A stretch of 64,000 nt of DNA. Origin: an uncultured Pelagibacteraceae bacterium. GTDB lineage: Bacteria > Pseudomonadota > Alphaproteobacteria > Pelagibacterales > Pelagibacteraceae. This document shows, in pieces, positions 1 to 64,000 of the stretch. Location: the NCBI GenBank assembly GCA_902557385.1, contig CACDZF010000002.1, forward strand, positions 1-64,000, given 5' to 3'. Each line of letters opens with the position of its first letter. Position 1 is the first letter of the stretch. The translations under genes were made by a program, and so were the position numbers. Below the pieces are notes generated by a model, which saw only the letters and a list, made by a program, of their open reading frames with translations, was not told the origin of the DNA and made no database searches.

Positions 1-864
1 CCTTTTAAGGGTCTTTTTACACAAGGAATGGTTTGCCACGAAACTTATAAAGACGAAGAAAATAATTGGGTAAGCCCCAAAGATGTTATTACTAAAGATG
101 GAAAAAATTATTTCAAAAAAAAAAATGAGAAAGAAAAAATAAAGGTTGGACCAAGTGAATCAATGTCAAAATCTAAAAAAAATACCATTGATCCTGAAAA
201 TATAATAGATACTTACGGCTCAGATGCAGTTAGACTTTTTATTCTTTCAGATAGTCCACCTGAAAAAGATGTTCAGTGGTCAGAACAAGGAATGGCCGCA
301 TCTTATAAATTTTTACAAAAATTTTGGACTCTTCATAAGAATATAAAAAATATTTCATCAAAAAAATCTCAGGATGCACAGTCAAATTCAGCTGAAATAA
401 ATCGTTTCACTAATGAAATAATAAAAAAGATTACCGAAAACTTAGAAAAGTTTCATTACAATGTAATTGTAGCTAATTTATATGAGACTTATAATTTTTT
501 AATTAAATTAATAAAAAAACCCTTAAATAAAAATAATCTCTTAAAAAATTATGTTGAAATATTAAAAACAATGTCACCCATTATCCCTCACTTTGCAAGT
601 GAATGTCTTGAAGATTTAGGTGAAAAAAGTGAAAAAAGTTGGCCTAAAATTGATGAAAAGTATCTTATTAAAGAAAAAGTAAATATTGTTTTACAAATTA
701 ATGGAAAAAAAAGAGCAATTATTGTTAGTAAAAAAAATGTTGAAAAAGAAACATTAATTAATGAGATTAAAAATAATACTCAATATAATAAATATTTAGA
801 AAATAAAAAAATCATAAGAAATATTTATGTTAAAGACAGGTTAATTAATCTAATTTTGGAATGA
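1..864 (+). CDS. leuS: Leucyl-tRNA synthetase, C-terminal part (5' end outside window)
   Basis: Class I aminoacyl-tRNA synthetase that charges tRNA-Leu in the cytoplasm. The frame is open from base 1 (PFKGLFTQGMVCHE), so the ORF-track start at 28 is only an internal Met and the gene begins before the window. What is visible is the end of the catalytic domain with the KMSKS-type loop, then the anticodon-binding helical domain and the small C-terminal domain. The loop reads SMSKSKKN, with Ser in place of the first Lys. The stop overlaps the lptE start in an ATGA. The order leuS-lptE-holA-parB is common in alphaproteobacteria. Identity is secure; only the C-terminal third or so is present. Confidence 0.95.
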   Translation, partial: PFKGLFTQGMVCHETYKDEENNWVSPKDVITKDGKNYFKKKNEKEKIKVGPSESMSKSKKNTIDPENIIDTYGSDAVRLFILSDSPPEKDVQWSEQGMAASYKFLQKFWTLHKNIKNISSKKSQDAQSNSAEINRFTNEIIKKITENLEKFHYNVIVANLYETYNFLIKLIKKPLNKNNLLKNYVEILKTMSPIIPHFASECLEDLGEKSEKSWPKIDEKYLIKEKVNIVLQINGKKRAIIVSKKNVEKETLINEIKNNTQYNKYLENKKIIRNIYVKDRLINLILE

Positions 865-1310
865 AAAAAATCATATTAATTTTAAGTTTTTTGTTATTAG
901 TTAGTTGTGGGTACCAGCCTATATTTTCAAGCAAAACTTCAAACTTTTTAATTGAAGAAATAATTTACAATAAAAACGACAAGATAAGTTTAAAAATTAG
1001 AAATAATTTAACTTATTTAAGTAAAGCTGAGAATTATATAAGGGTTATTAGATTAAAATTAAGTTCTGAAAAAAAAATAGATATATCTAGTAAAGATAGC
1101 AAAGGAGATCCTTTAGTCTACAAAATGACAATAAGTACTAATGTAGAAATTTACTCTAATAATGAACTGACTATGCAAAAAAATATTACTAAAAACTTTA
1201 GCTATAAAAATACTGAAAATAAATTTGATTTAAAACAATATGAAAAAACTATCGAAAACAATTTAATCGAAACAATAAAAGAAGATATAATTTTAATTTT
1301 ATATAACTAG
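861..1310 (+). CDS. lptE: LPS-assembly lipoprotein LptE-like
   Basis: Predicted outer-membrane lipoprotein partner of LptD, which inserts lipopolysaccharide into the outer leaflet. The 149-residue product starts with a hydrophobic signal and a lipobox (LLLVSC, Cys at about residue 16) followed directly by GYQPIFS, the usual opening of alphaproteobacterial LptE. The rest is poorly conserved, as is normal for this family. The ATG overlaps the leuS stop (ATGA) and holA follows after 2 bases, so the three genes are probably one transcript. Assignment rests on the N-terminal motif and the leuS-holA context. Confidence 0.8.
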   Translation: MKKIILILSFLLLVSCGYQPIFSSKTSNFLIEEIIYNKNDKISLKIRNNLTYLSKAENYIRVIRLKLSSEKKIDISSKDSKGDPLVYKMTISTNVEIYSNNELTMQKNITKNFSYKNTENKFDLKQYEKTIENNLIETIKEDIILILYN

Positions 1311-1312
1311 TA

Positions 1313-2296
1313 ATGATAATAAAATCATATGAACTAAATAAAATTGACGTAAATACAAATAAAATATTTTTAATGTATGGGCAAAATGAAGGTCTTAAAA
1401 ATGAAATTACAAAAAAATATTTTATAAATAATTTTAAGGAAAATATTTATAGATATGATGAAAAAGAAATCATAGATAATAATTCTGATTTTTTTAATGG
1501 AATTCTTTCGAGATCTTTTTTCGAAGAAAAAAAATTATTTATTATTTCTAGAGTAACAGATAAATTAAATAATATCATCGAGGAAGTCATAGAAAAAGAG
1601 ATGGAAGATATTACAATTATTCTTAATGCATCAATTTTAGATAAAAAATCAAAACTAAGAAAATTATTTGAGAAAAATAAAAAAATTGTATGTGTACCTG
1701 TTTACGAAGATAACACTCAAACATTAAGCGTAATAGCAAGAGATTTTTTTAAAGTTAACAAAATATCAATTTCGCAGGAAACAATAAACTTACTCATAGA
1801 TAGAAGTAGAGGGGATAGAGGAAATTTGATTAATGAACTAAATAAAATTGAGTCTTATATAAAAACACATAAAAATGTTAGTTCTGAAGAGATTATTAAA
1901 TTAACTGATCTCGCAGAGAATTATAATGTTTCTGAACTATTGGATAATTGTTTAAGCAAAAACTCAAAAAAAACAATAAACATTTTAAATGAAAATAATT
2001 TCTCATTTGAGGATTGTATTTTAATTATTAGATCCTTTTCAAATAAATTAAAAAGACTACAAAAAATTCAAAAAGAATATCAAAAAAATAAAAATTTAGA
2101 TTCTATAATTTCATCTTTTAAGCCACCGATATTTTGGAAGGATAAAGACATTGTAAGAAAACAAGTAAACAAAAATGACTTAGAAAAAATAGAAGATATG
2201 ATTTTTAAAACTAACGATATAGAGCTTTTAATAAAAAAAAATTCGGAAAATGCAATAAATATTGTATCAGACTTTATAATTAATACTTCAAAGTGA
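1313..2296 (+). CDS. holA: DNA polymerase III delta subunit
   Basis: Clamp-loader subunit that opens the sliding clamp during replication. The 327-residue length fits HolA. The N-terminal part has the family pattern with FLMYGQNEGL near residue 20, the middle has the DRSRGDRGNLINELNKIE helix region, and the C-terminal helical collar follows. It is the last gene of the leuS-lptE-holA run and ends one base before the oppositely oriented parB stop, leaving no room for an intrinsic terminator. Sequence is divergent and Lys/Asn-rich like its neighbours; identification uses both motifs and position. Confidence 0.88.
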   Translation: MIIKSYELNKIDVNTNKIFLMYGQNEGLKNEITKKYFINNFKENIYRYDEKEIIDNNSDFFNGILSRSFFEEKKLFIISRVTDKLNNIIEEVIEKEMEDITIILNASILDKKSKLRKLFEKNKKIVCVPVYEDNTQTLSVIARDFFKVNKISISQETINLLIDRSRGDRGNLINELNKIESYIKTHKNVSSEEIIKLTDLAENYNVSELLDNCLSKNSKKTINILNENNFSFEDCILIIRSFSNKLKRLQKIQKEYQKNKNLDSIISSFKPPIFWKDKDIVRKQVNKNDLEKIEDMIFKTNDIELLIKKNSENAINIVSDFIINTSK

Positions 2297-2297
2297 A

Positions 2298-3146
2298 CTA
2301 ATAATTAGCTTTAATTACCTTTATGATTTTATTCAATTGATCTAGGTCTTTGTAATTAAATATTATACTTCCTGAATTATTTTTTTTATTTTTAATTAAA
2401 ACGCTTAATCCAACTTTATCTGAAATTGACAATTCTAGTTGTGATAAATTAGGGTCTTTTGTTTGATTTTTTCTTGGTTTTTTTGTTTTAAAAATTTTTA
2501 CAAGACTTTCAGCCTGTCTTACAGATAATTTTTTTTCTATTATTTTTTTTGCAATAAAGGTTCCATTTTCAAGTCCAACTAAAACCTTTGCGTGTCCTTG
2601 GGTTAATTTATTATTTTCGATCAACTTTATCACTTCTTCAGGTAATGTTAATAAGCGTAAACAATTTGTGACATGGCTGCGACTTTTACCAATAAATTTA
2701 GAAACTTTTTCCTGATCATAAGAAAATTCATTTATTAGTTTTTGATACCCTTGAGCCTCTTCAATTGCATTTAAATCATGTCTTTGTACATTTTCTACTA
2801 TAGCAAATTCCAGTGATTTAAGATCATCAGCTTCAGTAACGACGACCGGAACTTCATGTAAACCTGCATTTTGAGCAGCTAACCACCTTCTCTCTCCTGC
2901 AATAATTTCAAATTTATTCTTTTGTTGTTCTGATTTTCTAACTATAATCGGTTGAATAATTCCTCTTTCTTTAATTGAATTGGTTAATTCTTCGAGATTT
3001 TCTGAATCAAAAGTTTTTCGCGGTTGATACCTATTTCTAATTAAATCACTAATTAAAACTTTGCTAGTATTTTTTTCAGTTTTAGACTCACCAATTAATG
3101 AAGATAATCCTCTACCCAAGCCTTTTTTAATTTTAGAAGTATCCAT
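2298..3146 (-). CDS. parB: Chromosome partitioning protein ParB
   Basis: CTP-dependent DNA clamp that loads at parS near the origin and spreads to form the partition complex. The 282-residue product opens with KKGLGRGLSSLIGE, the ParA-contacting tail typical of chromosomal ParB. It then has the CTP-binding motif GERRW at residues 84-88, a central helix-turn-helix (KFIGKSRSHVTNCLRLL) and a C-terminal dimer domain. Its start abuts the parA stop at base 3146. A perfect 14-bp parS core lies about 1.4 kb upstream inside rsmG. Slightly shorter than many homologues, but all expected parts are present. Confidence 0.96.
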   Translation of the reverse strand: MDTSKIKKGLGRGLSSLIGESKTEKNTSKVLISDLIRNRYQPRKTFDSENLEELTNSIKERGIIQPIIVRKSEQQKNKFEIIAGERRWLAAQNAGLHEVPVVVTEADDLKSLEFAIVENVQRHDLNAIEEAQGYQKLINEFSYDQEKVSKFIGKSRSHVTNCLRLLTLPEEVIKLIENNKLTQGHAKVLVGLENGTFIAKKIIEKKLSVRQAESLVKIFKTKKPRKNQTKDPNLSQLELSISDKVGLSVLIKNKKNNSGSIIFNYKDLDQLNKIIKVIKANY

Positions 3147-3940
3147 TATGCTGCACTTTCAAATTCTTTATCTTGATTAATAAATTCATCGGTAAAATTA
3201 AAATAAGAAATGCTTCCAGGACAATTTTTATCGTATATTAAAACTGGCACTCCATGAGATGGGGCTTCAGACAATCTAACATTTCTCGGTATTACTGTAT
3301 TATAAACTTGTCTGCTAAAATAATCCCTAGCTTCTTTTTCAACTTGCGATGAAAGTTTATTTCTTTTGTCATACATTGTTAGAAGTATTCCTCTTATTTT
3401 AAGTTCCTTATTTAAGTTAGTTTTTATTCTTTCTATTGTTTTCATTAATTGCGTTAAACCCTCCAATGCAAAAAACTCGGTTTGAAGAGGTACTACCAAT
3501 GAAAAAGAGGCTACCAGTGCCATAACAGTCAAAAGGCTTAAAGATGGGGGACAATCAATAAAAATGTAATCGTAATTGTCTCTAGAATCCTTTAAATACA
3601 ACGTTAATTGATCTTTTAATATAAATGCTCTTTTGCTGTCACCTGCTGTTTCTACCTCTAAACCGGATAAATCTACGTTAGATGTAATGATATCTAAATT
3701 TTCAAAATTGGTTTTTTTAATAACTTCAATTATTCTCTTTGAGCCATTCAAAACTCCATAAATTGTATCACTTGAATTTTCAATATTTGAAAGTCCTAAA
3801 CCTGTTGTTGCATTGCCTTGAGGATCCAAATCGATTACTAAAATTTTTTTACCCTTCCTTGAAAGACCTGCTGCTAGATTTATAACTGTAGTAGTTTTAC
3901 CAACGCCTCCTTTTTGATTTATTACAGATATAATTTGCAT
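3146..3940 (-). CDS. parA: Chromosome partitioning ATPase ParA (Soj type)
   Basis: Deviant-Walker ATPase that forms a DNA-bound gradient moving ParB-parS complexes apart. 264 residues with the deviant Walker A KGGVGKTT at residues 10-17, including the signature Lys10. LVIDLDPQGNATTG and YDYIFIDCPPSLS supply the A' and Walker B motifs. There is no N-terminal DNA-binding extension, so it is the short chromosomal type. The gene lies in the order mnmG-rsmG-parA-parB with 5 bases to rsmG. Together with ParB and the parS in rsmG it makes a complete ParABS set. Confidence 0.97.
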   Translation of the reverse strand: MQIISVINQKGGVGKTTTVINLAAGLSRKGKKILVIDLDPQGNATTGLGLSNIENSSDTIYGVLNGSKRIIEVIKKTNFENLDIITSNVDLSGLEVETAGDSKRAFILKDQLTLYLKDSRDNYDYIFIDCPPSLSLLTVMALVASFSLVVPLQTEFFALEGLTQLMKTIERIKTNLNKELKIRGILLTMYDKRNKLSSQVEKEARDYFSRQVYNTVIPRNVRLSEAPSHGVPVLIYDKNCPGSISYFNFTDEFINQDKEFESAA

Positions 3941-3945
3941 ATACT

Positions 3946-4590
3946 TTAATTTTTTTTTTTAATATTTTTTATACTCAGCAAAAACGAGTCTTCGTTTGTA
4001 AGACTCCTTTTTTCCTTATACTCAAAATCCCAATGCTTTAAAGTTTCAGTTAATGTTTTTTTTCCACTTTTACCCATGAACAAAATTAGATTTTTATATT
4101 TTCTAAAATTTTTATAGACTAAGTCTAAAACTATAGGCATTGGTTTAAACGCCCTTGCCATAATTGTTCCCGAGTTTAATTCTCTTGTTTTAAATACGTC
4201 TTTTTGAATAATTTCTGTTTCTAGATTTAATTCTTTTGAAACCTCTTTTAAAAAGGAGCTTTTGTGATAACTCTTTTCAAATAAATTCATTCTAATTTTT
4301 TTTTTCAAGTTTTTTGCCATTATCGCTATAACAATTCCAGGTAATCCTCCTCCCGTGCCTAAATCGTAGGTTGTATTATCATTTAAGTCAACAAAATCAA
4401 TAGCTTGCGCTGAATCTATTATATGTCTTTTACGAATATCGCTATTTTTGGAGTATTTTTTAGCAATAATGTTAATTTTTTCGTTTTCAGACTTAATCAT
4501 GGATATGAACTTCTCAAAATCTAAACACGTTTCACGTGAAACATTATATCTATCTAATAACGAGTAGTTTTTTATAAAATCTTCATCCAT
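3946..4590 (-). CDS. rsmG: 16S rRNA m7G527 methyltransferase RsmG (GidB)
   Basis: SAM-dependent methyltransferase that modifies G527 of 16S rRNA. 214 residues; the SAM-binding loop is DLGTGGGLPGIVIAI at about residues 75-90. The N-terminal NVSRET (residues 16-21) is encoded by the parS palindrome, so protein and centromere-like site share sequence. The start codon overlaps the mnmG stop at base 4590. The mnmG-rsmG-parA-parB order is a classical near-origin cluster. Confidence 0.96.
   Translation of the reverse strand: MDEDFIKNYSLLDRYNVSRETCLDFEKFISMIKSENEKINIIAKKYSKNSDIRKRHIIDSAQAIDFVDLNDNTTYDLGTGGGLPGIVIAIMAKNLKKKIRMNLFEKSYHKSSFLKEVSKELNLETEIIQKDVFKTRELNSGTIMARAFKPMPIVLDLVYKNFRKYKNLILFMGKSGKKTLTETLKHWDFEYKEKRSLTNEDSFLLSIKNIKKKN
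4528..4543. promoter_or_regulatory. parS: parS partition site inside rsmG
   Basis: CGTTTCACGTGAAACA contains the perfect 14-bp palindrome GTTTCACGTGAAAC at 4529-4542. It matches the canonical 16-mer TGTTTCACGTGAAACA at 15 of 16 positions (first base C instead of T). It is the ParB loading site by established knowledge of ParABS. The site codes for the NVSRET stretch of RsmG and lies about 1.4 kb from parB and about 9 kb from the putative origin. This is the only parS core I noticed in the window; an exhaustive scan was not run. Confidence 0.93.
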
Positions 4591-6461
4591 TAAGCTATTT
4601 GCTTAATAGACTTTCTTTTGACGTGTGACAACAAAATATATACGGCCGCAGGCGTTATTCCATCAATTCTAAGAGCCTGCCCCAGTGTTTTAGGCCTAAT
4701 TTTCTTAAATTTAGTCTTAACTTCATTAGATAAACCACTAAATTCATCATAATTAATATTTTCAGGTATTTTTAAATTTTCATCCTTCTTAAAAGATAAA
4801 ATATCAGCATTTTGTTTTTTTAGATAACCTCTATAATGAGAGTTTATTTCTAATTGATTATCTATTTCCTTCGAAAAATAAGATATTTCAGGCCATATTT
4901 CACGAATTTTAACCATATTAACTCCTTTTTGGCTTAAAATTTGTATAGCTGAACGAGTAATTCCATCTTTTGCAATATTAACCCCAAATTTTGATGCTTT
5001 GGAAGGGGTTATGGACAATTTGCTCATTTTTGATGATATTTTATTCAAATTAAAAGCCTTATTTTTAAAAATCTTGGATCTTTCATCGCTAACTAGACCA
5101 ATTTTAATGCCTTTCTCAGTTAACCTTAAATCTGCATTATCGGATCTTAAAGTTAATCTATATTCAGCACGTGAAGTAAACATACGATAAGGTTCAGCAA
5201 CACCTTTTGTAACTAAATCATCTATCATAACTCCAATATAAGCTTCCGATCTATCGAGTATAAAGGGTTCTTGACCTTTTATTGATAAAGCAGCATTTAT
5301 TCCTGCGATAAGACCCTGGGCTGCCGCCTCCTCATAACCTGTCGTACCATTAATTTGACCTGCTAAATATAAATTATGTATTTTTTTAGTTTCTAGAGTT
5401 AATAAAAGTTCAGTGGGGTCAATATAGTCATATTCTATAGCATAACCAGGTCTTATAATTTTAACATTCTCTAAACCATTGATTTTGTTACATATTTCTT
5501 CTTGCACGTCATGAGGGAGTGAAGTAGATATGCCATTTGGATAAATTGTATGATCGTTGAGACCCTCAGGCTCTAAAAAGATCTGATGTCTGCTTTTTTC
5601 TGAAAATTTAACTACCTTATCTTCTATAGATGGACAATAACGTGGTCCAATACCCTTAATGCTTCCTGAGTACATAGCGCTACGGTGTATATTTTTTGAA
5701 ATGATTTTATGAACTTCATCATTTGTATAAGTCATACGACATGAAACTTGTTTATTATAATTTTTGGTCGACAGGAAAGAAAAAAAATAAGGATCATCAT
5801 CTGCATGTTGTTCCTCTAAGTTATCAAAATTAATCGTACGCGCATCTAATCTTGGAGGGGTTCCCGTCTTAAGTCTACCAATTCTAAAATTATGTTTTTT
5901 TAATTGTTCGCTTAATCCTGTTGTTGGTTTTTCATTATATCTCCCGGCCGGAGTTTGTTTATCACCAACATGTATCAAACCATTTAAAAAAGTACCCGTT
6001 GTTAGTATTAGCTTAGATGATTCAACTTTTCTACCAGACTTAGTAGTAAATCCACTTACAGAGTTTTTCTTAAAAATGAATTGAATTACAGGATCAGAAA
6101 AAACGCTTAAATTACAATAGTTTAGCAGTTTTTCTTGCATATATTTTTTATATAATGCCCTGTCACTTTGGGTTCTAGGGCCTCTAACCGCTGGACCTCT
6201 GCTTCTATTTAGAAGTCTAAATTGAATTCCAGATTTATCAGCTACGTCACCCATGACCCCATCTAGAGCATCTATCTCTCTTACTAGATGTCCTTTGCCC
6301 AATCCTCCAATAGCTGGATTACACGACATTTCTCCTATCGTTTCTATTTTATGTGTAAACAAAGCAGTATTAACTCCTAATCTAGCAGATGCAGCAGCAG
6401 CTTCCGAACCTGCATGTCCTCCACCTATTACAACTACATCAAAAAACAAATCATTATTCAT
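4590..6461 (-). CDS. mnmG: tRNA uridine-5-carboxymethylaminomethyl modification enzyme MnmG (GidA)
   Basis: FAD protein that with MnmE builds the cmnm5 group on wobble U34 of several tRNAs. 623 residues, full length. The N-terminal FAD motif is [21 protein letters not shown], followed by the family signatures [23 protein letters not shown] and, further on, [18 protein letters not shown]. The C-terminal MnmE-contacting helical domain is present and ends LSHVKRKS. It sits upstream of rsmG and downstream of mnmE, its enzymatic partner, all leftward. Confidence 0.98.
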
Positions 6462-6533
6462 AAAATATATAAATTATAAGTTTATTATTTTACAAGGAGT
6501 TTATGCGAAATCACAAAAAAGATAAAATAATAT

Positions 6534-7859
6534 TTATTTACCAATACAAAAATCATTAAAAATAGAACTTAATATTTCTTCAACATCAACTTTACCAACG
6601 ATCATTCCTAAGTGACGAGTAGCTAGTCTAAGATCTTCCGCAGCTTTATCAAAGTCATCTTTTTGATTTTTAAAATTAACTAAATTTTGTAGACACTGCT
6701 CAAGGTTTTGTCTGTGCCTTTCTCTTGTTATTATAATTTCTTCAGTTTGAACAAATCTTCCTTTTAACTTTGATTTTATTTTTAAAATTAAGTTTTCCAG
6801 ATTTGTATTATTTTTGACAGATATAATTACATGATCAATTTTCTTCATTTGCTCAGTCAATATCACTTCTTTTAAATCACATTTATTTATTACTAAAATC
6901 GAGTTTGGTTTTATCAAATCTTTCAAAAACCCAGTAAATTCAAGGTTTTTTGGCTCTATTACTATAAGATTTAAATCGGCCTCTTCAGCTTTTTTTAAGG
7001 CTAATTTAATGCCTTTTTTTTCAATTTCATTTTTAGATTTTCGAATTCCAGCAGTATCAGACACCACAACAGGATATCCATTAATATTTAAATGTACTTC
7101 TATAACGTCTCTTGTAGTTCCAGCAATTTCTGAAACAATTGCAACATCTCTATTTGAAAGATGATTTAATAAACTTGACTTACCTGCATTTGTTGGACCA
7201 ACTATTGCAATTTTAAACCCTTCTCTAATTCTTTCTCCAACTTTTTGATCATTTAAAATTTTTTGTATTTTTTCTATTACATAATCAACATTTTTCTTAA
7301 TTTCGTTAATTATTTTTTCTGGTATTTCTTCTTCTGGGAAATCTATTTTAGCTTCTATGTTTGATAGAGCTCTAATTAATCTACCTCTCAAATCATCGTA
7401 AATTTTAGATGATTTTCCAGTCATAATATTTATTGCTTGTTTTCTCTGAATTTCTGTTTCAGATGAAATTAAATCGGAAATACTTTCTGCTTTTAATAAA
7501 TTTATTTTTCCATTTTGAAAAGCAATTTTAGTAAATTCACCTGGTTCAGCAATTCTGCATTTTTTAGTATCCTCTAAAGCTTTATGGATTGCATCGATAA
7601 CAGCTTTACTCCCGTGAGTATGTAATTCAGCCATATCCTCTCCAGTGTAGCTCTCGGGACCAGGAAACCATAAAATTATTCCTTCGTCTATTAACTCTGA
7701 ACTATTTGGATCAATTATCTTTTTAATTGTTGCTTCTCTCGGTTTTGGTAAACCTTTTTTTGTTAAAATTTTTAATATTTCAGAAGTTTCTTTTCCTGAA
7801 ATTCTTATTACAGCCACGCCAGATATTCCTGGGCCAGATGAAAGAGCATAAATAGTCAT
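6534..7859 (-). CDS. mnmE: tRNA modification GTPase MnmE (TrmE)
   Basis: GTPase partner of MnmG in U34 modification. 441 residues: an N-terminal formyl-THF-binding domain (MTIYALSSGPGISGVAVIRISG), helical segments, and an inserted G domain with G1 GPTNAGKSSLLN, G3 DTAGIR and G4 NKCD. The C-terminal FCIGK carries the catalytic Cys. The 72-base gap to mnmG holds no gene. The upstream neighbour in the canonical order is rho, but here a glycosyltransferase-like gene intervenes. Confidence 0.98.
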   Translation of the reverse strand: MTIYALSSGPGISGVAVIRISGKETSEILKILTKKGLPKPREATIKKIIDPNSSELIDEGIILWFPGPESYTGEDMAELHTHGSKAVIDAIHKALEDTKKCRIAEPGEFTKIAFQNGKINLLKAESISDLISSETEIQRKQAINIMTGKSSKIYDDLRGRLIRALSNIEAKIDFPEEEIPEKIINEIKKNVDYVIEKIQKILNDQKVGERIREGFKIAIVGPTNAGKSSLLNHLSNRDVAIVSEIAGTTRDVIEVHLNINGYPVVVSDTAGIRKSKNEIEKKGIKLALKKAEEADLNLIVIEPKNLEFTGFLKDLIKPNSILVINKCDLKEVILTEQMKKIDHVIISVKNNTNLENLILKIKSKLKGRFVQTEEIIITRERHRQNLEQCLQNLVNFKNQKDDFDKAAEDLRLATRHLGMIVGKVDVEEILSSIFNDFCIGK

Positions 7860-7905
7860 GCGATTAGTATACCTTCAATTAAAGAAAAACAAAGCTAGGA
7901 AAAAA

Positions 7906-9594
7906 TTATAAATTTTTATTTTGTTGAGAAAATAATCTCCACTTATCTTTTAAAATTTTACATAATTCTAATCCAAAATCTTTATTATCGAATAGTGAAG
8001 AGTTAATAGCTAAGTTTCTTAAAGAATATCTAATTTGACTAAGTTTATTAATGTCTGAAGAAATTATTTTAGCCTTTTCTATGTAATCATTTTTATCTTT
8101 AGCAATGAAAGTATCTAGATTTAAATTTTTGTTAATTGACAGACCAAATTTAGAATTAAATATTTCACCTGAAAGTGTAATTGTCGGCACTCCCATCCAT
8201 AAAGATTCGAACGTAGTTGTCGCCCCAGCAAATGGAAACGTATCGAGAGATATATCTATATTATTATATATTTTTAAATGATCATCGTAATTTTTTAATC
8301 TTTCCATAAAAATAATTTTTTCTCCTTCAATTCCATTTTTTTTAAATTTGTTTTTGATATTATCTCTTAATAATTGATGATCATGAACAGATGATTTCAA
8401 AATTAACTTAGAATTATTATTTTTTAAAATCACGCTCCAAGTTTCTATTGTTTCATCTGATAGTTTTCCATAATTATTAAATGATCCAAAGGTTATGTAT
8501 TTATTTTTGATAGCGGGAAGTTCATTAATTTTTATTTCAGAAGAAATCAAGAAATGACTATTCCATATTTTTGGTAATCTGATTATTTTTTCAGTATAAT
8601 TAAAATCTTCTTCCTTTTTGATTAAGTTTTCATCAGCAATTAAATAATCCATTTCTTTTAATCCAGAAGAGTTACAATACCCACACCAAGAAATTTGTAG
8701 TGGCGCTGACTTATTTTTAAAAATTTCACATCTGTTTCCTGTTGAATAACCTGTAAGATCAAACAATATATTAATTTTTTTATCTCTAATAAGATTGACA
8801 ACGTCTAAATCACTTAAATTAACTATATCGTACCATTCATGAAAAATTCCTTTTAGTCTTTCTGTCGTCAAGTCATCGGCTCCTAATTTGTTGTTACTAA
8901 AGGCTATAATTTCATAATTATCTTTTTTTAAAATTTTAAGTGTTTCTTCAATGAATTTTGCAACAGAATGAGTTCTTAAATCTGCTGAAAAAAAACCTAA
9001 TCTTATTTTTTTAGGATTTTTCTCGTACTGAAATTTTTTAAGTATTTTTTCATCAAATTTTTCTAGTTTTTCTGAATATTTATTACAAAAATTTAAATAA
9101 TCTTTTTGACTATATTTGTAAGTATAATTAGTTGTAAAAAGAAAAGCTGACCAGAGCTTGGAGTTGGCTTCATTATTATCAATAATTTTTTTGTAATTAA
9201 GAAGGCAATCGTCCATATTTCCTAGATAAAAGTGTATTCTTGCTAAAGCCAAAGTAGCTTTATAATCGTATTTTTTTTTACTTAAATATTCTATTAATAA
9301 ATCTTTTGCTTCATCATATTTAAGTAATCTTATAGAAATTTCTGCGTAATTAAAAAGTGCATCTGTTAGAGTTCTATCTTTCAAATATGCTTCTTTGAAC
9401 AAATCTAAAGATTCATTTAAATCTTTTTTAGAAGTTGGAACTTTTGATATTTTAGAAACACCAAGTAAATTTAATAGAAAAGGTGACCTTTTTTCTAAAA
9501 GTAATAAATTTACTTCAAATTCTAATTGATGAAATTTTTTATTTTTGACTAAACTTTTAACTAGTTCTTGTTTTGCTTCACTTAAATCTTTCAT
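7906..9594 (-). CDS. TPR / O-GlcNAc transferase-like (SPINDLY-type) glycosyltransferase
   Basis: 562-residue protein resembling glycosyltransferase family 41. The N-terminal ~170 residues are TPR-like helices ([47 protein letters not shown]). The catalytic part starts at [20 protein letters not shown], with the HxVxxF motif. It continues through [26 protein letters not shown] and [24 protein letters not shown], the nucleotide-sugar site. It probably transfers a sugar to protein or surface polymer; acceptor and donor are unknown. It interrupts the otherwise conserved mnmE-rho linkage and lies 17 bases downstream of rho, so it may share that transcript. Its Lys/Asn/Ile-rich composition resembles other accessory surface genes. 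Confidence 0.8.
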
Positions 9595-9611
9595 TTAGTG
9601 AATTTTATCAA

Positions 9612-10880
9612 CTATGCAGGCTTATTCATAGAATTAAAAAATTCTGCATTATTTTTGGTATTTTTTAGTTTTGAATTAATAAATTCAATAGCATCCATTG
9701 TGCCCATTGGAGCTATAATTCTTCTTAAAACATTCATTTTTTGTAAATCATTTTTATCAAAAAGCAGTTCTTCTCTTCTTGTTCCTGATTTGGTTATATC
9801 AATTGCGGGAAAAATTCTTTTTTCTGATATTTTTCTATCCAATATTGTTTCGCTGTTACCTGTGCCTTTAAATTCTTCAAAAATCACTTCATCCATTCTG
9901 CTACCTGTATCAATTAGGGCAGTTGAAATTATTGTTAAAGATCCACCTTCTTCTATATTTCTAGCTGCTCCAAAAAACCTTTTTGGCCTTTGTAAAGCAT
10001 TGGCATCTACACCTCCTGTTAGGACTTTTCCCGAGCTTGGTATAACAGCATTATAAGCTCTTCCAAGTCTTGTTATAGAGTCTAAAAGAATTACTACATC
10101 TTTTTTATGTTCGGTTAATCTTTTCGCTTTTTCGATTACCATTTCTGCTACAGCTACGTGCCTTTGAGCAGGCTCATCAAATGTTGAACTAATTACTTCA
10201 CCTTTGACGGTTCTTTGCATATCAGTCACTTCTTCTGGTCTTTCATCAATTAATAAAACCATTAAATAACACTCTGGGTAATTTGCAGCTATAGAATTAG
10301 CAATACTTTGTAAAATCATCGTTTTCCCAGCCTTAGGAGGTGATATAATTAAGGATCTTTGACCTTTTCCTATAGGACTAACCAAATCTATAAGTCTTGG
10401 TGTTAAGTCTGGTTTTTTTTCAGTTTTATTGCTTTCAACTTCCATTACTAATTGTTTATTAGGATATAAAGGTGTTAAATTATCAAAGGCTATTTTATGT
10501 CTAGATTTTTCAGGATCTTCAAAATTAATCTTACTAACTTGTAATAAAGCAAAATATCTTTCACCATCTTTTGGTGCTCTTACTGGTCCTTCTACAGTGT
10601 CACCAGTTCTTAATCCAAATCTTCTTATTTGACTTGGACTAACATAAATGTCATCTGCACCTGGTAAATAATTTGACTCCATTGCTCTTAAAAATCCAAA
10701 ACCATCTTGCAATAATTGTAGAACTCCGCCTCCAGTAATTTCTTCTTTTTCTGCAAGTTTTTTTAAAATTGCAAAAACAATTTCCTGTTTTCTTAGTGTG
10801 CTCGCGTTTTCAATACCAAGTTCTTCTGCTTGGTTAATAAGATGCTCTGATGATTTTGTTTTAAGTTCTTGTATATTCAT
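9612..10880 (-). CDS. rho: Transcription termination factor Rho
   Basis: Hexameric RNA helicase that ends transcription at non-intrinsic sites. 422 residues: N-terminal Rho-N helix region ([22 protein letters not shown]), cold-shock-like RNA-binding domain ([14 protein letters not shown]), then the ATPase with Walker A SPPKAGKT at about 180-187. [22 protein letters not shown] and [13 protein letters not shown] follow in order. In this genome Rho may matter more than usual, because convergent genes leave no space for intrinsic terminators. The gene is downstream of hemJ-hemH-hemE, all leftward. Confidence 0.98.
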
Positions 10881-10946
10881 TATTGGGGGTTAAATTGTGA
10901 TTAGTAAGATAAATTGAATATATATACTCTTTAAGAAATTTCAATA

Positions 10947-11381
10947 CTAGATTGGCTTAAAAACTACAATAAAAACTATTAAAATTAGCAAAATGGTGGG
11001 TACTTCATTAAAAATTCTATAAAATCTTGATGAGTATGTGTTTAGATCTAAACTAAACTTTTTAAGACAAACACCAAGGAAAAAATGATATGCGGTTAAA
11101 ACTATAACCAAAAACAGCTTAATTTGAAGCCATTTATTTGCCATTTGATCAAATCCTATACTGCCAATTAATAAAAACCCAAATATCCAGGAAAGTATCA
11201 TCGCTGGCATCATTATAAAATTATATAATTTTCTCTCCATCACCTTAAATATCTCACATGTTTCTAAACTATCTTTGTTTTCTACATGATAAACAAAAAT
11301 TCTTGGTAAATACAAAAGTCCAGCCATCCAAGAAATTACAGCTATAAGATGCAATGCTTTAAGAGTTAAATAAATATTCAT
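10947..11381 (-). CDS. hemJ: Protoporphyrinogen IX oxidase HemJ
   Basis: Small membrane protein (144 residues) of the HemJ/UPF0093 family, which oxidises protoporphyrinogen IX in bacteria lacking HemG or HemY. Four hydrophobic segments are visible. Conserved features are the His in LKALHLIAVISWMAGLLYLPR (residue 11), the MERKLYNFIMMPAM stretch, and the WLQIKLFLV...YHFFLG region. It lies between rho and hemH, one base from the hemH stop, in a hemE-hemH-hemJ run that covers three late steps of haem synthesis. Function is from family knowledge and fits the neighbours. Confidence 0.9.
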   Translation of the reverse strand: MNIYLTLKALHLIAVISWMAGLLYLPRIFVYHVENKDSLETCEIFKVMERKLYNFIMMPAMILSWIFGFLLIGSIGFDQMANKWLQIKLFLVIVLTAYHFFLGVCLKKFSLDLNTYSSRFYRIFNEVPTILLILIVFIVVFKPI

Positions 11382-11382
11382 T

Positions 11383-12378
11383 TTATAGAATAAAATTGCT
11401 AATGAGTTTTTTTATTAAATTTATGTGATCATCATTATCATTTAAACAAGGGATAACATCAAAATTTTTTCCACCAAATTTCATAAAACTTGCCTTTCCC
11501 TGTATTGCAATTTCTTCCAATGTCTCCACACAATCTGAGGAAAATCCTGGACAAATAACCAAAATGTTTTTTTTACCTTCTTTGGGCAAACCCTCTAAGA
11601 TTTTATCAGTATAAGGCTGCAACCACTCTTGTGGACCAAAACGAGATTGAAAGGTGGTTTTGATAGGAATTTCTTTATATTTTTCTGACATTAATCTTGA
11701 AGTTTTTTGACAATAGCAATGATAAGGATCACCTTTTTCAAAATATTTTTTAGGTATTCCGTGGTAAGAAGCTATTATTAAATCTGGTTTCCAATTTAAT
11801 TCTGAAATTTTCTTATTAATACTGTTTACTAATGCATCTATGTATAAAGGTTCAGACTCATAATGAGGTATAATTTGTAAGCTAGGCTGCCATCTCATTT
11901 TAAGCAGAGTCCTATAAACTTCATCACAAACAGTTGCTGTAGTTGGTGCGGCGTATTGAGGATATAGTGGTAACACTATTATATTTTCACATCCTTCTTG
12001 TTGAAGTTTTGTCATTATGCTTTTTATACTTGGGTTGCCATATCTCATTGCATAATCAACAACTATTTTATTATTATCAAATCTTTCTCTTAACTTTTTT
12101 GTTTGCATCAAAGTATAATATCTTAACGGGGACATATTTTCTTTTTGCATCCAAATTTCCTTATAAGCTTTAGCAGTTTTTGATGGTCTAAAAGTCAAAA
12201 TGAAGAGATTTAAAATTATTTGCCAGACGAAAGGATTCACTTCAATAACTCTTCTATCTGAAAGAAATTCTTTTAAATATCTCCTGATATCCCACCAACT
12301 AGTCGAGTCTGGTGTTCCAAGGTTTATTAAAATTACCCCTGTCTTACCATACTGTATTTTTGGATGATCTTTTTTCAT
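11383..12378 (-). CDS. hemH: Ferrochelatase
   Basis: Inserts Fe2+ into protoporphyrin IX, the last step of haem synthesis, at the inner face of the membrane. 331 residues with LINLGTPDSTSWWDIRRYLKEFLSDRRV near the N-terminus. The catalytic His lies in ASYHGIPKKYFEKGDPYHCYCQKTSRL and the C-terminal signature is CPGFSSDCVETLEEI. The family-typical porphyrin-contact region LYPQYAAPTTATV is present. The start lies 17 bases downstream of hemE. The product feeds the cytochrome c maturation genes at 51-55 kb. Confidence 0.97.
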   Translation of the reverse strand: MKKDHPKIQYGKTGVILINLGTPDSTSWWDIRRYLKEFLSDRRVIEVNPFVWQIILNLFILTFRPSKTAKAYKEIWMQKENMSPLRYYTLMQTKKLRERFDNNKIVVDYAMRYGNPSIKSIMTKLQQEGCENIIVLPLYPQYAAPTTATVCDEVYRTLLKMRWQPSLQIIPHYESEPLYIDALVNSINKKISELNWKPDLIIASYHGIPKKYFEKGDPYHCYCQKTSRLMSEKYKEIPIKTTFQSRFGPQEWLQPYTDKILEGLPKEGKKNILVICPGFSSDCVETLEEIAIQGKASFMKFGGKNFDVIPCLNDNDDHINLIKKLISNFIL

Positions 12379-12395
12379 TAAAATAAAAAATAACT

Positions 12396-13400
12396 CTAAT
12401 AATATCCTTTTACAAACTTTATTAAATAATCCAACATTTGTGGATTAGTTTTGGGTAATACTCCATGCCCTAAATTAAAAATATAAGGATGATCTTTAAA
12501 GATATCTAGATACCTTTTAGCCTCAATTTTTAATTTTTCTTTGTCTGTTAATAGAAATTTTGGGTCTAAACCACCCTGCACAACTATGTCTGTTTTTTTA
12601 ATTATTTTTTCTGGATTTGTTTTATAGTCAATATTAATTACATCTGGTTTAATTATTTTACAATATTTTTCGTAATTTTTAATTTCTCTTGGAAAACATA
12701 TAACAGGTACTTTATATGATTTAATAAAATTGACTAACTTTAAAGTTCTATCATAAATATAATCTTCTATATATTTATTTTCTAATAATCCCGCCCAACT
12801 ATCAAATATTTGAATAATTGTTGCACCATTTTTTATCTGGTTTTTTATATGAATCTTTAAAAATTTATCTAATATTTCAAATGTCTCTTTAATTAAAATT
12901 TTATCTTTAAAAAATTTTTTATTTAAATTCCTCTTAGGAGAACATTTATTAATCATATAAACTAACAGTGTCCAAGGAGCTCCAACAAACCCAATTAGAT
13001 CTTTATCATTAACTAACTTACTTTTACTTACTTTTTTTATTGATTTATAAACAGGCAATAATTTTTTAGAAAATTCTGAATCTTTAATTTCACTTATTGT
13101 TTCTAAGTTTAGACTATTTAATTCAGGTCCAAAATTCTTTTTAAAAATAACTTCTTGTCCAAGACCATAAGGAACCATTAATATATCAGAAAAAATTATC
13201 GCAGCATCCAAATCAAACCTTTTAAGTGGTTGCAGTGTAATCTTTGACGACAAATTAACATCTAAACATAATTTAATAAAATTTTTATTTAATTTTCTTA
13301 TTTTTCTAAATTCAGGTAAATATCTACCAGCCTGTCTCATAAACCAAATAGGTTTACTACCCACCTTTTTATTTCTTATACATTCTTGAATAGGAGTCAT
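12396..13400 (-). CDS. hemE: Uroporphyrinogen decarboxylase
   Basis: Decarboxylates uroporphyrinogen III to coproporphyrinogen III. 334 residues with the invariant KPIWFMRQAGRYLPEFR (residues ~17-33), the IFSDILMVPYGLG substrate-site Asp region, and GFVGAPWTLLVYMI. The C-terminal FNLGHGVLPKTNP signature is also present. It is the first leftward gene beside the 282-base gap taken to be the replication origin; hemE flanks the origin in Caulobacter and several other alphaproteobacteria. Confidence 0.97.
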   Translation of the reverse strand: MTPIQECIRNKKVGSKPIWFMRQAGRYLPEFRKIRKLNKNFIKLCLDVNLSSKITLQPLKRFDLDAAIIFSDILMVPYGLGQEVIFKKNFGPELNSLNLETISEIKDSEFSKKLLPVYKSIKKVSKSKLVNDKDLIGFVGAPWTLLVYMINKCSPKRNLNKKFFKDKILIKETFEILDKFLKIHIKNQIKNGATIIQIFDSWAGLLENKYIEDYIYDRTLKLVNFIKSYKVPVICFPREIKNYEKYCKIIKPDVINIDYKTNPEKIIKKTDIVVQGGLDPKFLLTDKEKLKIEAKRYLDIFKDHPYIFNLGHGVLPKTNPQMLDYLIKFVKGYY

Positions 13401-13463
13401 TTAAACATTAATAGTTTATTTTAGTTTTAGTATTATATTATGTTAATAAAGGTAATAATTTAT

Positions 13464-13481
13464 TATCAACAACTTATACAT
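13464..13481. repeat. Origin-region 18-bp direct repeat, copy 1
   Basis: TATCAACAACTTATACAT, repeated 203 bases to the right at 13667-13684 as TATCAACTACTTATACAT (one mismatch). It contains a DnaA-box-like TTATCAACA that starts one base earlier, and a second TTATACAT half. Two near-identical copies at the two ends of the gap suggest initiator-protein binding; this is inference. Confidence 0.6.
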
Positions 13482-13570
13482 ATTTTATTAACAAATAAAT
13501 CTTATTAAAATTACAATATATTGGCTTATTTGAAGCGCTATTTAATTTTATTATATTAAATGTATATTGT

Positions 13571-13586
13571 TTATTAACGTTGATAA
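13571..13586. repeat. Imperfect palindrome of two overlapping DnaA-box-like sequences
   Basis: TTATTAACGTTGATAA is symmetric at 14 of 16 positions around AACGTT. Each arm is a one- or two-mismatch variant of the DnaA box, in opposite orientation. It lies near the middle of the putative origin. Confidence 0.5.
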
Positions 13587-13666
13587 TTATGTTTATAAAA
13601 TTAATGTTTTACAAAAATAATAAAAAAAAATTTTTAAAATAAAAAGTAATTATAATAATATTTAAA

Positions 13667-13684
13667 TATCAACTACTTATACAT
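13667..13684. repeat. Origin-region 18-bp direct repeat, copy 2
   Basis: TATCAACTACTTATACAT, one mismatch from the copy at 13464-13481. It overlaps the first two bases of the ppsR start codon (ATG at 13683), so a protein bound here would also cover the ppsR translation start and probably its promoter region. Confidence 0.6.
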
Positions 13685-14510
13685 GAATAATACATATCAA
13701 ATTTACCTAATATCAGACTCTACTGGAGAGACGCTAGATAGAATTTTTTTAGCTCTCAAAGCTCAGTTTAAAAATTTCAATTACAAAATACATTCATATT
13801 CATTTATAAGAACACAAAATCAAATATCTAAAATAGTTGATATTTTAAATAATCAAACAAATTCAATAATACTTTATACAATAGTTGATGTTGATCTTGC
13901 TAACTTTTTATTAAAAAAAAGTGAAAGATATAAAATTCCCTGTTTTAGTGTTTTGGGAGACTTAATAATTAATTTTTCAAAAATACTTAATCAAAAGGCA
14001 ACACATGTACCCAGTGGTCAACATACTTTAAATGAAGAATATTATGATCGAATCGATGCAATACAATTTACAATGAATCATGACGACGGTAATTCGATAA
14101 ATGATTTAGAGAAATCAGACGTTATATTATTAGGAGTTAGCAGAACTAGTAAAACACCAACTTCTATTTATTTGGCTAATAGAGGATTAAAAACTTCAAA
14201 TATTCCTCTTGTAAATGAAAATTCAGTTCCAGAACTGCTTAAAAAAAAACCAAAAATATCTTGTGTTGTAGGATTGACCACAGAACCAGCCAGACTATTA
14301 GATCTTAGAAAGAATAGAATGAACTCTTTAAAAGAAAGTGAACCAATTGATTACACAAATTTAGAGACAATTTCTCAAGAAGTAGAGAAAGCTAAACAAA
14401 CCTTTAAAAAATACAATTGGCCTGTTATTGATGTTACTAGGAAATCTGTTGAAGAAACTGCTGCATCAATCATTAAAATTCACGAGATATATAAAAACAA
14501 TGAACAATAA
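13683..14510 (+). CDS. ppsR: PEP synthase / PPDK regulatory kinase-pyrophosphorylase (DUF299 family)
   Basis: Bifunctional ADP-dependent kinase and phosphorylase family that switches PEP synthase or pyruvate phosphate dikinase off and on. 275 residues. It begins IYLISDSTGETLDRI, the family hallmark, and has the P-loop-like GVSRTSKTPTSIYLANRG at about 151-168 and VGLTTEPARLLDLRKNRM. The C-terminal INVT-like stretch appears as VIDVTRKSVEETAASI. It is the first rightward gene beside the putative origin, as in Caulobacter, and overlaps maf. Whether the target here is PpsA or PpdK cannot be told from this window. Confidence 0.92.
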   Translation: MNNTYQIYLISDSTGETLDRIFLALKAQFKNFNYKIHSYSFIRTQNQISKIVDILNNQTNSIILYTIVDVDLANFLLKKSERYKIPCFSVLGDLIINFSKILNQKATHVPSGQHTLNEEYYDRIDAIQFTMNHDDGNSINDLEKSDVILLGVSRTSKTPTSIYLANRGLKTSNIPLVNENSVPELLKKKPKISCVVGLTTEPARLLDLRKNRMNSLKESEPIDYTNLETISQEVEKAKQTFKKYNWPVIDVTRKSVEETAASIIKIHEIYKNNEQ

Positions 14511-15078
14511 GATAGTCTTAGCTTCTAAAAGCAAAGTAAGAAAAAATATTCTAGAAAACAATGGTTTTAATTGTATTGTTAAGCCAGCAAATATCGACGA
14601 GGAAACAGTTAAGGAAAGTTTAACAAAAGAAGGAGCAACACCACTTTTAATTTCTAAAAATCTTGCTGAACTTAAAGCAAATAAAATTAGTGAAGGCTTA
14701 AATGGAGAAATTGTTGTAGGAGCAGATAGCGTTATAGATCTTGAAGGCAATATAATATCCAAACCATCTAGTCGTAAAGAAGCAATGGAAATACTTAAAA
14801 AATTAAATGGAAAAATACACCATTTAATTAGTTCGGTGTGTGTGTCAAAAAATGGCCAAATGATTTGGAATTATACCGATAAAGCCTCTTTAAAAATGAA
14901 GAATATGTCTAATTCAGATCTTGAAAAATATTTATCAAAAATAACCGATGAGGATTTATATGCTTATAATGTTTATCAAATTGAAGGGGAGGGAAGGTCG
15001 CTATTTTCTGAGATAAAGGGCGATGAAGACACAATAATGGGACTGCCAATAAAAAAAATAAAAGAGTTTTTATTATGA
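14500..15078 (+). CDS. maf: Maf-family nucleotide pyrophosphatase
   Basis: House-cleaning pyrophosphatase acting on nucleoside triphosphates (dTTP/UTP or modified pyrimidines in characterised homologues). The ORF-track start at 14428 lies deep in ppsR. The family N-terminus KIVLASKSKVRKNILENNGF begins right after the ATG at 14500, giving 192 residues and an 11-base overlap with ppsR. Other motifs are EETVKE, VVGADSVIDLEG with the catalytic Asp, KPSSRKEAMEIL and DEDLYAYNVYQIEGEG. The stop overlaps the aroE start (ATGA). Order ppsR-maf-aroE-coaE-dnaQ is conserved. Confidence 0.93.
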   Translation: MNNKIVLASKSKVRKNILENNGFNCIVKPANIDEETVKESLTKEGATPLLISKNLAELKANKISEGLNGEIVVGADSVIDLEGNIISKPSSRKEAMEILKKLNGKIHHLISSVCVSKNGQMIWNYTDKASLKMKNMSNSDLEKYLSKITDEDLYAYNVYQIEGEGRSLFSEIKGDEDTIMGLPIKKIKEFLL

Positions 15079-15869
15079 AAAAATATATTGTTATTGGAAA
15101 CCCTATAGAACACTCGTTATCACCAAAACTTCATAATTATTGGATTAAAGAAAATAATATTGACGCCGTCTACGATAAAAAAAGAATTGATCACAGTGAG
15201 CTAGAAAATATTATTTTTGAAGTTAAAGAAGGTAAAATAAGTGGAATTAATGTTACAGTACCTTTTAAAAAAGCTGCAATTCCTTTTTTAGATGAATTAA
15301 GTAATGAAGCAAATAAAACACAATCAGTTAATACAATTTATCTAAACAATGGAAAAATAATTGGCCATAATACCGATGTTGCTGGATTTGAATTAGCTAT
15401 AAAATATTTAAAATACAATATTAATAATAAAAGAATTTTTATATTAGGAGCCGGTGGAGTAGTTCCGTCGATAATCTTTTCTCTTAATAAAATGCAACCT
15501 TCAAAAATAATTTTGAGTAATAGAACTAGAGATAAGGCTGAAAATTTAAAAGAGTTATTTAAAAATGTAGAAATTATTAATTGGGGTGAAATGCCGGATT
15601 TTGATATGATAATCAACGCAACAAGCTTAGGCCTTAAAAAAGAGGATGAAATTAAATTAGATATTTCAAACGTTGGGAATAATAAAATTTTTTATGATGT
15701 TATTTATAATCCAATAGAAACAAATTTTTTAAAAAAAGCAAAAAATTTAGGACATCGAGTTGAAAATGGAAAAATGATGTTTGTTTATCAAGCTCATCAA
15801 GCATTTACATTATGGCATAAAGTTATGCCTAAAATAGATAGTGAAACCATTAAATTACTAGATCAATGA
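15075..15869 (+). CDS. aroE: Shikimate dehydrogenase (NADP+)
   Basis: Reduces 3-dehydroshikimate to shikimate in aromatic amino acid synthesis. 264 residues with the substrate motif GNPIEHSLSPKLHNYWI (residues ~7-23), catalytic Lys in GINVTVPFKKAA, Asp in GHNTDVAGFE, and the dinucleotide loop ILGAGGVVPSIIFSL. The C-terminal G-x-x-M-x-x-x-Q motif appears as GKMMFVYQAHQAF. Coupled by 4-base overlaps to maf upstream and coaE downstream. Confidence 0.96.
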   Translation: MKKYIVIGNPIEHSLSPKLHNYWIKENNIDAVYDKKRIDHSELENIIFEVKEGKISGINVTVPFKKAAIPFLDELSNEANKTQSVNTIYLNNGKIIGHNTDVAGFELAIKYLKYNINNKRIFILGAGGVVPSIIFSLNKMQPSKIILSNRTRDKAENLKELFKNVEIINWGEMPDFDMIINATSLGLKKEDEIKLDISNVGNNKIFYDVIYNPIETNFLKKAKNLGHRVENGKMMFVYQAHQAFTLWHKVMPKIDSETIKLLDQ

Positions 15870-16435
15870 TAAGAATAGCATTAGTCGGCAATATAGGTTG
15901 TGGCAAAACTTTTGTTGCATATAAGTTTGGTTGTCCAGTATTCAATGCTGATTTTGAGGTAAGCAAATTATATAATGAGGACCGAACTTGTTTTAGAAAA
16001 CTAAATAAAAAGTTTCCAAAATATATTACCTCTTTTCCAATAGCAAAAGAAGCTATCACACTAACTATTTTAAAAAAAAATTCAAATTTGAAAAAAATAA
16101 TTAAAATTATTCACCCAATTATTAGAAAAAAAATGAATAGATTTTTATTAAAAAACAAAAAAAGAAAAATAGTAATTTTAGATATTCCACTTTTTTTAGA
16201 AAATAAAATGAATAAAAAAAAAGATATTATAGTTTTTATTGAGTCAAAAAAAATGGAGATTTTGAAAAGACTTAAAAAAAGAAAAAACTTTAATAAAAAA
16301 TTAATAAATAAATTTAAAAAAATTCAACTTCCTATTGAATTTAAAAAGAGAATGGCCCATTTTATTATTAGAAATAATTTTAGTAATAAATTTTTAAAAA
16401 AAGATATAAATAGAATTTTAAAAGAATTTAGATAA
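15866..16435 (+). CDS. coaE: Dephospho-CoA kinase
   Basis: Phosphorylates dephospho-CoA in the last step of coenzyme A synthesis. 189 residues; P-loop GNIGCGKT (residues ~8-15), the FNADFEVSKLY acceptor-site motif, and VILDIPLFLE, the usual LDIPLLFE. Very Lys-rich in the C-terminal half, in line with the AT-rich genome. The start overlaps the aroE stop and the stop abuts the dnaQ ATG. Confidence 0.93.
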   Translation: MIRIALVGNIGCGKTFVAYKFGCPVFNADFEVSKLYNEDRTCFRKLNKKFPKYITSFPIAKEAITLTILKKNSNLKKIIKIIHPIIRKKMNRFLLKNKKRKIVILDIPLFLENKMNKKKDIIVFIESKKMEILKRLKKRKNFNKKLINKFKKIQLPIEFKKRMAHFIIRNNFSNKFLKKDINRILKEFR

Positions 16436-17107
16436 ATGCTTGAAGTAGTTTTAGATACGGAGACGACTGGCTTATCAGTAAAGGATGGACATCGAGTTGT
16501 CGAAATAGGCTGTATTGAACTTAATAATCAGATACCAACATCAAATAAATTTCATTGTTATCTTAACCCAGAAAGAAAAGTTTCTGAGAAAGCACTTGCC
16601 GTGCATGGTTATACAGATGAATTTTTATCAGATAAAAAAAAATTCAGAGAAATAGCAGATGATTTTTTGAGTTTTATAAAAAATAAGAAACTAATTATAC
16701 ATAATGCAGAATTTGACTTAGGACATCTTAATAATGAACTTAAAATTGCTGGTAAGGATAGTATTAATGAAAACGAAGTAGTCGATACTCTAGAATTAGC
16801 AAGAGATAAATTTCCTGGTTCTGCTATTAACCTTGATGCACTTTGTAAAAGATTTAGAGTAGATAATTCAAAAAGAGTTCATCATACAGCTTTAGTCGAC
16901 TGTGAATTACTTTCTAAAGTTTATATAAATTTGATAGATCAAAGAGAACCAACTCTAAATCTCTATAGTCAAAATAAGGAAATAAAAGATTTAAAAATTG
17001 ATAATAATAATTTGTATTATAAAAAAGTAATTAAACCTTCATCACAAGAAATAGAATTGCACAAAGAATTTTTAAAAAAGAGCCTAAAAAAAAATTTTTT
17101 TAATTAA
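16436..17107 (+). CDS. dnaQ: DNA polymerase III epsilon subunit (3'-5' exonuclease)
   Basis: Proofreading exonuclease of the replicative polymerase. 223 residues; ExoI motif VLDTETTGLS, ExoII HNAEFDLGHLNNEL, ExoIII HHTALVDCELLSKVY with the His of the DEDDh class. A C-terminal tail that probably binds the alpha subunit follows. Last gene of the ppsR-maf-aroE-coaE-dnaQ run. Its 3' end overlaps the secB 3' end by 8 bases. Confidence 0.96.
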   Translation: MLEVVLDTETTGLSVKDGHRVVEIGCIELNNQIPTSNKFHCYLNPERKVSEKALAVHGYTDEFLSDKKKFREIADDFLSFIKNKKLIIHNAEFDLGHLNNELKIAGKDSINENEVVDTLELARDKFPGSAINLDALCKRFRVDNSKRVHHTALVDCELLSKVYINLIDQREPTLNLYSQNKEIKDLKIDNNNLYYKKVIKPSSQEIELHKEFLKKSLKKNFFN

Positions 17108-17522
17108 ATTTTTCTTTATAAAGTTTTTCGAAGTCGATTTTTTTTGCAAATTTTACATCGGCGAATCCACAATCATGAATAAGATTTAATAATGCTTTTT
17201 CTAATCTTGGATAAATTTCTTTTTGAACTTCACATAACAACATTCTTTCAAGAACTTTTTTATCTCTAATTACTTCATTAAGTTTTATTATTGTTGCATA
17301 ATTTATTTCAAAATAAGATCTTTTTTCATTAGCTTCTTTATCTTCATATTTTAAAGTAGTGCAGATTTCTATCATCTGATTTTTTAGCGCTTTAGAGTTA
17401 ATGTTTATTGTAAGATGATACTTGGAGATATGATCTTTTACGAACAAATAAGTTTCTATGTTAGGTGTTTCGCTGGACATATCCTTTACGAACTCTGCTA
17501 ATATTTTATATTTTTCTGTCAT
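17100..17522 (-). CDS. secB: Protein-export chaperone SecB
   Basis: Cytosolic tetrameric chaperone that holds preproteins unfolded and passes them to SecA. 140 residues. Family pattern is visible in YKILAEFVKDMSSETPN, LTININSKALKN, YFEINYATIIKLNE, LLCEVQKEIYPRLEKALLNLIHDCGF. SecB beside dnaQ and fxsA/tim44 is a standard alphaproteobacterial layout. The start overlaps the end of the fxsA-like gene by 17 bases. Confidence 0.93.
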   Translation of the reverse strand: MTEKYKILAEFVKDMSSETPNIETYLFVKDHISKYHLTININSKALKNQMIEICTTLKYEDKEANEKRSYFEINYATIIKLNEVIRDKKVLERMLLCEVQKEIYPRLEKALLNLIHDCGFADVKFAKKIDFEKLYKEKFN

Positions 17523-17931
17523 TATCTTCTTTTATATCTTCAGCTTCGCCATCAATAAAATTTTGTTTTTCTTTTACTTTTTTTGAGTAGTTTTTACTAA
17601 CATTTTTTAGAAGAAATTTTCTTGTTGGTGGAAAAATAATTAGTAATCCGAACGTATCCGTTGCAAATCCAGGTAAAATTAAAAGAAATGCTGCAAAAGC
17701 AAGAGCTGCCCCAGAAACAATTTCATATATAGGCAACTCATTTTTTATTATCTGCGACATACCAGACTTTAGTGTGTTAAAACCCTCATATCTTGCATAA
17801 AGAACACCAACAAATGCAGTAAAAAAAATAAGAGATATTGTTGTAAGGGCACCTATCTGAGATCCAATTTTAATAAATAGGTAAATTTCAATAACTGGTA
17901 TAGCAATTATTAATATTAATAGTGTGTTCAT
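17506..17931 (-). CDS. fxsA: FxsA family membrane protein
   Basis: 141-residue inner-membrane protein with three or four hydrophobic segments. Family pattern starts LILIIAIPVIEIYLFIKIGSQIG and includes the GALTTISLIFFTAFVGVLYARYEG and AFAAFLLILPGFATDTFGLLIIFPPTR segments. The biochemical role of FxsA is poorly known; in E. coli it affects phage T7 exclusion when overexpressed. Overlaps secB and is divergent from the Tim44-like gene with a 61-base gap. Confidence 0.85.
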   Translation of the reverse strand: MNTLLILIIAIPVIEIYLFIKIGSQIGALTTISLIFFTAFVGVLYARYEGFNTLKSGMSQIIKNELPIYEIVSGAALAFAAFLLILPGFATDTFGLLIIFPPTRKFLLKNVSKNYSKKVKEKQNFIDGEAEDIKEDNDRKI

Positions 17932-17992
17932 TTGAATGTAGTGTAAATTGCCAGTTGAAATAATGCAACATAGTACTTATTATCAATAGTAT

Positions 17993-18589
17993 ATGAATTA
18001 TAGTTTTGAATATATTGATATCATTCTTTTAGCAATGATCGCCGGATTTATCTTTTTGCGATTAAGAGGAATATTAGGCAAAAGAACTGGCTTTGAAGGA
18101 AAATTAAGTGAAGATTTTAAAGAAGAATTTAATAAATCTGTTGTTAAAAATAATATAAATAAAAATCAAATATTTGATGAAAATGCAAAAAATGATTTTA
18201 TCAAAGGTGCAAAAATTGCATATGAAACAATAATTACAGACTTTAGTGACAATGACAATAAGCTTACAGAAAGTAAACCACTTTTAAGCAAAAAAATGCA
18301 TGATCAGTTTAATGAAGCCTTACAAGAAAGAAGTAAAAGAGGCCATTATGCTGAGATAACTTTTATTGGTGTAAATTCAGCAATAATAAAAGAGCATAAA
18401 AAAATAGACCAATTTTTGAAAGTAACTGTTGATTTTGTAAGTGAAGTAATTACTTGTGTCAGAGATAAAGAGAAAAAAATTATTTCAGGAGATCCTAAAA
18501 AAATAAAAAAAATACATGATACATGGGTTTTTTCTAGAGATATTCGATCTACAAATCCTAACTGGCAATTAGTCGATACTTTAACTTAA
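17993..18589 (+). CDS. Tim44-like domain protein
   Basis: 198-residue protein with an N-terminal membrane anchor (IDIILLAMIAGFIFLRLRGILGKRTGFEG) and a C-terminal Tim44-like domain (KGAKIAYETIITDFSDNDNK through DTWVFSRDIRSTNPNWQLVDT). Bacterial homologues are membrane-anchored; the mitochondrial relative Tim44 tethers Hsp70 to the import channel. Position between fxsA/secB and the Smr gene is conserved in alphaproteobacteria. An envelope protein-quality role is inferred. Confidence 0.82.
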   Translation: MNYSFEYIDIILLAMIAGFIFLRLRGILGKRTGFEGKLSEDFKEEFNKSVVKNNINKNQIFDENAKNDFIKGAKIAYETIITDFSDNDNKLTESKPLLSKKMHDQFNEALQERSKRGHYAEITFIGVNSAIIKEHKKIDQFLKVTVDFVSEVITCVRDKEKKIISGDPKKIKKIHDTWVFSRDIRSTNPNWQLVDTLT

Positions 18590-19012
18590 TTGATTAAAAA
18601 ACTTTCAGATAAAGATAAAAAAGACTGGGAAAGTTTCATTAAAAGTAACGATAAAATTTATAATAAGGATTCATCAAATGAGATTAATCCAAAAAGAAAA
18701 ATTTCCACAAAAACAATTGATTTGCATGGATATTCTTTAGAAAATGCAAATAAAACTATTAATGAGTATATAAAGGACTGCTTTTCTCAAAATATTAAAA
18801 GATTAATTGTTATTACGGGAAAAGGTTTAAGATCTAATACGCAAAATGATCCCTATGTTTCTAAAGATTTAAGCATTTTAAAGCATTCCGTTCCTGAATT
18901 TATTAAATCTAATATGGATTTAATGAAACTTATAAAAGAAATTAAAAGTGCCGATATTGAGGAGGGTGGGAAGGGAGCCTTGATTATATATCTAAAAAAC
19001 TCTAAAGAATAA
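18590..19012 (+). CDS. Smr-domain protein
   Basis: 140-residue Smr/MutS2 C-terminal-like domain protein, probably a nuclease. Core motifs are [20 protein letters not shown] (LDLHG type) and [12 protein letters not shown], with [10 protein letters not shown] at the end. It starts with TTG at 18590 directly after the stop of the Tim44-like gene and in the same frame; no in-frame ATG precedes the conserved domain. Its 3' end overlaps hslU by 11 bases. Confidence 0.85.
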
Positions 19013-20372
19013 ACTTCGATAAATCTGTATCTTTAACCAGTTCACCTAAATTTTTCTTAACATAATCTGAATTAATAGTAATCGTTTTCCCTGAGTTATC
19101 TGTTGCTGTAAAACTTATATCATCCAAAACTCTTTCAATAATTGTATGGAGTCTTCTTGCGCCAATGTTTTCAACTGTAGAATTTACCTCTGTTGCTAAG
19201 TTTGCAATTGTATCTATACCATCGTCTGAAAAATCTAGTTCAACATTTTCAGTTTTTAAAAGTGCTTTGTATTGCTTTATCAGAGAATTATCAGGTTCTT
19301 TTAATATTCTTTTGAAATCTTTGCTTGTTAAAGCATCAAGCTCAACCCTTATAGGTAGACGACCCTGAAGTTCTGGCAAAAGATCTGATGGCTTAGCAAG
19401 CTGAAAAGCACCAGATGCTATGAATAAAATATGGTCTGTTTTTATTGGTCCATATTTTGTACTTACAGTTGTTCCTTCAATTAAAGGCAAAAGATCCCTT
19501 TGAACTCCTTCTCTAGAAACATCACCACCAACACGATCAGTGCGTGCTGAAATTTTATCTATCTCATCTAGAAAAACAATTCCGTTATTCTCTGTAGAAT
19601 TTTTTGCTGCCTTAATAATTTTATCTTGCTCAATTAGTTTGTCTGACTCCTCATTAATTAAAATTTCATGAGATTCTTTTACAGTCATTTTTTTCTTTTT
19701 GGATTTATTACCCATAGATTTTCCAAGCATTTCACCTAAATTTATCATCCCTACATTTGCGCCTGGCATTCCGGGAATTTCAAAAGAAGGCACAGAGCTA
19801 TTCTCATTAACTGCTATTTCGATTTCATTATCATCCAAGTCACCATTTCTAAGTCTTTTTCTAAAACTTTCTCTAGTTGCAATACTTGCTTTATTACCTA
19901 CTAAAGCATCGAGAACTTTCTCTTCGGCATTTTTCTGAGCCTGTGCAGATACTTCTTTTCTTTTTTTTACTTTTTCCATGGCAATTGCAATTTCTAGTAA
20001 ATCTCTTACAATTTGTTCGACATCTCTTCCAACGTAACCAACTTCAGTAAAACGTGTTGCTTCTACTTTTACAAATGGAGCTTCTGCAAGTTTTGATAAT
20101 CTTCTTGAAATTTCGGTTTTTCCAACTCCCGTAGGCCCTATCATTAAGATGTTTTTTGGTAATACTTCATCTTTCATTTCACCCTCAAGAGCTTGTCTCC
20201 TCCATCTATTTCTTAAGGCTATCGCTACTGCTCTTTTAGCTTTATTTTGCCCAACTACAAATCTATCAAGCTCTGATACTATTTCTCTTGGAGACAAAGA
20301 GCTTATATAAGATTTATTTTCGTCTTTATTTTTGTCTTTTGGAACCAAGTTTGTAACATTCGAATTTTCCAT
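19002..20372 (-). CDS. hslU: ATP-dependent protease ATPase subunit HslU
   Basis: AAA+ unfoldase that feeds substrates into HslV. 456 residues: N-terminal [34 protein letters not shown], Walker [15 protein letters not shown], the VGYVGRDVE pore loop, an I-domain insert at about residues 130-250, and Walker [13 protein letters not shown]. The C-terminal tail ends LSKFIL and inserts into HslV. Its start abuts the hslV stop at base 20372. Confidence 0.97.
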
Positions 20373-20887
20373 TAAATTTTTTCTATGCTTAAGTTATCAT
20401 TTGTAAAAACACATATTTCAGAAGCAATTTTAATTGCTTTCTTTGCAATTTCTTCAGCAGATAAATCAGTATCCATTAGAACTTTTGCTGAAGCTAGCGC
20501 ATAATTACCTCCAGAGCCAATTCCAATAACATCTCCCTCTGGTTCCAGAACATCTCCTGTGCCCGAAATAATAAAACTTTTTTCCTTATCTCCGATTGCC
20601 ATAAGAGCTTCAAGTCTTCTTAAGTATTTGTCCGTTCTCCAGTCTTTAGCCAACTCAACAGCTGCTCTTGTTAAATTACCAGCGTGCTTTTCTAATTTTG
20701 ACTCCAATCTTTCAAATAAAGTTAGAGCATCTGCTGTCGATCCAGCAAAACCAGCGATCACATTTCTTTTCTCAATTTTTCGCACTTTATTTGCTGTGCT
20801 TTTAATTACGGTATTACCCATGCTAACCTGTCCGTCGCCAGCAACTACGACCTCTTTATTCTTTCTAACTAGTACTATTGTTGTCAT
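20372..20887 (-). CDS. hslV: ATP-dependent protease peptidase subunit HslV
   Basis: Proteasome-like threonine peptidase. 171 residues: Met then [26 protein letters not shown], so the mature N-terminal Thr nucleophile follows Met removal. [17 protein letters not shown] and [14 protein letters not shown] are conserved. Partner of HslU immediately downstream. A 90-base gap separates it from the divergent hisB and should hold both promoters. Confidence 0.97.
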
Positions 20888-20977
20888 AGTATCTAAATGG
20901 ATATTAATTTTAATAGTTCAAGGGCTTTATTAGTATTGTTGATATAAGCAAATAATGAATATATACCTATAAAAATT

Positions 20978-21568
20978 ATGAAGCGAAAAGCTAATATTAC
21001 GAGAAAAACAAAAGAAACATCTATCAAGGTAGACCTAAATATTGATGGCAAGGGAAAATATAAAATTGATACAGGAATTGGTTTTCTTAATCATATGTTA
21101 GAACAGTTATCAAAACATTCGTCTATAGACTTAAATGTAAAAGCCAAAGGAGACACTCATATAGACTTACATCACACTACTGAAGACACAGGAATTGCCA
21201 TTGGTGAGTGTATAAAAAAAGCTTCTAAAAATTTTGTAGGTATAAAAAGATACGCTCATGCCCTACTACCCATGGATGAGACATTGACAAGAGTAGCGAT
21301 CGATATGTCAAACAGACCATATTTAATTTGGAATGTAAAATTGAAGGTAGAAAAACTTGGGGAAATGGATACCGAATTGTTTAAAGAATGGTTCCAAGCT
21401 TTCTCACAAGCTGCTGGCATTACTTTACATGTTGAAAATATTTATGGTGATAATAGCCACCATATAATTGAGTCTTGTTATAAAGGATTAGCTAGATCAT
21501 TAAGGACAGCACTTGAATTAGATCCAAAGAACAAAAATACTGTCCCATCTACAAAAGGCTCTTTATAA
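20978..21568 (+). CDS. hisB: Imidazoleglycerol-phosphate dehydratase
   Basis: Dehydrates imidazoleglycerol phosphate in histidine synthesis. 196-residue monofunctional form without the HisB phosphatase domain. Metal-binding motifs are [15 protein letters not shown] and [17 protein letters not shown]; the early [18 protein letters not shown] is also typical. First gene of the hisB-hisH-hisA-hisF-hisE run. It lies next to hslVU, a common alphaproteobacterial arrangement. hisG, hisD, hisC and the HisI cyclohydrolase are not in this window. Confidence 0.97.
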
Positions 21569-21581
21569 AATTAAAGAATTA

Positions 21582-22208
21582 ATGAAGATTACTATCGTTG
21601 ATTATAAATCGGGCAATATTAGCTCAGTAATAAACTCTTTTAAGGAAGTTGCTAAAGACCAAGTAAACTTAGAAGTAACTTCAGATATAAAAAAGATTCA
21701 ATCTAGTGATAAAATAGTTTTGCCTGGACAAGGTTCTTTTAAGAGTTGTGTAGATGCTCTAAAAAAAATTAATGGTTTAGTAGATACCTTAAATGAATTT
21801 ACAATTAGTAAAAAAAAACCTCTTCTTGGAATTTGTGTAGGTTTACAAATGTTTGCAGATATAGGCTATGAGGAAATCGAAACAAAGGGTCTAGGTTGGA
21901 TTTCTGGAAAAGTATCAAAAATTAATAATCAAAATGGAAAATATAAACTTCCTCATATTGGTTGGAACCAAATTAAAATAGTAAAGGATAGTAAAATTTT
22001 TAAAGATATAGATAATAATTCTCACATGTATTTTGTACACAGTTTTGAATTTATTCCTCAAGATAAAAATGTAATTTTAGCAACAACAGATTATTCATCA
22101 AAAATTGTTTGCGCTGTTGAAAAGGAGAATATTTTTGGAGCACAATTTCATCCTGAGAAGAGTGATAAAATTGGACTTAAAATAATTGATAACTTTATAA
22201 ATTTATAA
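21582..22208 (+). CDS. hisH: Imidazole glycerol phosphate synthase, glutaminase subunit
   Basis: Class I glutamine amidotransferase that supplies ammonia to HisF. 208 residues; VDYKSGNISSV at the start, nucleophile Cys in LGICVGLQMFAD, oxyanion region VLPGQGSF, and the catalytic His-Glu pair in FGAQFHPEKS. Starts 13 bases after hisB; its last base is the first base of the hisA start. Confidence 0.97.
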   Translation: MKITIVDYKSGNISSVINSFKEVAKDQVNLEVTSDIKKIQSSDKIVLPGQGSFKSCVDALKKINGLVDTLNEFTISKKKPLLGICVGLQMFADIGYEEIETKGLGWISGKVSKINNQNGKYKLPHIGWNQIKIVKDSKIFKDIDNNSHMYFVHSFEFIPQDKNVILATTDYSSKIVCAVEKENIFGAQFHPEKSDKIGLKIIDNFINL

Positions 22209-22972
22209 TGAAGATATTTCCTGCAATAGATATAAAAAATGGAAAGTGTGTTAGGCTTCTCAAGGGTGATTTTGACAAAAGTACTATTTATGAAAAAACT
22301 CCACTAGATCAGGCTAAAGAATTTTCAAATCAAGGTTTCCGAGATCTTCATATAGTTGATTTAGATGGTGCTCTAAAAGGTGAGCCGGTAAATGGGAAAT
22401 TGATTGAGGAAATATGTAAATTAACAAATTTGAATGTATTTGGTTTAAAAATGAGGATACAAGTTGGAGGGGGAATAAGATCAATAGATCATATAAAAAA
22501 ATTAATTGATGCTGGAGTAGATAGAGTTGTTTTAGGAACTATAGCTGTTGAAGATATTAAATTTCTTGAGAAAGCATGTAATAAATTTAAAAACAAAATA
22601 GCAGTGGGCCTCGACGTACGTAATGGATTTATTGCTTTAAAAGGATGGAAAGAACAAACGAAAATTCTTGCATCAGACTTTTTAATGAAAATTAAAGACA
22701 TTGGTGTTTCAAGAATAATTTATACAGATATTGAAAGAGATGGAACCTTAACAGTGCCAAATCTTCCAGAAACTTTAAAATTTGCAAAGCTTTTAAATTA
22801 TAACGAACGAATTCCAGTTGTAGTTTCAGGGGGAGTTAGCAATATAAATCATTTGGTTGCTATAAAGCGCCATACTAGTCCTCCTGAATTAGAAGGTGTT
22901 ATAGTTGGAAAAGCTATGTATGACGGAAATTTAAAAGGGTTTAATCTAGTTAGTTTATTGAGAGATTATTAG
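22208..22972 (+). CDS. hisA: Phosphoribosylformimino-5-aminoimidazole carboxamide ribotide isomerase
   Basis: TIM-barrel isomerase of histidine synthesis. 254 residues: FPAIDIKNGKCVRLLKGDF with the catalytic Asp, LHIVDLDGALKGEPVN, VGGGIRSIDHIKKLIDAG, GLDVRNGFIALKGWKE, and YTDIERDGT with the second Asp. Directly precedes hisF, its paralogue, without a gap. Confidence 0.97.
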   Translation: MKIFPAIDIKNGKCVRLLKGDFDKSTIYEKTPLDQAKEFSNQGFRDLHIVDLDGALKGEPVNGKLIEEICKLTNLNVFGLKMRIQVGGGIRSIDHIKKLIDAGVDRVVLGTIAVEDIKFLEKACNKFKNKIAVGLDVRNGFIALKGWKEQTKILASDFLMKIKDIGVSRIIYTDIERDGTLTVPNLPETLKFAKLLNYNERIPVVVSGGVSNINHLVAIKRHTSPPELEGVIVGKAMYDGNLKGFNLVSLLRDY

Positions 22973-23728
22973 ATGCTAAAAAATAGAATAATTCCTTGCC
23001 TAGATGTAAAAAATGGACGTGTTGTTAAGGGAATTAACTTTGTAGATCTAAAAGATGCTGGCGACCCTGTTGAGCAAGCAAAAATTTATAGTGATGGTGG
23101 AGCAGATGAAATTTGTTTTTTAGATATAACAGCCTCAAATGAAAATAGAGATACAATTTATGATGTTGTTAAAGAGACATCAAAAAAATGTTTTGTACCC
23201 CTAACAGTAGGCGGAGGGGTTAGAAGTGTTGAAGATATTTATAAATTATTAAGTTGTGGTGCAGATAAAGTTTCAATTAATACAGCTGCTGTTCAAAATG
23301 CAGAAGTAGTTTTAGAGAGTTCTAAGAAATTTGGATCTCAATGTATTGTTGTGGCAATTGATGCAAAAAAAAATGAAAATAGATGGGAAGTGTTTACTCA
23401 TGGTGGAAGGAATAATAGTGGTATTGATGTGTTGGAATATGCAAAACAAATGGAAGAAAACGGAGCTGGAGAATTATTAGTAACTTCTATGGATAGAGAT
23501 GGAACACAAGTTGGCTATGATATTGATTTGATGTCAAAAATTTCATCTAAAGTTAATATTCCAGTAATTGCATCGGGAGGAGTGGGTAATTTAGATCATT
23601 TGGTGGATGGTATAAAACTAGGAAAAGCTAGTGCAGTTTTAGCGGCTTCAATATTTCATTATGGAAAATATTCAGTTAAAGAAGCTAAGGAATATTTGGA
23701 CTCAAAGGGAATACCTGTTAGAATTTAG
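22973..23728 (+). CDS. hisF: Imidazole glycerol phosphate synthase, cyclase subunit
   Basis: TIM-barrel cyclase that with HisH forms IGP and AICAR. 251 residues: [22 protein letters not shown] with catalytic Asp11, [31 protein letters not shown], the second Asp in [17 protein letters not shown] and [12 protein letters not shown]. The AICAR it releases is also the substrate of PurH encoded at 31-33 kb. Confidence 0.98.
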
Positions 23729-23729
23729 T

Positions 23730-24002
23730 ATGTTAAACACACTAGAAAACTTATTTAACCTTGCAAGAGAAAGAAGAAAAAATCCAATAAAGGGTTCTTA
23801 TACAAACAAGTTATTAAATGATAAGTCTCTTAGTAAAGCTAAAATTTTAGAGGAAATAGGTGAACTTATAGAGGCTGTAGAAAAGGGTTCAAATAAAATC
23901 CATGAAGCGGCAGACGTTTTTTATCATTTAATAATGTATCTAGAGGCAAATGATATTAAAATTGAAGAAGTAATGTTAGAATTAAACAAAAGAAAGAAGT
24001 GA
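23730..24002 (+). CDS. hisE: Phosphoribosyl-ATP pyrophosphatase
   Basis: Second step of histidine synthesis. The ORF-track start at 23661 lies inside hisF; the ATG at 23730, one base after the hisF stop, gives a 90-residue protein that begins at the usual place. Family motifs are NPIKGSYTNKLL, KAKILEEIGELIEAV and HEAADVFYHLIMYLEANDI, the helical MazG-like metal site. It is a stand-alone HisE without the HisI domain. Confidence 0.94.
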   Translation: MLNTLENLFNLARERRKNPIKGSYTNKLLNDKSLSKAKILEEIGELIEAVEKGSNKIHEAADVFYHLIMYLEANDIKIEEVMLELNKRKK

Positions 24003-24008
24003 AGTTTA

Positions 24009-24347
24009 ATGGGAAAGATAAAAATTATTTTTTTTATAATATTAGTCTTTGTTGTTTATAAGGGAGTTATAGCATTTAAAAATTTTGAGATTGGTGTCGG
24101 CGATAGGGTTGCAATGCTTGAAGAACAAGCAGACTTTGAAAAAGAGGGAGAAGTGGTTGGCCTTATCATGTACTTGGATGGTGAATTGCAAGAACATCTT
24201 TTAACTCCATCAAAATCAAAATGTCTAAAAATGAAAGAAATTGCAGAGGAAACTTCTTATGCTGAATATGAATGTGCTGTCGTACTAGCAGTATTACGGG
24301 GAAACACAATATTAGAAATTATTGAGGAAATCGAGGTTATCGAATGA
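24009..24347 (+). CDS. Small membrane-anchored protein of unknown function
   Basis: I do not recognise this 112-residue product. It starts with one hydrophobic segment (IKIIFFIILVFVVYKGVIAF), probably a signal anchor or uncleaved signal. An acidic soluble part follows (EEQADFEKEGEVVGLIMYLDG) with two Cys (SKCLKMKEIAEE and YECAVVLAV). The coding frame is tight between hisE (6 bases) and the HIT gene (4-base ATGA overlap), which supports real expression in the his transcript. A periplasmic location is inferred from the N-terminus. Confidence 0.7.
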   Translation: MGKIKIIFFIILVFVVYKGVIAFKNFEIGVGDRVAMLEEQADFEKEGEVVGLIMYLDGELQEHLLTPSKSKCLKMKEIAEETSYAEYECAVVLAVLRGNTILEIIEEIEVIE

Positions 24348-24709
24348 AATATGATGATAATAATATATTTGCAAAAATCCTAAGAGGTGAAATTCCTTGC
24401 AAAAAAATTTATGAGGATGATTTTGTTTTATCGTTTCATGATATTAGTCCTCAAAAAAAAATTCATGCTTTAGTAATTCCAAAAGGGAAATATATTGATT
24501 TAGATGATTTTTCATCTAGGGCAACCCCAGAAGAGATGGTTGGATTATTAAAAGGTATTAATATTGTTGCAAAAAAACTTGGTATATCGGTAGATACTGG
24601 AAAAGGATACCGAGCTCTTGTAAATATAAGTGAGGACGGAGGCCAAGAAGTTCCCCATTTACATTTTCATCTATTTGGGGGTGAAAAAATTGGCAAAATG
24701 GTCCAGTGA
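24344..24709 (+). CDS. HIT-family nucleotide-binding hydrolase (HinT-like)
   Basis: 121-residue histidine-triad protein, probably a purine nucleoside phosphoramidase. Pattern: NIFAKILRGEIPCKKIYEDDFVLSFHDISPQKKIHALVIPK, then GYRALVNISEDGGQEVPHLHFHLFGG, where HLHFH is the histidine triad. Start overlaps the preceding unknown gene and the stop overlaps the GTG start of the GNAT gene. Confidence 0.95.
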   Translation: MKYDDNNIFAKILRGEIPCKKIYEDDFVLSFHDISPQKKIHALVIPKGKYIDLDDFSSRATPEEMVGLLKGINIVAKKLGISVDTGKGYRALVNISEDGGQEVPHLHFHLFGGEKIGKMVQ

Positions 24710-25218
24710 TTGAAAAAATTTCCAGAACCTATCTAGAAATAAAATCTGTTAATAATTTAAATGAGGTTGAAAAACCAATAGGAAATTATTCAATTAATTT
24801 AGTTAATCAAACAGACTTTCAATTAAATAAATTTCTTTACAAACAGATAGGTCAAAAATATTTTTGGAAAGATAGATTGGAATGGTCCAATCAAACTTGG
24901 ATTAAATATGTTTCAGATAAGAAACTTTCAACTTATGTGTTAAAAAATAAAGATCAATTTATTGGATATTTTGAACTAATTTTTCATGAAACAAAGAAAG
25001 AAGCTGAGATTGCATATTTTGGAATTTTAGAAGATTATTTCGGTAAAAAATTAGGAGGTTATCTTTTAAGTTATGCAATTAAAAAGGCTTTTGATTTAAA
25101 TATAAAACGTGTGTGGCTTCACACATGCTCTCTAGATCATAAAAATGCTCTTAAAAATTATTTATCAAGAGGTATGGTAGTTTTTAAATCTGAAATTTTA
25201 CAAATAAAGGTTGCCTAG
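24706..25218 (+). CDS. GNAT-family N-acetyltransferase
   Basis: 170-residue acetyltransferase-like protein. The acetyl-CoA-binding region is visible as AEIAYFGILEDYFGKKLGGYLLSYAIKKAFDLNIKRVWLHTCSLDHKNALKNYLSRGM, with the usual beta4-alpha3 and beta5 pattern. Start is GTG at 24706, overlapping the HIT stop (GTGA). Substrate unknown. 3' end overlaps lolA by 4 bases. Confidence 0.85.
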   Translation: MIEKISRTYLEIKSVNNLNEVEKPIGNYSINLVNQTDFQLNKFLYKQIGQKYFWKDRLEWSNQTWIKYVSDKKLSTYVLKNKDQFIGYFELIFHETKKEAEIAYFGILEDYFGKKLGGYLLSYAIKKAFDLNIKRVWLHTCSLDHKNALKNYLSRGMVVFKSEILQIKVA

Positions 25219-25778
25219 TTCATTTTCATTTTAGGGATTTTAAAAATTGTATCATCAATTTCTTGATTAGTTTTTACTTTTGAAATGAAAGTAATAGCTA
25301 AATTTTGATAAATATCCTCAGTTTGCCATCCAATTAAGTTGTAGTTTTTGTTATTAAAAAAAATATTAATTTTGTTATTATTGTTTAGTATTGTGAAATT
25401 ATAATATTTATTATCTACATTTCTACCTTCCAAACTTTCAATTTCTTTAATTAAAAAATCTTTGTCTAATATTAGCTCTAAAGGTGTTTTTTTAAGAGGA
25501 TAAAGATAATAATTACTTTTTTTTTCATTGGTTATCACTAAAGTTCTACCATTTGATATCATAATTTTTTTTTTCTTATTTTCGTAAAGACAAAAAATTT
25601 TTTTTGGATATTTAATTGTGCATTTTCCCTTCTCTACAATATTGCTTATAGTTTGTTCAAAATCGAATGTGATATTTTTAGTTTTTTTTAAATTTAGAAT
25701 TATATTTTCTTTAATTGAGGCTTGAAGTGGTTTTGTAATTAAAAAAAATATGAAAAAAATAATAATTTTTTTTTTCAT
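25215..25778 (-). CDS. lolA: Outer-membrane lipoprotein carrier protein LolA
   Basis: Periplasmic chaperone that ferries lipoproteins from the LolCDE transporter to the outer membrane. 187 residues with a signal peptide (KKKIIIFFIFFLITKPLQA), then TKNITFDFEQTIS and GKCTIKYPKKIFCLYENKKKKIMISNGRTLVI, the typical LolA opening strands. Start touches the ftsK stop (base 25778). ftsK-lolA adjacency is common in alphaproteobacteria. Confidence 0.88.
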   Translation of the reverse strand: MKKKIIIFFIFFLITKPLQASIKENIILNLKKTKNITFDFEQTISNIVEKGKCTIKYPKKIFCLYENKKKKIMISNGRTLVITNEKKSNYYLYPLKKTPLELILDKDFLIKEIESLEGRNVDNKYYNFTILNNNNKINIFFNNKNYNLIGWQTEDIYQNLAITFISKVKTNQEIDDTIFKIPKMKMN

Positions 25779-27889
25779 TAAAGAACATCTCTTTTGCCAA
25801 CGTGATTTGCTTTACTTACTATGCCTTCTTCTTCCATCATATCAATAATTCTAGCAGCTCTATTATAACCAATTTGTAATTTTCTTTGTAAAAATGATGT
25901 AGAAGCCTTTCCTTCTGATTTTATTATTTCCAAAGCAGTTTTATATAGTTCATCTTTTTCAGATTCATCTGAAGAAATTCCACCAGTCTCTTTTTCATCT
26001 GCAAAACTTAATATTTCATCAACGTAATCAGGCTCCTCTTGTGATCTTAGATGTTTATTAACTTTTTCTATTTCATTTTCCGATACATATGGAGCATGAA
26101 TTCTAATCATTCTATTCGCTGAAGTCATAAAAAGCATATCACCTTTACCAAGCAACTGTTCAGCTCCTTGTTCTCCTAAAATTGTTCTAGAATCAATTTT
26201 AGATGTCACTTGAAAAGATATTCTAGTCGGAAAATTTGCTTTTATAGTTCCTGTAATAACGTCAACACTTGGTCTTTGTGTTGCCATAATAATATGAATT
26301 CCTGCTGCCCTAGCCATTTGGGATAATTTTTGTATATAACTTTCTATCTCTTTACCTGCTACCAACATTAGATCTGACATTTCATCAACAATAACTACTA
26401 TGAATGGCATAGGGAGTTTATGTTTAGAATTGTATCCATCTATATTTCGGACACCTTCTCTTGTCATGAGTCGATATCTACTTTCCATTTCTTTAACAAC
26501 CCAACCTAAAACTGAAGCAGCCTTTTTGGCCTCTGTAATTACAGGACACAATAAATGAGGAATACCCTCATATGTAGATAATTCTAACATTTTTGGATCA
26601 ATTAAAATAAATTTACATTTTTCTGGAGAATGACGATAAAGCAAGGAAAGAATAATAGTATTTATACAAACTGATTTTCCTGAACCTGTAGTCCCAGCTA
26701 TTAGCAAATGAGGCATTGAGGCTAAGTCCCCAATTATTGGAGCACCAGAAATATTTTTTCCTAAAGCTATAGGTAATTTTATATCTTTTTTAAAAAAATC
26801 GTTATTTGATAATATTTCACTTAGATAAACATTTTCCCTGGTTGGGTTTGGAAGCTCGATACCAATTGTATTTCTTCCAGGTATTGTAGAGATTCTTGCT
26901 GATTCAGAACTAGTATTTCTTGCTATATCCTCTGATAAATTAATTATTTTTGAAACTTTTACACCAGCAGCTGGTTCGAATTCATTTAAAGTTACTACTG
27001 GACCGCTACTAATTTTTTTAATTTTTCCTTCAACGCCAAAATCTAATAAAATTTTTTCTAAAAATTCCGAATCTAGACCAGTAGCATTTATATCTTTATT
27101 TTTATTTTTGTTAGAAGGAGATTTTAGTAAATCAATTGATGGTAGAGTAAATTTATTTTTCCTTACATTTTCTTTCCTTCCAGTTGAAAATGAGAAATTT
27201 TCTTGTGTTAAAGTTTCATTGTCCTGTTGAAAAAAAGTGTCCACTTCTTTGGTCTCTTCATTAGAAGTTTGTACTTCCTTTTTTTTCAAAAATTTAATCT
27301 TAGCGGATGATTTGATAAATAAAATAAATTTTTTTGGATGAAAATTTATACTTAATAAAAAAAGTACAAAAATAATTAATATTAATAGATAAAAGTAAAT
27401 TTTTTGATTTAAATCAATAATTGAAAATATAAAATTTTCTTCTAAAAATTTTCCTACAAATCCTCCATTGCCATTAATTGACAGCCAAAAAGATTCCGAA
27501 TAAAAAAATGTAAAAAACAAAGATCCAAACAAAGAATATAAAACAGTAAAAAATAAATTTTCTAATAAAATTATTGTATTTTTAGTTCTAAAGATATTAA
27601 TGCCAGTTATAAAAATTGTGATTGCTACAAGAACAGAAACTAGTCCAATTGATTGAAAAAAAATATCAGAAACAAAACTTCCTCTAAATCCGAGAACATT
27701 CTTAATTTCTTTTTTTCCAGTGAATAAGAAATTTGGATCTTCTGGCGAATAACTAATTAACGATATAAGAAGTACAAAACCAATAATACATATACAAAAT
27801 CCTAAAAGCTCAATAAATCTATTAATTAGGAAATCAAAGCTATTTTTGGCGATTTTTTTAAATTCCATAAAATGAATCAAATTAATCAC
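25778..27889 (-). CDS. ftsK: DNA translocase FtsK
   Basis: Septal DNA pump for terminal chromosome segregation. 703 residues: four N-terminal membrane segments within the first ~190 residues, a short basic/polar linker, then the motor with beta module (DFGVEGKIKKISSGPVVTLNEFEPAAGVK) and Walker A AGTTGSGKSVCIN. Walker B is FIVVIVDEMSDLM. The C-terminal gamma winged helix (TALEIIKSEGKASTSFLQRKLQIGYNRAARIIDMME) recognises the orienting DNA motifs. The linker is short compared with E. coli FtsK. A second Met at residue 8 could also be the start. Confidence 0.97.
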   Translation of the reverse strand: MINLIHFMEFKKIAKNSFDFLINRFIELLGFCICIIGFVLLISLISYSPEDPNFLFTGKKEIKNVLGFRGSFVSDIFFQSIGLVSVLVAITIFITGINIFRTKNTIILLENLFFTVLYSLFGSLFFTFFYSESFWLSINGNGGFVGKFLEENFIFSIIDLNQKIYFYLLILIIFVLFLLSINFHPKKFILFIKSSAKIKFLKKKEVQTSNEETKEVDTFFQQDNETLTQENFSFSTGRKENVRKNKFTLPSIDLLKSPSNKNKNKDINATGLDSEFLEKILLDFGVEGKIKKISSGPVVTLNEFEPAAGVKVSKIINLSEDIARNTSSESARISTIPGRNTIGIELPNPTRENVYLSEILSNNDFFKKDIKLPIALGKNISGAPIIGDLASMPHLLIAGTTGSGKSVCINTIILSLLYRHSPEKCKFILIDPKMLELSTYEGIPHLLCPVITEAKKAASVLGWVVKEMESRYRLMTREGVRNIDGYNSKHKLPMPFIVVIVDEMSDLMLVAGKEIESYIQKLSQMARAAGIHIIMATQRPSVDVITGTIKANFPTRISFQVTSKIDSRTILGEQGAEQLLGKGDMLFMTSANRMIRIHAPYVSENEIEKVNKHLRSQEEPDYVDEILSFADEKETGGISSDESEKDELYKTALEIIKSEGKASTSFLQRKLQIGYNRAARIIDMMEEEGIVSKANHVGKRDVL

Positions 27890-27931
27890 TTTGTATCATT
27901 TAATATTTATGGTTAAAATTAAATTTTAAAT

Positions 27932-29023
27932 ATGAAAGTATGTTTAATAGGCAATAATTTAACCGCGTTATCTTTAGGTAAAAACTTAATAAACAAGAAA
28001 ATTAAAGTTTTTAACTATGTAACTGATTGCAAATCGATATCAAAAACCAGAACAATTGGAATTTCAAAAGATAGTTTAGATTTTTTTAATAAAGAAATTA
28101 TAAAATTAAAAAAAAATATGATTTGGGATATTAAAAAAATCGATATTTATACTGAAAAATACAAGGATCAAAAAATTTTGAATTTTGAAGAATCTATAGG
28201 TAATTTATTTTCTATTTTAGTGAATAGTGAAATCATTGAATACTTAGAAAAAAATTTAAAAAAAAATAAACTTTTTAAAAAAATTTTAGTAAAAAATAAT
28301 CAATCTTTAAAAAAAATTATAAATAATGAATTTGATTTAATTATAAATTGTGATGCTAACAATTTTATTGCAAAGGAATTTTTTTTTAGAAAAATTATTA
28401 AAAATTATAAAAGTAAGGCATTTACTTGTATTATTAAACATAAAAAAATAGCAAACAATACAGCTACGCAAATTTTTACAAAGCTAGGTCCAATTGCTTT
28501 TTTGCCTTTATCAAATTTTGAAACATCAGTAGTATTTTCAGTTAGCGTTGAAGAAAAAAATTTTATAGATAAAGAAATTTTTAAATTAATAAAATTTTAT
28601 AATCATAAATATAAAATAGTAGATTTTAGTAATTTAGAAAAGTTTAATTTATCTTTTTCAGCAACAAGAAATTATTTTTATAAAAATATACTTGCATTTG
28701 GTGATGTTATTCACAGAGTACATCCTCTTGCAGGTCAAGGTTTTAATGTGACATTACGAGATATTAAAGTTCTCTCTGAACTTATTCAAAATAGAATTGA
28801 GCTCGGGCTACCTTTAGATAATTCAATTTTTCAAGATTTTGAAAAAAAAACAAAACATTTAAATTATATTTTTACATCAACGGTAGACTTTGTTCATGAA
28901 TTTTTTAAACTTGATAATAAAATTAATAATAATTATTCAAAAGAAATTTTTAATTTAATCGATAAAAATAACAACCTTAATAGATTTTTTTTTCAATATG
29001 CAAATAAAGGTTTGGTTTTATAG
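27932..29023 (+). CDS. UbiH/UbiF-like FAD-dependent monooxygenase with degenerate FAD motifs
   Basis: 363 residues, a little short for the ubiquinone hydroxylase family. The third FAD/ribityl motif is well kept: AFGDVIHRVHPLAGQGFNVTLRDIKVLSE. The N-terminal dinucleotide motif, normally GxGxxG, reads CLIGNNLTALSLGK, and the DG motif reads INCDANNF with Ala in place of Gly. It either binds FAD unusually or has lost activity. A ubiquinone-synthesis role is suggested by family only. Divergent from ftsK with a 42-base gap. Confidence 0.75.
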   Translation: MKVCLIGNNLTALSLGKNLINKKIKVFNYVTDCKSISKTRTIGISKDSLDFFNKEIIKLKKNMIWDIKKIDIYTEKYKDQKILNFEESIGNLFSILVNSEIIEYLEKNLKKNKLFKKILVKNNQSLKKIINNEFDLIINCDANNFIAKEFFFRKIIKNYKSKAFTCIIKHKKIANNTATQIFTKLGPIAFLPLSNFETSVVFSVSVEEKNFIDKEIFKLIKFYNHKYKIVDFSNLEKFNLSFSATRNYFYKNILAFGDVIHRVHPLAGQGFNVTLRDIKVLSELIQNRIELGLPLDNSIFQDFEKKTKHLNYIFTSTVDFVHEFFKLDNKINNNYSKEIFNLIDKNNNLNRFFFQYANKGLVL

Positions 29024-29025
29024 TT

Positions 29026-29670
29026 TTATTGAAGTGTAGAATTATGAAAATTATCAAAAGTGTAGGTTTTAAGAATTTTTTCTAGTTTTTCTTTCCTTGT
29101 ACTTAAATTTTTAGTTTCTAATAGTATTTGTTTTTCCTCTAGCGAAAAGGGTGAAGCCATGGCAAGAGTATTAATAGTTTGTTCTAAACTTTGTTTTTTT
29201 AACTCATCCCAATTTATTGAATAACCTCTTTTTTCAAATAAGTTTTTTAAATCTTTAAAAATAAATTCAAGATCAGAAAATTTTATTTGCTCATCATTTA
29301 TTTTGGTATCATCTTGAAATTCATTAAAGCTAACTTCACACTCACGGTAAGCCTTTTCATTATTGATTTCTTTAATTACTTTAAATCTAGATAAACCGTT
29401 TAATATAATTAAATATCTTCCATCTTCTGTTTCGCTAAAGCTAGTTATTTTTCCAAGGCAACCAACATCATAAAGTTGATTGTATGAATTTTTTAATTTT
29501 TTTTTGGGCTGGATCATGCCAATTAATCTTGAGCTCTTCATACTGTCATTAACCATATCCAAATATCTTTTTTCAAAAATGTTTAACGGAATATTAGTAT
29601 TGGGAAAAAAAATAAAATTAGACAATGGGAAAACTGAAATTTTATTTGGAAATTTTACTTTTTTTGTCAT
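29026..29670 (-). CDS. Lon N-terminal substrate-binding domain protein
   Basis: 214-residue protein with only the Lon N domain: ISVFPLSNFIFFPNTNIPLNIFEKRYLDMVNDSMKSSRLIGMIQP, then YDVGCLGKITSFSETEDGRYLIILNGLSRFKV and the C-terminal helices. No ATPase or protease part, so it is not Lon itself. Such stand-alone proteins are frequent in alphaproteobacteria; function unknown. Its 3' end lies 2 bases from the end of the UbiH-like gene. Confidence 0.9.
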   Translation of the reverse strand: MTKKVKFPNKISVFPLSNFIFFPNTNIPLNIFEKRYLDMVNDSMKSSRLIGMIQPKKKLKNSYNQLYDVGCLGKITSFSETEDGRYLIILNGLSRFKVIKEINNEKAYRECEVSFNEFQDDTKINDEQIKFSDLEFIFKDLKNLFEKRGYSINWDELKKQSLEQTINTLAMASPFSLEEKQILLETKNLSTRKEKLEKILKTYTFDNFHNSTLQ

Positions 29671-29692
29671 TATTATTTTAATAAGTTATACT

Positions 29693-30889
29693 ATGAACAA
29701 ATCTGATTTAATACCATCTTTACTTAAATTAGCTATATCTGCTACAGAAAAAGGAAAATTCAAGGAAGCAGAAGAAATTTTTTTAAAAATTATTGATTTA
29801 AATGATAATATTTTATTACCCTATATTAATATAATTAATATTGACGAAAGAATTTTAAACGAAAAGAATTATAAAAAAATAAAAGAAATTACTAATAATC
29901 CTTTTCTTAATAATTATCAAAAAGCAATTGGCAATTATCTTTTATCAATTAATGAAAAAAGAAATAAAAATTTTAAAAACGAAATTCAACTTTTAGAGAA
30001 AGCGTACTTATTTTTAGATAAAGCAAAAACAAAAATTCAATACCAATCTGAATTATATTTTAAAAATATATTACCAAAATTTTGGAATAAGAAAAAATAT
30101 AATATTGATAAAGTTACTATTAAAAAAAATTCTCACTTTAATCCAATTTTTATTATAGGCTTACCTAGATCAGGCTCAACATTAATTGAAACCATACTAT
30201 CTTCTAGTAAAGAGAGAATTCCCACATGTGGGGAAAGTAATAATTTTAATTCAATAATTTTCAAGCAATTAAAAAAAAATAATTTATTAAATGAAAATTT
30301 CAATATTAATAATTTTGAATTTAAAATCGATTTTAATTTATTATCAAATCAAATAATTAAAAAATATGAAGATTTGTTTATTTTTAAAAAAAAAAATAAT
30401 TTTTTTTTCTTAGATAAATCTTTAGAAAATTTTTTTTATATTGAATTGATTTTAGATATATTTCCTAATGCTAAGTTTATACACTGTAAAAGAAATTTAT
30501 TTCATACAAGTATTGCGATTTATCAAAAATTTCTAACTCATTTAGGCTGGGCATATTCTTATAGGGATATATTAGAGTATTTTAATCATTATATAAATGT
30601 CATTGAATTTTATAAAAAAAAATACCCAAATAAAATATATGATTTAGAATTAGAAAAATTGACTTTGGAAAATGAAAAAAAATCTAAAGAGGTATTTAAT
30701 TTTTGTAATATCAAATGGGATGTTAACTCTCTCGAGTTTTACAAAAGAGGAGATCTTTTGTTAAAAACTGCAAGTACAAAACAGATAAGGGAAAAAATTT
30801 ATAATTATAATGAAGATAGATTTATACCTTACAAAAATTTAGCAATTAAATTTTCTAAAGAATTTACTTGGTTAAAAAAATATATTTAA
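29693..30889 (+). CDS. TPR-containing sulfotransferase family protein
   Basis: The ORF-track start at 29480 runs antisense through the Lon-N gene. The ATG at 29693 fits better because protein-like sequence (MNKSDLIPSLLKLAISATEKGKFKEAEEIF, a TPR helix pair) starts there, giving 398 residues. The PAPS 5'-phosphosulfate loop GLPRSGSTLIETIL is at about residues 156-169, and the second motif FIHCKRNLFHTSIAIYQKF resembles the 3'-phosphate site. The acceptor is unknown; related TPR-sulfotransferases of marine bacteria are thought to modify surface glycans or peptides. Strongly A/T- and Lys-rich, with many poly-A runs. Confidence 0.8.
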   Translation: MNKSDLIPSLLKLAISATEKGKFKEAEEIFLKIIDLNDNILLPYINIINIDERILNEKNYKKIKEITNNPFLNNYQKAIGNYLLSINEKRNKNFKNEIQLLEKAYLFLDKAKTKIQYQSELYFKNILPKFWNKKKYNIDKVTIKKNSHFNPIFIIGLPRSGSTLIETILSSSKERIPTCGESNNFNSIIFKQLKKNNLLNENFNINNFEFKIDFNLLSNQIIKKYEDLFIFKKKNNFFFLDKSLENFFYIELILDIFPNAKFIHCKRNLFHTSIAIYQKFLTHLGWAYSYRDILEYFNHYINVIEFYKKKYPNKIYDLELEKLTLENEKKSKEVFNFCNIKWDVNSLEFYKRGDLLLKTASTKQIREKIYNYNEDRFIPYKNLAIKFSKEFTWLKKYI

Positions 30890-30937
30890 TACTACTTGCA
30901 ATAAAATAAACCTCTACCTATAATAACTTTTAAATAA

Positions 30938-31012
30938 GCGGGCATAGCTCAGTGGTAGAGCGTCTCGTTGCCAACGAGAAGGTCGAGGGTTCGACCCCCT
31001 TTGCCCGCTCCA
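30938..31012 (+). tRNA. tRNA-Gly (GCC)
   Basis: Complete cloverleaf: acceptor GCGGGCA pairs with TGCCCGC, the anticodon stem is TCTCG/CGAGA around loop TTGCCAA (anticodon GCC at 30970-30972), and the T arm contains GGGTTCGACC. The CCA end is encoded (31010-31012). It reads glycine codons GGC and GGU. The ORF-track frame starting at 30952 translates through this gene and is not a protein there. Confidence 0.97.
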
Positions 31013-31023
31013 AAAAAAAGATT

Positions 31024-31377
31024 ATGAGTGATTTATCTAAAAAAAAATGTATCCCATGTGAAGGCGGCATACCTTCATTCGATATAACGGAAATACATAA
31101 ATATTTAAAAAAAGTAGATGGCTGGGATGTAAAAGAAGACGATTCTAAAAATTTTTATTTAATAAAAGAATTTAAATTTGAAAATTTTTTAAAAAGTCAA
31201 AATTTTGTTAATAAAGTTGGAGAAATTGCAGAAAAAGAAAGTCATCATCCTGATATATGGTTTGGATGGGGCTACGCTAAAATTAAAATTTTTACTCACG
31301 CTATTATGGGATTAGCTGAAAGTGACTTTATACTTGCGGCTAAAATAGATAAAATACCTAATGACGAAAATGTCTAG
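31024..31377 (+). CDS. phhB: Pterin-4a-carbinolamine dehydratase
   Basis: 117-residue dehydratase that recycles the pterin cofactor of aromatic amino acid hydroxylases. The ATG at 31024 (MSDLSKKKCIPCEGG) is the natural start; the track start lies inside the tRNA. The active-site pattern is EKESHHPDIWFGWGYAKIKIFTHAIMGLAESDFILAAKID. No hydroxylase gene is in the window, so the pterin partner is unknown. Overlaps purH tail-to-tail by 20 bases. Confidence 0.92.
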   Translation: MSDLSKKKCIPCEGGIPSFDITEIHKYLKKVDGWDVKEDDSKNFYLIKEFKFENFLKSQNFVNKVGEIAEKESHHPDIWFGWGYAKIKIFTHAIMGLAESDFILAAKIDKIPNDENV

Positions 31378-32899
31378 TTTTTGAAAAAATTAAAATTGTA
31401 TTAGTTTGATTAGCGAATTTTATTATTTCCTTATCCCTGATTGAACCCGAGGGCTGTATAACTGCTGATACTCCTGAACTAACCAAAGTTTCGAAGCCAT
31501 CTATAAATGGAAAAAAAGCATCAGATGCTGCAATTATTTTGCTATTATTTTTAAAGCAATTAAACTGTTTCATTTTACTTATAGCAATTTTACAACTATC
31601 CAATCTACTTGATTGTCCTGATCCTATTCCAACAGTTGAGTCATTATTTACTAAAACTATAGCATTTGATTTTACAAATCTACAAACATTGAAAGCAAAT
31701 AACAAATTTTCAAAAGTTTTTTTATCTGGTTTTCTTTTGGAAACAATTTTAAAATCTTTTTTTGAAAAAAATTTATTATCTGTTGATTGAACTAAAAAAC
31801 TATCAAAGTTTGTAATTATATTTTGAGTATCATTTAATTTTAAATTTTTTGCATCAAGTATTCTTAAGTTTTTTTTCCTTTTTAAAATTTTTAAAGCATT
31901 TTTATCAATTCCATTACCAATAATTACTTCTAAAAATATTTTATTTAATTCTAGTGCTAATTTCTTATCAATTTGAAAATTACAAGAAACTATTCCACCA
32001 TAAGCACTGATTGGATCACATTTCAAAGCTAAACTGTAACTTTTTAACTTATTTTTATTTATTGATATTCCACATGGATTTGCATGTTTTACAATTACAG
32101 TTCCTCTATTTTTGGGAAGTGATTTAGAAATACTCAGTGCAGAAAAAATATCGTTATAATTATTATAACTTAATTTTTTACCATGTAGTTGTTTTAGTTT
32201 AAAATCATTATCTTTTGAGTAAATGGCTCCTTCTTGATGGGGGTTTTCACCATATCTTAGCTTTTCTATTAAGTGACCATACAATATTTTTTTTTTAGGA
32301 AATTTATTTTTAGACAATTTGTTAAAATAGTTTGATATTACCGAATCATAATATGCTGTTTCAACAAAAGCACTTTCAGACATCTTTTGTCTGAACCTTA
32401 AAGATGTTCCACCTTTGTTATAGTTTAACTCATCTATTAGACTTAAATATTGACTTGGCTTTGTAATTACAGTTACGAAATTATAATTTTTTGCAGCTGC
32501 TCTAACCATTGTGGGTCCACCAATGTCTATATTTTCAATGATCCTGAGGTGATTTTTTGTATTGTTCAAAATATTTTCAAAAGGGTAAAAATTTACAATA
32601 ACTAAATCAATTTCTTCAAAATTGTTTTTTTTTAATTGTTTTTTATGTAATTTATTTTTTCTTTTACTCAAAATTCCAGCATGTATTTTTGGATGCAGAG
32701 TTTTAACTCTTCCATCCAAGATTTCTGAAAATTTTGTATAATCTGAGACTTCAGTACATTTATATTTAAGTTTTTTTATTTCTTTAAATGTTCCTCCTGA
32801 ACTTATTATTTCTATTTTATGTTTTTTAAGGGTTTTTAAAATAGAAGCTAAATTTTCTTTGTTTGATAGTGAAATTATAGCTCTTTTGATTTTCTTCAT
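31358..32899 (-). CDS. purH: Bifunctional AICAR transformylase / IMP cyclohydrolase
   Basis: Last two steps of purine synthesis. 513 residues: an N-terminal IMP cyclohydrolase domain (RAIISLSNKENLASILKTLKKHKIEIISSGGT, VKTLHPKIHAGILSKR, NIDIGGPTMVRAAAKN) and a C-terminal transformylase (LRYGENPHQEGAIY, VIVKHANPCGISI, SDAFFPFIDG). Highly Lys-rich. Start overlaps the heparinase-like gene stop by 4 bases; the order rpe-heparinase-purH is common in alphaproteobacteria. Confidence 0.96.
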   Translation of the reverse strand: MKKIKRAIISLSNKENLASILKTLKKHKIEIISSGGTFKEIKKLKYKCTEVSDYTKFSEILDGRVKTLHPKIHAGILSKRKNKLHKKQLKKNNFEEIDLVIVNFYPFENILNNTKNHLRIIENIDIGGPTMVRAAAKNYNFVTVITKPSQYLSLIDELNYNKGGTSLRFRQKMSESAFVETAYYDSVISNYFNKLSKNKFPKKKILYGHLIEKLRYGENPHQEGAIYSKDNDFKLKQLHGKKLSYNNYNDIFSALSISKSLPKNRGTVIVKHANPCGISINKNKLKSYSLALKCDPISAYGGIVSCNFQIDKKLALELNKIFLEVIIGNGIDKNALKILKRKKNLRILDAKNLKLNDTQNIITNFDSFLVQSTDNKFFSKKDFKIVSKRKPDKKTFENLLFAFNVCRFVKSNAIVLVNNDSTVGIGSGQSSRLDSCKIAISKMKQFNCFKNNSKIIAASDAFFPFIDGFETLVSSGVSAVIQPSGSIRDKEIIKFANQTNTILIFSKTRHFRH

Positions 32900-34530
32900 G
32901 AAATTTTAATTAATTCCCATTTTATATTCTGATTTTCATTCTGTGTCATTCCAGAAATAAATATATTTTTATTTTCTATATAAGAATTTTTTTTTCCAAA
33001 ATATAGACCAGTTTCTAAATTTATTTCATATTTATCACATGTAAATTTCCAACCTTCATTTTGGACTTCTATAAAAATATTTTTGTTATCTTGAGTTTTC
33101 ATGACTTTTGAGTTTGGCTCTAAATGAAAACGGATCTCAAAGTTAGTAGATTTGTTGTCTTTTTTTTTAAATAATATATCAGTTCCAACAAATTTATTGT
33201 ATTCAGGAAAAAATTCAATTTTTCTCTCGTGAATAAAGCCGTATCTTTTAAGATAGCCATTATGTGAAGCCAAAACATTCCAGTAGTTTTTTTCAAATAC
33301 AATAGATTTATTCAAAATTTTTAATCCTTTATCAATCACTGAACTTTTATTTCCAATCTTTCTCAGTTTACAAGATGAGGTATTATCAATTACTAAAGTA
33401 CTATGAGTTGCTGTAGATTTTGATAATTCATTTAGCTTATGTTCATGATTTTGAAAATATCCTGAGTTACATATTATTTTTTTTCCACTTGATATAATTT
33501 CAAAAGATAAAGCTCCAGATTGATAATCTTTAGAAAATTTTTTTTCTGGACTAGGACCAACATCCATTATTAATGCAATTTTTTTATTTCTTTGTATTGA
33601 ATAACCTCCTATTTCTTGATTTTCATTTTTAAATTTGTAACCAAATTTTGTTAGATAACTATTAAAATCATCATTATTGATTTCATGATTCCCATTAAAA
33701 AGTATGCTTTGTTTTAAACTTTGAAAAGTAAGAGAGTATGCGGTTCCCAAGTTATATATTGTCTCATCTATATACTCAGGAATATCTGTTTGTGAGTCTT
33801 TTAACCATTCTCTTATTAAAATAAAATATTTATAATAAAAATTTAGTTGCCGAATATTTCTTGATTTAGGAAACCCATCATTATCTAAAGAATATTTAAT
33901 TATTTTTTTTAAAAATTTTAGACCAAATTCTAAATATTTTGATTTATATTGATATGCTAAACCCACAAGGATCAGTGCTGAACATCCTATAATTTTATCA
34001 TCAAGGTCTTTAGATCTTTCAATTTCGTTTATAAGATGATTTGCTTGTTTTTGAATAACTTTATTAAATTTTTTTTTATAATCTTCGCTACTATCTTCAT
34101 AAGTAAGTTTTGAATTAGATATCCAAGCTATAATCCTTTTTGAGAGTATATCGATTTCCCAATTTTTTGAATTGTAATTATTGTTATAGTTTATCCAGTT
34201 AAGTATTATTAACTGAGTAATTTCCTTTGATGATTTAAGATCTAGAGTAAATAGCCAAAAAAAATTGTGTAATTTTTCATAATCTTTTTTTGATATATTT
34301 TCATTTTTCCATATAAAGTCGAAGTTGAAATCATCAATTTTATTTTTCTTTTTTTTATATTTTATAATACAATCTATTAAACCAGAACTTGGTTTATATT
34401 CTAAATTTCTATTTTCAATATTAGATATTTTTTTATTATAAATAATTGAATTTAGATAAAAATTACGTGTCTTGTTTGTAAAGAAAAAAAAAAATCGATT
34501 TATATAATTAAATGAATTTTTTAAAAACAT
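32896..34530 (-). CDS. Heparinase II/III-like family protein
   Basis: 544 residues with the family layout: an N-terminal alpha-toroid (ISKKDYEKLHNFFWLFTLDLKSS, IISWISNSKLTYED-like helices, FNGNHEINNDDFN) and a C-terminal beta-sheet domain (YQSGALSFEIISSGKKIICNSGYFQNHEHKLNELSKSTATHSTLVIDNTSSC). The HSTLVIDN stretch is the recognisable core. Known relatives are polysaccharide lyases, but this branch, found beside purH, has no established substrate. No signal peptide is evident, so a cytoplasmic or membrane-associated role is possible. Confidence 0.82.
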   Translation of the reverse strand: MFLKNSFNYINRFFFFFTNKTRNFYLNSIIYNKKISNIENRNLEYKPSSGLIDCIIKYKKKKNKIDDFNFDFIWKNENISKKDYEKLHNFFWLFTLDLKSSKEITQLIILNWINYNNNYNSKNWEIDILSKRIIAWISNSKLTYEDSSEDYKKKFNKVIQKQANHLINEIERSKDLDDKIIGCSALILVGLAYQYKSKYLEFGLKFLKKIIKYSLDNDGFPKSRNIRQLNFYYKYFILIREWLKDSQTDIPEYIDETIYNLGTAYSLTFQSLKQSILFNGNHEINNDDFNSYLTKFGYKFKNENQEIGGYSIQRNKKIALIMDVGPSPEKKFSKDYQSGALSFEIISSGKKIICNSGYFQNHEHKLNELSKSTATHSTLVIDNTSSCKLRKIGNKSSVIDKGLKILNKSIVFEKNYWNVLASHNGYLKRYGFIHERKIEFFPEYNKFVGTDILFKKKDNKSTNFEIRFHLEPNSKVMKTQDNKNIFIEVQNEGWKFTCDKYEINLETGLYFGKKNSYIENKNIFISGMTQNENQNIKWELIKIS

Positions 34531-34536
34531 CCTATG

Positions 34537-35196
34537 TTAACTTAACTTTAAAGTATCAATATTTTTTTTAATATCACCATTATTACTTTTAAATATTGTG
34601 GTTCCAGAAACAAGAATGTTTGCTCCTGCCTCTATTACACTTTTACTATTTTCAAAATTTATTCCACCATCAACTTCAATATCAAAATTGAAATTTTTTT
34701 CATTTTTAATTAGTTTTAGTTTTTCAATTTTTTCGATGACATCAGGTATAAATTTTTGTCCACCAAATCCAGGATGAACACTCATTATCAAAACTAAATC
34801 TATATCTTTTAATATATCTTTTATTAAATCAATTTTAGAGTCAGGATTTAAAGATACTCCAACTTTTTTATTTAAGCTTCTTATAAGATTTATAGATTCC
34901 TTCAAATTTTCAGTTGCTTCTGGGTGAATAGTGATAATATTTGCTCCAGCATCAGCAAAATCTTTTATATATTTATGAACAGGAGATATCATTAAATGGA
35001 CATCAAAAATTAGATTAGTATATTTTCTTAAACTTTTAATTACAGGTGGACCAATAGTTAAATTTGGAACAAAGTGACCATCCATAACATCTACATGTAT
35101 CATATCAGCTCCTGCCTCCTCTAATCTTTTTATCTCGTTTCCCAATTGACTGAAATCAGCTGATAATATCGAAGGTGAAATTTTAATTTTTTTCAT
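34537..35196 (-). CDS. rpe: Ribulose-phosphate 3-epimerase
   Basis: Interconverts ribulose-5-P and xylulose-5-P in the pentose phosphate pathway. 219-residue TIM barrel: KISPSILSADFSQLGNEIKRLEEAGADMIHVDVMDGHFVPNLTIGPPVI, FDVHLMISPV, LIMSVHPGFGGQKFIPDVIEKI and DIEVDGGINFENS. Lies 6 bases upstream of the heparinase-like gene, same strand. Confidence 0.97.
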   Translation of the reverse strand: MKKIKISPSILSADFSQLGNEIKRLEEAGADMIHVDVMDGHFVPNLTIGPPVIKSLRKYTNLIFDVHLMISPVHKYIKDFADAGANIITIHPEATENLKESINLIRSLNKKVGVSLNPDSKIDLIKDILKDIDLVLIMSVHPGFGGQKFIPDVIEKIEKLKLIKNEKNFNFDIEVDGGINFENSKSVIEAGANILVSGTTIFKSNNGDIKKNIDTLKLS

Positions 35197-35240
35197 TAAT
35201 TGAATACTTAACTAGTATCAATTTTAATTTTTAATTTGAA

Positions 35241-35591
35241 TTATTTTTTTCCAAAAATTTGGTAAATTTGTGATGCAATTTCGCTTTCTAGAGGAAAAGA
35301 TAGCATGCCCATGACAGAATATCCCAATAAATATGGAAATAAGTAAAATCTAAACATAAAAAAAAACCAAGCTACGTAAAGTGGGACAATGGGTCTTACT
35401 ATGAAGGTAGGCGTTATTGGTTTGAATAAATTGAGCAATGGATCAGTAAGCTTTACGAAAACTTTCATGAAAAAAAACTCAGAATTTTCTCTTTGGAAGA
35501 TATTCATGGCCACTCTTCCAATTAGTGTCCACATAATCATGCCCATTACATAATCAATTAAATAAACAAATGGATGAAAATTTGCAGACAT
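35241..35591 (-). CDS. YggT-like small membrane protein
   Basis: 116 residues with three or four hydrophobic segments (YLIDYVMGMIMWTLIGRVAMNIF, PLYVAWFFFMFRFYLFPYLLGYSVMG). The segment FVKLTDPLLNLFKPITPTFIVRPIVPLYV resembles the conserved TDP...P core of the YggT family, seen also in the clear YggT at 44769. I judge it a divergent relative. It lies between rpe and the terminator of the symporter operon, so it may start its own transcript. Confidence 0.55.
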   Translation of the reverse strand: MSANFHPFVYLIDYVMGMIMWTLIGRVAMNIFQRENSEFFFMKVFVKLTDPLLNLFKPITPTFIVRPIVPLYVAWFFFMFRFYLFPYLLGYSVMGMLSFPLESEIASQIYQIFGKK

Positions 35592-35609
35592 GTATTTAAG
35601 ACTTAATAA

Positions 35610-35632
35610 AAGGGGCGATTATATCGCCCCTT
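35610..35632 (-). terminator. Intrinsic terminator after the symporter genes
   Basis: Inverted repeat AAGGGGCGA-TTATA-TCGCCCCTT, 9-bp GC-rich stem with a 5-base loop. On the minus strand it is followed by TTTTATT and lies 13 bases past the symporter large-subunit stop at 35646. It is one of very few clear terminators in this window. Confidence 0.85.
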
Positions 35633-35645
35633 AAATTTTAATTAT

Positions 35646-37466
35646 TTAGTGTGATTTAGCAAGTACTGTTTTACCGCTAGGTACACGTACTTCATCAACC
35701 ATTCTTTGAGTAGCTGCATCTGGTGCTTTAGTAATTAAACTAACAACAACCATAGATACTAAACTAACCAATGATCCAACTATTCCGAATGTAAGTTGAG
35801 TTATACCCCAGAATCCAGCTCCGCCATTACGTACCCAAATTAGATACGCAGTACCAGAAATTAGACCTAGAAGCATTCCCGCAACAGCGCCCGGTGCATT
35901 TGCTCTCTTCCACCATACACCAAGTACAAGTGGGAAGAACAATCCTGACATTGCAAAGTCAAAAGCCCATATAACTGAACCTAAGATACCTTGGATCTCA
36001 AGAGCTGCAATAGATGCTCCAGCAAAACCAATTAAGAATAATAATACCCTTGCAACAATTAGTCTTTTAGCTGTTTCTGCTTTAGGATTAATGATTTTAT
36101 AGTAAATGTCATGAGACAGTGCGTTTGAAATCGCAAGAACTAAACCGTCTGCAGTTGACATGGCAGCAGCCATACCTCCAGCAGCAACAAGTCCTGAAAT
36201 TACATAAGGCAATCCAGCAATCTCTGGAGTAGCTAATACTACAGCTTTACCACCCATGAAAAACTCATTCAACTCAAGTTTTCCATTTCCGTTAAAGTCG
36301 CTTACAAACATTAAGTTCGCTTGGTTCCAGTTTTGGTACCAGTCTAGTGCTTGTACATCAGAAATTGATTTACCAATAATACCTGTTGAAAGGTTTGGAT
36401 CCATCAGTGACAGTTTTGATAATGTAGCTAACATTGGTGCTGAAGAATAAAGTAGGAATATAAAGAATAATGACCAACCTACTGATCTTCTAGCAGTTTT
36501 TACACTAGGAGTAGTAAAATATCTCATCATCACGTGAGGTAATGAAGCTGTTCCAGCCATCATACAAACCGCTAATGAAATAAATTTCCAAGGTGTAGTG
36601 TTAACTTCAGAATGTGCTTTAGTTATACCAGCTAAGCCTTTTGGCACTGTAGCCAAATCGGCCGCAGAGTTTTTAACAGAACCTAAACCAAATTGGCTTT
36701 CCAGTTCAGCAATTCTAGCTACTTCATCAGCTAACATAAAGTGCGGAAAGAAACCGGCACCCATTTTATTGCTTATCCAGAATACTGGTAATAAGTATGC
36801 TATGATTAGCACGATATATTGTGCAACCTGCGTCCATGTAACTGCTCTCATACCGCCAAGCATAGAACACATCAAGATACTTGCTAAACCAACATAAACC
36901 GCAATTCCAAATGGAATATCTAGTGCTACAGAAGCAATTGTTCCTGTTGCATTGATTTGTGCTGTTACGTAAGTAAATGAAGCAACTGTTAAGACTAAAA
37001 CTGCAGATAATCTAGCTAAGTTTCCACCGTATCTAGTACCAATAAAGTCTGGCACTGTGTAACATCCAAACTTTCTTAAGTAAGGTGCTAAAAGTGATGC
37101 AACTAGTACATATCCACCTGTCCATCCTACTAACAGAGCCATATAACCATAACCTTTAAAATAAATTCCTCCTGCCATTGCAACGAATGAAGCACCAGAC
37201 ATCCAGTCTGCTGCCGTTGCCATTCCGTTGAAAACAGTTGGAACTTGTCTTCCAGCTACGTAATACGCATCTGCTTGCATAGTTCGAGATAACCAACCAA
37301 TGAAAGCATAAATAAAAACAGTAAATGCAACGAAGAAAATACCTATTAATTTCGCTGACATACCCGCTTGTTCTGCTATCGCCATTAAGATTATGAATAC
37401 TAGGAAACCCCCAGTATAAATTCCATAAACTTTTGGCAGGTTATCTATAAATTTTCCTTTAATCAT
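35646..37466 (-). CDS. Sodium:solute symporter, large subunit (VC_2705 / ActP-like subfamily)
   Basis: 606-residue sodium:solute symporter family (SSF) transporter with about 13 membrane segments. Family motifs include YYVAGRQVPTVFNGMATAADWMSGASFVAMAGGIYFKGYG, CYTVPDFIGTRYGG, LPHVMMRYFTTPSVKTARRS and AAGGMAAAMSTADGLVLAISNALSHD. The acs gene just upstream on the same strand and the DUF4212 partner suggest import of acetate or another small carboxylate. It contains an EF-hand-like loop at residues 390-401. Base composition is less AT-rich than neighbours, as often seen for highly expressed genes. Confidence 0.92.
   Translation of the reverse strand: MIKGKFIDNLPKVYGIYTGGFLVFIILMAIAEQAGMSAKLIGIFFVAFTVFIYAFIGWLSRTMQADAYYVAGRQVPTVFNGMATAADWMSGASFVAMAGGIYFKGYGYMALLVGWTGGYVLVASLLAPYLRKFGCYTVPDFIGTRYGGNLARLSAVLVLTVASFTYVTAQINATGTIASVALDIPFGIAVYVGLASILMCSMLGGMRAVTWTQVAQYIVLIIAYLLPVFWISNKMGAGFFPHFMLADEVARIAELESQFGLGSVKNSAADLATVPKGLAGITKAHSEVNTTPWKFISLAVCMMAGTASLPHVMMRYFTTPSVKTARRSVGWSLFFIFLLYSSAPMLATLSKLSLMDPNLSTGIIGKSISDVQALDWYQNWNQANLMFVSDFNGNGKLELNEFFMGGKAVVLATPEIAGLPYVISGLVAAGGMAAAMSTADGLVLAISNALSHDIYYKIINPKAETAKRLIVARVLLFLIGFAGASIAALEIQGILGSVIWAFDFAMSGLFFPLVLGVWWKRANAPGAVAGMLLGLISGTAYLIWVRNGGAGFWGITQLTFGIVGSLVSLVSMVVVSLITKAPDAATQRMVDEVRVPSGKTVLAKSH
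36264..36299 (-). other. EF-hand-like calcium-binding loop in the symporter
   Basis: Residues 390-401, DFNGNGKLELNE, match the canonical 12-residue EF loop D-x-[DNS]-x-[DNS]-G-x-[ILV]-x-x-x-E at every position. It lies in the loop after LMFVS and before a hydrophobic segment starting AVVLATPEIAGLPYVISG. A single loop is visible; EF-hands usually pair. Calcium binding is inferred only. Confidence 0.6.
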
Positions 37467-37468
37467 AT

Positions 37469-37732
37469 TTAGTCACCCTCTCTTTCAGTATAACCAAATT
37501 CTTCATCTATTTTTTCTTGTCTATTTGCAAACCAAAAAATTAGTATTACGAAAATTCCAAGAGACCCTTGACATGTCATATAATATGACAATGGATATCC
37601 TAACGGTCTAAAATTAGATGCTTCCATTTCGGCTCCGAAGAAAAAGATGCCAATTGAGAACACAAACCAGATCGCCAAAGTTACGAATAGGTGATTTCTG
37701 GTTTTTTCCCAATGTTGTGCTTGTTTTGACAT
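37469..37732 (-). CDS. Sodium:solute symporter small subunit (DUF4212)
   Basis: 87 residues: HWEKTRNHLFVTLAIWFVFSIGIFFFG, FRPLGYPLSYYMTCQGSLGIFVILIFWFANRQEKIDEEFG. Two membrane segments and the PLGYPLSYYxxxQGS core are typical of DUF4212 proteins encoded directly before VC_2705-type symporters. The large-subunit start follows 2 bases later. Preceded by a strong ribosome-binding site. Confidence 0.93.
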   Translation of the reverse strand: MSKQAQHWEKTRNHLFVTLAIWFVFSIGIFFFGAEMEASNFRPLGYPLSYYMTCQGSLGIFVILIFWFANRQEKIDEEFGYTEREGD

Positions 37733-37739
37733 TTTTAAT

Positions 37740-37746
37740 CCTCCCT
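37740..37746 (-). promoter_or_regulatory. Strong Shine-Dalgarno of the symporter small subunit
   Basis: AGGGAGG on the minus strand, 7 bases before the ATG at 37732. Most genes here have weak or no recognisable ribosome-binding sites, so this suggests high translation of the transporter. Confidence 0.7.
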
Positions 37747-37795
37747 ATAGGTTAAAAGACGTGAGCATACTTATAAAAATTAATATTGAAACCCC

Positions 37796-37811
37796 TAATA
37801 TCCTGGTATTA
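37796..37811. promoter_or_regulatory. Possible operator palindrome between symporter and unknown gene
   Basis: TAATATCCTGGTATTA is symmetric except at one base pair and lies in the 117-base divergent gap between the symporter operon and the gene at 37850. A second partial copy of the half-site (AGTATTATTA) follows. Could bind a dimeric regulator; sequence alone does not prove it. Confidence 0.3.
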
Positions 37812-37849
37812 GCTAGTATTATTAAATATAAAACAACCTGAACTAGAAA

Positions 37850-38476
37850 ATGGCACTAAAGTATAGATTTAACTTAAAAGATATAAAGCTAGAAGACTTT
37901 AAGGTTTATCTGCTTGCATTATTTAAAGCATTTATACCAAAGAAAAAAATTAAAAATATTGATGAATTAAAAGAATTTATTCAAAAAAAATCAGCATGGG
38001 TATCCCAAGTAACTTTATATGGTTATTTAAAAACAAGAATGGGAACAAGATATGTTTTACACTTTGATAACGAAGCATTGTTAGAATCAATTAATAAAGC
38101 TAAATGGAATATTTATTCAGTGGCATTACAAGATCTAACTTTTTTTGCTTTTTCATACTTGAATGCTTTTTTTAACTATCAAGAAGTTGACAATGCAAAA
38201 AAGATTTATGAGGGAATTTTAGATGATGAAATTTCTAATGGGATGCCACTTGATGTAATAGAAAAAGGAAAAAAAAATTTCGAAGAACGTTTACAAAAAA
38301 TAAATTGGAAAACTCATTTCAAATCTTTACCATTTAATGATAGCGCTTTGTCTTTATATGATTGGGCACCTATTGCCGAAGAACTAAAAGTTTTAGATAG
38401 AAAAATAGTTTTAAATTCAATGATCCTTAAATGGGATAATATTAAAGAAGAATTTATAAAATTAATTAAATTTTAA
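37850..38476 (+). CDS. Conserved-looking protein of unknown function
   Basis: 208 residues that I do not recognise. No signal peptide or clear membrane span. It is mostly predicted-helical with many Trp/Tyr/Phe: [61 protein letters not shown], then a C-terminal [15 protein letters not shown]. The gene is divergent from the symporter operon and convergent with acs (4-base overlap), sitting inside an acetate-type module. A role linked to that module is only suggested by position. Confidence 0.65.
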
Positions 38477-40512
38477 TTATTTTTTCTATTTTCGACCAAA
38501 CTTTCAACAACACTTGGATCTGCTAGCGTGGTAGTATCACCTAATTGATCATGCTCGTTAGCTGCGATTTTTCTTAGAATTCTTCGCATAATTTTTCCAG
38601 ATCTAGTTTTTGGAAGTCCAGGGGAAAAATGTATAAGGTCAGGAGTTGCAATTGGTCCTATTTGTTTTCTAACCCAAAGTTTTAATTCTCTTTCTAGATC
38701 TAAATTTTCTTTTTCATTAGCATTCAAGGTTACATAACAATACAATCCATTTCCTTTAATATCATGAGGATAACCTACAACTGCAGCCTCAGCTACTTTG
38801 GGATGTGCAACAAAAGCACTTTCTATCTCTGCTGTTCCCAAATTGTGACCAGAGACTATGATTACATCATCTACTCTACCTGTGATCCAATAATATCCAT
38901 CCTTATCTCTCCTACATCCATCACCAGTAAAATATTTTCCATCAAATTGTGAAAAGTAAGTATCTATAAATCTTTGGTGATCGCCATAAACAGTTCTCAT
39001 TTGCCCAGGCCATGATTGAGCTATACATAATCTACCTTGGCATTCACCATGTAAAGTTTGTCCCTTTTCATCAACAATAACTGGTTTAATTCCATAAAAT
39101 GGTTTTGTTGCAGATCCGGGCTTTAAATTTATTGCACCAGTTTGAGGGCTAATTAATATTCCTCCCGTTTCAGTTTGCCACCATGTATCAACAATAGGAC
39201 ATTTTGAATTTCCAACTGTTTTAAAATACCACATCCATGCTTCTGGATTAATCGGTTCTCCAACAGTTCCTAATAGTTTTAGAGATTTCCTTGAAGTTTT
39301 TTTTACAGGTGAATTTCCTTCTCTCATAAGAGCCCTTATTGCTGTAGGTGCTGTATAAAAAATATTTACTTTATGTTTATCAACAATTTGCCACCATCTA
39401 GAGCTATCTGGATATGTTGGTATTCCTTCAAACATTATAGTTGTTGCTCCATTAGCAAGAGGCCCATAGATTATATAGCTATGACCAGTTATCCAGCCGA
39501 TGTCAGCAGTACACCAGTAAATATCTTTTGGTTTATAATTAAAAATATATTGATGTGTCATAGAAGCATAAACCATGTAACCACCTGTAGTATGCAAAAC
39601 TCCCTTAGGCTTTCCAGTTGAGCCTGATGTATATAATATAAACAAAGGGTCCTCTGCATTCATTTCTTCTGGTTCACAATTAGTTGAAACATTTTTTATC
39701 ATATCTTCGTACCAAACATCTCTTTCACTATTCCAATTGATATAATTTCCAGTTCTTTTAACTACGATACATTTTTTTATATCTCTGCATTTGGATAATG
39801 CTTGGTCAGTAATATCTTTAAGTGAAATGAGCTTTCCTCCTCTTACTCCTTCATCTGCAGTTATTACATAATCTGATTCACAGTCATCAATTCTTCCAGC
39901 TATAGAGTCTGGGGAAAAACCACCAAATATAATTGAGTGTACGGCTCCTATTCTCGCACATGCTAGCATAGTAAAAGCTAATTCTGGGATCATTGTGAGA
40001 TAAATGGTAACTCTGTCACCTTTTTTAACTCCCAATTGCTTGAGTCCATTTGCTACTCTCGATACTTCTTTATGTAATTGTTTGTAAGAAATTTTTTTAG
40101 TATCTTTTGGGTCATCACCAACCCAAATTATTGCAGTTTTATCTTTTTTATCTTTTAAATGTCTATCAATGCAATTAGCAGATGCATTTAAAGTTCCATC
40201 CTCATACCACTTTATGTAGACCTCATCTTTACTATATTTAACATTTTTAATTTTTTTGTATGGCTTAATCCAAGTTATTCTTTTTCCTTCTTTTTTCCAA
40301 AAATCTTCATTGTTTTTAATTGATTTTTTATATTTTTTTTCATATCCAGATTTATTTATCAGGGCTCTTTTAACCCACTCACTTTTAATTTTAATATTCA
40401 AATCGCTATTAGATTGAACTTTTTTATTCTTTTTTCTATTTGAAGATTTGTTTCTTTTTTTAAGTTTTTTAAAAACTCTTTTTTTTTTTGTTTTTTTAGA
40501 TCTCTTAGCCAT
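38473..40512 (-). CDS. acs: Acetyl-CoA synthetase with basic N-terminal tail
   Basis: AMP-forming acetate-CoA ligase. 679 residues: [67 protein letters not shown], the AMP-binding loop [57 protein letters not shown], and the acetylatable Lys in [18 protein letters not shown]. The first 33 residues contain 19 Lys or Arg, an extension not usual for Acs. No other in-frame Met precedes the conserved core. Likely works with the symporter genes at 35.6-37.7 kb. Confidence 0.96.
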
Positions 40513-40515
40513 GAT

Positions 40516-40938
40516 TTATTTTGTTTGAATACTACCTATCTTATTAATAATTTTCCAGCTTTTAGAGTCTATTTCCATCACTGATAATCTGCTTTGTTTT
40601 ATAAGAGATAAGTGAACTAATTCTTTATTTTTTTTAATATTTTCTAGTGTTACTGGTTTTTTTAATAGACTTTTAAACTTGACTTTTACTGCAACAAATC
40701 TTTTTTTCTTGTCTGAAGGATCAATAAAAGCTTTCTTAATTACTTCCACAATTCCAACTATTTCTTTTCCAATATTTGAGTGATAAAAAAAACATAAATC
40801 TCCTTTATTCATTTTTTTTAAATTATTTGCAGCCTGATAATTTCTAACACCATCCCATATAGTTCCTTTTGCGCCATCTTTTTTTTGCTGAGATATAGAC
40901 CAAACATCTGGCTCAGATTTGAGTAACCAATACTGCAT
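40516..40938 (-). CDS. EVE-domain protein
   Basis: 140 residues of the EVE (PUA-like) family: QYWLLKSEPDVWSISQQKKDGAKGTIWDGVRNYQAANNLKKMNKGDLCFFYHSNIGKEIVGIVEVIKKAFIDPSDKKKRFVAVKVKF. EVE domains bind modified bases in DNA or RNA; the cellular role of the bacterial stand-alone form is unclear. Start meets the tsaD stop at base 40938, an arrangement common in alphaproteobacteria. Confidence 0.92.
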   Translation of the reverse strand: MQYWLLKSEPDVWSISQQKKDGAKGTIWDGVRNYQAANNLKKMNKGDLCFFYHSNIGKEIVGIVEVIKKAFIDPSDKKKRFVAVKVKFKSLLKKPVTLENIKKNKELVHLSLIKQSRLSVMEIDSKSWKIINKIGSIQTK

Positions 40939-42008
40939 TACAATTTTACACCTGCTCCTTTTAAAAAAATAGCTTGTTCATCTAATTGCCATCTTGGTTT
41001 AATAGGGTAGTCTAGATTATTAAATTGTTTTTTTTTAAATTTTTCTAAACCTACCATTGCTATCATTGCAGCATTATCTCCACATAAATTAGTTGGAGGA
41101 AAAATTGGTTCAAAATTTTCTTCATGGCATAAGTTTTCTAAAACTTTTCTAATCTTTTTATTTGCAGCAACACCTCCAGCTACAACAAACTTATTTCCTT
41201 TTTTATTTATCTTTCTAAATTCTTTGAAAGCAATTTTGCTTTTTTTGTAAAGTATTTCCTCAATAGTTTTTTGGAAAGAAGCTGCAAGATCAAATATTTC
41301 TTTTTTAGTTTTAATTTTTTTAGAAATTTTTAAAACTGCAGTCTTAAGGCCAGCGAATGATAAATTGCAACCACCTTTGTTAATTATAGGCTTAGGCAAA
41401 TCAAATTTATTTGGATCTCCTTGCTCTGCGTACTCCTCAATTTGTGGACCTCCAGGAAATTCAATACCAATTAATTTTGCAGTTTTATCAAAAGCTTCAC
41501 CAACCGCATCGTCAATAGTTGTTCCCAGCCTTTTATACTTTCCTAAATTTTTAACACTTAGAAATTGACTGTGCCCACCAGAAATTAAAAGCAACAAATA
41601 TGGGTAATCAAGCTTTGAATTTAATTTTGGGCTTAATGCATGTCCTTCAAGATGATTAACGGCAATAAAAGGTTTTTTCAATGAAGCAGCAACTGCTTTT
41701 CCAAAATTAAGACCAACAGACAAACAAACAATAAGTCCTGGACCAGCTGTAGCTGCTACAGCATCAATATTTTTTATATTTATTCCACTTTCGGAAATAG
41801 CTTTTTTTGATATTAAATCAATTTTTTCTGCATGGGATCTTGCTGCAAGTTCTGGAACAACTCCTCCAAACTCTTTATGAACATCAACTTGACTAGAAAT
41901 GATGTTGGATAAAATTTTAACGTTTCCCTCTTCATTTTCTTGTATTATTGAAGCTGCGGTTTCGTCACAGCTTGTTTCAATTCCTAATATTATAGGTTTT
42001 TTTTTCAT
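40938..42008 (-). CDS. tsaD: tRNA threonylcarbamoyladenosine transferase TsaD
   Basis: Transfers threonylcarbamoyl to A37 of ANN-decoding tRNAs. 356 residues: ILGIETSCDETAASII at the start, GGVVPELAARSHAEKI, metal-binding NHLEGHALSP, LISGGHSQFL, GTTIDDAVGEAFDKTAKLIGIEFPGGP, NLSFAGLKTAV and VAGGVAANKKIR. Divergent from hemC across 60 bases, a classical tsaD/hemC pairing. Confidence 0.98.
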   Translation of the reverse strand: MKKKPIILGIETSCDETAASIIQENEEGNVKILSNIISSQVDVHKEFGGVVPELAARSHAEKIDLISKKAISESGINIKNIDAVAATAGPGLIVCLSVGLNFGKAVAASLKKPFIAVNHLEGHALSPKLNSKLDYPYLLLLISGGHSQFLSVKNLGKYKRLGTTIDDAVGEAFDKTAKLIGIEFPGGPQIEEYAEQGDPNKFDLPKPIINKGGCNLSFAGLKTAVLKISKKIKTKKEIFDLAASFQKTIEEILYKKSKIAFKEFRKINKKGNKFVVAGGVAANKKIRKVLENLCHEENFEPIFPPTNLCGDNAAMIAMVGLEKFKKKQFNNLDYPIKPRWQLDEQAIFLKGAGVKL

Positions 42009-42068
42009 TAAATTAGTTTTTATAAATAATACAATCTCAATGTAAGATATGGATTATAAACAAATTAA

Positions 42069-42983
42069 ATGAAAAGCAAAAAAATAATTATTGGTACTCG
42101 TGGTAGTAAATTAGCATTAATTTATGCCGAAAGAGCCAAAGCTGAACTTAAAAATTTATTAAAAGAGACCGATATTGAAATAAAAAAAATAACAACAAAA
42201 GGAGACCTAATTCAAGATGTAAGACTTTCTGAAACAGGTGGCAAAGGATTATTTTGTAAACTAATTGAAGAAGAATTAATAAATAAAAAAATAGACATAG
42301 CTATTCACGCTCTTAAAGATCTTCCATCAATAGATACAGAAGGTTTAATTACTAATTGTTTTTTGGAAAGAAATGATCCACGAGAAATTTTAATCAGCAA
42401 AAATAATTTATATTTTCAAAAACTCAAAAAAGACTCTATTGTAGGAACTTCTTCTTTCCGAAGAGAGTTTCAATTAAAAAGAATTAGAAGTGATTTGAAA
42501 TACAAGCTTATAAGAGGAAATGTTGATACAAGAATTAAAAAATTAGATCAAAATCTTTTTGATGCGATAATTTTATCTTATGCAGGAATTAAATCTTTAA
42601 ATTTAACAAATAATATTTCTCAAATTTTTTCTATTTCTGAAATTATTCCCAGTGCGGGGCAAGGAGTTATTGCGTTACAATGTAGAAAAAATGACAACAC
42701 TATTATAAAATTACTAAATAAAATAAATCATAAAAAAACACATTACTGTGTTCTAGCTGAAAGAAATGTATTAAAAATTTTGGAAGGCGATTGTGAAACA
42801 GCAATTGGAGTTTATGCGGAAATAATTGACAAAAAAATCACGTTAGAAGCAGAGTTATTTTCTTTGGATGGGAAACAAAGATTTTATATTAAATCTTCAA
42901 AAGAGCTTAATTTAGCGGCAGAACTTGGTAAAGAAGTTGGTGAAATTCTTAAAAAAAAATCTAAAGATTCATATAAAAAATAA
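42069..42983 (+). CDS. hemC: Hydroxymethylbilane synthase (porphobilinogen deaminase)
   Basis: Joins four porphobilinogens. 304 residues: IIGTRGSKLALIYAERAKAEL, HALKDLPS, GTSSFRREFQLKRIRSDLKYKLIRGNVDTRIKKL, and GDCETAIGVYAEI, where the Cys carries the dipyrromethane cofactor. Followed by hemD after 2 bases; together with hemE/hemH/hemJ near the origin much of the haem pathway is in this window. Confidence 0.97.
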   Translation: MKSKKIIIGTRGSKLALIYAERAKAELKNLLKETDIEIKKITTKGDLIQDVRLSETGGKGLFCKLIEEELINKKIDIAIHALKDLPSIDTEGLITNCFLERNDPREILISKNNLYFQKLKKDSIVGTSSFRREFQLKRIRSDLKYKLIRGNVDTRIKKLDQNLFDAIILSYAGIKSLNLTNNISQIFSISEIIPSAGQGVIALQCRKNDNTIIKLLNKINHKKTHYCVLAERNVLKILEGDCETAIGVYAEIIDKKITLEAELFSLDGKQRFYIKSSKELNLAAELGKEVGEILKKKSKDSYKK

Positions 42984-42985
42984 TT

Positions 42986-43684
42986 ATGCATATTTTATTT
43001 ACTAGACCTCTAGAAGACTGCAAAGAGATAATGGTTAAATTTCAATTATTAGGTCATGAAGTTTCACATATGCCATTAATTTATGTAGAAAAAAAAAATT
43101 ATGATGAAATTGATTTTAAAAGTTTTAAGGCAATAATTTTTACAAGTTCTAACGCTATTAAATTTTTAAATTTAAAAAAAATCGATAAAAAAATTAATTG
43201 TTTTTGTGTAGGAAGCGCTACTGAAAAAAAGGCAAGAAATTTTGGATTTCAAAATACCTTTTCGGCTGAGGGAAATGTTAATAATTTAAAAGAACTTATT
43301 TTACAAAATTTTAATTCATCTGATGGTAAATTACTTTATGTTAGCGGAGAAATTGTTTCTAATGAATTAGATAAAAATCTTATATTAGAAGGATATGATG
43401 TTAAAAGAATAGTGAACTACACCGTCAAACATGTTGAAAATTTAAATGAGGACTTTGTAAAAAAAATTAAAATAAAAATGCCAAACATAGTTTATGTATA
43501 CTCTCAAAATAGCGCATTAAGTTTTTTAAATTTAATTAAAAACTATAATTTAATTAATCTTTGGATGGATACTAATTTGATGTGTATAAGCGAAAAAACC
43601 TCATCTGTTTTGAACGAAATCAAATGGAAAAAAATTTTTATTTTTAGCCCTGGTGAAGAAGAATTTTTGCTATATAAAATTTAG
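42986..43684 (+). CDS. hemD: Uroporphyrinogen-III synthase
   Basis: Cyclises hydroxymethylbilane with D-ring inversion. 232 residues; the family is weakly conserved, but the pattern is present: ILFTRPLEDCKEIMVKFQLLGHEVSHMPLIYVE, AIIFTSSNAIKFL, CVGSATEKKARNFGF, LLYVSGEIVSNEL and VYVYSQNSALSFLNLI. Position directly after hemC supports it. Confidence 0.9.
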   Translation: MHILFTRPLEDCKEIMVKFQLLGHEVSHMPLIYVEKKNYDEIDFKSFKAIIFTSSNAIKFLNLKKIDKKINCFCVGSATEKKARNFGFQNTFSAEGNVNNLKELILQNFNSSDGKLLYVSGEIVSNELDKNLILEGYDVKRIVNYTVKHVENLNEDFVKKIKIKMPNIVYVYSQNSALSFLNLIKNYNLINLWMDTNLMCISEKTSSVLNEIKWKKIFIFSPGEEEFLLYKI

Positions 43685-43686
43685 TT

Positions 43687-44772
43687 ATGGAAATTTTTAA
43701 TAATTTTAAAGAGCTCTTTTTATCCGTTTGGAATAAGGGAATCCTTGGAGTAGATATATTTCAAATTTTAATCGGAATTGCAATTTTTCTTATTTTTTTA
43801 ATTTTTAGAGGAATTATAAGTAGAATAATTATTAAAAGATTAGAAAGCATAGCTAAAAAAACTACCAATAAATTGGATGATACTTTTGTGCAAGCCATGG
43901 AAGGTCCTGCAAGATTCCTTCCAATTGTTATAGGTTTTTTTATTGCAAGTTATTATATGTCTTTTTCTGAAGATAGCAGAGTTGTAGTAGACACAATAAA
44001 CAGAACTTTAATTACCATCTTAATTTTTTGGATAATGCATCAGATAATAGAGCCAATCTCCTACATTTTAAGTGGGTTGGGGAAAGTTTTAACCAGAGAG
44101 TTAATAGGCTGGATTATAAAATCTTTAAAAATTTTAATTTTTATTCTTGGTTTGGCAGCAGTGCTTGAGCTTTGGGGAATAAAAATAGGACCAATTATTG
44201 CTGGATTAGGTTTGTTTGGTGTTGCTGTTGCATTAGGAGCTCAAGATTTGTTTAAAAACTTAATTTCAGGAATATTAGTTCTTGTTGAAAAAAGATTTAA
44301 AATTGGCGATTGGATACTTGTAGAAGACATAATAGAGGGGATAGTTGAAAAAATAGGTTTTAGATCTACGGTAGTAAGAAAGTTTGATAAATCCATAGCA
44401 ATCATTCCAAATTTTCAATTTGCAGAAAATGCAGTAATTAATATTAGCCAAACAACTAATTGGATTATTAGTTGGACAATAAATTTACAATACGACACGA
44501 CTGTTGATCAACTTAAAATAATAAGAAATGAAATAGAAGACTTCATAAAAAAACATGAGGATTATAAGCCAGACCTTGGCTATGCAGTGCGAATAGATAA
44601 ATTCGCTGATAGCTCTATTGATATGTATATAAGATGTTTTACAAAAACAGATGATTGGGACGAGTGGTTAGCTGTTAAAGAAAGACTTGCTATCGGAATT
44701 AAACAAATAGTCGAAAAACATAAAGCCTCATTTGCATTTCCGAGCCAGTCTATTTATGTAGAAAAAAAATGA
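43687..44772 (+). CDS. Small-conductance mechanosensitive channel, MscS family
   Basis: 361 residues: several N-terminal membrane segments, then the MscS pore helix and beta domain signature GIKIGPIIAGLGLFGVAVALGAQDLFKNLISGILVLVEKRFKIGDWILVEDIIEGIVEKIGFRSTVVRKFDKSIAIIPN. Releases solutes during hypo-osmotic shock in characterised members. Two bases after hemD and overlapping yggT by 4 bases. Confidence 0.93.
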   Translation: MEIFNNFKELFLSVWNKGILGVDIFQILIGIAIFLIFLIFRGIISRIIIKRLESIAKKTTNKLDDTFVQAMEGPARFLPIVIGFFIASYYMSFSEDSRVVVDTINRTLITILIFWIMHQIIEPISYILSGLGKVLTRELIGWIIKSLKILIFILGLAAVLELWGIKIGPIIAGLGLFGVAVALGAQDLFKNLISGILVLVEKRFKIGDWILVEDIIEGIVEKIGFRSTVVRKFDKSIAIIPNFQFAENAVINISQTTNWIISWTINLQYDTTVDQLKIIRNEIEDFIKKHEDYKPDLGYAVRIDKFADSSIDMYIRCFTKTDDWDEWLAVKERLAIGIKQIVEKHKASFAFPSQSIYVEKK

Positions 44773-45059
44773 TAGCAATTTTTTATCTGGCTTTACAAAT
44801 CTTAAAACTTTATTCTTATGTTGTAATTGCTAACGTTATTATAAGTTGGCTAGTTGCATTTAATGTTTTAAATACACAAAATAGATTTGTTTACTCTATT
44901 TTAGAATTAACTTATCGATTAACAGATCCAATTTTAAATAAAATAAGACGTTTTTTACCTAATCTAGGCAGTCTAGATATATCACCTGTAATACTACTTT
45001 TGTTGATTTGGTTTATAGAAATGTGTATGAAGCTTTACGTAGCACCAATGATATTTTAG
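44769..45059 (+). CDS. yggT: YggT family membrane protein
   Basis: 96 residues, two membrane segments: VVIANVIISWLVAFNVLN and the conserved core YRLTDPILNKIRRFLPNLGSLDISPVILLLLIWFIE. YggT proteins are linked to osmotic tolerance and to division/partition gene neighbourhoods in various bacteria, without a clear mechanism. Lies between MscS and folD, overlapping the MscS stop (ATGA). Confidence 0.9.
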   Translation: MIAIFYLALQILKLYSYVVIANVIISWLVAFNVLNTQNRFVYSILELTYRLTDPILNKIRRFLPNLGSLDISPVILLLLIWFIEMCMKLYVAPMIF

Positions 45060-45067
45060 CTTAATTT

Positions 45068-45913
45068 ATGATTCTTATTGATGGAAAAAAAGCAGCAGCC
45101 GAACTTAGAGAAGAGCTAAAGAAAGAAGTTCTACAACTTAAATCTAAATACAATACAGTTCCAGGATTGACAGTAATTTTAATAGGTGAACTAGCCCCAA
45201 GTAAAATTTATGTAAAAAATAAAGAAAAATCTGCAATTGAGGTAGGTTTAAAATCTGAAGTAATTAGATATCCCGAAACAGTTGATGAAAAAACAGTTTT
45301 AAACAAAATTAAAGAACTCAATAATGATGCTAGTGTTTCAGGAATCCTAGTTCAACTACCCCTGCCAAAACATATTAATAAGCAAAAGGTTATAGAAACA
45401 ATTTTACCAAGTAAAGATGTTGATGGATTTCATCCTATGAATGTTGGAAACTTATCATCTGGTTATGAGAGTTCAGTTCCATGTACACCTCTCGGATGTT
45501 ATCTATTAATAAAAAAAATTGAGCCAAACTTAAATGGGAAAAAAGCAGTTGTTGTTGGAAGATCAAATTTAAATGGCAAACCAATGACCCAATTACTTTT
45601 AAAAGAAAATTGTACTGTTACAATTACACATTCTAAAACGAAAGATCTAAAAGGCGAGTGTTTAAAAGGTGATATTATAATTGCAGCAGTTGGAATACCT
45701 GAACTTGTAAAAGGAGACTGGGTGAAAAAAGATACTATTGTTATAGATGTTGGAATCAATAAAACAGAAAAAGGAATTGTTGGTGATGTAGCTTTTGAAG
45801 AAGTTTCAAAAGTTGCTAAGGCAATTACACCTGTTCCAGGGGGTGTTGGACCAATGACTATAGCCTGTTTGCTTAAAAATACTATTGAATGTTTTAAAAG
45901 AATTCAGAAATAA
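45068..45913 (+). CDS. folD: Bifunctional methylene-THF dehydrogenase / cyclohydrolase
   Basis: One-carbon metabolism enzyme interconverting 5,10-methylene-THF and 10-formyl-THF. 281 residues: SKIYVKNKEKSAIEVGLKSE with the catalytic Lys, GILVQLPLPKHIN, PSKDVDGFHPMNVGNL, PCTPLGC, VVVGRSNLNGKPMTQLLL and TPVPGGVGPMTIACLL. It supplies the formyl donor used by PurH. Ends 1 base from the convergent psiE-like gene. Confidence 0.98.
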   Translation: MILIDGKKAAAELREELKKEVLQLKSKYNTVPGLTVILIGELAPSKIYVKNKEKSAIEVGLKSEVIRYPETVDEKTVLNKIKELNNDASVSGILVQLPLPKHINKQKVIETILPSKDVDGFHPMNVGNLSSGYESSVPCTPLGCYLLIKKIEPNLNGKKAVVVGRSNLNGKPMTQLLLKENCTVTITHSKTKDLKGECLKGDIIIAAVGIPELVKGDWVKKDTIVIDVGINKTEKGIVGDVAFEEVSKVAKAITPVPGGVGPMTIACLLKNTIECFKRIQK

Positions 45914-45914
45914 A

Positions 45915-46298
45915 TTATTTTCTTTTTTTTCTTGGCTTAATACCCAACTTATCACTGTGTCTTAATCTTAAAATCACAATTGCGGATGCAATTAATGCTA
46001 TAGCAACAGCCTCATATACTAATCCAGAAGGATCCATTTCTTTTCCTTGCAAAATAATAAATCTAGATAGAGCTGTTATTGCAATTAACAAAGGAAGAGT
46101 AATGCTGATTGATTGTTGACTCCAAAAAACCCTAACCATAGCCAATACTTCCAAATATAGAAACATCAAAAGAAGATCAGCCAATGTAACAGATTGATTC
46201 ATGAACATTGTTTTAATTTCTATTCCAACAGCAATAACTGTACTAATTAAAATTAGTGTTAATAAAGCAAGCTGCAAATTTTTTGTAATATTTTCCAT
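45915..46298 (-). CDS. PsiE-family (phosphate-starvation-inducible E-like) membrane protein
   Basis: 127 residues with four hydrophobic segments: LALLTLILISTVIAVGIEIKTMF, LADLLLMFLYLEVLAMVRVFW, ITLPLLIAITALSRFIIL and VYEAVAIALIASAIVILRLR. This layout and the LLLMFLYLEVLAMV core fit the PsiE family. The C-terminus is strongly basic. Function unknown; a phosphate link is from the family name only. Confidence 0.8.
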   Translation of the reverse strand: MENITKNLQLALLTLILISTVIAVGIEIKTMFMNQSVTLADLLLMFLYLEVLAMVRVFWSQQSISITLPLLIAITALSRFIILQGKEMDPSGLVYEAVAIALIASAIVILRLRHSDKLGIKPRKKRK

Positions 46299-46372
46299 AA
46301 TTAAACATTATTTATATACATTAATTTTCACTAAAAACTAGCGTTTGTTGACGCAACTATTTGAATGAGTTT

Positions 46373-47554
46373 TTATAGTTTTTTTTTATGAAAATTAATA
46401 AATCTCTCTACATTTGACTTATTAAATGTTTTATTTTCTTCAAACGAAACCTTTTTCATTGAATAGGCAGTGCTCTTTGTTTCTCTTGAGAGAATTGTTA
46501 CGTTTCCTTTATACAATTTTAGTTTTATTGATCCATGAACTTTATTTTTTTTTAAATCAACTATTTTTTGAATTTTAAATCTTTCTTTTGAAAACCAGTA
46601 GCCATTATAAATTAGCTCTGCATAACGTGGCATGACTTCATCTTTTTTGTGCATTGTTTTTTTATCTAGAGTAACTGACTCTATAGCTCGATGAGCTAAC
46701 ATTAATACGGTTCCTCCTGGTGTTTCATAGACACCTCTAGATTTTATTCCAATAAATCTATTCTCGACCAAATCAACTCTACCAATTCCATTTTTACCGG
46801 CTAAGACATTTAATTTTTCTAAAAGATTGCTAGGTGATAACTTTTTACCATTAATAGTTATTGGATCTCCATTTTTAAATCCAATGTTTACAATAGTATA
46901 TTTATTAGGTGATTTTTCAGGAGAAATAGTTCTTTGGAAAATAAATTCAGGTGCAGAATTTTTTGGATTTTCTAAAATTTTTCCCTCTGTGGATGTATGA
47001 TATAAATTATCATCTATTGAAAAAGGCGGTGCACCCTTTTTATCTTTAGGTATAGGAATATTTTTTTTTTTAGCATAATTAATCAAATCTGTTCTAGAAT
47101 TTAATTTCCATTTTCTCCAAGGTGCTATAATTTCTATTTTCGGACCAAAATAATGGTACCCTAATTCAAATCTAACTTGATCATTTCCTTTACCTGTAGA
47201 GCCGTGTGAAACTGCATATGCTTTAAATTTTTTAGCAATCGCTATTTGCCTTTTTGCAATTAAAGGTCTGGCGATTGATGTTCCAAGCAAATAAATTCCT
47301 TCATATAAAGTATGTCCTCTTAGCATTGGATAAACATAATCTTTAACAAAAACATCTTTAAGATTTTCAATAATGATTTTTTTTACTCCTAATTTTTTTG
47401 CATTTCTGATTATTTTTTTTTTATCAATCTTTTGACCAATATCGGCAGTATAAGCGATTACCTCAGCATCATAATTTTCTTGAAGCCATTTTAATATTAT
47501 AGAGGTATCTAAACCTCCCGAGTATGCGAGAACTATTCTTCTTTTTGATTTCAT
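46373..47554 (-). CDS. argG: Argininosuccinate synthase
   Basis: Condenses citrulline and aspartate with ATP hydrolysis in arginine synthesis. 393 residues: RIVLAYSGGLDTSIILKWL (PP-loop), EGIYLLGTSIARPLIAKRQ, SHGSTGKGNDQVRFELGY, APWRKW and ESRGVYETPGGT-type (KSRGVYETPGGTVL). The start is 10 bases from the IalB-like stop upstream on the same strand. Confidence 0.97.
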   Translation of the reverse strand: MKSKRRIVLAYSGGLDTSIILKWLQENYDAEVIAYTADIGQKIDKKKIIRNAKKLGVKKIIIENLKDVFVKDYVYPMLRGHTLYEGIYLLGTSIARPLIAKRQIAIAKKFKAYAVSHGSTGKGNDQVRFELGYHYFGPKIEIIAPWRKWKLNSRTDLINYAKKKNIPIPKDKKGAPPFSIDDNLYHTSTEGKILENPKNSAPEFIFQRTISPEKSPNKYTIVNIGFKNGDPITINGKKLSPSNLLEKLNVLAGKNGIGRVDLVENRFIGIKSRGVYETPGGTVLMLAHRAIESVTLDKKTMHKKDEVMPRYAELIYNGYWFSKERFKIQKIVDLKKNKVHGSIKLKLYKGNVTILSRETKSTAYSMKKVSFEENKTFNKSNVERFINFHKKKL

Positions 47555-47564
47555 TTATTGTATT

Positions 47565-48071
47565 TTAGCTACAACTTTTTTTCGCTGAATTATATGCTTT
47601 TGTAAAACCAAGCAGAGAATAGTGATCAATAGTTTGAGAGCCCTTTTGATTATATCCAGTAACCATTATCCTTGATCCTCTCTTCATGGTCTTTATCATT
47701 TTTTTTTCTTTTTTATTATCAGCAATCCATGCAAAATTTTCCTGAGATATATCAAATTTATATTTATACTTTCCAGATCTCGCCATAACTGAGTTTTTTT
47801 TATTATATTCATATCCAGAAGTTATACTTATTTCATCAGAGATTTTTTCATTAGGTCTAAAAGTTACAAAAAGTCTTGCCTCTCTTACATTTGATTTAGG
47901 TGCTTGTAATATAGGCAAAGATTGAGCAAAACAGATTTTGCTGGTTTCATTTTTTATAACGTAGGTTTCCCAATCTTTATTTTTTAAAACTTTTTTAACT
48001 TCTTCAGCTTGTACACTAGCTACAATTAGCAATGCAAATGATGTTAATATTATTGTTCTAATTACGGACAT
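47565..48071 (-). CDS. Invasion-associated locus B (IalB)-like periplasmic protein
   Basis: 168 residues with a signal peptide (VIRTIILTSFALLIVASVQA) and the IalB-like pattern: KDWETYVIKNETSKICFAQSLPI, LFVTFRPNEKISDEISITSGYEY, FAWIADNKKEKKMIKTMKRGSRIMVTGYNQKGSQTIDHYSLLGFTKA. Two Cys in the mature part could form a disulfide. Named for Bartonella invasion, but such proteins are general in alphaproteobacteria; role unknown. Overlaps the aldo/keto reductase stop by 10 bases. Confidence 0.82.
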   Translation of the reverse strand: MSVIRTIILTSFALLIVASVQAEEVKKVLKNKDWETYVIKNETSKICFAQSLPILQAPKSNVREARLFVTFRPNEKISDEISITSGYEYNKKNSVMARSGKYKYKFDISQENFAWIADNKKEKKMIKTMKRGSRIMVTGYNQKGSQTIDHYSLLGFTKAYNSAKKSCS

Positions 48072-49099
48072 GGGTTAGGATATATTTTTTGAACTTCATT
48101 AATTTCTTTAATAATTTCATCTGTTAATTTTACATTTACACTTTCTATATCAGTTTTCAACTGCTCCATAGTGGTAGCGCCAATTATTACACTTGTCACA
48201 AATGGTTGAATTTCACAAAATTTTAAAGACATTTGCGCCATATCTATATTATTTTTTTTTGCTATTTGATAATATGCTTCAATAGCCTTTTCTGCGTTTG
48301 GCTTATTATATCTAGTCCAAAAATCCCGATCTACATCTAACCTTGATTTCTTTGGAATCTGGTTATTTCTATATTTTCCAGTTAAGTAACCAATTGCTAA
48401 GGGAGAGTAGGCCAATAGACCTATCTGATCACGAATGGAAATTTCAGCTAAACCCACTTCATATGTTCTATTCAACAAATTATATGGATTTTGAACTGAC
48501 ATCATTCTTGGAAGCCTTTTTTCTTTTGCAACTTCTAAAAATTTTTTAGTTCCCCATGGAGTTTCATTAGATAAACCAACGTGTCTTATTTTTCCATCGT
48601 CGACAAATTTTTTTAAATTTCCTAAAATATCCTCAAATTTATTCCAATCACCAACATCATTATGCTCATATCCTAGTCTACCAAACATATTAGTATTTCT
48701 TTCAGGCCAATGTAATTGATAGAGATCAATATAATCAGTTTGAAGTCTTTTCAAACTTCCTTCTAATGCTTCTGTAATATTCTTGACTCCGTATTGATTT
48801 CCTCCACCTCTTACATAAGATCTCATTGGACCACAAACTTTTGTGGCCAAAATTACCTGTTTTCGCTTTTTAGTTTTTTTAAACCAATTGCCTATAATTA
48901 TCTCTGTATGACCAAAAGTTTCGGCTTTAGGTGGTATTGAATATAATTCTGCAGTGTCCCAAAAATTTACTCCTTGATCTAAGGCATAGTCCATTTGTTG
49001 AAAACCTTCCTCTTGTGAATTTTGCTCCCCCCAAGTCATAGTTCCAAGGCATATTGTACTTAAATTTATGTCAGTATTTCCTAGTTTTTTATAGTTCAT
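48062..49099 (-). CDS. Aldo/keto reductase (Tas-like)
   Basis: 345-residue NADPH-dependent oxidoreductase of the AKR superfamily. KLGNTDINLSTICLGTMTWGEQNSQEEGFQQMDYALDQGVNFWDTAELYS carries catalytic Asp and Tyr, VILATKVCG the Lys, and YIDLYQLHWPERNTNMFG the His. The C-terminus has the cofactor loop VIIGATTMEQLKTDI. Closest in pattern to E. coli Tas. Substrate unknown. Divergent from the BI-1 gene with a 60-base gap. Confidence 0.93.
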   Translation of the reverse strand: MNYKKLGNTDINLSTICLGTMTWGEQNSQEEGFQQMDYALDQGVNFWDTAELYSIPPKAETFGHTEIIIGNWFKKTKKRKQVILATKVCGPMRSYVRGGGNQYGVKNITEALEGSLKRLQTDYIDLYQLHWPERNTNMFGRLGYEHNDVGDWNKFEDILGNLKKFVDDGKIRHVGLSNETPWGTKKFLEVAKEKRLPRMMSVQNPYNLLNRTYEVGLAEISIRDQIGLLAYSPLAIGYLTGKYRNNQIPKKSRLDVDRDFWTRYNKPNAEKAIEAYYQIAKKNNIDMAQMSLKFCEIQPFVTSVIIGATTMEQLKTDIESVNVKLTDEIIKEINEVQKIYPNPCP

Positions 49100-49159
49100 A
49101 AAAATTTAATTTCATTTTGACTTCTTGAAAGTTTATAGAAAAATTATTATATATACTTT

Positions 49160-49915
49160 ATGGATTTTAATAGACAAAATATTTTTCAAGCGACAACTGC
49201 TAAAAAGACAGTTGTTTGGGACGAAGGCCTAAGGACTTATATGCTCAAGGTATATAATTATATGGCCACTGGAGTTCTATTAACTGGAATTATTGCTCTT
49301 TTGTCATTTAAAACTTCAGTAGTTACTGATGCAAGTGGTGCAATTACAGGATTTACAAGTTTTGGAAATGCTTTATTTTTTTCAGGCTTAAAGTGGGTGG
49401 TAATGTTGGCTCCACTGGGTATTATTTTTTACATGAGCTTTGGAATTAATAAGATGACTTCAGCAAAAGCCCAAACAGTTTTTTGGATATTTGCTGCTCT
49501 GATGGGTCTTTCTCTGTCATGGATACTATTAGTTTACACAGGCGTTAGTGTAGCAAGAGTATTTTTTATAACTTCAGCTACCTTTGGAGCAATGAGCATT
49601 TACGGCTATACGACCAAAAGAGATTTAACAAAACTTGGATCTTTTTTATTCATGGGATTAATAGGAATTATAATTGCCTCTTTGGTAAATATTTTTCTTA
49701 AATCATCTATGATGTACTTCGTAATTTCAATTTTGGGTGTATTAATCTTTGTAGGCTTAACAGCATATGATACGCAAAAGATTAAAAATATGTATTCAGC
49801 ATCTGATAGTGGAGAAATAATAGGTAAAAAAGCTGTTATGGGCGCTTTAACTTTATATTTAGACTTTATAAATCTATTTATTATGCTTCTAAGACTTTTC
49901 GGACAAAGAAGATAA
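49160..49915 (+). CDS. Bax inhibitor-1 / YccA family membrane protein
   Basis: 251 residues with seven hydrophobic segments; motifs TYMLKVYNYMATGVLLTGIIALLSF, TSATFGAMSIYGYTTKRDLTKLGSFLFMGLIGIIIASLVNIF, LGVLIFVGLTAYDTQKIKNMY and the C-terminal GALTLYLDFINLFIMLLRLFGQRR. Family members are pH-sensitive calcium-leak proteins or modulators of FtsH. Ends immediately next to the convergent DUF2794 gene (no gap). Confidence 0.93.
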   Translation: MDFNRQNIFQATTAKKTVVWDEGLRTYMLKVYNYMATGVLLTGIIALLSFKTSVVTDASGAITGFTSFGNALFFSGLKWVVMLAPLGIIFYMSFGINKMTSAKAQTVFWIFAALMGLSLSWILLVYTGVSVARVFFITSATFGAMSIYGYTTKRDLTKLGSFLFMGLIGIIIASLVNIFLKSSMMYFVISILGVLIFVGLTAYDTQKIKNMYSASDSGEIIGKKAVMGALTLYLDFINLFIMLLRLFGQRR

Positions 49916-50260
49916 CTACCCGGTTAATTTTTTCCAATTAGTATTTTTTAACATATTATCCAAGCTGTAGGAATTTTTTATAATTTTTCCATTAGAGTCA
50001 GTGACTAAATATTTTAGATTTTTACTACTTGGTCTAAAGTTTTTACAAATCTTATACATTGCATTCTCAGTTGCGTTTTTAAAAATACTAAAACCTATTT
50101 GTCTATTTGATATTGTTAAACCATAATCTTTCCAAGATCCCTTTGAGACCATTTGGGCATATAAATTTAATATAATTTTTAGTTCGTCTTTTTCAAAAAA
50201 ATGTTTTTCTTCAACACTTTTAGATGAATTGTTAATTACTAATCTTAAATTTCTATTCAT
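49916..50260 (-). CDS. DUF2794 family protein
   Basis: 114 residues: FFEKDELKIILNLYAQMVSKGSWKDYGLTISNRQIGFSIFKNATENAMYKICKNF, the recognisable DUF2794 core found in alphaproteobacteria. No membrane segment. Function unknown. Start overlaps the YciB-type gene stop by 8 bases, so the two are co-transcribed. Confidence 0.85.
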   Translation of the reverse strand: MNRNLRLVINNSSKSVEEKHFFEKDELKIILNLYAQMVSKGSWKDYGLTISNRQIGFSIFKNATENAMYKICKNFRPSSKNLKYLVTDSNGKIIKNSYSLDNMLKNTNWKKLTG

Positions 50261-50804
50261 TAATTTTATATTTATTTATTAAGGGAACTTGAAATGCTGT
50301 AAAAATAAAAGTAATCGGCAATAAGCCCCAAACTTTAAAGTTAACCCAAAACTCTTCTGATTGAGTTCTCCAAACACATTCATTTAATATTGCCACACCG
50401 AAGAAAAAATAAATCCATCTTTTATTTAATAGATCCCAACCTTCTGGAGCCAAAGATAAAGATTTACCCATTATTTTTTTTAAAATAGGTTCGTCTGTAA
50501 AAAATTTTCCAAGAAGTAATGCTAAACCAAATAAAATATTTATAATAGTTGGTTTAATATATAAAAAGACAGCATTATCAAAATAAATAGTTAATCCACC
50601 AAATAAAGTTATCAAAATTCCACCTATTAGTGGAACCATAGGAATTTTTTTTTCAATTATCCAAACAACTAACAAAGAAATTATGGTTGCCAATACAAAT
50701 GGTGGTATTGCTATTTTAAGGTTTTTATCACTATTATAATAGAAGAAGAAAAAGACCACTAAAGGTCCAAAGTCTGTGACAAATTTAACAAAAGATTTAT
50801 TCAC
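50253..50804 (-). CDS. yciB: Inner membrane septation protein A family (YciB/IspZ)
   Basis: 183 residues with about five hydrophobic segments: KFVTDFGPLVVFFFFYYNSDKNLKIAIPPFVLATIISLLVVWIIEKKIPMVPLIGGILITLFGGLTIYFDNAVFLYIKPTIINILFGLALLLGKFF, then WRTQSEEFWVNFKVWGLLPITFIFTAFQVPLINKY. This is typical of YciB/IspZ, implicated in cell division and envelope synthesis. Divergent from hspQ with a 79-base gap. Confidence 0.93.
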   Translation of the reverse strand: MNKSFVKFVTDFGPLVVFFFFYYNSDKNLKIAIPPFVLATIISLLVVWIIEKKIPMVPLIGGILITLFGGLTIYFDNAVFLYIKPTIINILFGLALLLGKFFTDEPILKKIMGKSLSLAPEGWDLLNKRWIYFFFGVAILNECVWRTQSEEFWVNFKVWGLLPITFIFTAFQVPLINKYKINE

Positions 50805-50883
50805 TATTAGATATTAACAGATTAACAAAACTTTTATATTTTTTCTATTGATTTTTTTTTTTAAACATTCATATTAAAAAATA

Positions 50884-51204
50884 ATGGCAATTCAAAAAGC
50901 TAAATTTTCAATAGGAGACGTTGTAAAACATAAACACTTCGATTTTAGAGGCGTTATATATGACGTAGACTTTGAATTTAATAATTCTGAAGAATGGTAT
51001 CAGTCAATTCCTAAGAATGTAAGACCAAGAAAAGATCAGCCATTTTATCACTTGCTTGCAGAAAATGATGAAATAACCTACGAGGCCTATGTTTCAGAAC
51101 AAAACTTGCTTAATGATGACTCTGATGAACCAATTAAGCATCCTTTGATTAATGAGATATTTTCAGGAAGAAAAGGATCAACTTATTTTAAGCCATCTAA
51201 CTAG
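50884..51204 (+). CDS. hspQ: Heat shock protein HspQ
   Basis: 106 residues: KAKFSIGDVVKHKHFDFRGVIYDVDFEFNNSEEWYQSIPKNVRPRKDQPFYHLLAENDEITYEAYVSEQNLL, the HspQ/hemimethylated-DNA-binding-like fold. In enterobacteria HspQ is a specificity factor and substrate of Lon. The downstream gap carries a long hairpin with a T run that may end this transcript. Confidence 0.92.
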   Translation: MAIQKAKFSIGDVVKHKHFDFRGVIYDVDFEFNNSEEWYQSIPKNVRPRKDQPFYHLLAENDEITYEAYVSEQNLLNDDSDEPIKHPLINEIFSGRKGSTYFKPSN

Positions 51205-51271
51205 AATTAAGTCACTTTTTTAACACATTTACCGCAAACCTTAGACATAACATTTTTTTAATATCAATTAT

Positions 51272-51342
51272 ATTCTGATCAGGAATGCATTCGTTTCCTT
51301 TAATTATTTTCTCCCTCAGCATTCTTGATCGGAATTTTTTTT
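51272..51342 (+). terminator. Long hairpin plus T8: terminator or small RNA between hspQ and ccmC
   Basis: Arms ATTCTGATCAGGAATGC (51272-51288) and GCATTCTTGATCGGAAT (51319-51335) pair over 17 positions, 15 Watson-Crick and 2 G-U in the plus-strand RNA, followed by a run of eight T (51335-51342). The 30-base loop is pyrimidine-rich (TTTCCTTT, CTCCCTC), complementary to Shine-Dalgarno-like purine runs. The stem is longer and the loop larger than an ordinary terminator. The two G-U pairs break symmetry in DNA but keep pairing only on the plus strand, which favours a plus-strand RNA. Confidence 0.65.
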
Positions 51343-51388
51343 AAATAATAATTAAAAAATCCTCTTTGTTAATATATATAATCTCAAG

Positions 51389-52096
51389 ATGTTTAATTTC
51401 TTTAACTTAGGAAAATTGTTTCAAATTACCTCAAGATCAACAAGGTATGTGTTTGTTTTATTTATGATTGTATTAGCAATAGGTTTAAGTGAGTCCCTCT
51501 TTCTGTCTCCAGAGGATTATAAGCAAAGTCATTCAGTAAGAATTATGTATGTTCATGTGCCTGCCGCTTGGATGGCTCTCGGTATATTTTCAATGATGAC
51601 ATTTTTATCAGTAGGAACTTTTATTTTTAAAAATAAAAAATTTTATTTAGTATCGAAAAGCTTAGCTCCATCAGGATTTATTTTTAATATAATTGCTTTA
51701 ATCACTGGATCAATATGGGGAAAACCAACATGGGGAACTTGGTGGGCTTGGGATGCAAGAATAACTTCTATGTTAATTTTAGCCTTATTTTATTTTATGT
51801 ATTTATTGTCATGGAAAATCATAGAAAATAAAAACACTGTTATTAAAATAAGCTCTTTGATTGTAATAGTTGGAGCAATTAATCTCCCAATAATAAAGTT
51901 TTCAGTTAATTGGTGGAATACTTTACATCAGGGTCCATCATTAAAAATTATAGGCGAAACAACTATTCATTCGTCTATGTTAATACCATTAGGGATTATG
52001 ACTGCGGCATTTGCCCTATTCTCTTTGTTGATTTTTTTGATGAAATTTAATACTGAAATGATAAAGATTAAGAATAAAGGATTAGATAGATTATGA
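51389..52096 (+). CDS. ccmC: Cytochrome c maturation haem exporter subunit CcmC
   Basis: Inner-membrane protein that loads haem onto CcmE. 235 residues, six membrane segments; MYVHVPAAWMALG with the first haem-ligand His, the tryptophan-rich WGKPTWGTWWAWDARITSMLIL, and NWWNTLHQGPSL with the second His. First gene of ccmC-D-E-F-G-H. ccmA, ccmB and ccmI are not in this window. Confidence 0.97.
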   Translation: MFNFFNLGKLFQITSRSTRYVFVLFMIVLAIGLSESLFLSPEDYKQSHSVRIMYVHVPAAWMALGIFSMMTFLSVGTFIFKNKKFYLVSKSLAPSGFIFNIIALITGSIWGKPTWGTWWAWDARITSMLILALFYFMYLLSWKIIENKNTVIKISSLIVIVGAINLPIIKFSVNWWNTLHQGPSLKIIGETTIHSSMLIPLGIMTAAFALFSLLIFLMKFNTEMIKIKNKGLDRL

Positions 52097-52326
52097 TCAA
52101 TGAAATAATTTCAATGAACGGATATGGTCCATATGTTTGGTCAGCTTTTATATTTACACTTGTAAGTTTTGCATCATTATACTTAGTAACAAAACTTCAG
52201 CTTTTAAAAGAACAAAAAAAATATATTGCTAAATTTGGTTCATTAAGCGAAGCTAAAACGGCTTCTTTAAGAGAACAAAAAATAAATAAAGAGATACTTC
52301 TAAAATCTGTTATTACAAAAATTTAA
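52093..52326 (+). CDS. ccmD: Haem exporter protein CcmD
   Basis: 77-residue single-span protein (GYGPYVWSAFIFTLVSFASLYLVTKLQLLKEQKKY), the expected topology for CcmD, which helps release holo-CcmE from CcmC. Identified by the MNGYGPYVWSAF start and by overlap with ccmC (4 bases) and proximity to ccmE. A polar Lys/Glu-rich tail follows the span. Confidence 0.85.
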   Translation: MINEIISMNGYGPYVWSAFIFTLVSFASLYLVTKLQLLKEQKKYIAKFGSLSEAKTASLREQKINKEILLKSVITKI

Positions 52327-52341
52327 CTTTAAATCCTAAAA

Positions 52342-52758
52342 ATGGTTAAAAAAGTTAAATTAAGAATATTATTTTTAATAGCACTCGTTTTATCTATAAT
52401 TTTATCTGTTTATTTAATTCTTAAATCTTTAGAGAAAGACGTAGTTTTTTTTCTTTCACCTACCGATATTAAAAATTTAGAAGAAATTGACACTAAAAAA
52501 ATTAGAGTTGGAGGAATGGTAAAAAATAAATCTATAATTATTAATTCTGAAAAGATTAATTTTATAGTAACTGACTTTAAAAACGAGATCAATGTCAGCT
52601 ATTCTGGATCTATACCAAATTTATTTTCTGAAAACAAAGGTGTTGTAGCAGAAGGATTTTTACAAGACAAAAATTATTTAAGGGCAGTTAAAATTCTGGC
52701 AAAGCACGATGAAAATTATATGCCACCAGAAGTAAAAGAAGCCTTGGGAGAAAAATAA
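52342..52758 (+). CDS. ccmE: Cytochrome c-type biogenesis haem chaperone CcmE
   Basis: 138 residues: N-terminal anchor ([21 protein letters not shown]), periplasmic OB-fold with [46 protein letters not shown], and the covalent haem site [13 protein letters not shown] (His of HDENYxP). Passes haem from CcmC to CcmF. Confidence 0.97.
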
Positions 52759-52759
52759 A

Positions 52760-54640
52760 TTGTTCTTTAATCATATTGGTTATTATTCTTTAGTTATGGG
52801 GTTGATTGCCTCAGTTTTAATTTTTTTTCTATCTTTAAAAAGTTATAAATTAAAAACTATTGATCAGCGGATTTTTTTAATATCATCTTTACAACTTTTT
52901 TTTGTAATAATTAGTTTCACTAGTTTAATTATTTGTTTTATTACATCTGATTTTAGTAACGAAACAGTTTTTAATAACTCTCATACAAATAAACCTATTT
53001 TTTACAAAATTTCTGGGACATGGGGCAATCATGAAGGAAGTTTACTACTTTGGTTATTAGTTTTAACTTTATTTTTGTTTTTATTCTTAATTAATTCAAA
53101 AAACGAATTAAAAAGGTACAGAATTTTAACTGTAACTTTTCAACAGATAATTATTATTGGTTTTTTTATATTTGTTTTAGCAACATCAAACCCATTTAAT
53201 TTTTTATTTCCTATACCCATTGAAGGATTGGGTCTTAATCCAATTTTACAAGACCCAGCTTTAGCAATTCACCCTCCCATTTTATATGTAGGCTATGTAG
53301 GCTCTTCATTAATTTTTTCCGCAACACTCGCTGCTGTAATTGAAAACTATATTTCAAAAGATTGGGCAAAAAATATTAAAATTTGGATTTTAATTTCTTG
53401 GATTTTTTTAACTATTGGAATTATGGTTGGTTCAATTTGGGCATATTATGAACTAGGATGGGGAGGCTTTTGGTTTTGGGATCCAGTCGAGAATGTATCA
53501 TTAATGCCATGGTTTTGTTTAACCGCATTACTTCATTGTGTTTTAGTTCTTGAAAAAAGAGAGCTTTTAAAGTCTTGGACTATCATTTTATCAATAGCAA
53601 CTTTTACTTTAAGTATGTGTGGAACATTTTTAGTAAGATCAGGAATATTAAATTCTGTGCATACGTTCGCAAATGATCCAACTAGAGGTATTTTTATTTT
53701 ATGTTTTTTATTTTTCTTAATAACTGTTTCTTTAATTATTTTTTTTATTTTTAATAAGGAAAAGCAAAAAGATTATATAAAAATTCATTTTTTTAGTAAG
53801 GAGGTTTCAATTATAGTTAACAATTGGTTTTTGATGTATTTTTTATCTGTTGTTTTAATTGGAACTTTGTATCCAATTTTTTTAGAAGTTTTAACTGATC
53901 ATAAAATTTCAGTCGGCCCACCATTTTATAATAAGTTAATTATACCATTTTTAATATTTTTTCTTCTTTTTATGTCTGTAGGTCCTAATTTAAAATGGAT
54001 TAAAGAAAAAAATATAACAAATAAATTTCAACTTATTACACTTTTTTTTATCTCTTTAATAATATCCTTCCTAATCTTTATAAAAATTGGGAAAACAAAT
54101 TTAATAAATACTTTTTTAATAGCTGCGTCTCTATATTTATTTATAGTTACAATTAAAGATTTTTTCTCTAAAGAATTATATAATTTTTCAAAAAAAATAT
54201 CTCATTTCGGGTTCAGTTTATTAATTTTAAGTATTTTGATTAATGGAGTCTTTTCAAGCGAAGCAATCTTTAATTTAAAAGTAGGAGAAAAGTTTACTTT
54301 TAAAAATGAAAAAATATTTTTTAAATCCTTAGTAAAAAAAGAGAAGGAAAACTATCAATCAGTTATTGCTCATTTCACAATTGAAGATGATAAAAAAAAT
54401 ATTTCTTTATTTAAACCTGAATTAAGAATTTATGATCAACCATTAGTGGTTACTAGTGAAGCAGATATTAAAACAACTTTATTTAAGGATGAATTTTTAG
54501 TTATGAATAAGATTAAGGGAAATGAGTATTTTAATGTAAGATATCAAGTTAAACCATTCATGATATGGATTTGGATATCGACCATGTTGTTGGCTATTGG
54601 AGGAATTTTAAGTTTATACAATAGGTTATATGAGAAATAA
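52760..54640 (+). CDS. ccmF: Cytochrome c haem lyase subunit CcmF
   Basis: 626 residues, about 15 membrane segments. WGNHEGSLLLWLLVLTLF, NPILQDPALAIHPPILYVGYVG, the WWD domain GWGGFWFWDPVENVSLMPWFCLTALLH, and CGTFLVRSGILNSVHTFANDPTRG are all canonical. Start is TTG at 52760, one base after the ccmE stop; no ATG precedes the first conserved helix. Attaches haem to apocytochrome c with CcmH. Confidence 0.97.
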   Translation: MFFNHIGYYSLVMGLIASVLIFFLSLKSYKLKTIDQRIFLISSLQLFFVIISFTSLIICFITSDFSNETVFNNSHTNKPIFYKISGTWGNHEGSLLLWLLVLTLFLFLFLINSKNELKRYRILTVTFQQIIIIGFFIFVLATSNPFNFLFPIPIEGLGLNPILQDPALAIHPPILYVGYVGSSLIFSATLAAVIENYISKDWAKNIKIWILISWIFLTIGIMVGSIWAYYELGWGGFWFWDPVENVSLMPWFCLTALLHCVLVLEKRELLKSWTIILSIATFTLSMCGTFLVRSGILNSVHTFANDPTRGIFILCFLFFLITVSLIIFFIFNKEKQKDYIKIHFFSKEVSIIVNNWFLMYFLSVVLIGTLYPIFLEVLTDHKISVGPPFYNKLIIPFLIFFLLFMSVGPNLKWIKEKNITNKFQLITLFFISLIISFLIFIKIGKTNLINTFLIAASLYLFIVTIKDFFSKELYNFSKKISHFGFSLLILSILINGVFSSEAIFNLKVGEKFTFKNEKIFFKSLVKKEKENYQSVIAHFTIEDDKKNISLFKPELRIYDQPLVVTSEADIKTTLFKDEFLVMNKIKGNEYFNVRYQVKPFMIWIWISTMLLAIGGILSLYNRLYEK

Positions 54641-55151
54641 AATTTTAATTATTTTATTAATACTTTTTTTAAGTTTTTGTTTTTTTGTATTATTTAAAAG
54701 TTTACAAGGTTCAAGTATTTATGTACCAGAAAAAAATCAAGATAAACAATTATCAGAATTTGTATCAGAAGACCTTTTCAATAATCAAAAAATTACGTCT
54801 GAAGAAATATTTCAAGGAAGTGATTATTATCTTTTAAATATATGGGCTAGTTGGTGTGCTCCTTGTCGAAAAGAGCATCCTCAGTTAATGGAGTTAGCAA
54901 AAAATTCTTCAATTAAACTTATAGGATTAAATTATAAAGATAACCCAAAAAAAGCAAAAGACTTTTTGGTCAAATTAGGAAATCCATTTTCTATTATTAT
55001 AACTGATAAGACTGGAATAATTTCAATAGAATTTGGTGGCTATGGAATACCTGAAACTTTTTTAATCAATAAAGATAAAAAAATAATAAAAACTTTTATT
55101 GGGAATTTAAATGATGAGTCGGTAAAACAAATTAATTCAATTGTAAAATGA
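54630..55151 (+). CDS. ccmG: Thiol:disulfide interchange protein CcmG/DsbE
   Basis: 173-residue membrane-anchored thioredoxin: one N-terminal span, then NIWASWCAPCRKEHPQLMEL with the CxxC pair and YGIPETFLINKDKKI with the cis-Pro region. Keeps the apocytochrome CxxCH motif and CcmH reduced. Overlaps ccmF by 11 bases and ccmH by 4 bases. Confidence 0.95.
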   Translation: MRNKILIILLILFLSFCFFVLFKSLQGSSIYVPEKNQDKQLSEFVSEDLFNNQKITSEEIFQGSDYYLLNIWASWCAPCRKEHPQLMELAKNSSIKLIGLNYKDNPKKAKDFLVKLGNPFSIIITDKTGIISIEFGGYGIPETFLINKDKKIIKTFIGNLNDESVKQINSIVK

Positions 55152-55519
55152 AAAAATTAAAAATATTTTTTATATTATTTTTTATGCTAAATTTTTTTTC
55201 TATTTCTTTTGCAGAAAAAAATGATCAACTTAAAATAAAAATTTCAAAAAATTTAAGATGTGTAGTTTGTCAGGGACAATCAATTTATGACTCTCAATCT
55301 GATTTTGCTCTAAGCATAAAGCTTCTTATAAATAATAAAATTGACAATGGATTGAGTGAAAAAGAAATTTATGAATTTCTAAAAGATAAATATGGAGAAT
55401 GGATTATTTATGATACGAGTTTTAATAAAAAAACGTTTATTCTATGGGGATTGCCAGTATTGTTATTTATTTTAGGAGGTGCAATAATACTTAAAAAAAT
55501 AGCGTTTCGAAAGATTTAA
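55148..55519 (+). CDS. ccmH: Cytochrome c-type biogenesis protein CcmH
   Basis: 123 residues: signal peptide (LKIFFILFFMLNFFSISFA), the active-site segment NLRCVVCQGQSIYDSQSDFALSIK, KYGEWIIYDTSFNKKTFILWGLPVLLFILGG with the C-terminal membrane anchor. The CxxC reduces or binds apocytochrome. A short form without the CcmI/TPR fusion. Last gene of the ccm run. Confidence 0.95.
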   Translation: MKKLKIFFILFFMLNFFSISFAEKNDQLKIKISKNLRCVVCQGQSIYDSQSDFALSIKLLINNKIDNGLSEKEIYEFLKDKYGEWIIYDTSFNKKTFILWGLPVLLFILGGAIILKKIAFRKI

Positions 55520-55549
55520 GGATATATTTAAAATATAGAAAACTAAAAC

Positions 55550-56077
55550 ATGAATTTAAAGTTTATAAAAAAATATTTTTTTCTGGCTAACATTTTTTTG
55601 TTGATATCTTTACCTTTAAAAAGTGAAGAAGTTAAAAAAAATTTGAACAATGAACATGAGTTTAATATTTTTACGGGAATGTTCGATTTTAGTGACGATG
55701 GAAAAAGATCTCAAATAATCGGATTTCAACATCAAAATGAAAACCTCGTAAGAGAAAGTTTTTTAGGTACGCTTTCGCCTGTTACGGGAGCTTTGATAAC
55801 TCAAGATAATGCAACCTATTTTTATACTGGTGTGCAAGCAATGTATAAAGTTGGTGCTATTAATATAACGCCAAGTTTTACCCCAGGAATATACAATCAA
55901 GGCGATGGTAAAGATTTGGGACATGCCGTAGAATTTAAAAGTGAAGTTCAATTATCACTTGATTTACCAAAAGAAAGTCAGTTTGGTTTTTCTTATAATC
56001 ATATATCTAATGCAAGTTTAGGAGATAAAAATCCTGGGGCAAATAGTTATATGTTTAATTTTCTCAAAAAGTTTTAA
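55550..56077 (+). CDS. PagL-like acyloxyacyl hydrolase family outer-membrane protein
   Basis: 175 residues with a signal peptide (FLANIFLLISLPLKS) and beta-barrel-like alternation. The C-terminal motif FSYNHISNASLGDKNPGANSYMFNFLKKF contains the His-x-Ser of PagL lipid A 3-O-deacylases and ends in Phe, as outer-membrane barrels do. The third catalytic residue, Glu 14 residues after the His in the Pseudomonas enzyme, aligns with Asn here if no gap is allowed. Could trim lipid A or be an inactive relative. Confidence 0.65.
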   Translation: MNLKFIKKYFFLANIFLLISLPLKSEEVKKNLNNEHEFNIFTGMFDFSDDGKRSQIIGFQHQNENLVRESFLGTLSPVTGALITQDNATYFYTGVQAMYKVGAINITPSFTPGIYNQGDGKDLGHAVEFKSEVQLSLDLPKESQFGFSYNHISNASLGDKNPGANSYMFNFLKKF

Positions 56078-56087
56078 AAGTTTTTAT

Positions 56088-57239
56088 ATGAATTTAAATG
56101 ATTGTCACAATTTTAGTGATTTTAGAAAGTTAGCAAAAAAAAAATTACCATCACCTATATTTCATTACATTGACGGTGCTGCAGATGATGAAATAACTTA
56201 CGCTAGAAATACAAGCGCTTTTGATGACGTTGATTTAGTTCCCAATGTTTTAAGGGGAGTTGAGGATGTTGATTTATCAACTACAATATTCGGTAAAAAA
56301 TTAGATTTGCCTTTTTATCTTGCACCCACGGCACTCCAAAGACTTTTTCATTATGATGGTGAAAGAGCAGTTGGAAAAGCAGCACAAAAGTTCAAAACTA
56401 TGTTTGGTGTTTCAGCCCTAGCTACAGTTAGTGTAGAAGAAATATCTTCCATGATTGATACTCCAAAGATGTTTCAGTTTTATTTCCATAAAGACAGAGG
56501 CTTAAATGATTCTTGTTTGGAAAGAGCAAAAGCAGCAAAATTTGATGTTATGGCTTTAACAGTAGATACAATAACAGGAGGAAATCGTGAAAGAGATTTA
56601 AGGACTGGTTTTACATCTCCTCCTAAACTAACTTTAGCTAGTTTATTTAGTTTTGCAGTAAAGCCAATGTGGGGAATAAATTATTTAACCAAAGGTAAGT
56701 TTGAATTACCTCACCTCCAAGATTATGTAAAAGAAGGTACTGATACCAATACTTCAATCGGAAATTATTTTTCTACGATGTTAGACCAATCTATGAATTG
56801 GAAAGATGCAGAAAAGCTTTGTGCTCAATGGGGAGGACATTTTGCACTTAAAGGAGTAATGAGTGTTGAGGATGCAAAGAGAGCAGTAGATATTGGATGC
56901 ACAGGAATAATGGTTTCAAATCATGGAGGAAGACAACTTGATGGATCAAGATCACCCTTCGATCAACTTGCTGAGATTGTTGATGCGGTTGGTGATAAGC
57001 TTGATGTAATTTGTGAAGGCGGAATTCATAGAGGAACTCATATGCTTAAAGCGTTATCACTGGGTGCAAAAGCTTGCTCTGGCGGAAGATTGTATCTTTA
57101 TGCTTTAGCAGCTGGTGGGCAAGCAGGTGTTGAAAGAGCTATAGAAAAGTACAAGGCTGAATTAGTAAGAGACATGAAATTAATGGGTTGTACTAAAATA
57201 AGCGATCTTAATAGAGATAATTTAAGATTTAGAAGATAG
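56088..57239 (+). CDS. FMN-dependent 2-hydroxyacid dehydrogenase (L-lactate dehydrogenase-like), copy 1
   Basis: 383-residue TIM-barrel flavoprotein of the LldD / glycolate oxidase family, oxidising an L-2-hydroxy acid to the keto acid. Active-site pattern: PSPIFHYIDGAADDE (Tyr), FQFYFHKDRG (Tyr), LTVDTITGGNRERD, FALKGVMSVEDAK (Lys), and VSNHGGRQLDGS with the catalytic His and substrate-binding Arg. Adjacent paralogue, aminotransferase, FAD oxidase and TRAP transporter suggest a 2-hydroxyacid catabolic locus. Substrate (lactate, glycolate, other) cannot be fixed from sequence reading. Confidence 0.9.
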   Translation: MNLNDCHNFSDFRKLAKKKLPSPIFHYIDGAADDEITYARNTSAFDDVDLVPNVLRGVEDVDLSTTIFGKKLDLPFYLAPTALQRLFHYDGERAVGKAAQKFKTMFGVSALATVSVEEISSMIDTPKMFQFYFHKDRGLNDSCLERAKAAKFDVMALTVDTITGGNRERDLRTGFTSPPKLTLASLFSFAVKPMWGINYLTKGKFELPHLQDYVKEGTDTNTSIGNYFSTMLDQSMNWKDAEKLCAQWGGHFALKGVMSVEDAKRAVDIGCTGIMVSNHGGRQLDGSRSPFDQLAEIVDAVGDKLDVICEGGIHRGTHMLKALSLGAKACSGGRLYLYALAAGGQAGVERAIEKYKAELVRDMKLMGCTKISDLNRDNLRFRR

Positions 57240-58390
57240 TGAGTTTGAAAAATTGTTACAACTTTGAGGATTTTAGAGAACTTGCTAAAAAAAAGTTACC
57301 TTCTCCAATTTTTCATTACATTGATGGCGGTGCAGACGATGAGTCTACATTAAAAAGAAATACAGATTCATTTAATGATTGTGATTTAGTTCCTAATATT
57401 CTTGCTAGCGTTGGCAAACCAGATTTATCAACTACTTTATTTGGGAGAAAAATTGATATGCCAATTTTTCTTTCCCCTGCAGCGATGCAAAGACTTTATC
57501 ATCATGATGGGGATATAGCCTCAGCAAGAGCCGCAGATAAATTTGGAACTTTTTATAGCATGTCATCTATGGGAAATAATACTATTGAAGAAGTATCTAA
57601 TATCTCAAGTGGTCCAAAATTATTTCAGTTATACGTTCACAAAGACCGATCAATCTCAGACGATCTAATAGAAAGATCAAGAAGATCTGGATTTGATGCA
57701 ATGTGTTTGACCGTGGATACTCTCGTCGCAGGAAACAGAGAAAGAGATCATAGATCAGGATTTACAACACCACCAAAGCTAACTTTTAAAAGTTTAATGA
57801 GTTTTATTATGCGACCTGAGTGGGTGTTTAATTATTTAACTCATAAAAAATTTGAATTATCTAATGTTGCCAAAAAAACAGATAAAGGAACAAATATTGC
57901 AAAGTCAGTAATGGAATATATTAACGAGCAATACGATCCAACAATGAGCTGGAAAGATGCAGAGTATTGTGTAAAAAAATGGAATGGTCCTTTTGCATTA
58001 AAAGGCGTTATGTCAGTAGAAGATGCAAAAAGAGCTATTGATATTGGTTGCACAGCTATAATGATTTCAAATCATGGTGGAAGACAATTAGATGGATCAA
58101 GATCACCATTTGATCAAGTAAAAGCAATCTCTGATGCAGTTGGTGATAAATTAGAAATTATACTAGATGGAGGAGTTAGAAGAGGAACTCATGTATTAAA
58201 AGCTTTAGCAGCTGGAGCCAAAGCATGCAGCTTTGGTAAAATGTTTCTATTTTCTTTAGCAGCCGGTGGCCAAAAAGGAGTTGAGAAACTACTTCAAAAC
58301 ATGCAAGATGAAATTAGAAGAAATATGGTGTTGATGGGCTGTAAGAATCTTAAAGAAATTGATTCATCAAAAATAATATATAGAAAATAA
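57239..58390 (+). CDS. FMN-dependent 2-hydroxyacid dehydrogenase, copy 2
   Basis: Tandem paralogue of the preceding gene, also 383 residues, with the same landmarks: PSPIFHYIDGGADDE, FQLYVHKDRS, LTVDTLVAGNRERD, FALKGVMSVEDAK and ISNHGGRQLDGS. Start is GTG at 57239, sharing the last base of the copy 1 stop, so translation is coupled. The two copies differ most in the variable loop at about residues 200-240, which shapes substrate and membrane contacts in this family. They may form a heteromer or act on different substrates; this is inference. Confidence 0.9.
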   Translation: MSLKNCYNFEDFRELAKKKLPSPIFHYIDGGADDESTLKRNTDSFNDCDLVPNILASVGKPDLSTTLFGRKIDMPIFLSPAAMQRLYHHDGDIASARAADKFGTFYSMSSMGNNTIEEVSNISSGPKLFQLYVHKDRSISDDLIERSRRSGFDAMCLTVDTLVAGNRERDHRSGFTTPPKLTFKSLMSFIMRPEWVFNYLTHKKFELSNVAKKTDKGTNIAKSVMEYINEQYDPTMSWKDAEYCVKKWNGPFALKGVMSVEDAKRAIDIGCTAIMISNHGGRQLDGSRSPFDQVKAISDAVGDKLEIILDGGVRRGTHVLKALAAGAKACSFGKMFLFSLAAGGQKGVEKLLQNMQDEIRRNMVLMGCKNLKEIDSSKIIYRK

Positions 58391-58391
58391 A

Positions 58392-59555
58392 ATGCGACTC
58401 GCAAAAAATATTGAAAAACTTGGGACAGAAACTGCTTTTAAAATTTTAGCTGAGGCAAAAAAACTAGAAGCCGATGGAAAGAAAATAATTCATTTAAGCG
58501 TAGGTCAGCCAGATTTTAAATCACCCAAACATGTTGTAGATGCAGCAAAAAAAGCCTTAGATGAAGGTCATCACGGATATGTTCTGCCAAATGGAATAAT
58601 TGAGTGTAGAAAAGCTGTTACAAGAAAAATCAAAAAACTTTATAACGCAGAAATTGACCCAGAAAGAGTAATTATTATGCCTGGAGGAAAGCCAACAATG
58701 TACTATGCAATAACATTGTTTGGAGAACCAGGTGCAGAAATCATATATCCTGATCCAGGTTTTCCAATATACGAGTCGATGATAAATTATACAGGAGCAA
58801 AAGCAGTTCCGATAGATATGCTTGAGAACAAAGATTTTTCTATAAATCCAAAAAAAATATTGTCATTAATTAACGAAAATACTCGACTAATAATATTAAA
58901 CAATCCCAATAATCCAACAGGAGCATTTACTGAAAAAAATAAAATAGATGAACTGGCAGAGGGATTAAAAAAATTTCCAAATGTTGCTATTTTAAGTGAT
59001 GAAATTTATTGTAGACAAATTTTTGATGGAAAAAAAATGCCATCTTTTTTTGATTATCCGTATTTATATGACAGATTAATTGTACTAGATGGATGGAGTA
59101 AAGCCTACTCAATGACCGGCTGGCGTTTAGGATGGGCTGTTTGGCCTGAAAAACTTATTGAACAAGTAATAAAGTTTTGTGTGAACAATCATTCATGCGT
59201 AAACGCTGCTATTCAATTCGGTGGTATTGCCGCCCTTGATGGCCCAGATGACTCTATAAACTTCATGATGGAAAAATTTACAAAGAGAAGAAAACTAATT
59301 TGTGAAGGATTAAATAGCATTAAAGGTATAGAATGTGTTTTGCCTGGTGGTGCATTTTATGCTTTCCCAAATATTAGGGAAACAGGAATGAATGGAGAAG
59401 AATTTTCAAAAAGATGCCTTCATGAAGCTGGAGTTGCAATAGTACCAGGAACTTCGTTTGGCAAAAAAGCTAAAGATTATGTAAGGTTTAGTTTTGCTGC
59501 ATCGCAAGACAATATTTCTCAGGCAATTGAAAATATTAAAAAAATGCTTGGTTAA
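58392..59555 (+). CDS. Class I/II pyridoxal-phosphate aminotransferase
   Basis: 387 residues, fold type I: IIHLSVGQPDFKSPKHVVDAAKKALDEGHHGYVLPNG, NNPNNPTGAF, LSDEIYCRQIFDG, and the PLP-Lys motif DGWSKAYSMTGWRLGWAV. C-terminal Arg motif VRFSFAAS contacts the substrate carboxylate. Starts 1 base after the second hydroxyacid dehydrogenase, so the keto acid made there could be aminated. Specificity unknown. Confidence 0.92.
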   Translation: MRLAKNIEKLGTETAFKILAEAKKLEADGKKIIHLSVGQPDFKSPKHVVDAAKKALDEGHHGYVLPNGIIECRKAVTRKIKKLYNAEIDPERVIIMPGGKPTMYYAITLFGEPGAEIIYPDPGFPIYESMINYTGAKAVPIDMLENKDFSINPKKILSLINENTRLIILNNPNNPTGAFTEKNKIDELAEGLKKFPNVAILSDEIYCRQIFDGKKMPSFFDYPYLYDRLIVLDGWSKAYSMTGWRLGWAVWPEKLIEQVIKFCVNNHSCVNAAIQFGGIAALDGPDDSINFMMEKFTKRRKLICEGLNSIKGIECVLPGGAFYAFPNIRETGMNGEEFSKRCLHEAGVAIVPGTSFGKKAKDYVRFSFAASQDNISQAIENIKKMLG

Positions 59556-59597
59556 TTAGTCATATATTTTTTATTTATTTTTTAATAATATATTTGA

Positions 59598-60971
59598 ATG
59601 AATTTAAATCTTCAAAATCAGCTTAAAAAGATTCTTAATAGTAGATTTTCTCAATCTGAATCAACAAGAGCAAATTATGCTAGAGGAGAAGATACATATG
59701 ATCCTGTGCTTTCACAGGCAGTAGTTTTTCCCGAAACTAATGAGGAAGTTTCTCAAATATTAAAGCTGTGTAATGAAAATAAAGTCCCCGTAGTTCCATT
59801 TGGAACTGGAACTTCTTTAGAAGGGCATGCGGTAGGTAATGATAAAGGTATAACAATCTCACTCGAAAAAATGAATAAAGTTTTAGTTGTAAATACAGAA
59901 GACTTTGATTGCAGAGTTCAGGCGTGCGTGACCAGAGAACAGTTAAATGAATATCTTCGAGAAGATGGTGTTTTTTTTCCAATTGATCCAGGTGCAAATG
60001 CAGCCATTGGTGGAATGGCATCCACTTCTGCGTCAGGAACGATGGCAGTTAAATATGGCACTATGAAATCAGTAATAACAGGTTTAACAGTTATTTTGCC
60101 GAATGGAGATATTATCAATACTGGAGGTCGAGCAAAAAAAACTTCTGCAGGATATAATTTAACAAATTTATTTATCGGATCAGAAGGGACATTAGGAATT
60201 ATTACAGAGATCCAATTAAGATTATCACCAATTCCAGAAAATATAATAAGTGCAGTTTGTCAATTTCAAGAACTAGAAAATGCAGTTAAGACAGCACAAG
60301 AAGTAATTCAATATGGTATACCTATAGCAAGAATTGAAATGCTTAATAAAGATCAAATGGATATAAGTATTAATTATTCAAAATTAGAAGATGTAAAACC
60401 TTTACCTACATTATTTTTCGAGTTTCATGGAGATGAAATTTCAAACAAAGAGCAAATTAAAATTGTAGATGAACTTTCAAAAAATAATGGTGGTAGTGAT
60501 TTTAAATGGGCCGACACATTAGAAAAAAGAAATAAAATGTGGAGAGCAAGATGGGATGCTTGGTATTCTGTTAAAGCACTTATTAACAATGGAAGGGTAT
60601 ACACAACTGATATTTGTGTTCCAATTTCTAAAATTACTGAATGTGTTAAGTTCGCAGAGACCGAGGTTAAAAAACTTGGATTAAGAGGTCCAATGGTTGG
60701 TCATTTAGGCGATGGAAATTTCCATGTTATGCTTCCATATGATCCTTCAAAAAAAGAGGCATATGAAAAAATTAAAAAATTTAATGATATCTTGATTAAA
60801 AAAAGTCTCGAGTCTGAGGGAACAATTACCGGAGAACATGGAATTGGACTGCATAAAAAAAAATACTTAATGCAACAACACGCAGATAATTTACCTCTAA
60901 TGAAATCCATTAAAAGAACCATTGATCCAAATAATATTATGAATCCTGGAAAAATATTCGATTTAAATTAA
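59598..60971 (+). CDS. FAD-linked D-2-hydroxyacid dehydrogenase (DLD / GlcD type)
   Basis: 457 residues of the vanillyl-alcohol-oxidase fold: PCMH FAD domain with VPVVPFGTGTSLEGHAVG, IDPGANAAIGGMASTSASGTMAVKYGTMKSVITGLTVILPNG, LFIGSEGTLGIITEIQLRL. The C-terminal oxidase domain carries metal-site motifs GHLGDGNFHVMLPY and ITGEHGIGLHKKKYL. Length matches mitochondrial-type D-lactate dehydrogenase. Complements the two L-specific FMN enzymes upstream; a 42-base gap precedes it. Confidence 0.92.
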   Translation: MNLNLQNQLKKILNSRFSQSESTRANYARGEDTYDPVLSQAVVFPETNEEVSQILKLCNENKVPVVPFGTGTSLEGHAVGNDKGITISLEKMNKVLVVNTEDFDCRVQACVTREQLNEYLREDGVFFPIDPGANAAIGGMASTSASGTMAVKYGTMKSVITGLTVILPNGDIINTGGRAKKTSAGYNLTNLFIGSEGTLGIITEIQLRLSPIPENIISAVCQFQELENAVKTAQEVIQYGIPIARIEMLNKDQMDISINYSKLEDVKPLPTLFFEFHGDEISNKEQIKIVDELSKNNGGSDFKWADTLEKRNKMWRARWDAWYSVKALINNGRVYTTDICVPISKITECVKFAETEVKKLGLRGPMVGHLGDGNFHVMLPYDPSKKEAYEKIKKFNDILIKKSLESEGTITGEHGIGLHKKKYLMQQHADNLPLMKSIKRTIDPNNIMNPGKIFDLN

Positions 60972-61065
60972 TTATACTACTCTTAGTTGTAAATAATTTA
61001 GAATTAGACTAATTAGCACGGGACTCAGAAAAACATATGTGATTTAATTATCAAGTTAATTAACT

Positions 61066-61074
61066 AAGAGGAGA
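61066..61074 (+). promoter_or_regulatory. Strong Shine-Dalgarno of dctP
   Basis: AAGAGGAGA, with GGAG 9 bases before the ATG at 61083. Together with the downstream terminator it suggests high expression of the binding protein. The preceding 111-base gap also has TTAATTA and TTAATTAA arms around TCAAG (about 61043-61063), a weak AT-only inverted repeat. Confidence 0.75.
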
Positions 61075-61082
61075 AATAAATC

Positions 61083-62261
61083 ATGATTAAAAAAAAGAAG
61101 TCAGCGAAGTCTTTAATTACTTCAAGACGTAAATTTTTTAAGAAAGCTGCTACTGCCGGTGCTGTGATAGCTGGAGGTGCTTTTTTAGCAGGTTGTGACC
61201 AGCAAGGGGGTGGCTTTGGCGCGAGAGGAAAAAAAGTTACGCTAAAAATGCAAGCGGCATGGCCAAGCGGTGCAAACATCTTTTTTGAAATGGCAGGCGA
61301 CTATGCAAGAATGGTTGAAGAAATGTCAGGAGGAGAACTCAAAATTGACTTGCAACCAGTTGGCTCAGTTGTGAAAACATCTGAAATTGGTCAAGCAGTA
61401 AGCGATGGTACACTAGACATGGGACATTGGGTTACAGCATATTGGTATGGTAAAAATCCAGCTGCTTCATTGTTCGGAACTGGTCCATCTTACGGATTAT
61501 CATCCCAAGAAGTAATGGGTTGGATCGAATACGGCGGAGGTAGAGCTTTGTACGAAGAAACTTTGAAAAAAGTTGGCTTCGACTATGTAGGTTACTTCCA
61601 TATGCCAATGCCAGCGCAGCCTTTTGGATGGTTTAAGAAAAATGTGACAAACGTTTCTGATGTAACAGGTATGAAATATAGAACCGTTGGATTGGCTACG
61701 AACGTCCTTACAGCAATGGGTATGGTGGTAAGACAACTTCCAGGTGGAGAAATACAACCAGCTATGAAGACTGGTCTTATTGATGCTGCAGAGTTTAATA
61801 ACCCAACATCAGACTCACAATTTGGTATGCAGGATGTATCCAAGCATTATCATTTAGGAAGTTTTCACCAATCTCAGGAGATGTTTGAAATTTGTATCAA
61901 TAAGAAAAGACTAAATAGTTTATCACCAAAACACCAAGCAATTTTAAAGTACGCTGCTGGTAGTGCAAATAGTGATAACTACTTTAAAGCTTTAGTTCGT
62001 TATTCTGCAGATTTAAGCAAGTTGATGAATGAGCATAAGGTTAATGTTTATCAGACTTCTGATGCAATTCTTTCTGAACAATTGAAAGGATGGGATAAAG
62101 TAGTGGGTGAATTTTCTGCGAAAGATCCATTCTTCAAGAAAATTGTAGATTCACAGAAGAAATATGCAAAAACAGTAATGAAATATCTTCTTATGAACCA
62201 ACCAAACTACAGGTTGGCTTATGAGAATGAGTTTGGATCTTTAGGCGACGTAAAGATTTAA
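61083..62261 (+). CDS. dctP: TRAP transporter solute receptor DctP, Tat-exported lipoprotein
   Basis: 392-residue extracytoplasmic receptor of a tripartite ATP-independent periplasmic transporter. N-terminus has a twin-arginine motif SRRKFFKK (residues 14-21), a hydrophobic Ala/Gly segment and a lipobox LAGC with Cys38 and Asp at +2. The receptor body resembles the TakP / lactate-type branch: WPSGANIFFEMAGDYARMVEEMSGGELKI, MKYRTVGLATNVLTAMGMVVRQLPGGEIQPAMKTGLIDAAEFNNP. Ligand is probably a 2-oxo or 2-hydroxy acid given the upstream enzymes. GC content is higher than in neighbours. Confidence 0.93.
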   Translation: MIKKKKSAKSLITSRRKFFKKAATAGAVIAGGAFLAGCDQQGGGFGARGKKVTLKMQAAWPSGANIFFEMAGDYARMVEEMSGGELKIDLQPVGSVVKTSEIGQAVSDGTLDMGHWVTAYWYGKNPAASLFGTGPSYGLSSQEVMGWIEYGGGRALYEETLKKVGFDYVGYFHMPMPAQPFGWFKKNVTNVSDVTGMKYRTVGLATNVLTAMGMVVRQLPGGEIQPAMKTGLIDAAEFNNPTSDSQFGMQDVSKHYHLGSFHQSQEMFEICINKKRLNSLSPKHQAILKYAAGSANSDNYFKALVRYSADLSKLMNEHKVNVYQTSDAILSEQLKGWDKVVGEFSAKDPFFKKIVDSQKKYAKTVMKYLLMNQPNYRLAYENEFGSLGDVKI

Positions 62262-62280
62262 ATATTTTAAAATATTATAG

Positions 62281-62310
62281 AAAATGGGGGTTTATTATAA
62301 CCCCCATTTT
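62281..62310 (+). terminator. Terminator/attenuator between dctP and dctQ
   Basis: AAAATGGGGGTT-TATTAT-AACCCCCATTTT, a 12-bp stem with a 6-base loop, followed by more T (TTTTTTT). It lies 20 bases after the dctP stop and 41 bases before dctQ. Partial read-through would give more receptor than membrane subunits, the usual stoichiometry for binding-protein transporters. The A-tract on the left makes it potentially bidirectional. Confidence 0.88.
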
Positions 62311-62351
62311 TTTTTAGACTAATTTCTATTGTGTTGTATGTTTAAGTCTTT

Positions 62352-62915
62352 ATGAAAAAATACATAAATTTTATTGATCAACTTAGCATTAAAGTAGGTA
62401 AATCATTTTCTTGGTGCATACTTATTTTATGTCTCGGAACTTGTTATGAAGTAGTAATGGCATATGCATTCAATAAGCCGACCTTATGGAACTTTGATTT
62501 TAGTCTTCAAATGTATGGTGCAATATTTATGATGGCTGGTGCATACACTTTGGCTACAGAGGCACATGTAAGAGGAGATGTATTGTATAGATTGATGAAA
62601 CCAACTAAACAAGCAAGATTAGATTTAGTTTTATATTTCTTATTTTTTTTCCCAGGTGTAATTGCTTTAACGTTTTATGGTTATGATTACGCTGCCTTAG
62701 CATGGCGTGTACAAGAAACAAGTTGGAGTAGCCCTGCCCAAATACAAATTTATATGGCAAAGTCATTAATTCCACTTTCAGGATTTTTTTTAACTTTACA
62801 GGGTATCAGTGAAGTAATGAAATGCTTAATTTGCATTAAAGAAAAACAGTGGCCAGAGAGAATTATTGTTTCTATGGAGACAGAACAATTGCTAATAAAG
62901 AAACAAGGAAAGTAA
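62352..62915 (+). CDS. dctQ: TRAP transporter small membrane subunit DctQ
   Basis: 187 residues with four membrane segments: IDQLSIKVGKSFSWCILILCLGTCYEVVMAYAF, FSLQMYGAIFMMAGAYTLATEAHVRGDVLYRLM, LVLYFLFFFPGVIALTFYGYDYAALAW, and KSLIPLSGFFLTLQGISEVMKCL. The HVRGDVLY motif and the TSWSSPAQIQIYMAKSLIPLSGFF ending are typical of DctQ. dctM starts 4 bases later. Confidence 0.93.
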   Translation: MKKYINFIDQLSIKVGKSFSWCILILCLGTCYEVVMAYAFNKPTLWNFDFSLQMYGAIFMMAGAYTLATEAHVRGDVLYRLMKPTKQARLDLVLYFLFFFPGVIALTFYGYDYAALAWRVQETSWSSPAQIQIYMAKSLIPLSGFFLTLQGISEVMKCLICIKEKQWPERIIVSMETEQLLIKKQGK

Positions 62916-62919
62916 CGTC

Positions 62920-64000
62920 ATGTATTTCTATATACCTGATCCAGCAGTAGCTATGATTATGCTCGTATTCTTTTTAGGTGCAGTATTATTAGGATTCCCT
63001 ATTGCTTTTACATTAATGGCAGTAGGTATAGGTTTTGGGTATTACGCTTATTTTGATTGGGCGTTGATGGAACATTTGTTTGATAATAGAATTTTTAAAT
63101 TGTTTGTTCAAAACACTTACACGGTTATGGATAATAATGTTTTGACTGCTGTGCCCTTATTTTTGTTCATGGGATATTTAGTAGAAAGAGCAGGAATAGT
63201 ATCAAGATTATTTTTTGCTATCAGACTAGCTTCACATAAACTTCCTGCCTCAATGGCTGTGGCAGCTCTTATAACTTGTGCGCTATTTTCAACAGCAACT
63301 GGGATTATTGGTGCTGTTGTTACTCTAATGGGATTATTGGCATGGCCAGCTATGATAAAAGCTGGATACGACAAAAAATTCGCATCCGGAGTAATTTGTG
63401 CAGGAGGATGTCTTGGAATACTTATTCCACCAAGTATTATGTTAATAGTTTATTCTGTAATTGCTCAACTATCTCCTTTGAGACTGTTTGCAGCTGCAAT
63501 ATTTCCAGGTCTTCTACTAGCATTTCTATATATTTTATATTCTGTATCATTGGCAATTATAAATCCTAAGGTTGCTCCTAAACCAAGTAAAGAGGAAATA
63601 CCTCCGATAGGAAAAATTATTAAAGAGGTTTTCGTATCATTTGTTCCTCTTTTTACGTTAATATTACTTGTATTAGGCACTATTTTAGCAGGCTTGGCTA
63701 CTCCAGCAGAAGCAGCTGCTGTAGGTGCTTTTGGTTCAATTGTACTAGCATTTTTTTACAAAACATTAAAATGGGACAATTTCAAAGATGCAGTTTTTCT
63801 TACAGCAAAAACTTCAGCTATGATTATGTGGTTGTTTGTAGGTTCTTGGACATTTGCATCTGTTTTTTCTTATTTAGGAGGACATGAGGTTTTTGAACAT
63901 TTTTTCAAATCGATTGACATGGCGCCATGGCAATTTTTAGTTTTGACACAATTAATTATTTTTTTATTAGGATGGCCTTTAGAATGGACAGAGATTTTGA
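62920..64000 (+). CDS. dctM: TRAP transporter large membrane subunit DctM (3' end outside window)
   Basis: Not in the ORF track because it has no stop in the window. ATG at 62920 begins MYFYIPDPAVAMIMLVFFLGAVLLGFPIAFTLMAVGIGFG; the frame stays open to base 64000 (about 360 codons). Family motifs are VPLFLFMGYLVERAGI, LFSTATGIIGAVVTLMGLLAWPAMIKAGYDKKFASGVICAGGCLGILIPPSIMLIVYSVIAQLSPLRLFAAAIFPGLL and ILAGLATPAEAAAVGAFGS. It is the Na+-coupled permease of the tripartite system. Confidence 0.95.
   Translation, partial: MYFYIPDPAVAMIMLVFFLGAVLLGFPIAFTLMAVGIGFGYYAYFDWALMEHLFDNRIFKLFVQNTYTVMDNNVLTAVPLFLFMGYLVERAGIVSRLFFAIRLASHKLPASMAVAALITCALFSTATGIIGAVVTLMGLLAWPAMIKAGYDKKFASGVICAGGCLGILIPPSIMLIVYSVIAQLSPLRLFAAAIFPGLLLAFLYILYSVSLAIINPKVAPKPSKEEIPPIGKIIKEVFVSFVPLFTLILLVLGTILAGLATPAEAAAVGAFGSIVLAFFYKTLKWDNFKDAVFLTAKTSAMIMWLFVGSWTFASVFSYLGGHEVFEHFFKSIDMAPWQFLVLTQLIIFLLGWPLEWTEIL

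What the first reader, a model, noticed from the sequence alone, without database searches (positions are those of the whole stretch)
13401..13682. Putative replication origin between hemE and ppsR
Seen: the largest gap in the window, with several DnaA-box-like 9-mers, an 18-bp direct repeat (one mismatch) at both ends, a near-palindromic box pair TTATTAACGTTGATAA, and a 49-base tract with one G and no C. Genes on both sides run away from it. Known: in Caulobacter the origin lies between hemE and the same ppsR-maf-aroE-coaE-dnaQ run. Inference: this is oriC, with non-consensus DnaA boxes (TTATCAACA / TTATTAACA), possibly adapted to a low-GC genome. The second direct repeat overlaps the ppsR start codon, which could couple initiator binding to expression of a PEP-metabolism switch.
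Basis: partly seen in the sequence, partly recalled or inferred. Interest (0 to 1): 0.7.

Follow-up and report, generated by a model that had tools for sequence, protein, structure and literature searches.

The report
SAR11 chromosome replication origin
The 282-base gap is almost certainly the spot where this ocean bacterium (a SAR11/Pelagibacter relative) starts copying its chromosome; it sits in the place already known from related bacteria, so the finding is right but not surprising.

Summary
The gap 13401-13682 between hemE (-) and ppsR/COG1806 (+) is the chromosomal origin (oriC) of a SAR11 (Pelagibacteraceae) genome.

In 109 relatives the gap keeps its place and length (261-289 bp). DnaA boxes occur there at 9.5 per kb against 0.17 per kb in the flanking DNA. 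They sit in a rigid register: one reversed box, then forward boxes 22, 33 and 44 bases on. In a complete relative (G012) this gap is the only 300-bp stretch of the chromosome with three strict boxes. The strand-asymmetry switch falls at hemE/ppsR, and its 90% interval excludes dnaA. The right part of the gap is the least stable DNA in the window.

When ppsR is missing (sister family) or hemE is gone from beside it (genome G158), the gap with its boxes stays. It is therefore the gap itself, not the neighbours, that is conserved.

The suggested coupling to ppsR is not supported as a specific link: boxes also sit at the start codon of maf where ppsR is missing. The CtrA motif is absent from the gap, and a published survey found no ctrA in Pelagibacter. 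IHF-like matches at the two 18-bp repeats are not conserved.

New member of a known kind; modest interest.

The parts
13401..13682 (.). oriC: hemE-ppsR intergenic region, 282 bp
   Evidence: syntenic in 109 relatives, 261-289 bp; box density 56-fold above flanks
13441..13449 (-). DnaA box L1, TTATTAACA
   Evidence: exact match; strict register in 92 relatives
13463..13471 (+). DnaA box L2, TTATCAACA
   Evidence: 22 bp from L1; box with at most 1 mismatch there in 91 of 92 relatives
13474..13482 (+). weak DnaA box L3, TTATACATA
   Evidence: 33 bp from L1; box with at most 1 mismatch there in 66 of 92 relatives
13485..13493 (+). DnaA box L4, TTATTAACA
   Evidence: 44 bp from L1; 75 of 92 relatives; triple array L2-L4 is the only hit in the whole G000 assembly
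13571..13579 (+). DnaA box M1, TTATTAACG (half of the near-palindrome)
   Evidence: aligned block in relatives
13578..13586 (-). DnaA box M2, TTATCAACG (other half of the near-palindrome)
13590..13598 (-). DnaA box M3, TTATAAACA
   Evidence: box at -93 from ppsR in 75 of 109 relatives
13613..13669 (.). candidate DNA-unwinding element: 57 nt with one G and no C
   Evidence: lowest 50-bp and 100-bp duplex stability of the whole window, starting at 13620 and 13582
13666..13674 (+). degenerate DnaA box R1, ATATCAACT here; TTATTAACA is the usual form in relatives
   Evidence: full box at -17 from the ppsR ATG in 71 of 109 relatives
13677..13685 (+). half-box R2, TTATACATG, containing the ppsR start codon, 11 bp after R1
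   Evidence: TTTAT[AT]C-ATG nearly invariant in 109 relatives
13464..13481 (+). 18-bp direct repeat copy 1 (lies within box pair L2+L3)
13667..13684 (+). 18-bp direct repeat copy 2 (lies within box pair R1+R2), 1 mismatch
12396..13400 (-). hemE, left flank
   Evidence: PF01208, E 5.6e-82
13683..14510 (+). ppsR / COG1806 kinase-pyrophosphorylase, right flank
   Evidence: PF03618, E 1.7e-88

Best explanation
This is the bidirectional chromosomal origin oriC. ATP-DnaA nucleates on the left array, one reverse box followed by three head-to-tail forward boxes at 11-bp spacing, that is, on one face of the helix. Further DnaA binds the middle cluster (the near-palindromic pair plus one box) and the box pair at the ppsR edge. 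The oligomer opens the AT-rich tract at 13613-13669, and helicase loads to start two forks, one through hemE and one through ppsR. The boxes are E. coli-type boxes (TTATCCACA) that have drifted to A/T at the tolerant positions 5 and 6 in a genome of about 28% GC. Location, box register, conservation and strand asymmetry are shown here. DnaA binding, melting site and fork initiation are inferred.
For: Synteny and near-constant length in 109 relatives. 9.48 strict boxes per kb in the gap against 0.17 outside. Rigid register of forward boxes at +22 (91/92), +33 (66/92), +44 (75/92) from the first box, no other offset above 3. Only 300-bp stretch with 3 strict boxes in complete genome G012. Triple array found once in the whole G000 assembly, none in the reversed-pattern control for G000. 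Orientation-corrected fourfold T/A skew of G012 switches at hemE/ppsR (gene midpoints 1,261,448 best, 1,262,623 nearly equal; gap at 1,261,949-1,262,209), bootstrap 90% interval 1.245-1.306 Mb, no permutation of 200 reaching the score, opposite switch at about 0.71 Mb. Raw GC-skew minimum plateau 1.23-1.29 Mb, maximum 0.616 Mb. G158: GC-skew minimum at 160 kb, within 20 kb of its ppsR gap at 141 kb. Lowest duplex stability of the window. hemE-COG1806 is the origin in Caulobacter and, by prediction, Rickettsia (PMC1914354), and all 28 sampled ppsR loci from other families of the class have hemE upstream at 360-726 bp.
Against: No experiment exists here. The G000 assembly is incomplete (81%) and its dnaA was not found, so the skew test rests on relatives. 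In G158 the T/A skew was uninformative, 61 kb were not read, and there is an equally dense box cluster at 840,886. Box R1 in this genome has two mismatches (ATATCAACT).
Confidence: 0.95

Rival explanations
1. The gap is only the divergent promoter region of hemE and ppsR, with DnaA (or another regulator) acting as a transcription factor, and the origin lies elsewhere, for example next to dnaA.
For: The gap separates two divergent genes. DnaA is a known transcription regulator in alphaproteobacteria. The sequence just upstream of dnaA in G012 is the least stable 100-bp stretch of that genome.
Against: The gap and its boxes stay when ppsR is missing and maf replaces it, and when hemE is gone and rho takes its place. 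The dnaA upstream region has no strict box cluster. The 90% interval of the skew switch in G012 excludes dnaA at 1.198 Mb.
Confidence: 0.04
2. The 18-bp repeats at the two ends are IHF sites (WATCAANNNNTTR) and not DnaA boxes; IHF bends the origin at both edges.
For: Both copies match the IHF consensus exactly, 2 found against 0.04 expected. The E. coli oriC IHF site GATCAACAACCTG is similar (PMC4285127). HU/IHF-family genes are present.
Against: At the ppsR edge 71 of 109 relatives keep a DnaA box and only 3 keep the IHF form; 99 of 109 gaps have no IHF match at all.
Confidence: 0.07
3. The right-edge boxes exist to couple initiator binding to ppsR expression.
For: Box pair at fixed distance from ppsR; R2 contains the ATG in the 109 relatives; no evident ribosome-binding site precedes ppsR.
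Against: Boxes also sit at the start codon of maf in sister-family genomes without ppsR (for example TTATTAACATG in L199, TTATACATATTTATGAACA in L202). The constraint therefore does not depend on the PEP switch.
Confidence: 0.1

Closest known systems
Caulobacter crescentus Cori (hemE-COG1806)
   Same: Same place between hemE and COG1806; DnaA boxes plus an AT-rich region (PMC1914354).
   Different: Cori has CtrA sites, one IHF site, G-boxes TGATCCACA and weak W-boxes (PMC4285127, PMC4468827). Here there is no TTAA-N7-TTAA motif, the IHF form is not conserved, and the boxes are TTAT[CT][CA]ACA. Pelagibacter was reported to lack ctrA (PMC2877005).
Rickettsia prowazekii origin (hemE-COG1806)
   Same: Same flanking genes in another AT-rich alphaproteobacterium (PMC1914354).
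   Different: CtrA and IHF sites are reported for Rickettsia; no such sites are conserved here.
E. coli oriC tandem DnaA arrays
   Same: Strong boxes beside arrays of weaker boxes in which helical phasing matters, and a neighbouring AT-rich unwinding element (PMC4285127; the comparison of exact 11-bp steps is from general knowledge).
   Different: Shorter and simpler; different gene neighbourhood; Dam/SeqA-type control not examined.

Membership tests
bacterial oriC | cluster of DnaA boxes beyond chance | tested here: met
   3 strict boxes against 0.1 expected; 56-fold density over flanks in 109 relatives
bacterial oriC | AT-rich unwinding element beside the boxes | tested here: met
   lowest 50-, 100- and 250-bp stability in the window
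bacterial oriC | strand-asymmetry switch at the site, opposite switch about half a chromosome away | tested here: met
   in complete relative G012; supported by raw GC skew in G158; not testable in the fragmented G000 itself
bacterial oriC | DnaA binding, unwinding and bidirectional fork start | not testable with these tools
   needs footprinting and marker-frequency data
alphaproteobacterial hemE-COG1806 origin | location between divergent hemE and COG1806 | tested here: met
alphaproteobacterial hemE-COG1806 origin | CtrA sites TTAA-N7-TTAA (Caulobacter, Rickettsia type; not seen in all alphaproteobacterial origins) | tested here: not met
   0 in the gap, 0.9 expected by chance
alphaproteobacterial hemE-COG1806 origin | conserved IHF site | tested here: not met
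   2 consensus matches in this genome, but none in 99 of 109 gaps
alphaproteobacterial hemE-COG1806 origin | cognate DnaA with the box-recognition helix | tested here: inconclusive
   dnaA missing from this incomplete assembly; present in 46 of 61 searched genomes, with RDHTT kept where read

The most novel reading that the evidence does not exclude
SAR11 has a minimal origin of about 270 bp without CtrA sites, whose right-edge DnaA box contains the start codon of the first gene (ppsR, or maf where ppsR is missing). DnaA occupancy could thereby directly gate the downstream operon ending in dnaQ, tying precursor and proofreading genes to the initiator cycle.
Probability: 0.15. Interest if true: 0.5.

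Novelty: new member of a known kind. Interest (0 to 1): 0.3.

Why it matters
SAR11 is among the most abundant bacterial groups, and growth estimates from metagenomes need the exact origin position. A defined, short origin without CtrA sites and with a rigid box register gives a concrete target for marker-frequency assays and for studying initiation control in a streamlined genome. It also shows that the ancestral alphaproteobacterial origin site survives loss or removal of either flanking gene.

Tried and rejected
IHF reading of the 18-bp repeats: rejected on conservation.

CtrA sites: none in the gap.

Origin at dnaA: no box cluster there and outside the skew interval.

Fourfold-site GC skew and intergenic GC skew in G012: too noisy to place the origin.

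T/A skew in G158: uninformative.

Change of box specificity driven by the Pelagibacteraceae DnaA substitution (GG to SN before RDHTT): not supported. The sister family with the normal GG also uses A at box position 6, and the A:C ratio at that position (186:96) is not above what base composition alone would give.

Full report
WHAT IS THERE. The window belongs to a SAR11 (Pelagibacteraceae) assembly, G000, of 0.96 Mb in 39 contigs and 81% complete. The gap 13401-13682 lies between hemE (PF01208, minus) and ppsR/COG1806 (PF03618, plus), followed by maf, aroE, coaE and a dnaQ-like exonuclease. One number is off: the tract with one G and no C is 57 nt long (13613-13669), the longest of its kind in the window.

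IS IT MORE THAN CHANCE. Three strict boxes TTAT[CT][CA]ACA occur against 0.1 expected, and six relaxed boxes against 0.24 expected, in dinucleotide shuffles. In 109 relatives with complete gaps (261-289 bp) the strict box density is 9.48 per kb in the gap and 0.17 per kb in the flanking DNA. Without any prior, the most widespread 9-mer in these gaps is TTATTAACA (94 of 109), and TTATTCACA (83) and TTATAAACA (78) are the third and fourth (strands merged). These genomes are related, so counts are not independent events, but 23 divergent representatives show the same aligned blocks while the rest of the gap varies.

ANATOMY. Left array: box L1 on the minus strand (13441), then plus-strand boxes at +22, +33 and +44. 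Among 92 relatives with L1, a box with at most one mismatch is at +22 in 91, at +33 in 66 and at +44 in 75; no other offset exceeds 3. The 11-bp step places the boxes on one face of the helix. Middle cluster: the near-palindrome M1/M2 (13571-13586) and M3 (13590). Right edge: R1 (13666) and R2 (13677), 11 bp apart, R2 containing the ppsR ATG. The two 18-bp direct repeats are simply the box pairs L2+L3 and R1+R2. Between M3 and R1 lies the least stable DNA of the window, the likely unwinding element (inference).

IS IT THE ORIGIN. G000 is too fragmented for a skew test, so a complete congener (G012, 1,343,202 bp) was read apart from its last 3.2 kb. Its hemE-ppsR gap (1,261,949-1,262,209) is the only 300-bp stretch of the chromosome with three strict boxes. 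Raw cumulative GC skew is minimal on a plateau at 1.23-1.29 Mb and maximal at 0.616 Mb. T/A skew at fourfold sites, corrected for gene orientation, switches at the hemE/ppsR genes (best at gene midpoint 1,261,448; nearly equal at 1,262,623), with bootstrap 90% interval 1.245-1.306 Mb and no permutation reaching the score. dnaA (1,198,465) is outside that interval and has no strict box cluster upstream. In a second complete genome of another genus (G158; 61 kb not read) the GC-skew minimum is at 160 kb, near its ppsR gap at 141 kb; T/A skew was not informative there and a second cluster of three boxes exists at 841 kb.

NATURAL EXPERIMENTS. In the sister family (f2) ppsR was not found by sequence search apart from one weak match among 24 genomes, and hemE faces maf across a gap of 266-276 bp that still carries DnaA-box-like sites, including sites at the maf start codon. 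In G158 the only hemE-like gene lies about 580 kb away and rho faces ppsR across the gap. In all 28 further ppsR loci taken from other families of the class, hemE stands upstream at 360-726 bp. The gap, not its neighbours, is what is kept.

COMPARISON. hemE-COG1806 is the established origin place in Caulobacter and the reported one in Rickettsia (PMC1914354). Differences: no CtrA motif in the gap, in line with the reported absence of ctrA from Pelagibacter (PMC2877005); no conserved IHF site; boxes that keep the E. coli frame but carry A/T at positions 5 and 6. From general knowledge, databases of predicted origins probably already list this place for cultured SAR11 strains; this was not checked.

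SIDE CLAIM. The suggestion that the second repeat couples initiation to ppsR is weakened because such boxes also sit at the maf start codon where ppsR is missing. A general effect on whatever operon starts there is not excluded.

VERDICT. oriC, with confidence 0.95; a new member of a known kind.

Noticed in passing
L253-L268, L099, L100 (DnaA domain IV): Pelagibacteraceae DnaA has S-N (once A-N) instead of the usual G-G just before the RDHTT recognition motif; the sister family keeps G-G and genus g5 (G158) has T-G. Consequence for box specificity unknown.
   Followed up: partly
G012 (L131-L197): At fourfold sites the leading strand has more A than T, opposite to the usual bias, while raw GC skew has the usual sign. 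A published survey calls Pelagibacter skews atypical (PMC2031905).
   Followed up: partly
L198-L207 (sister family f2): ppsR is missing between the origin and maf, with sequence resembling the Pelagibacteraceae right-edge box pair now at the maf start codon.
   Followed up: partly
L224 and L281-L338 (G158): hemE and the two genes between it and rho in the window are absent from beside the origin, so rho faces ppsR; the only hemE-like gene is a distant one (33% identity) about 580 kb away.
   Followed up: partly
window 13531-13536: A TGAAGC-containing block in the middle of the gap, conserved in many relatives, is not a DnaA box; function unknown.
   Followed up: no
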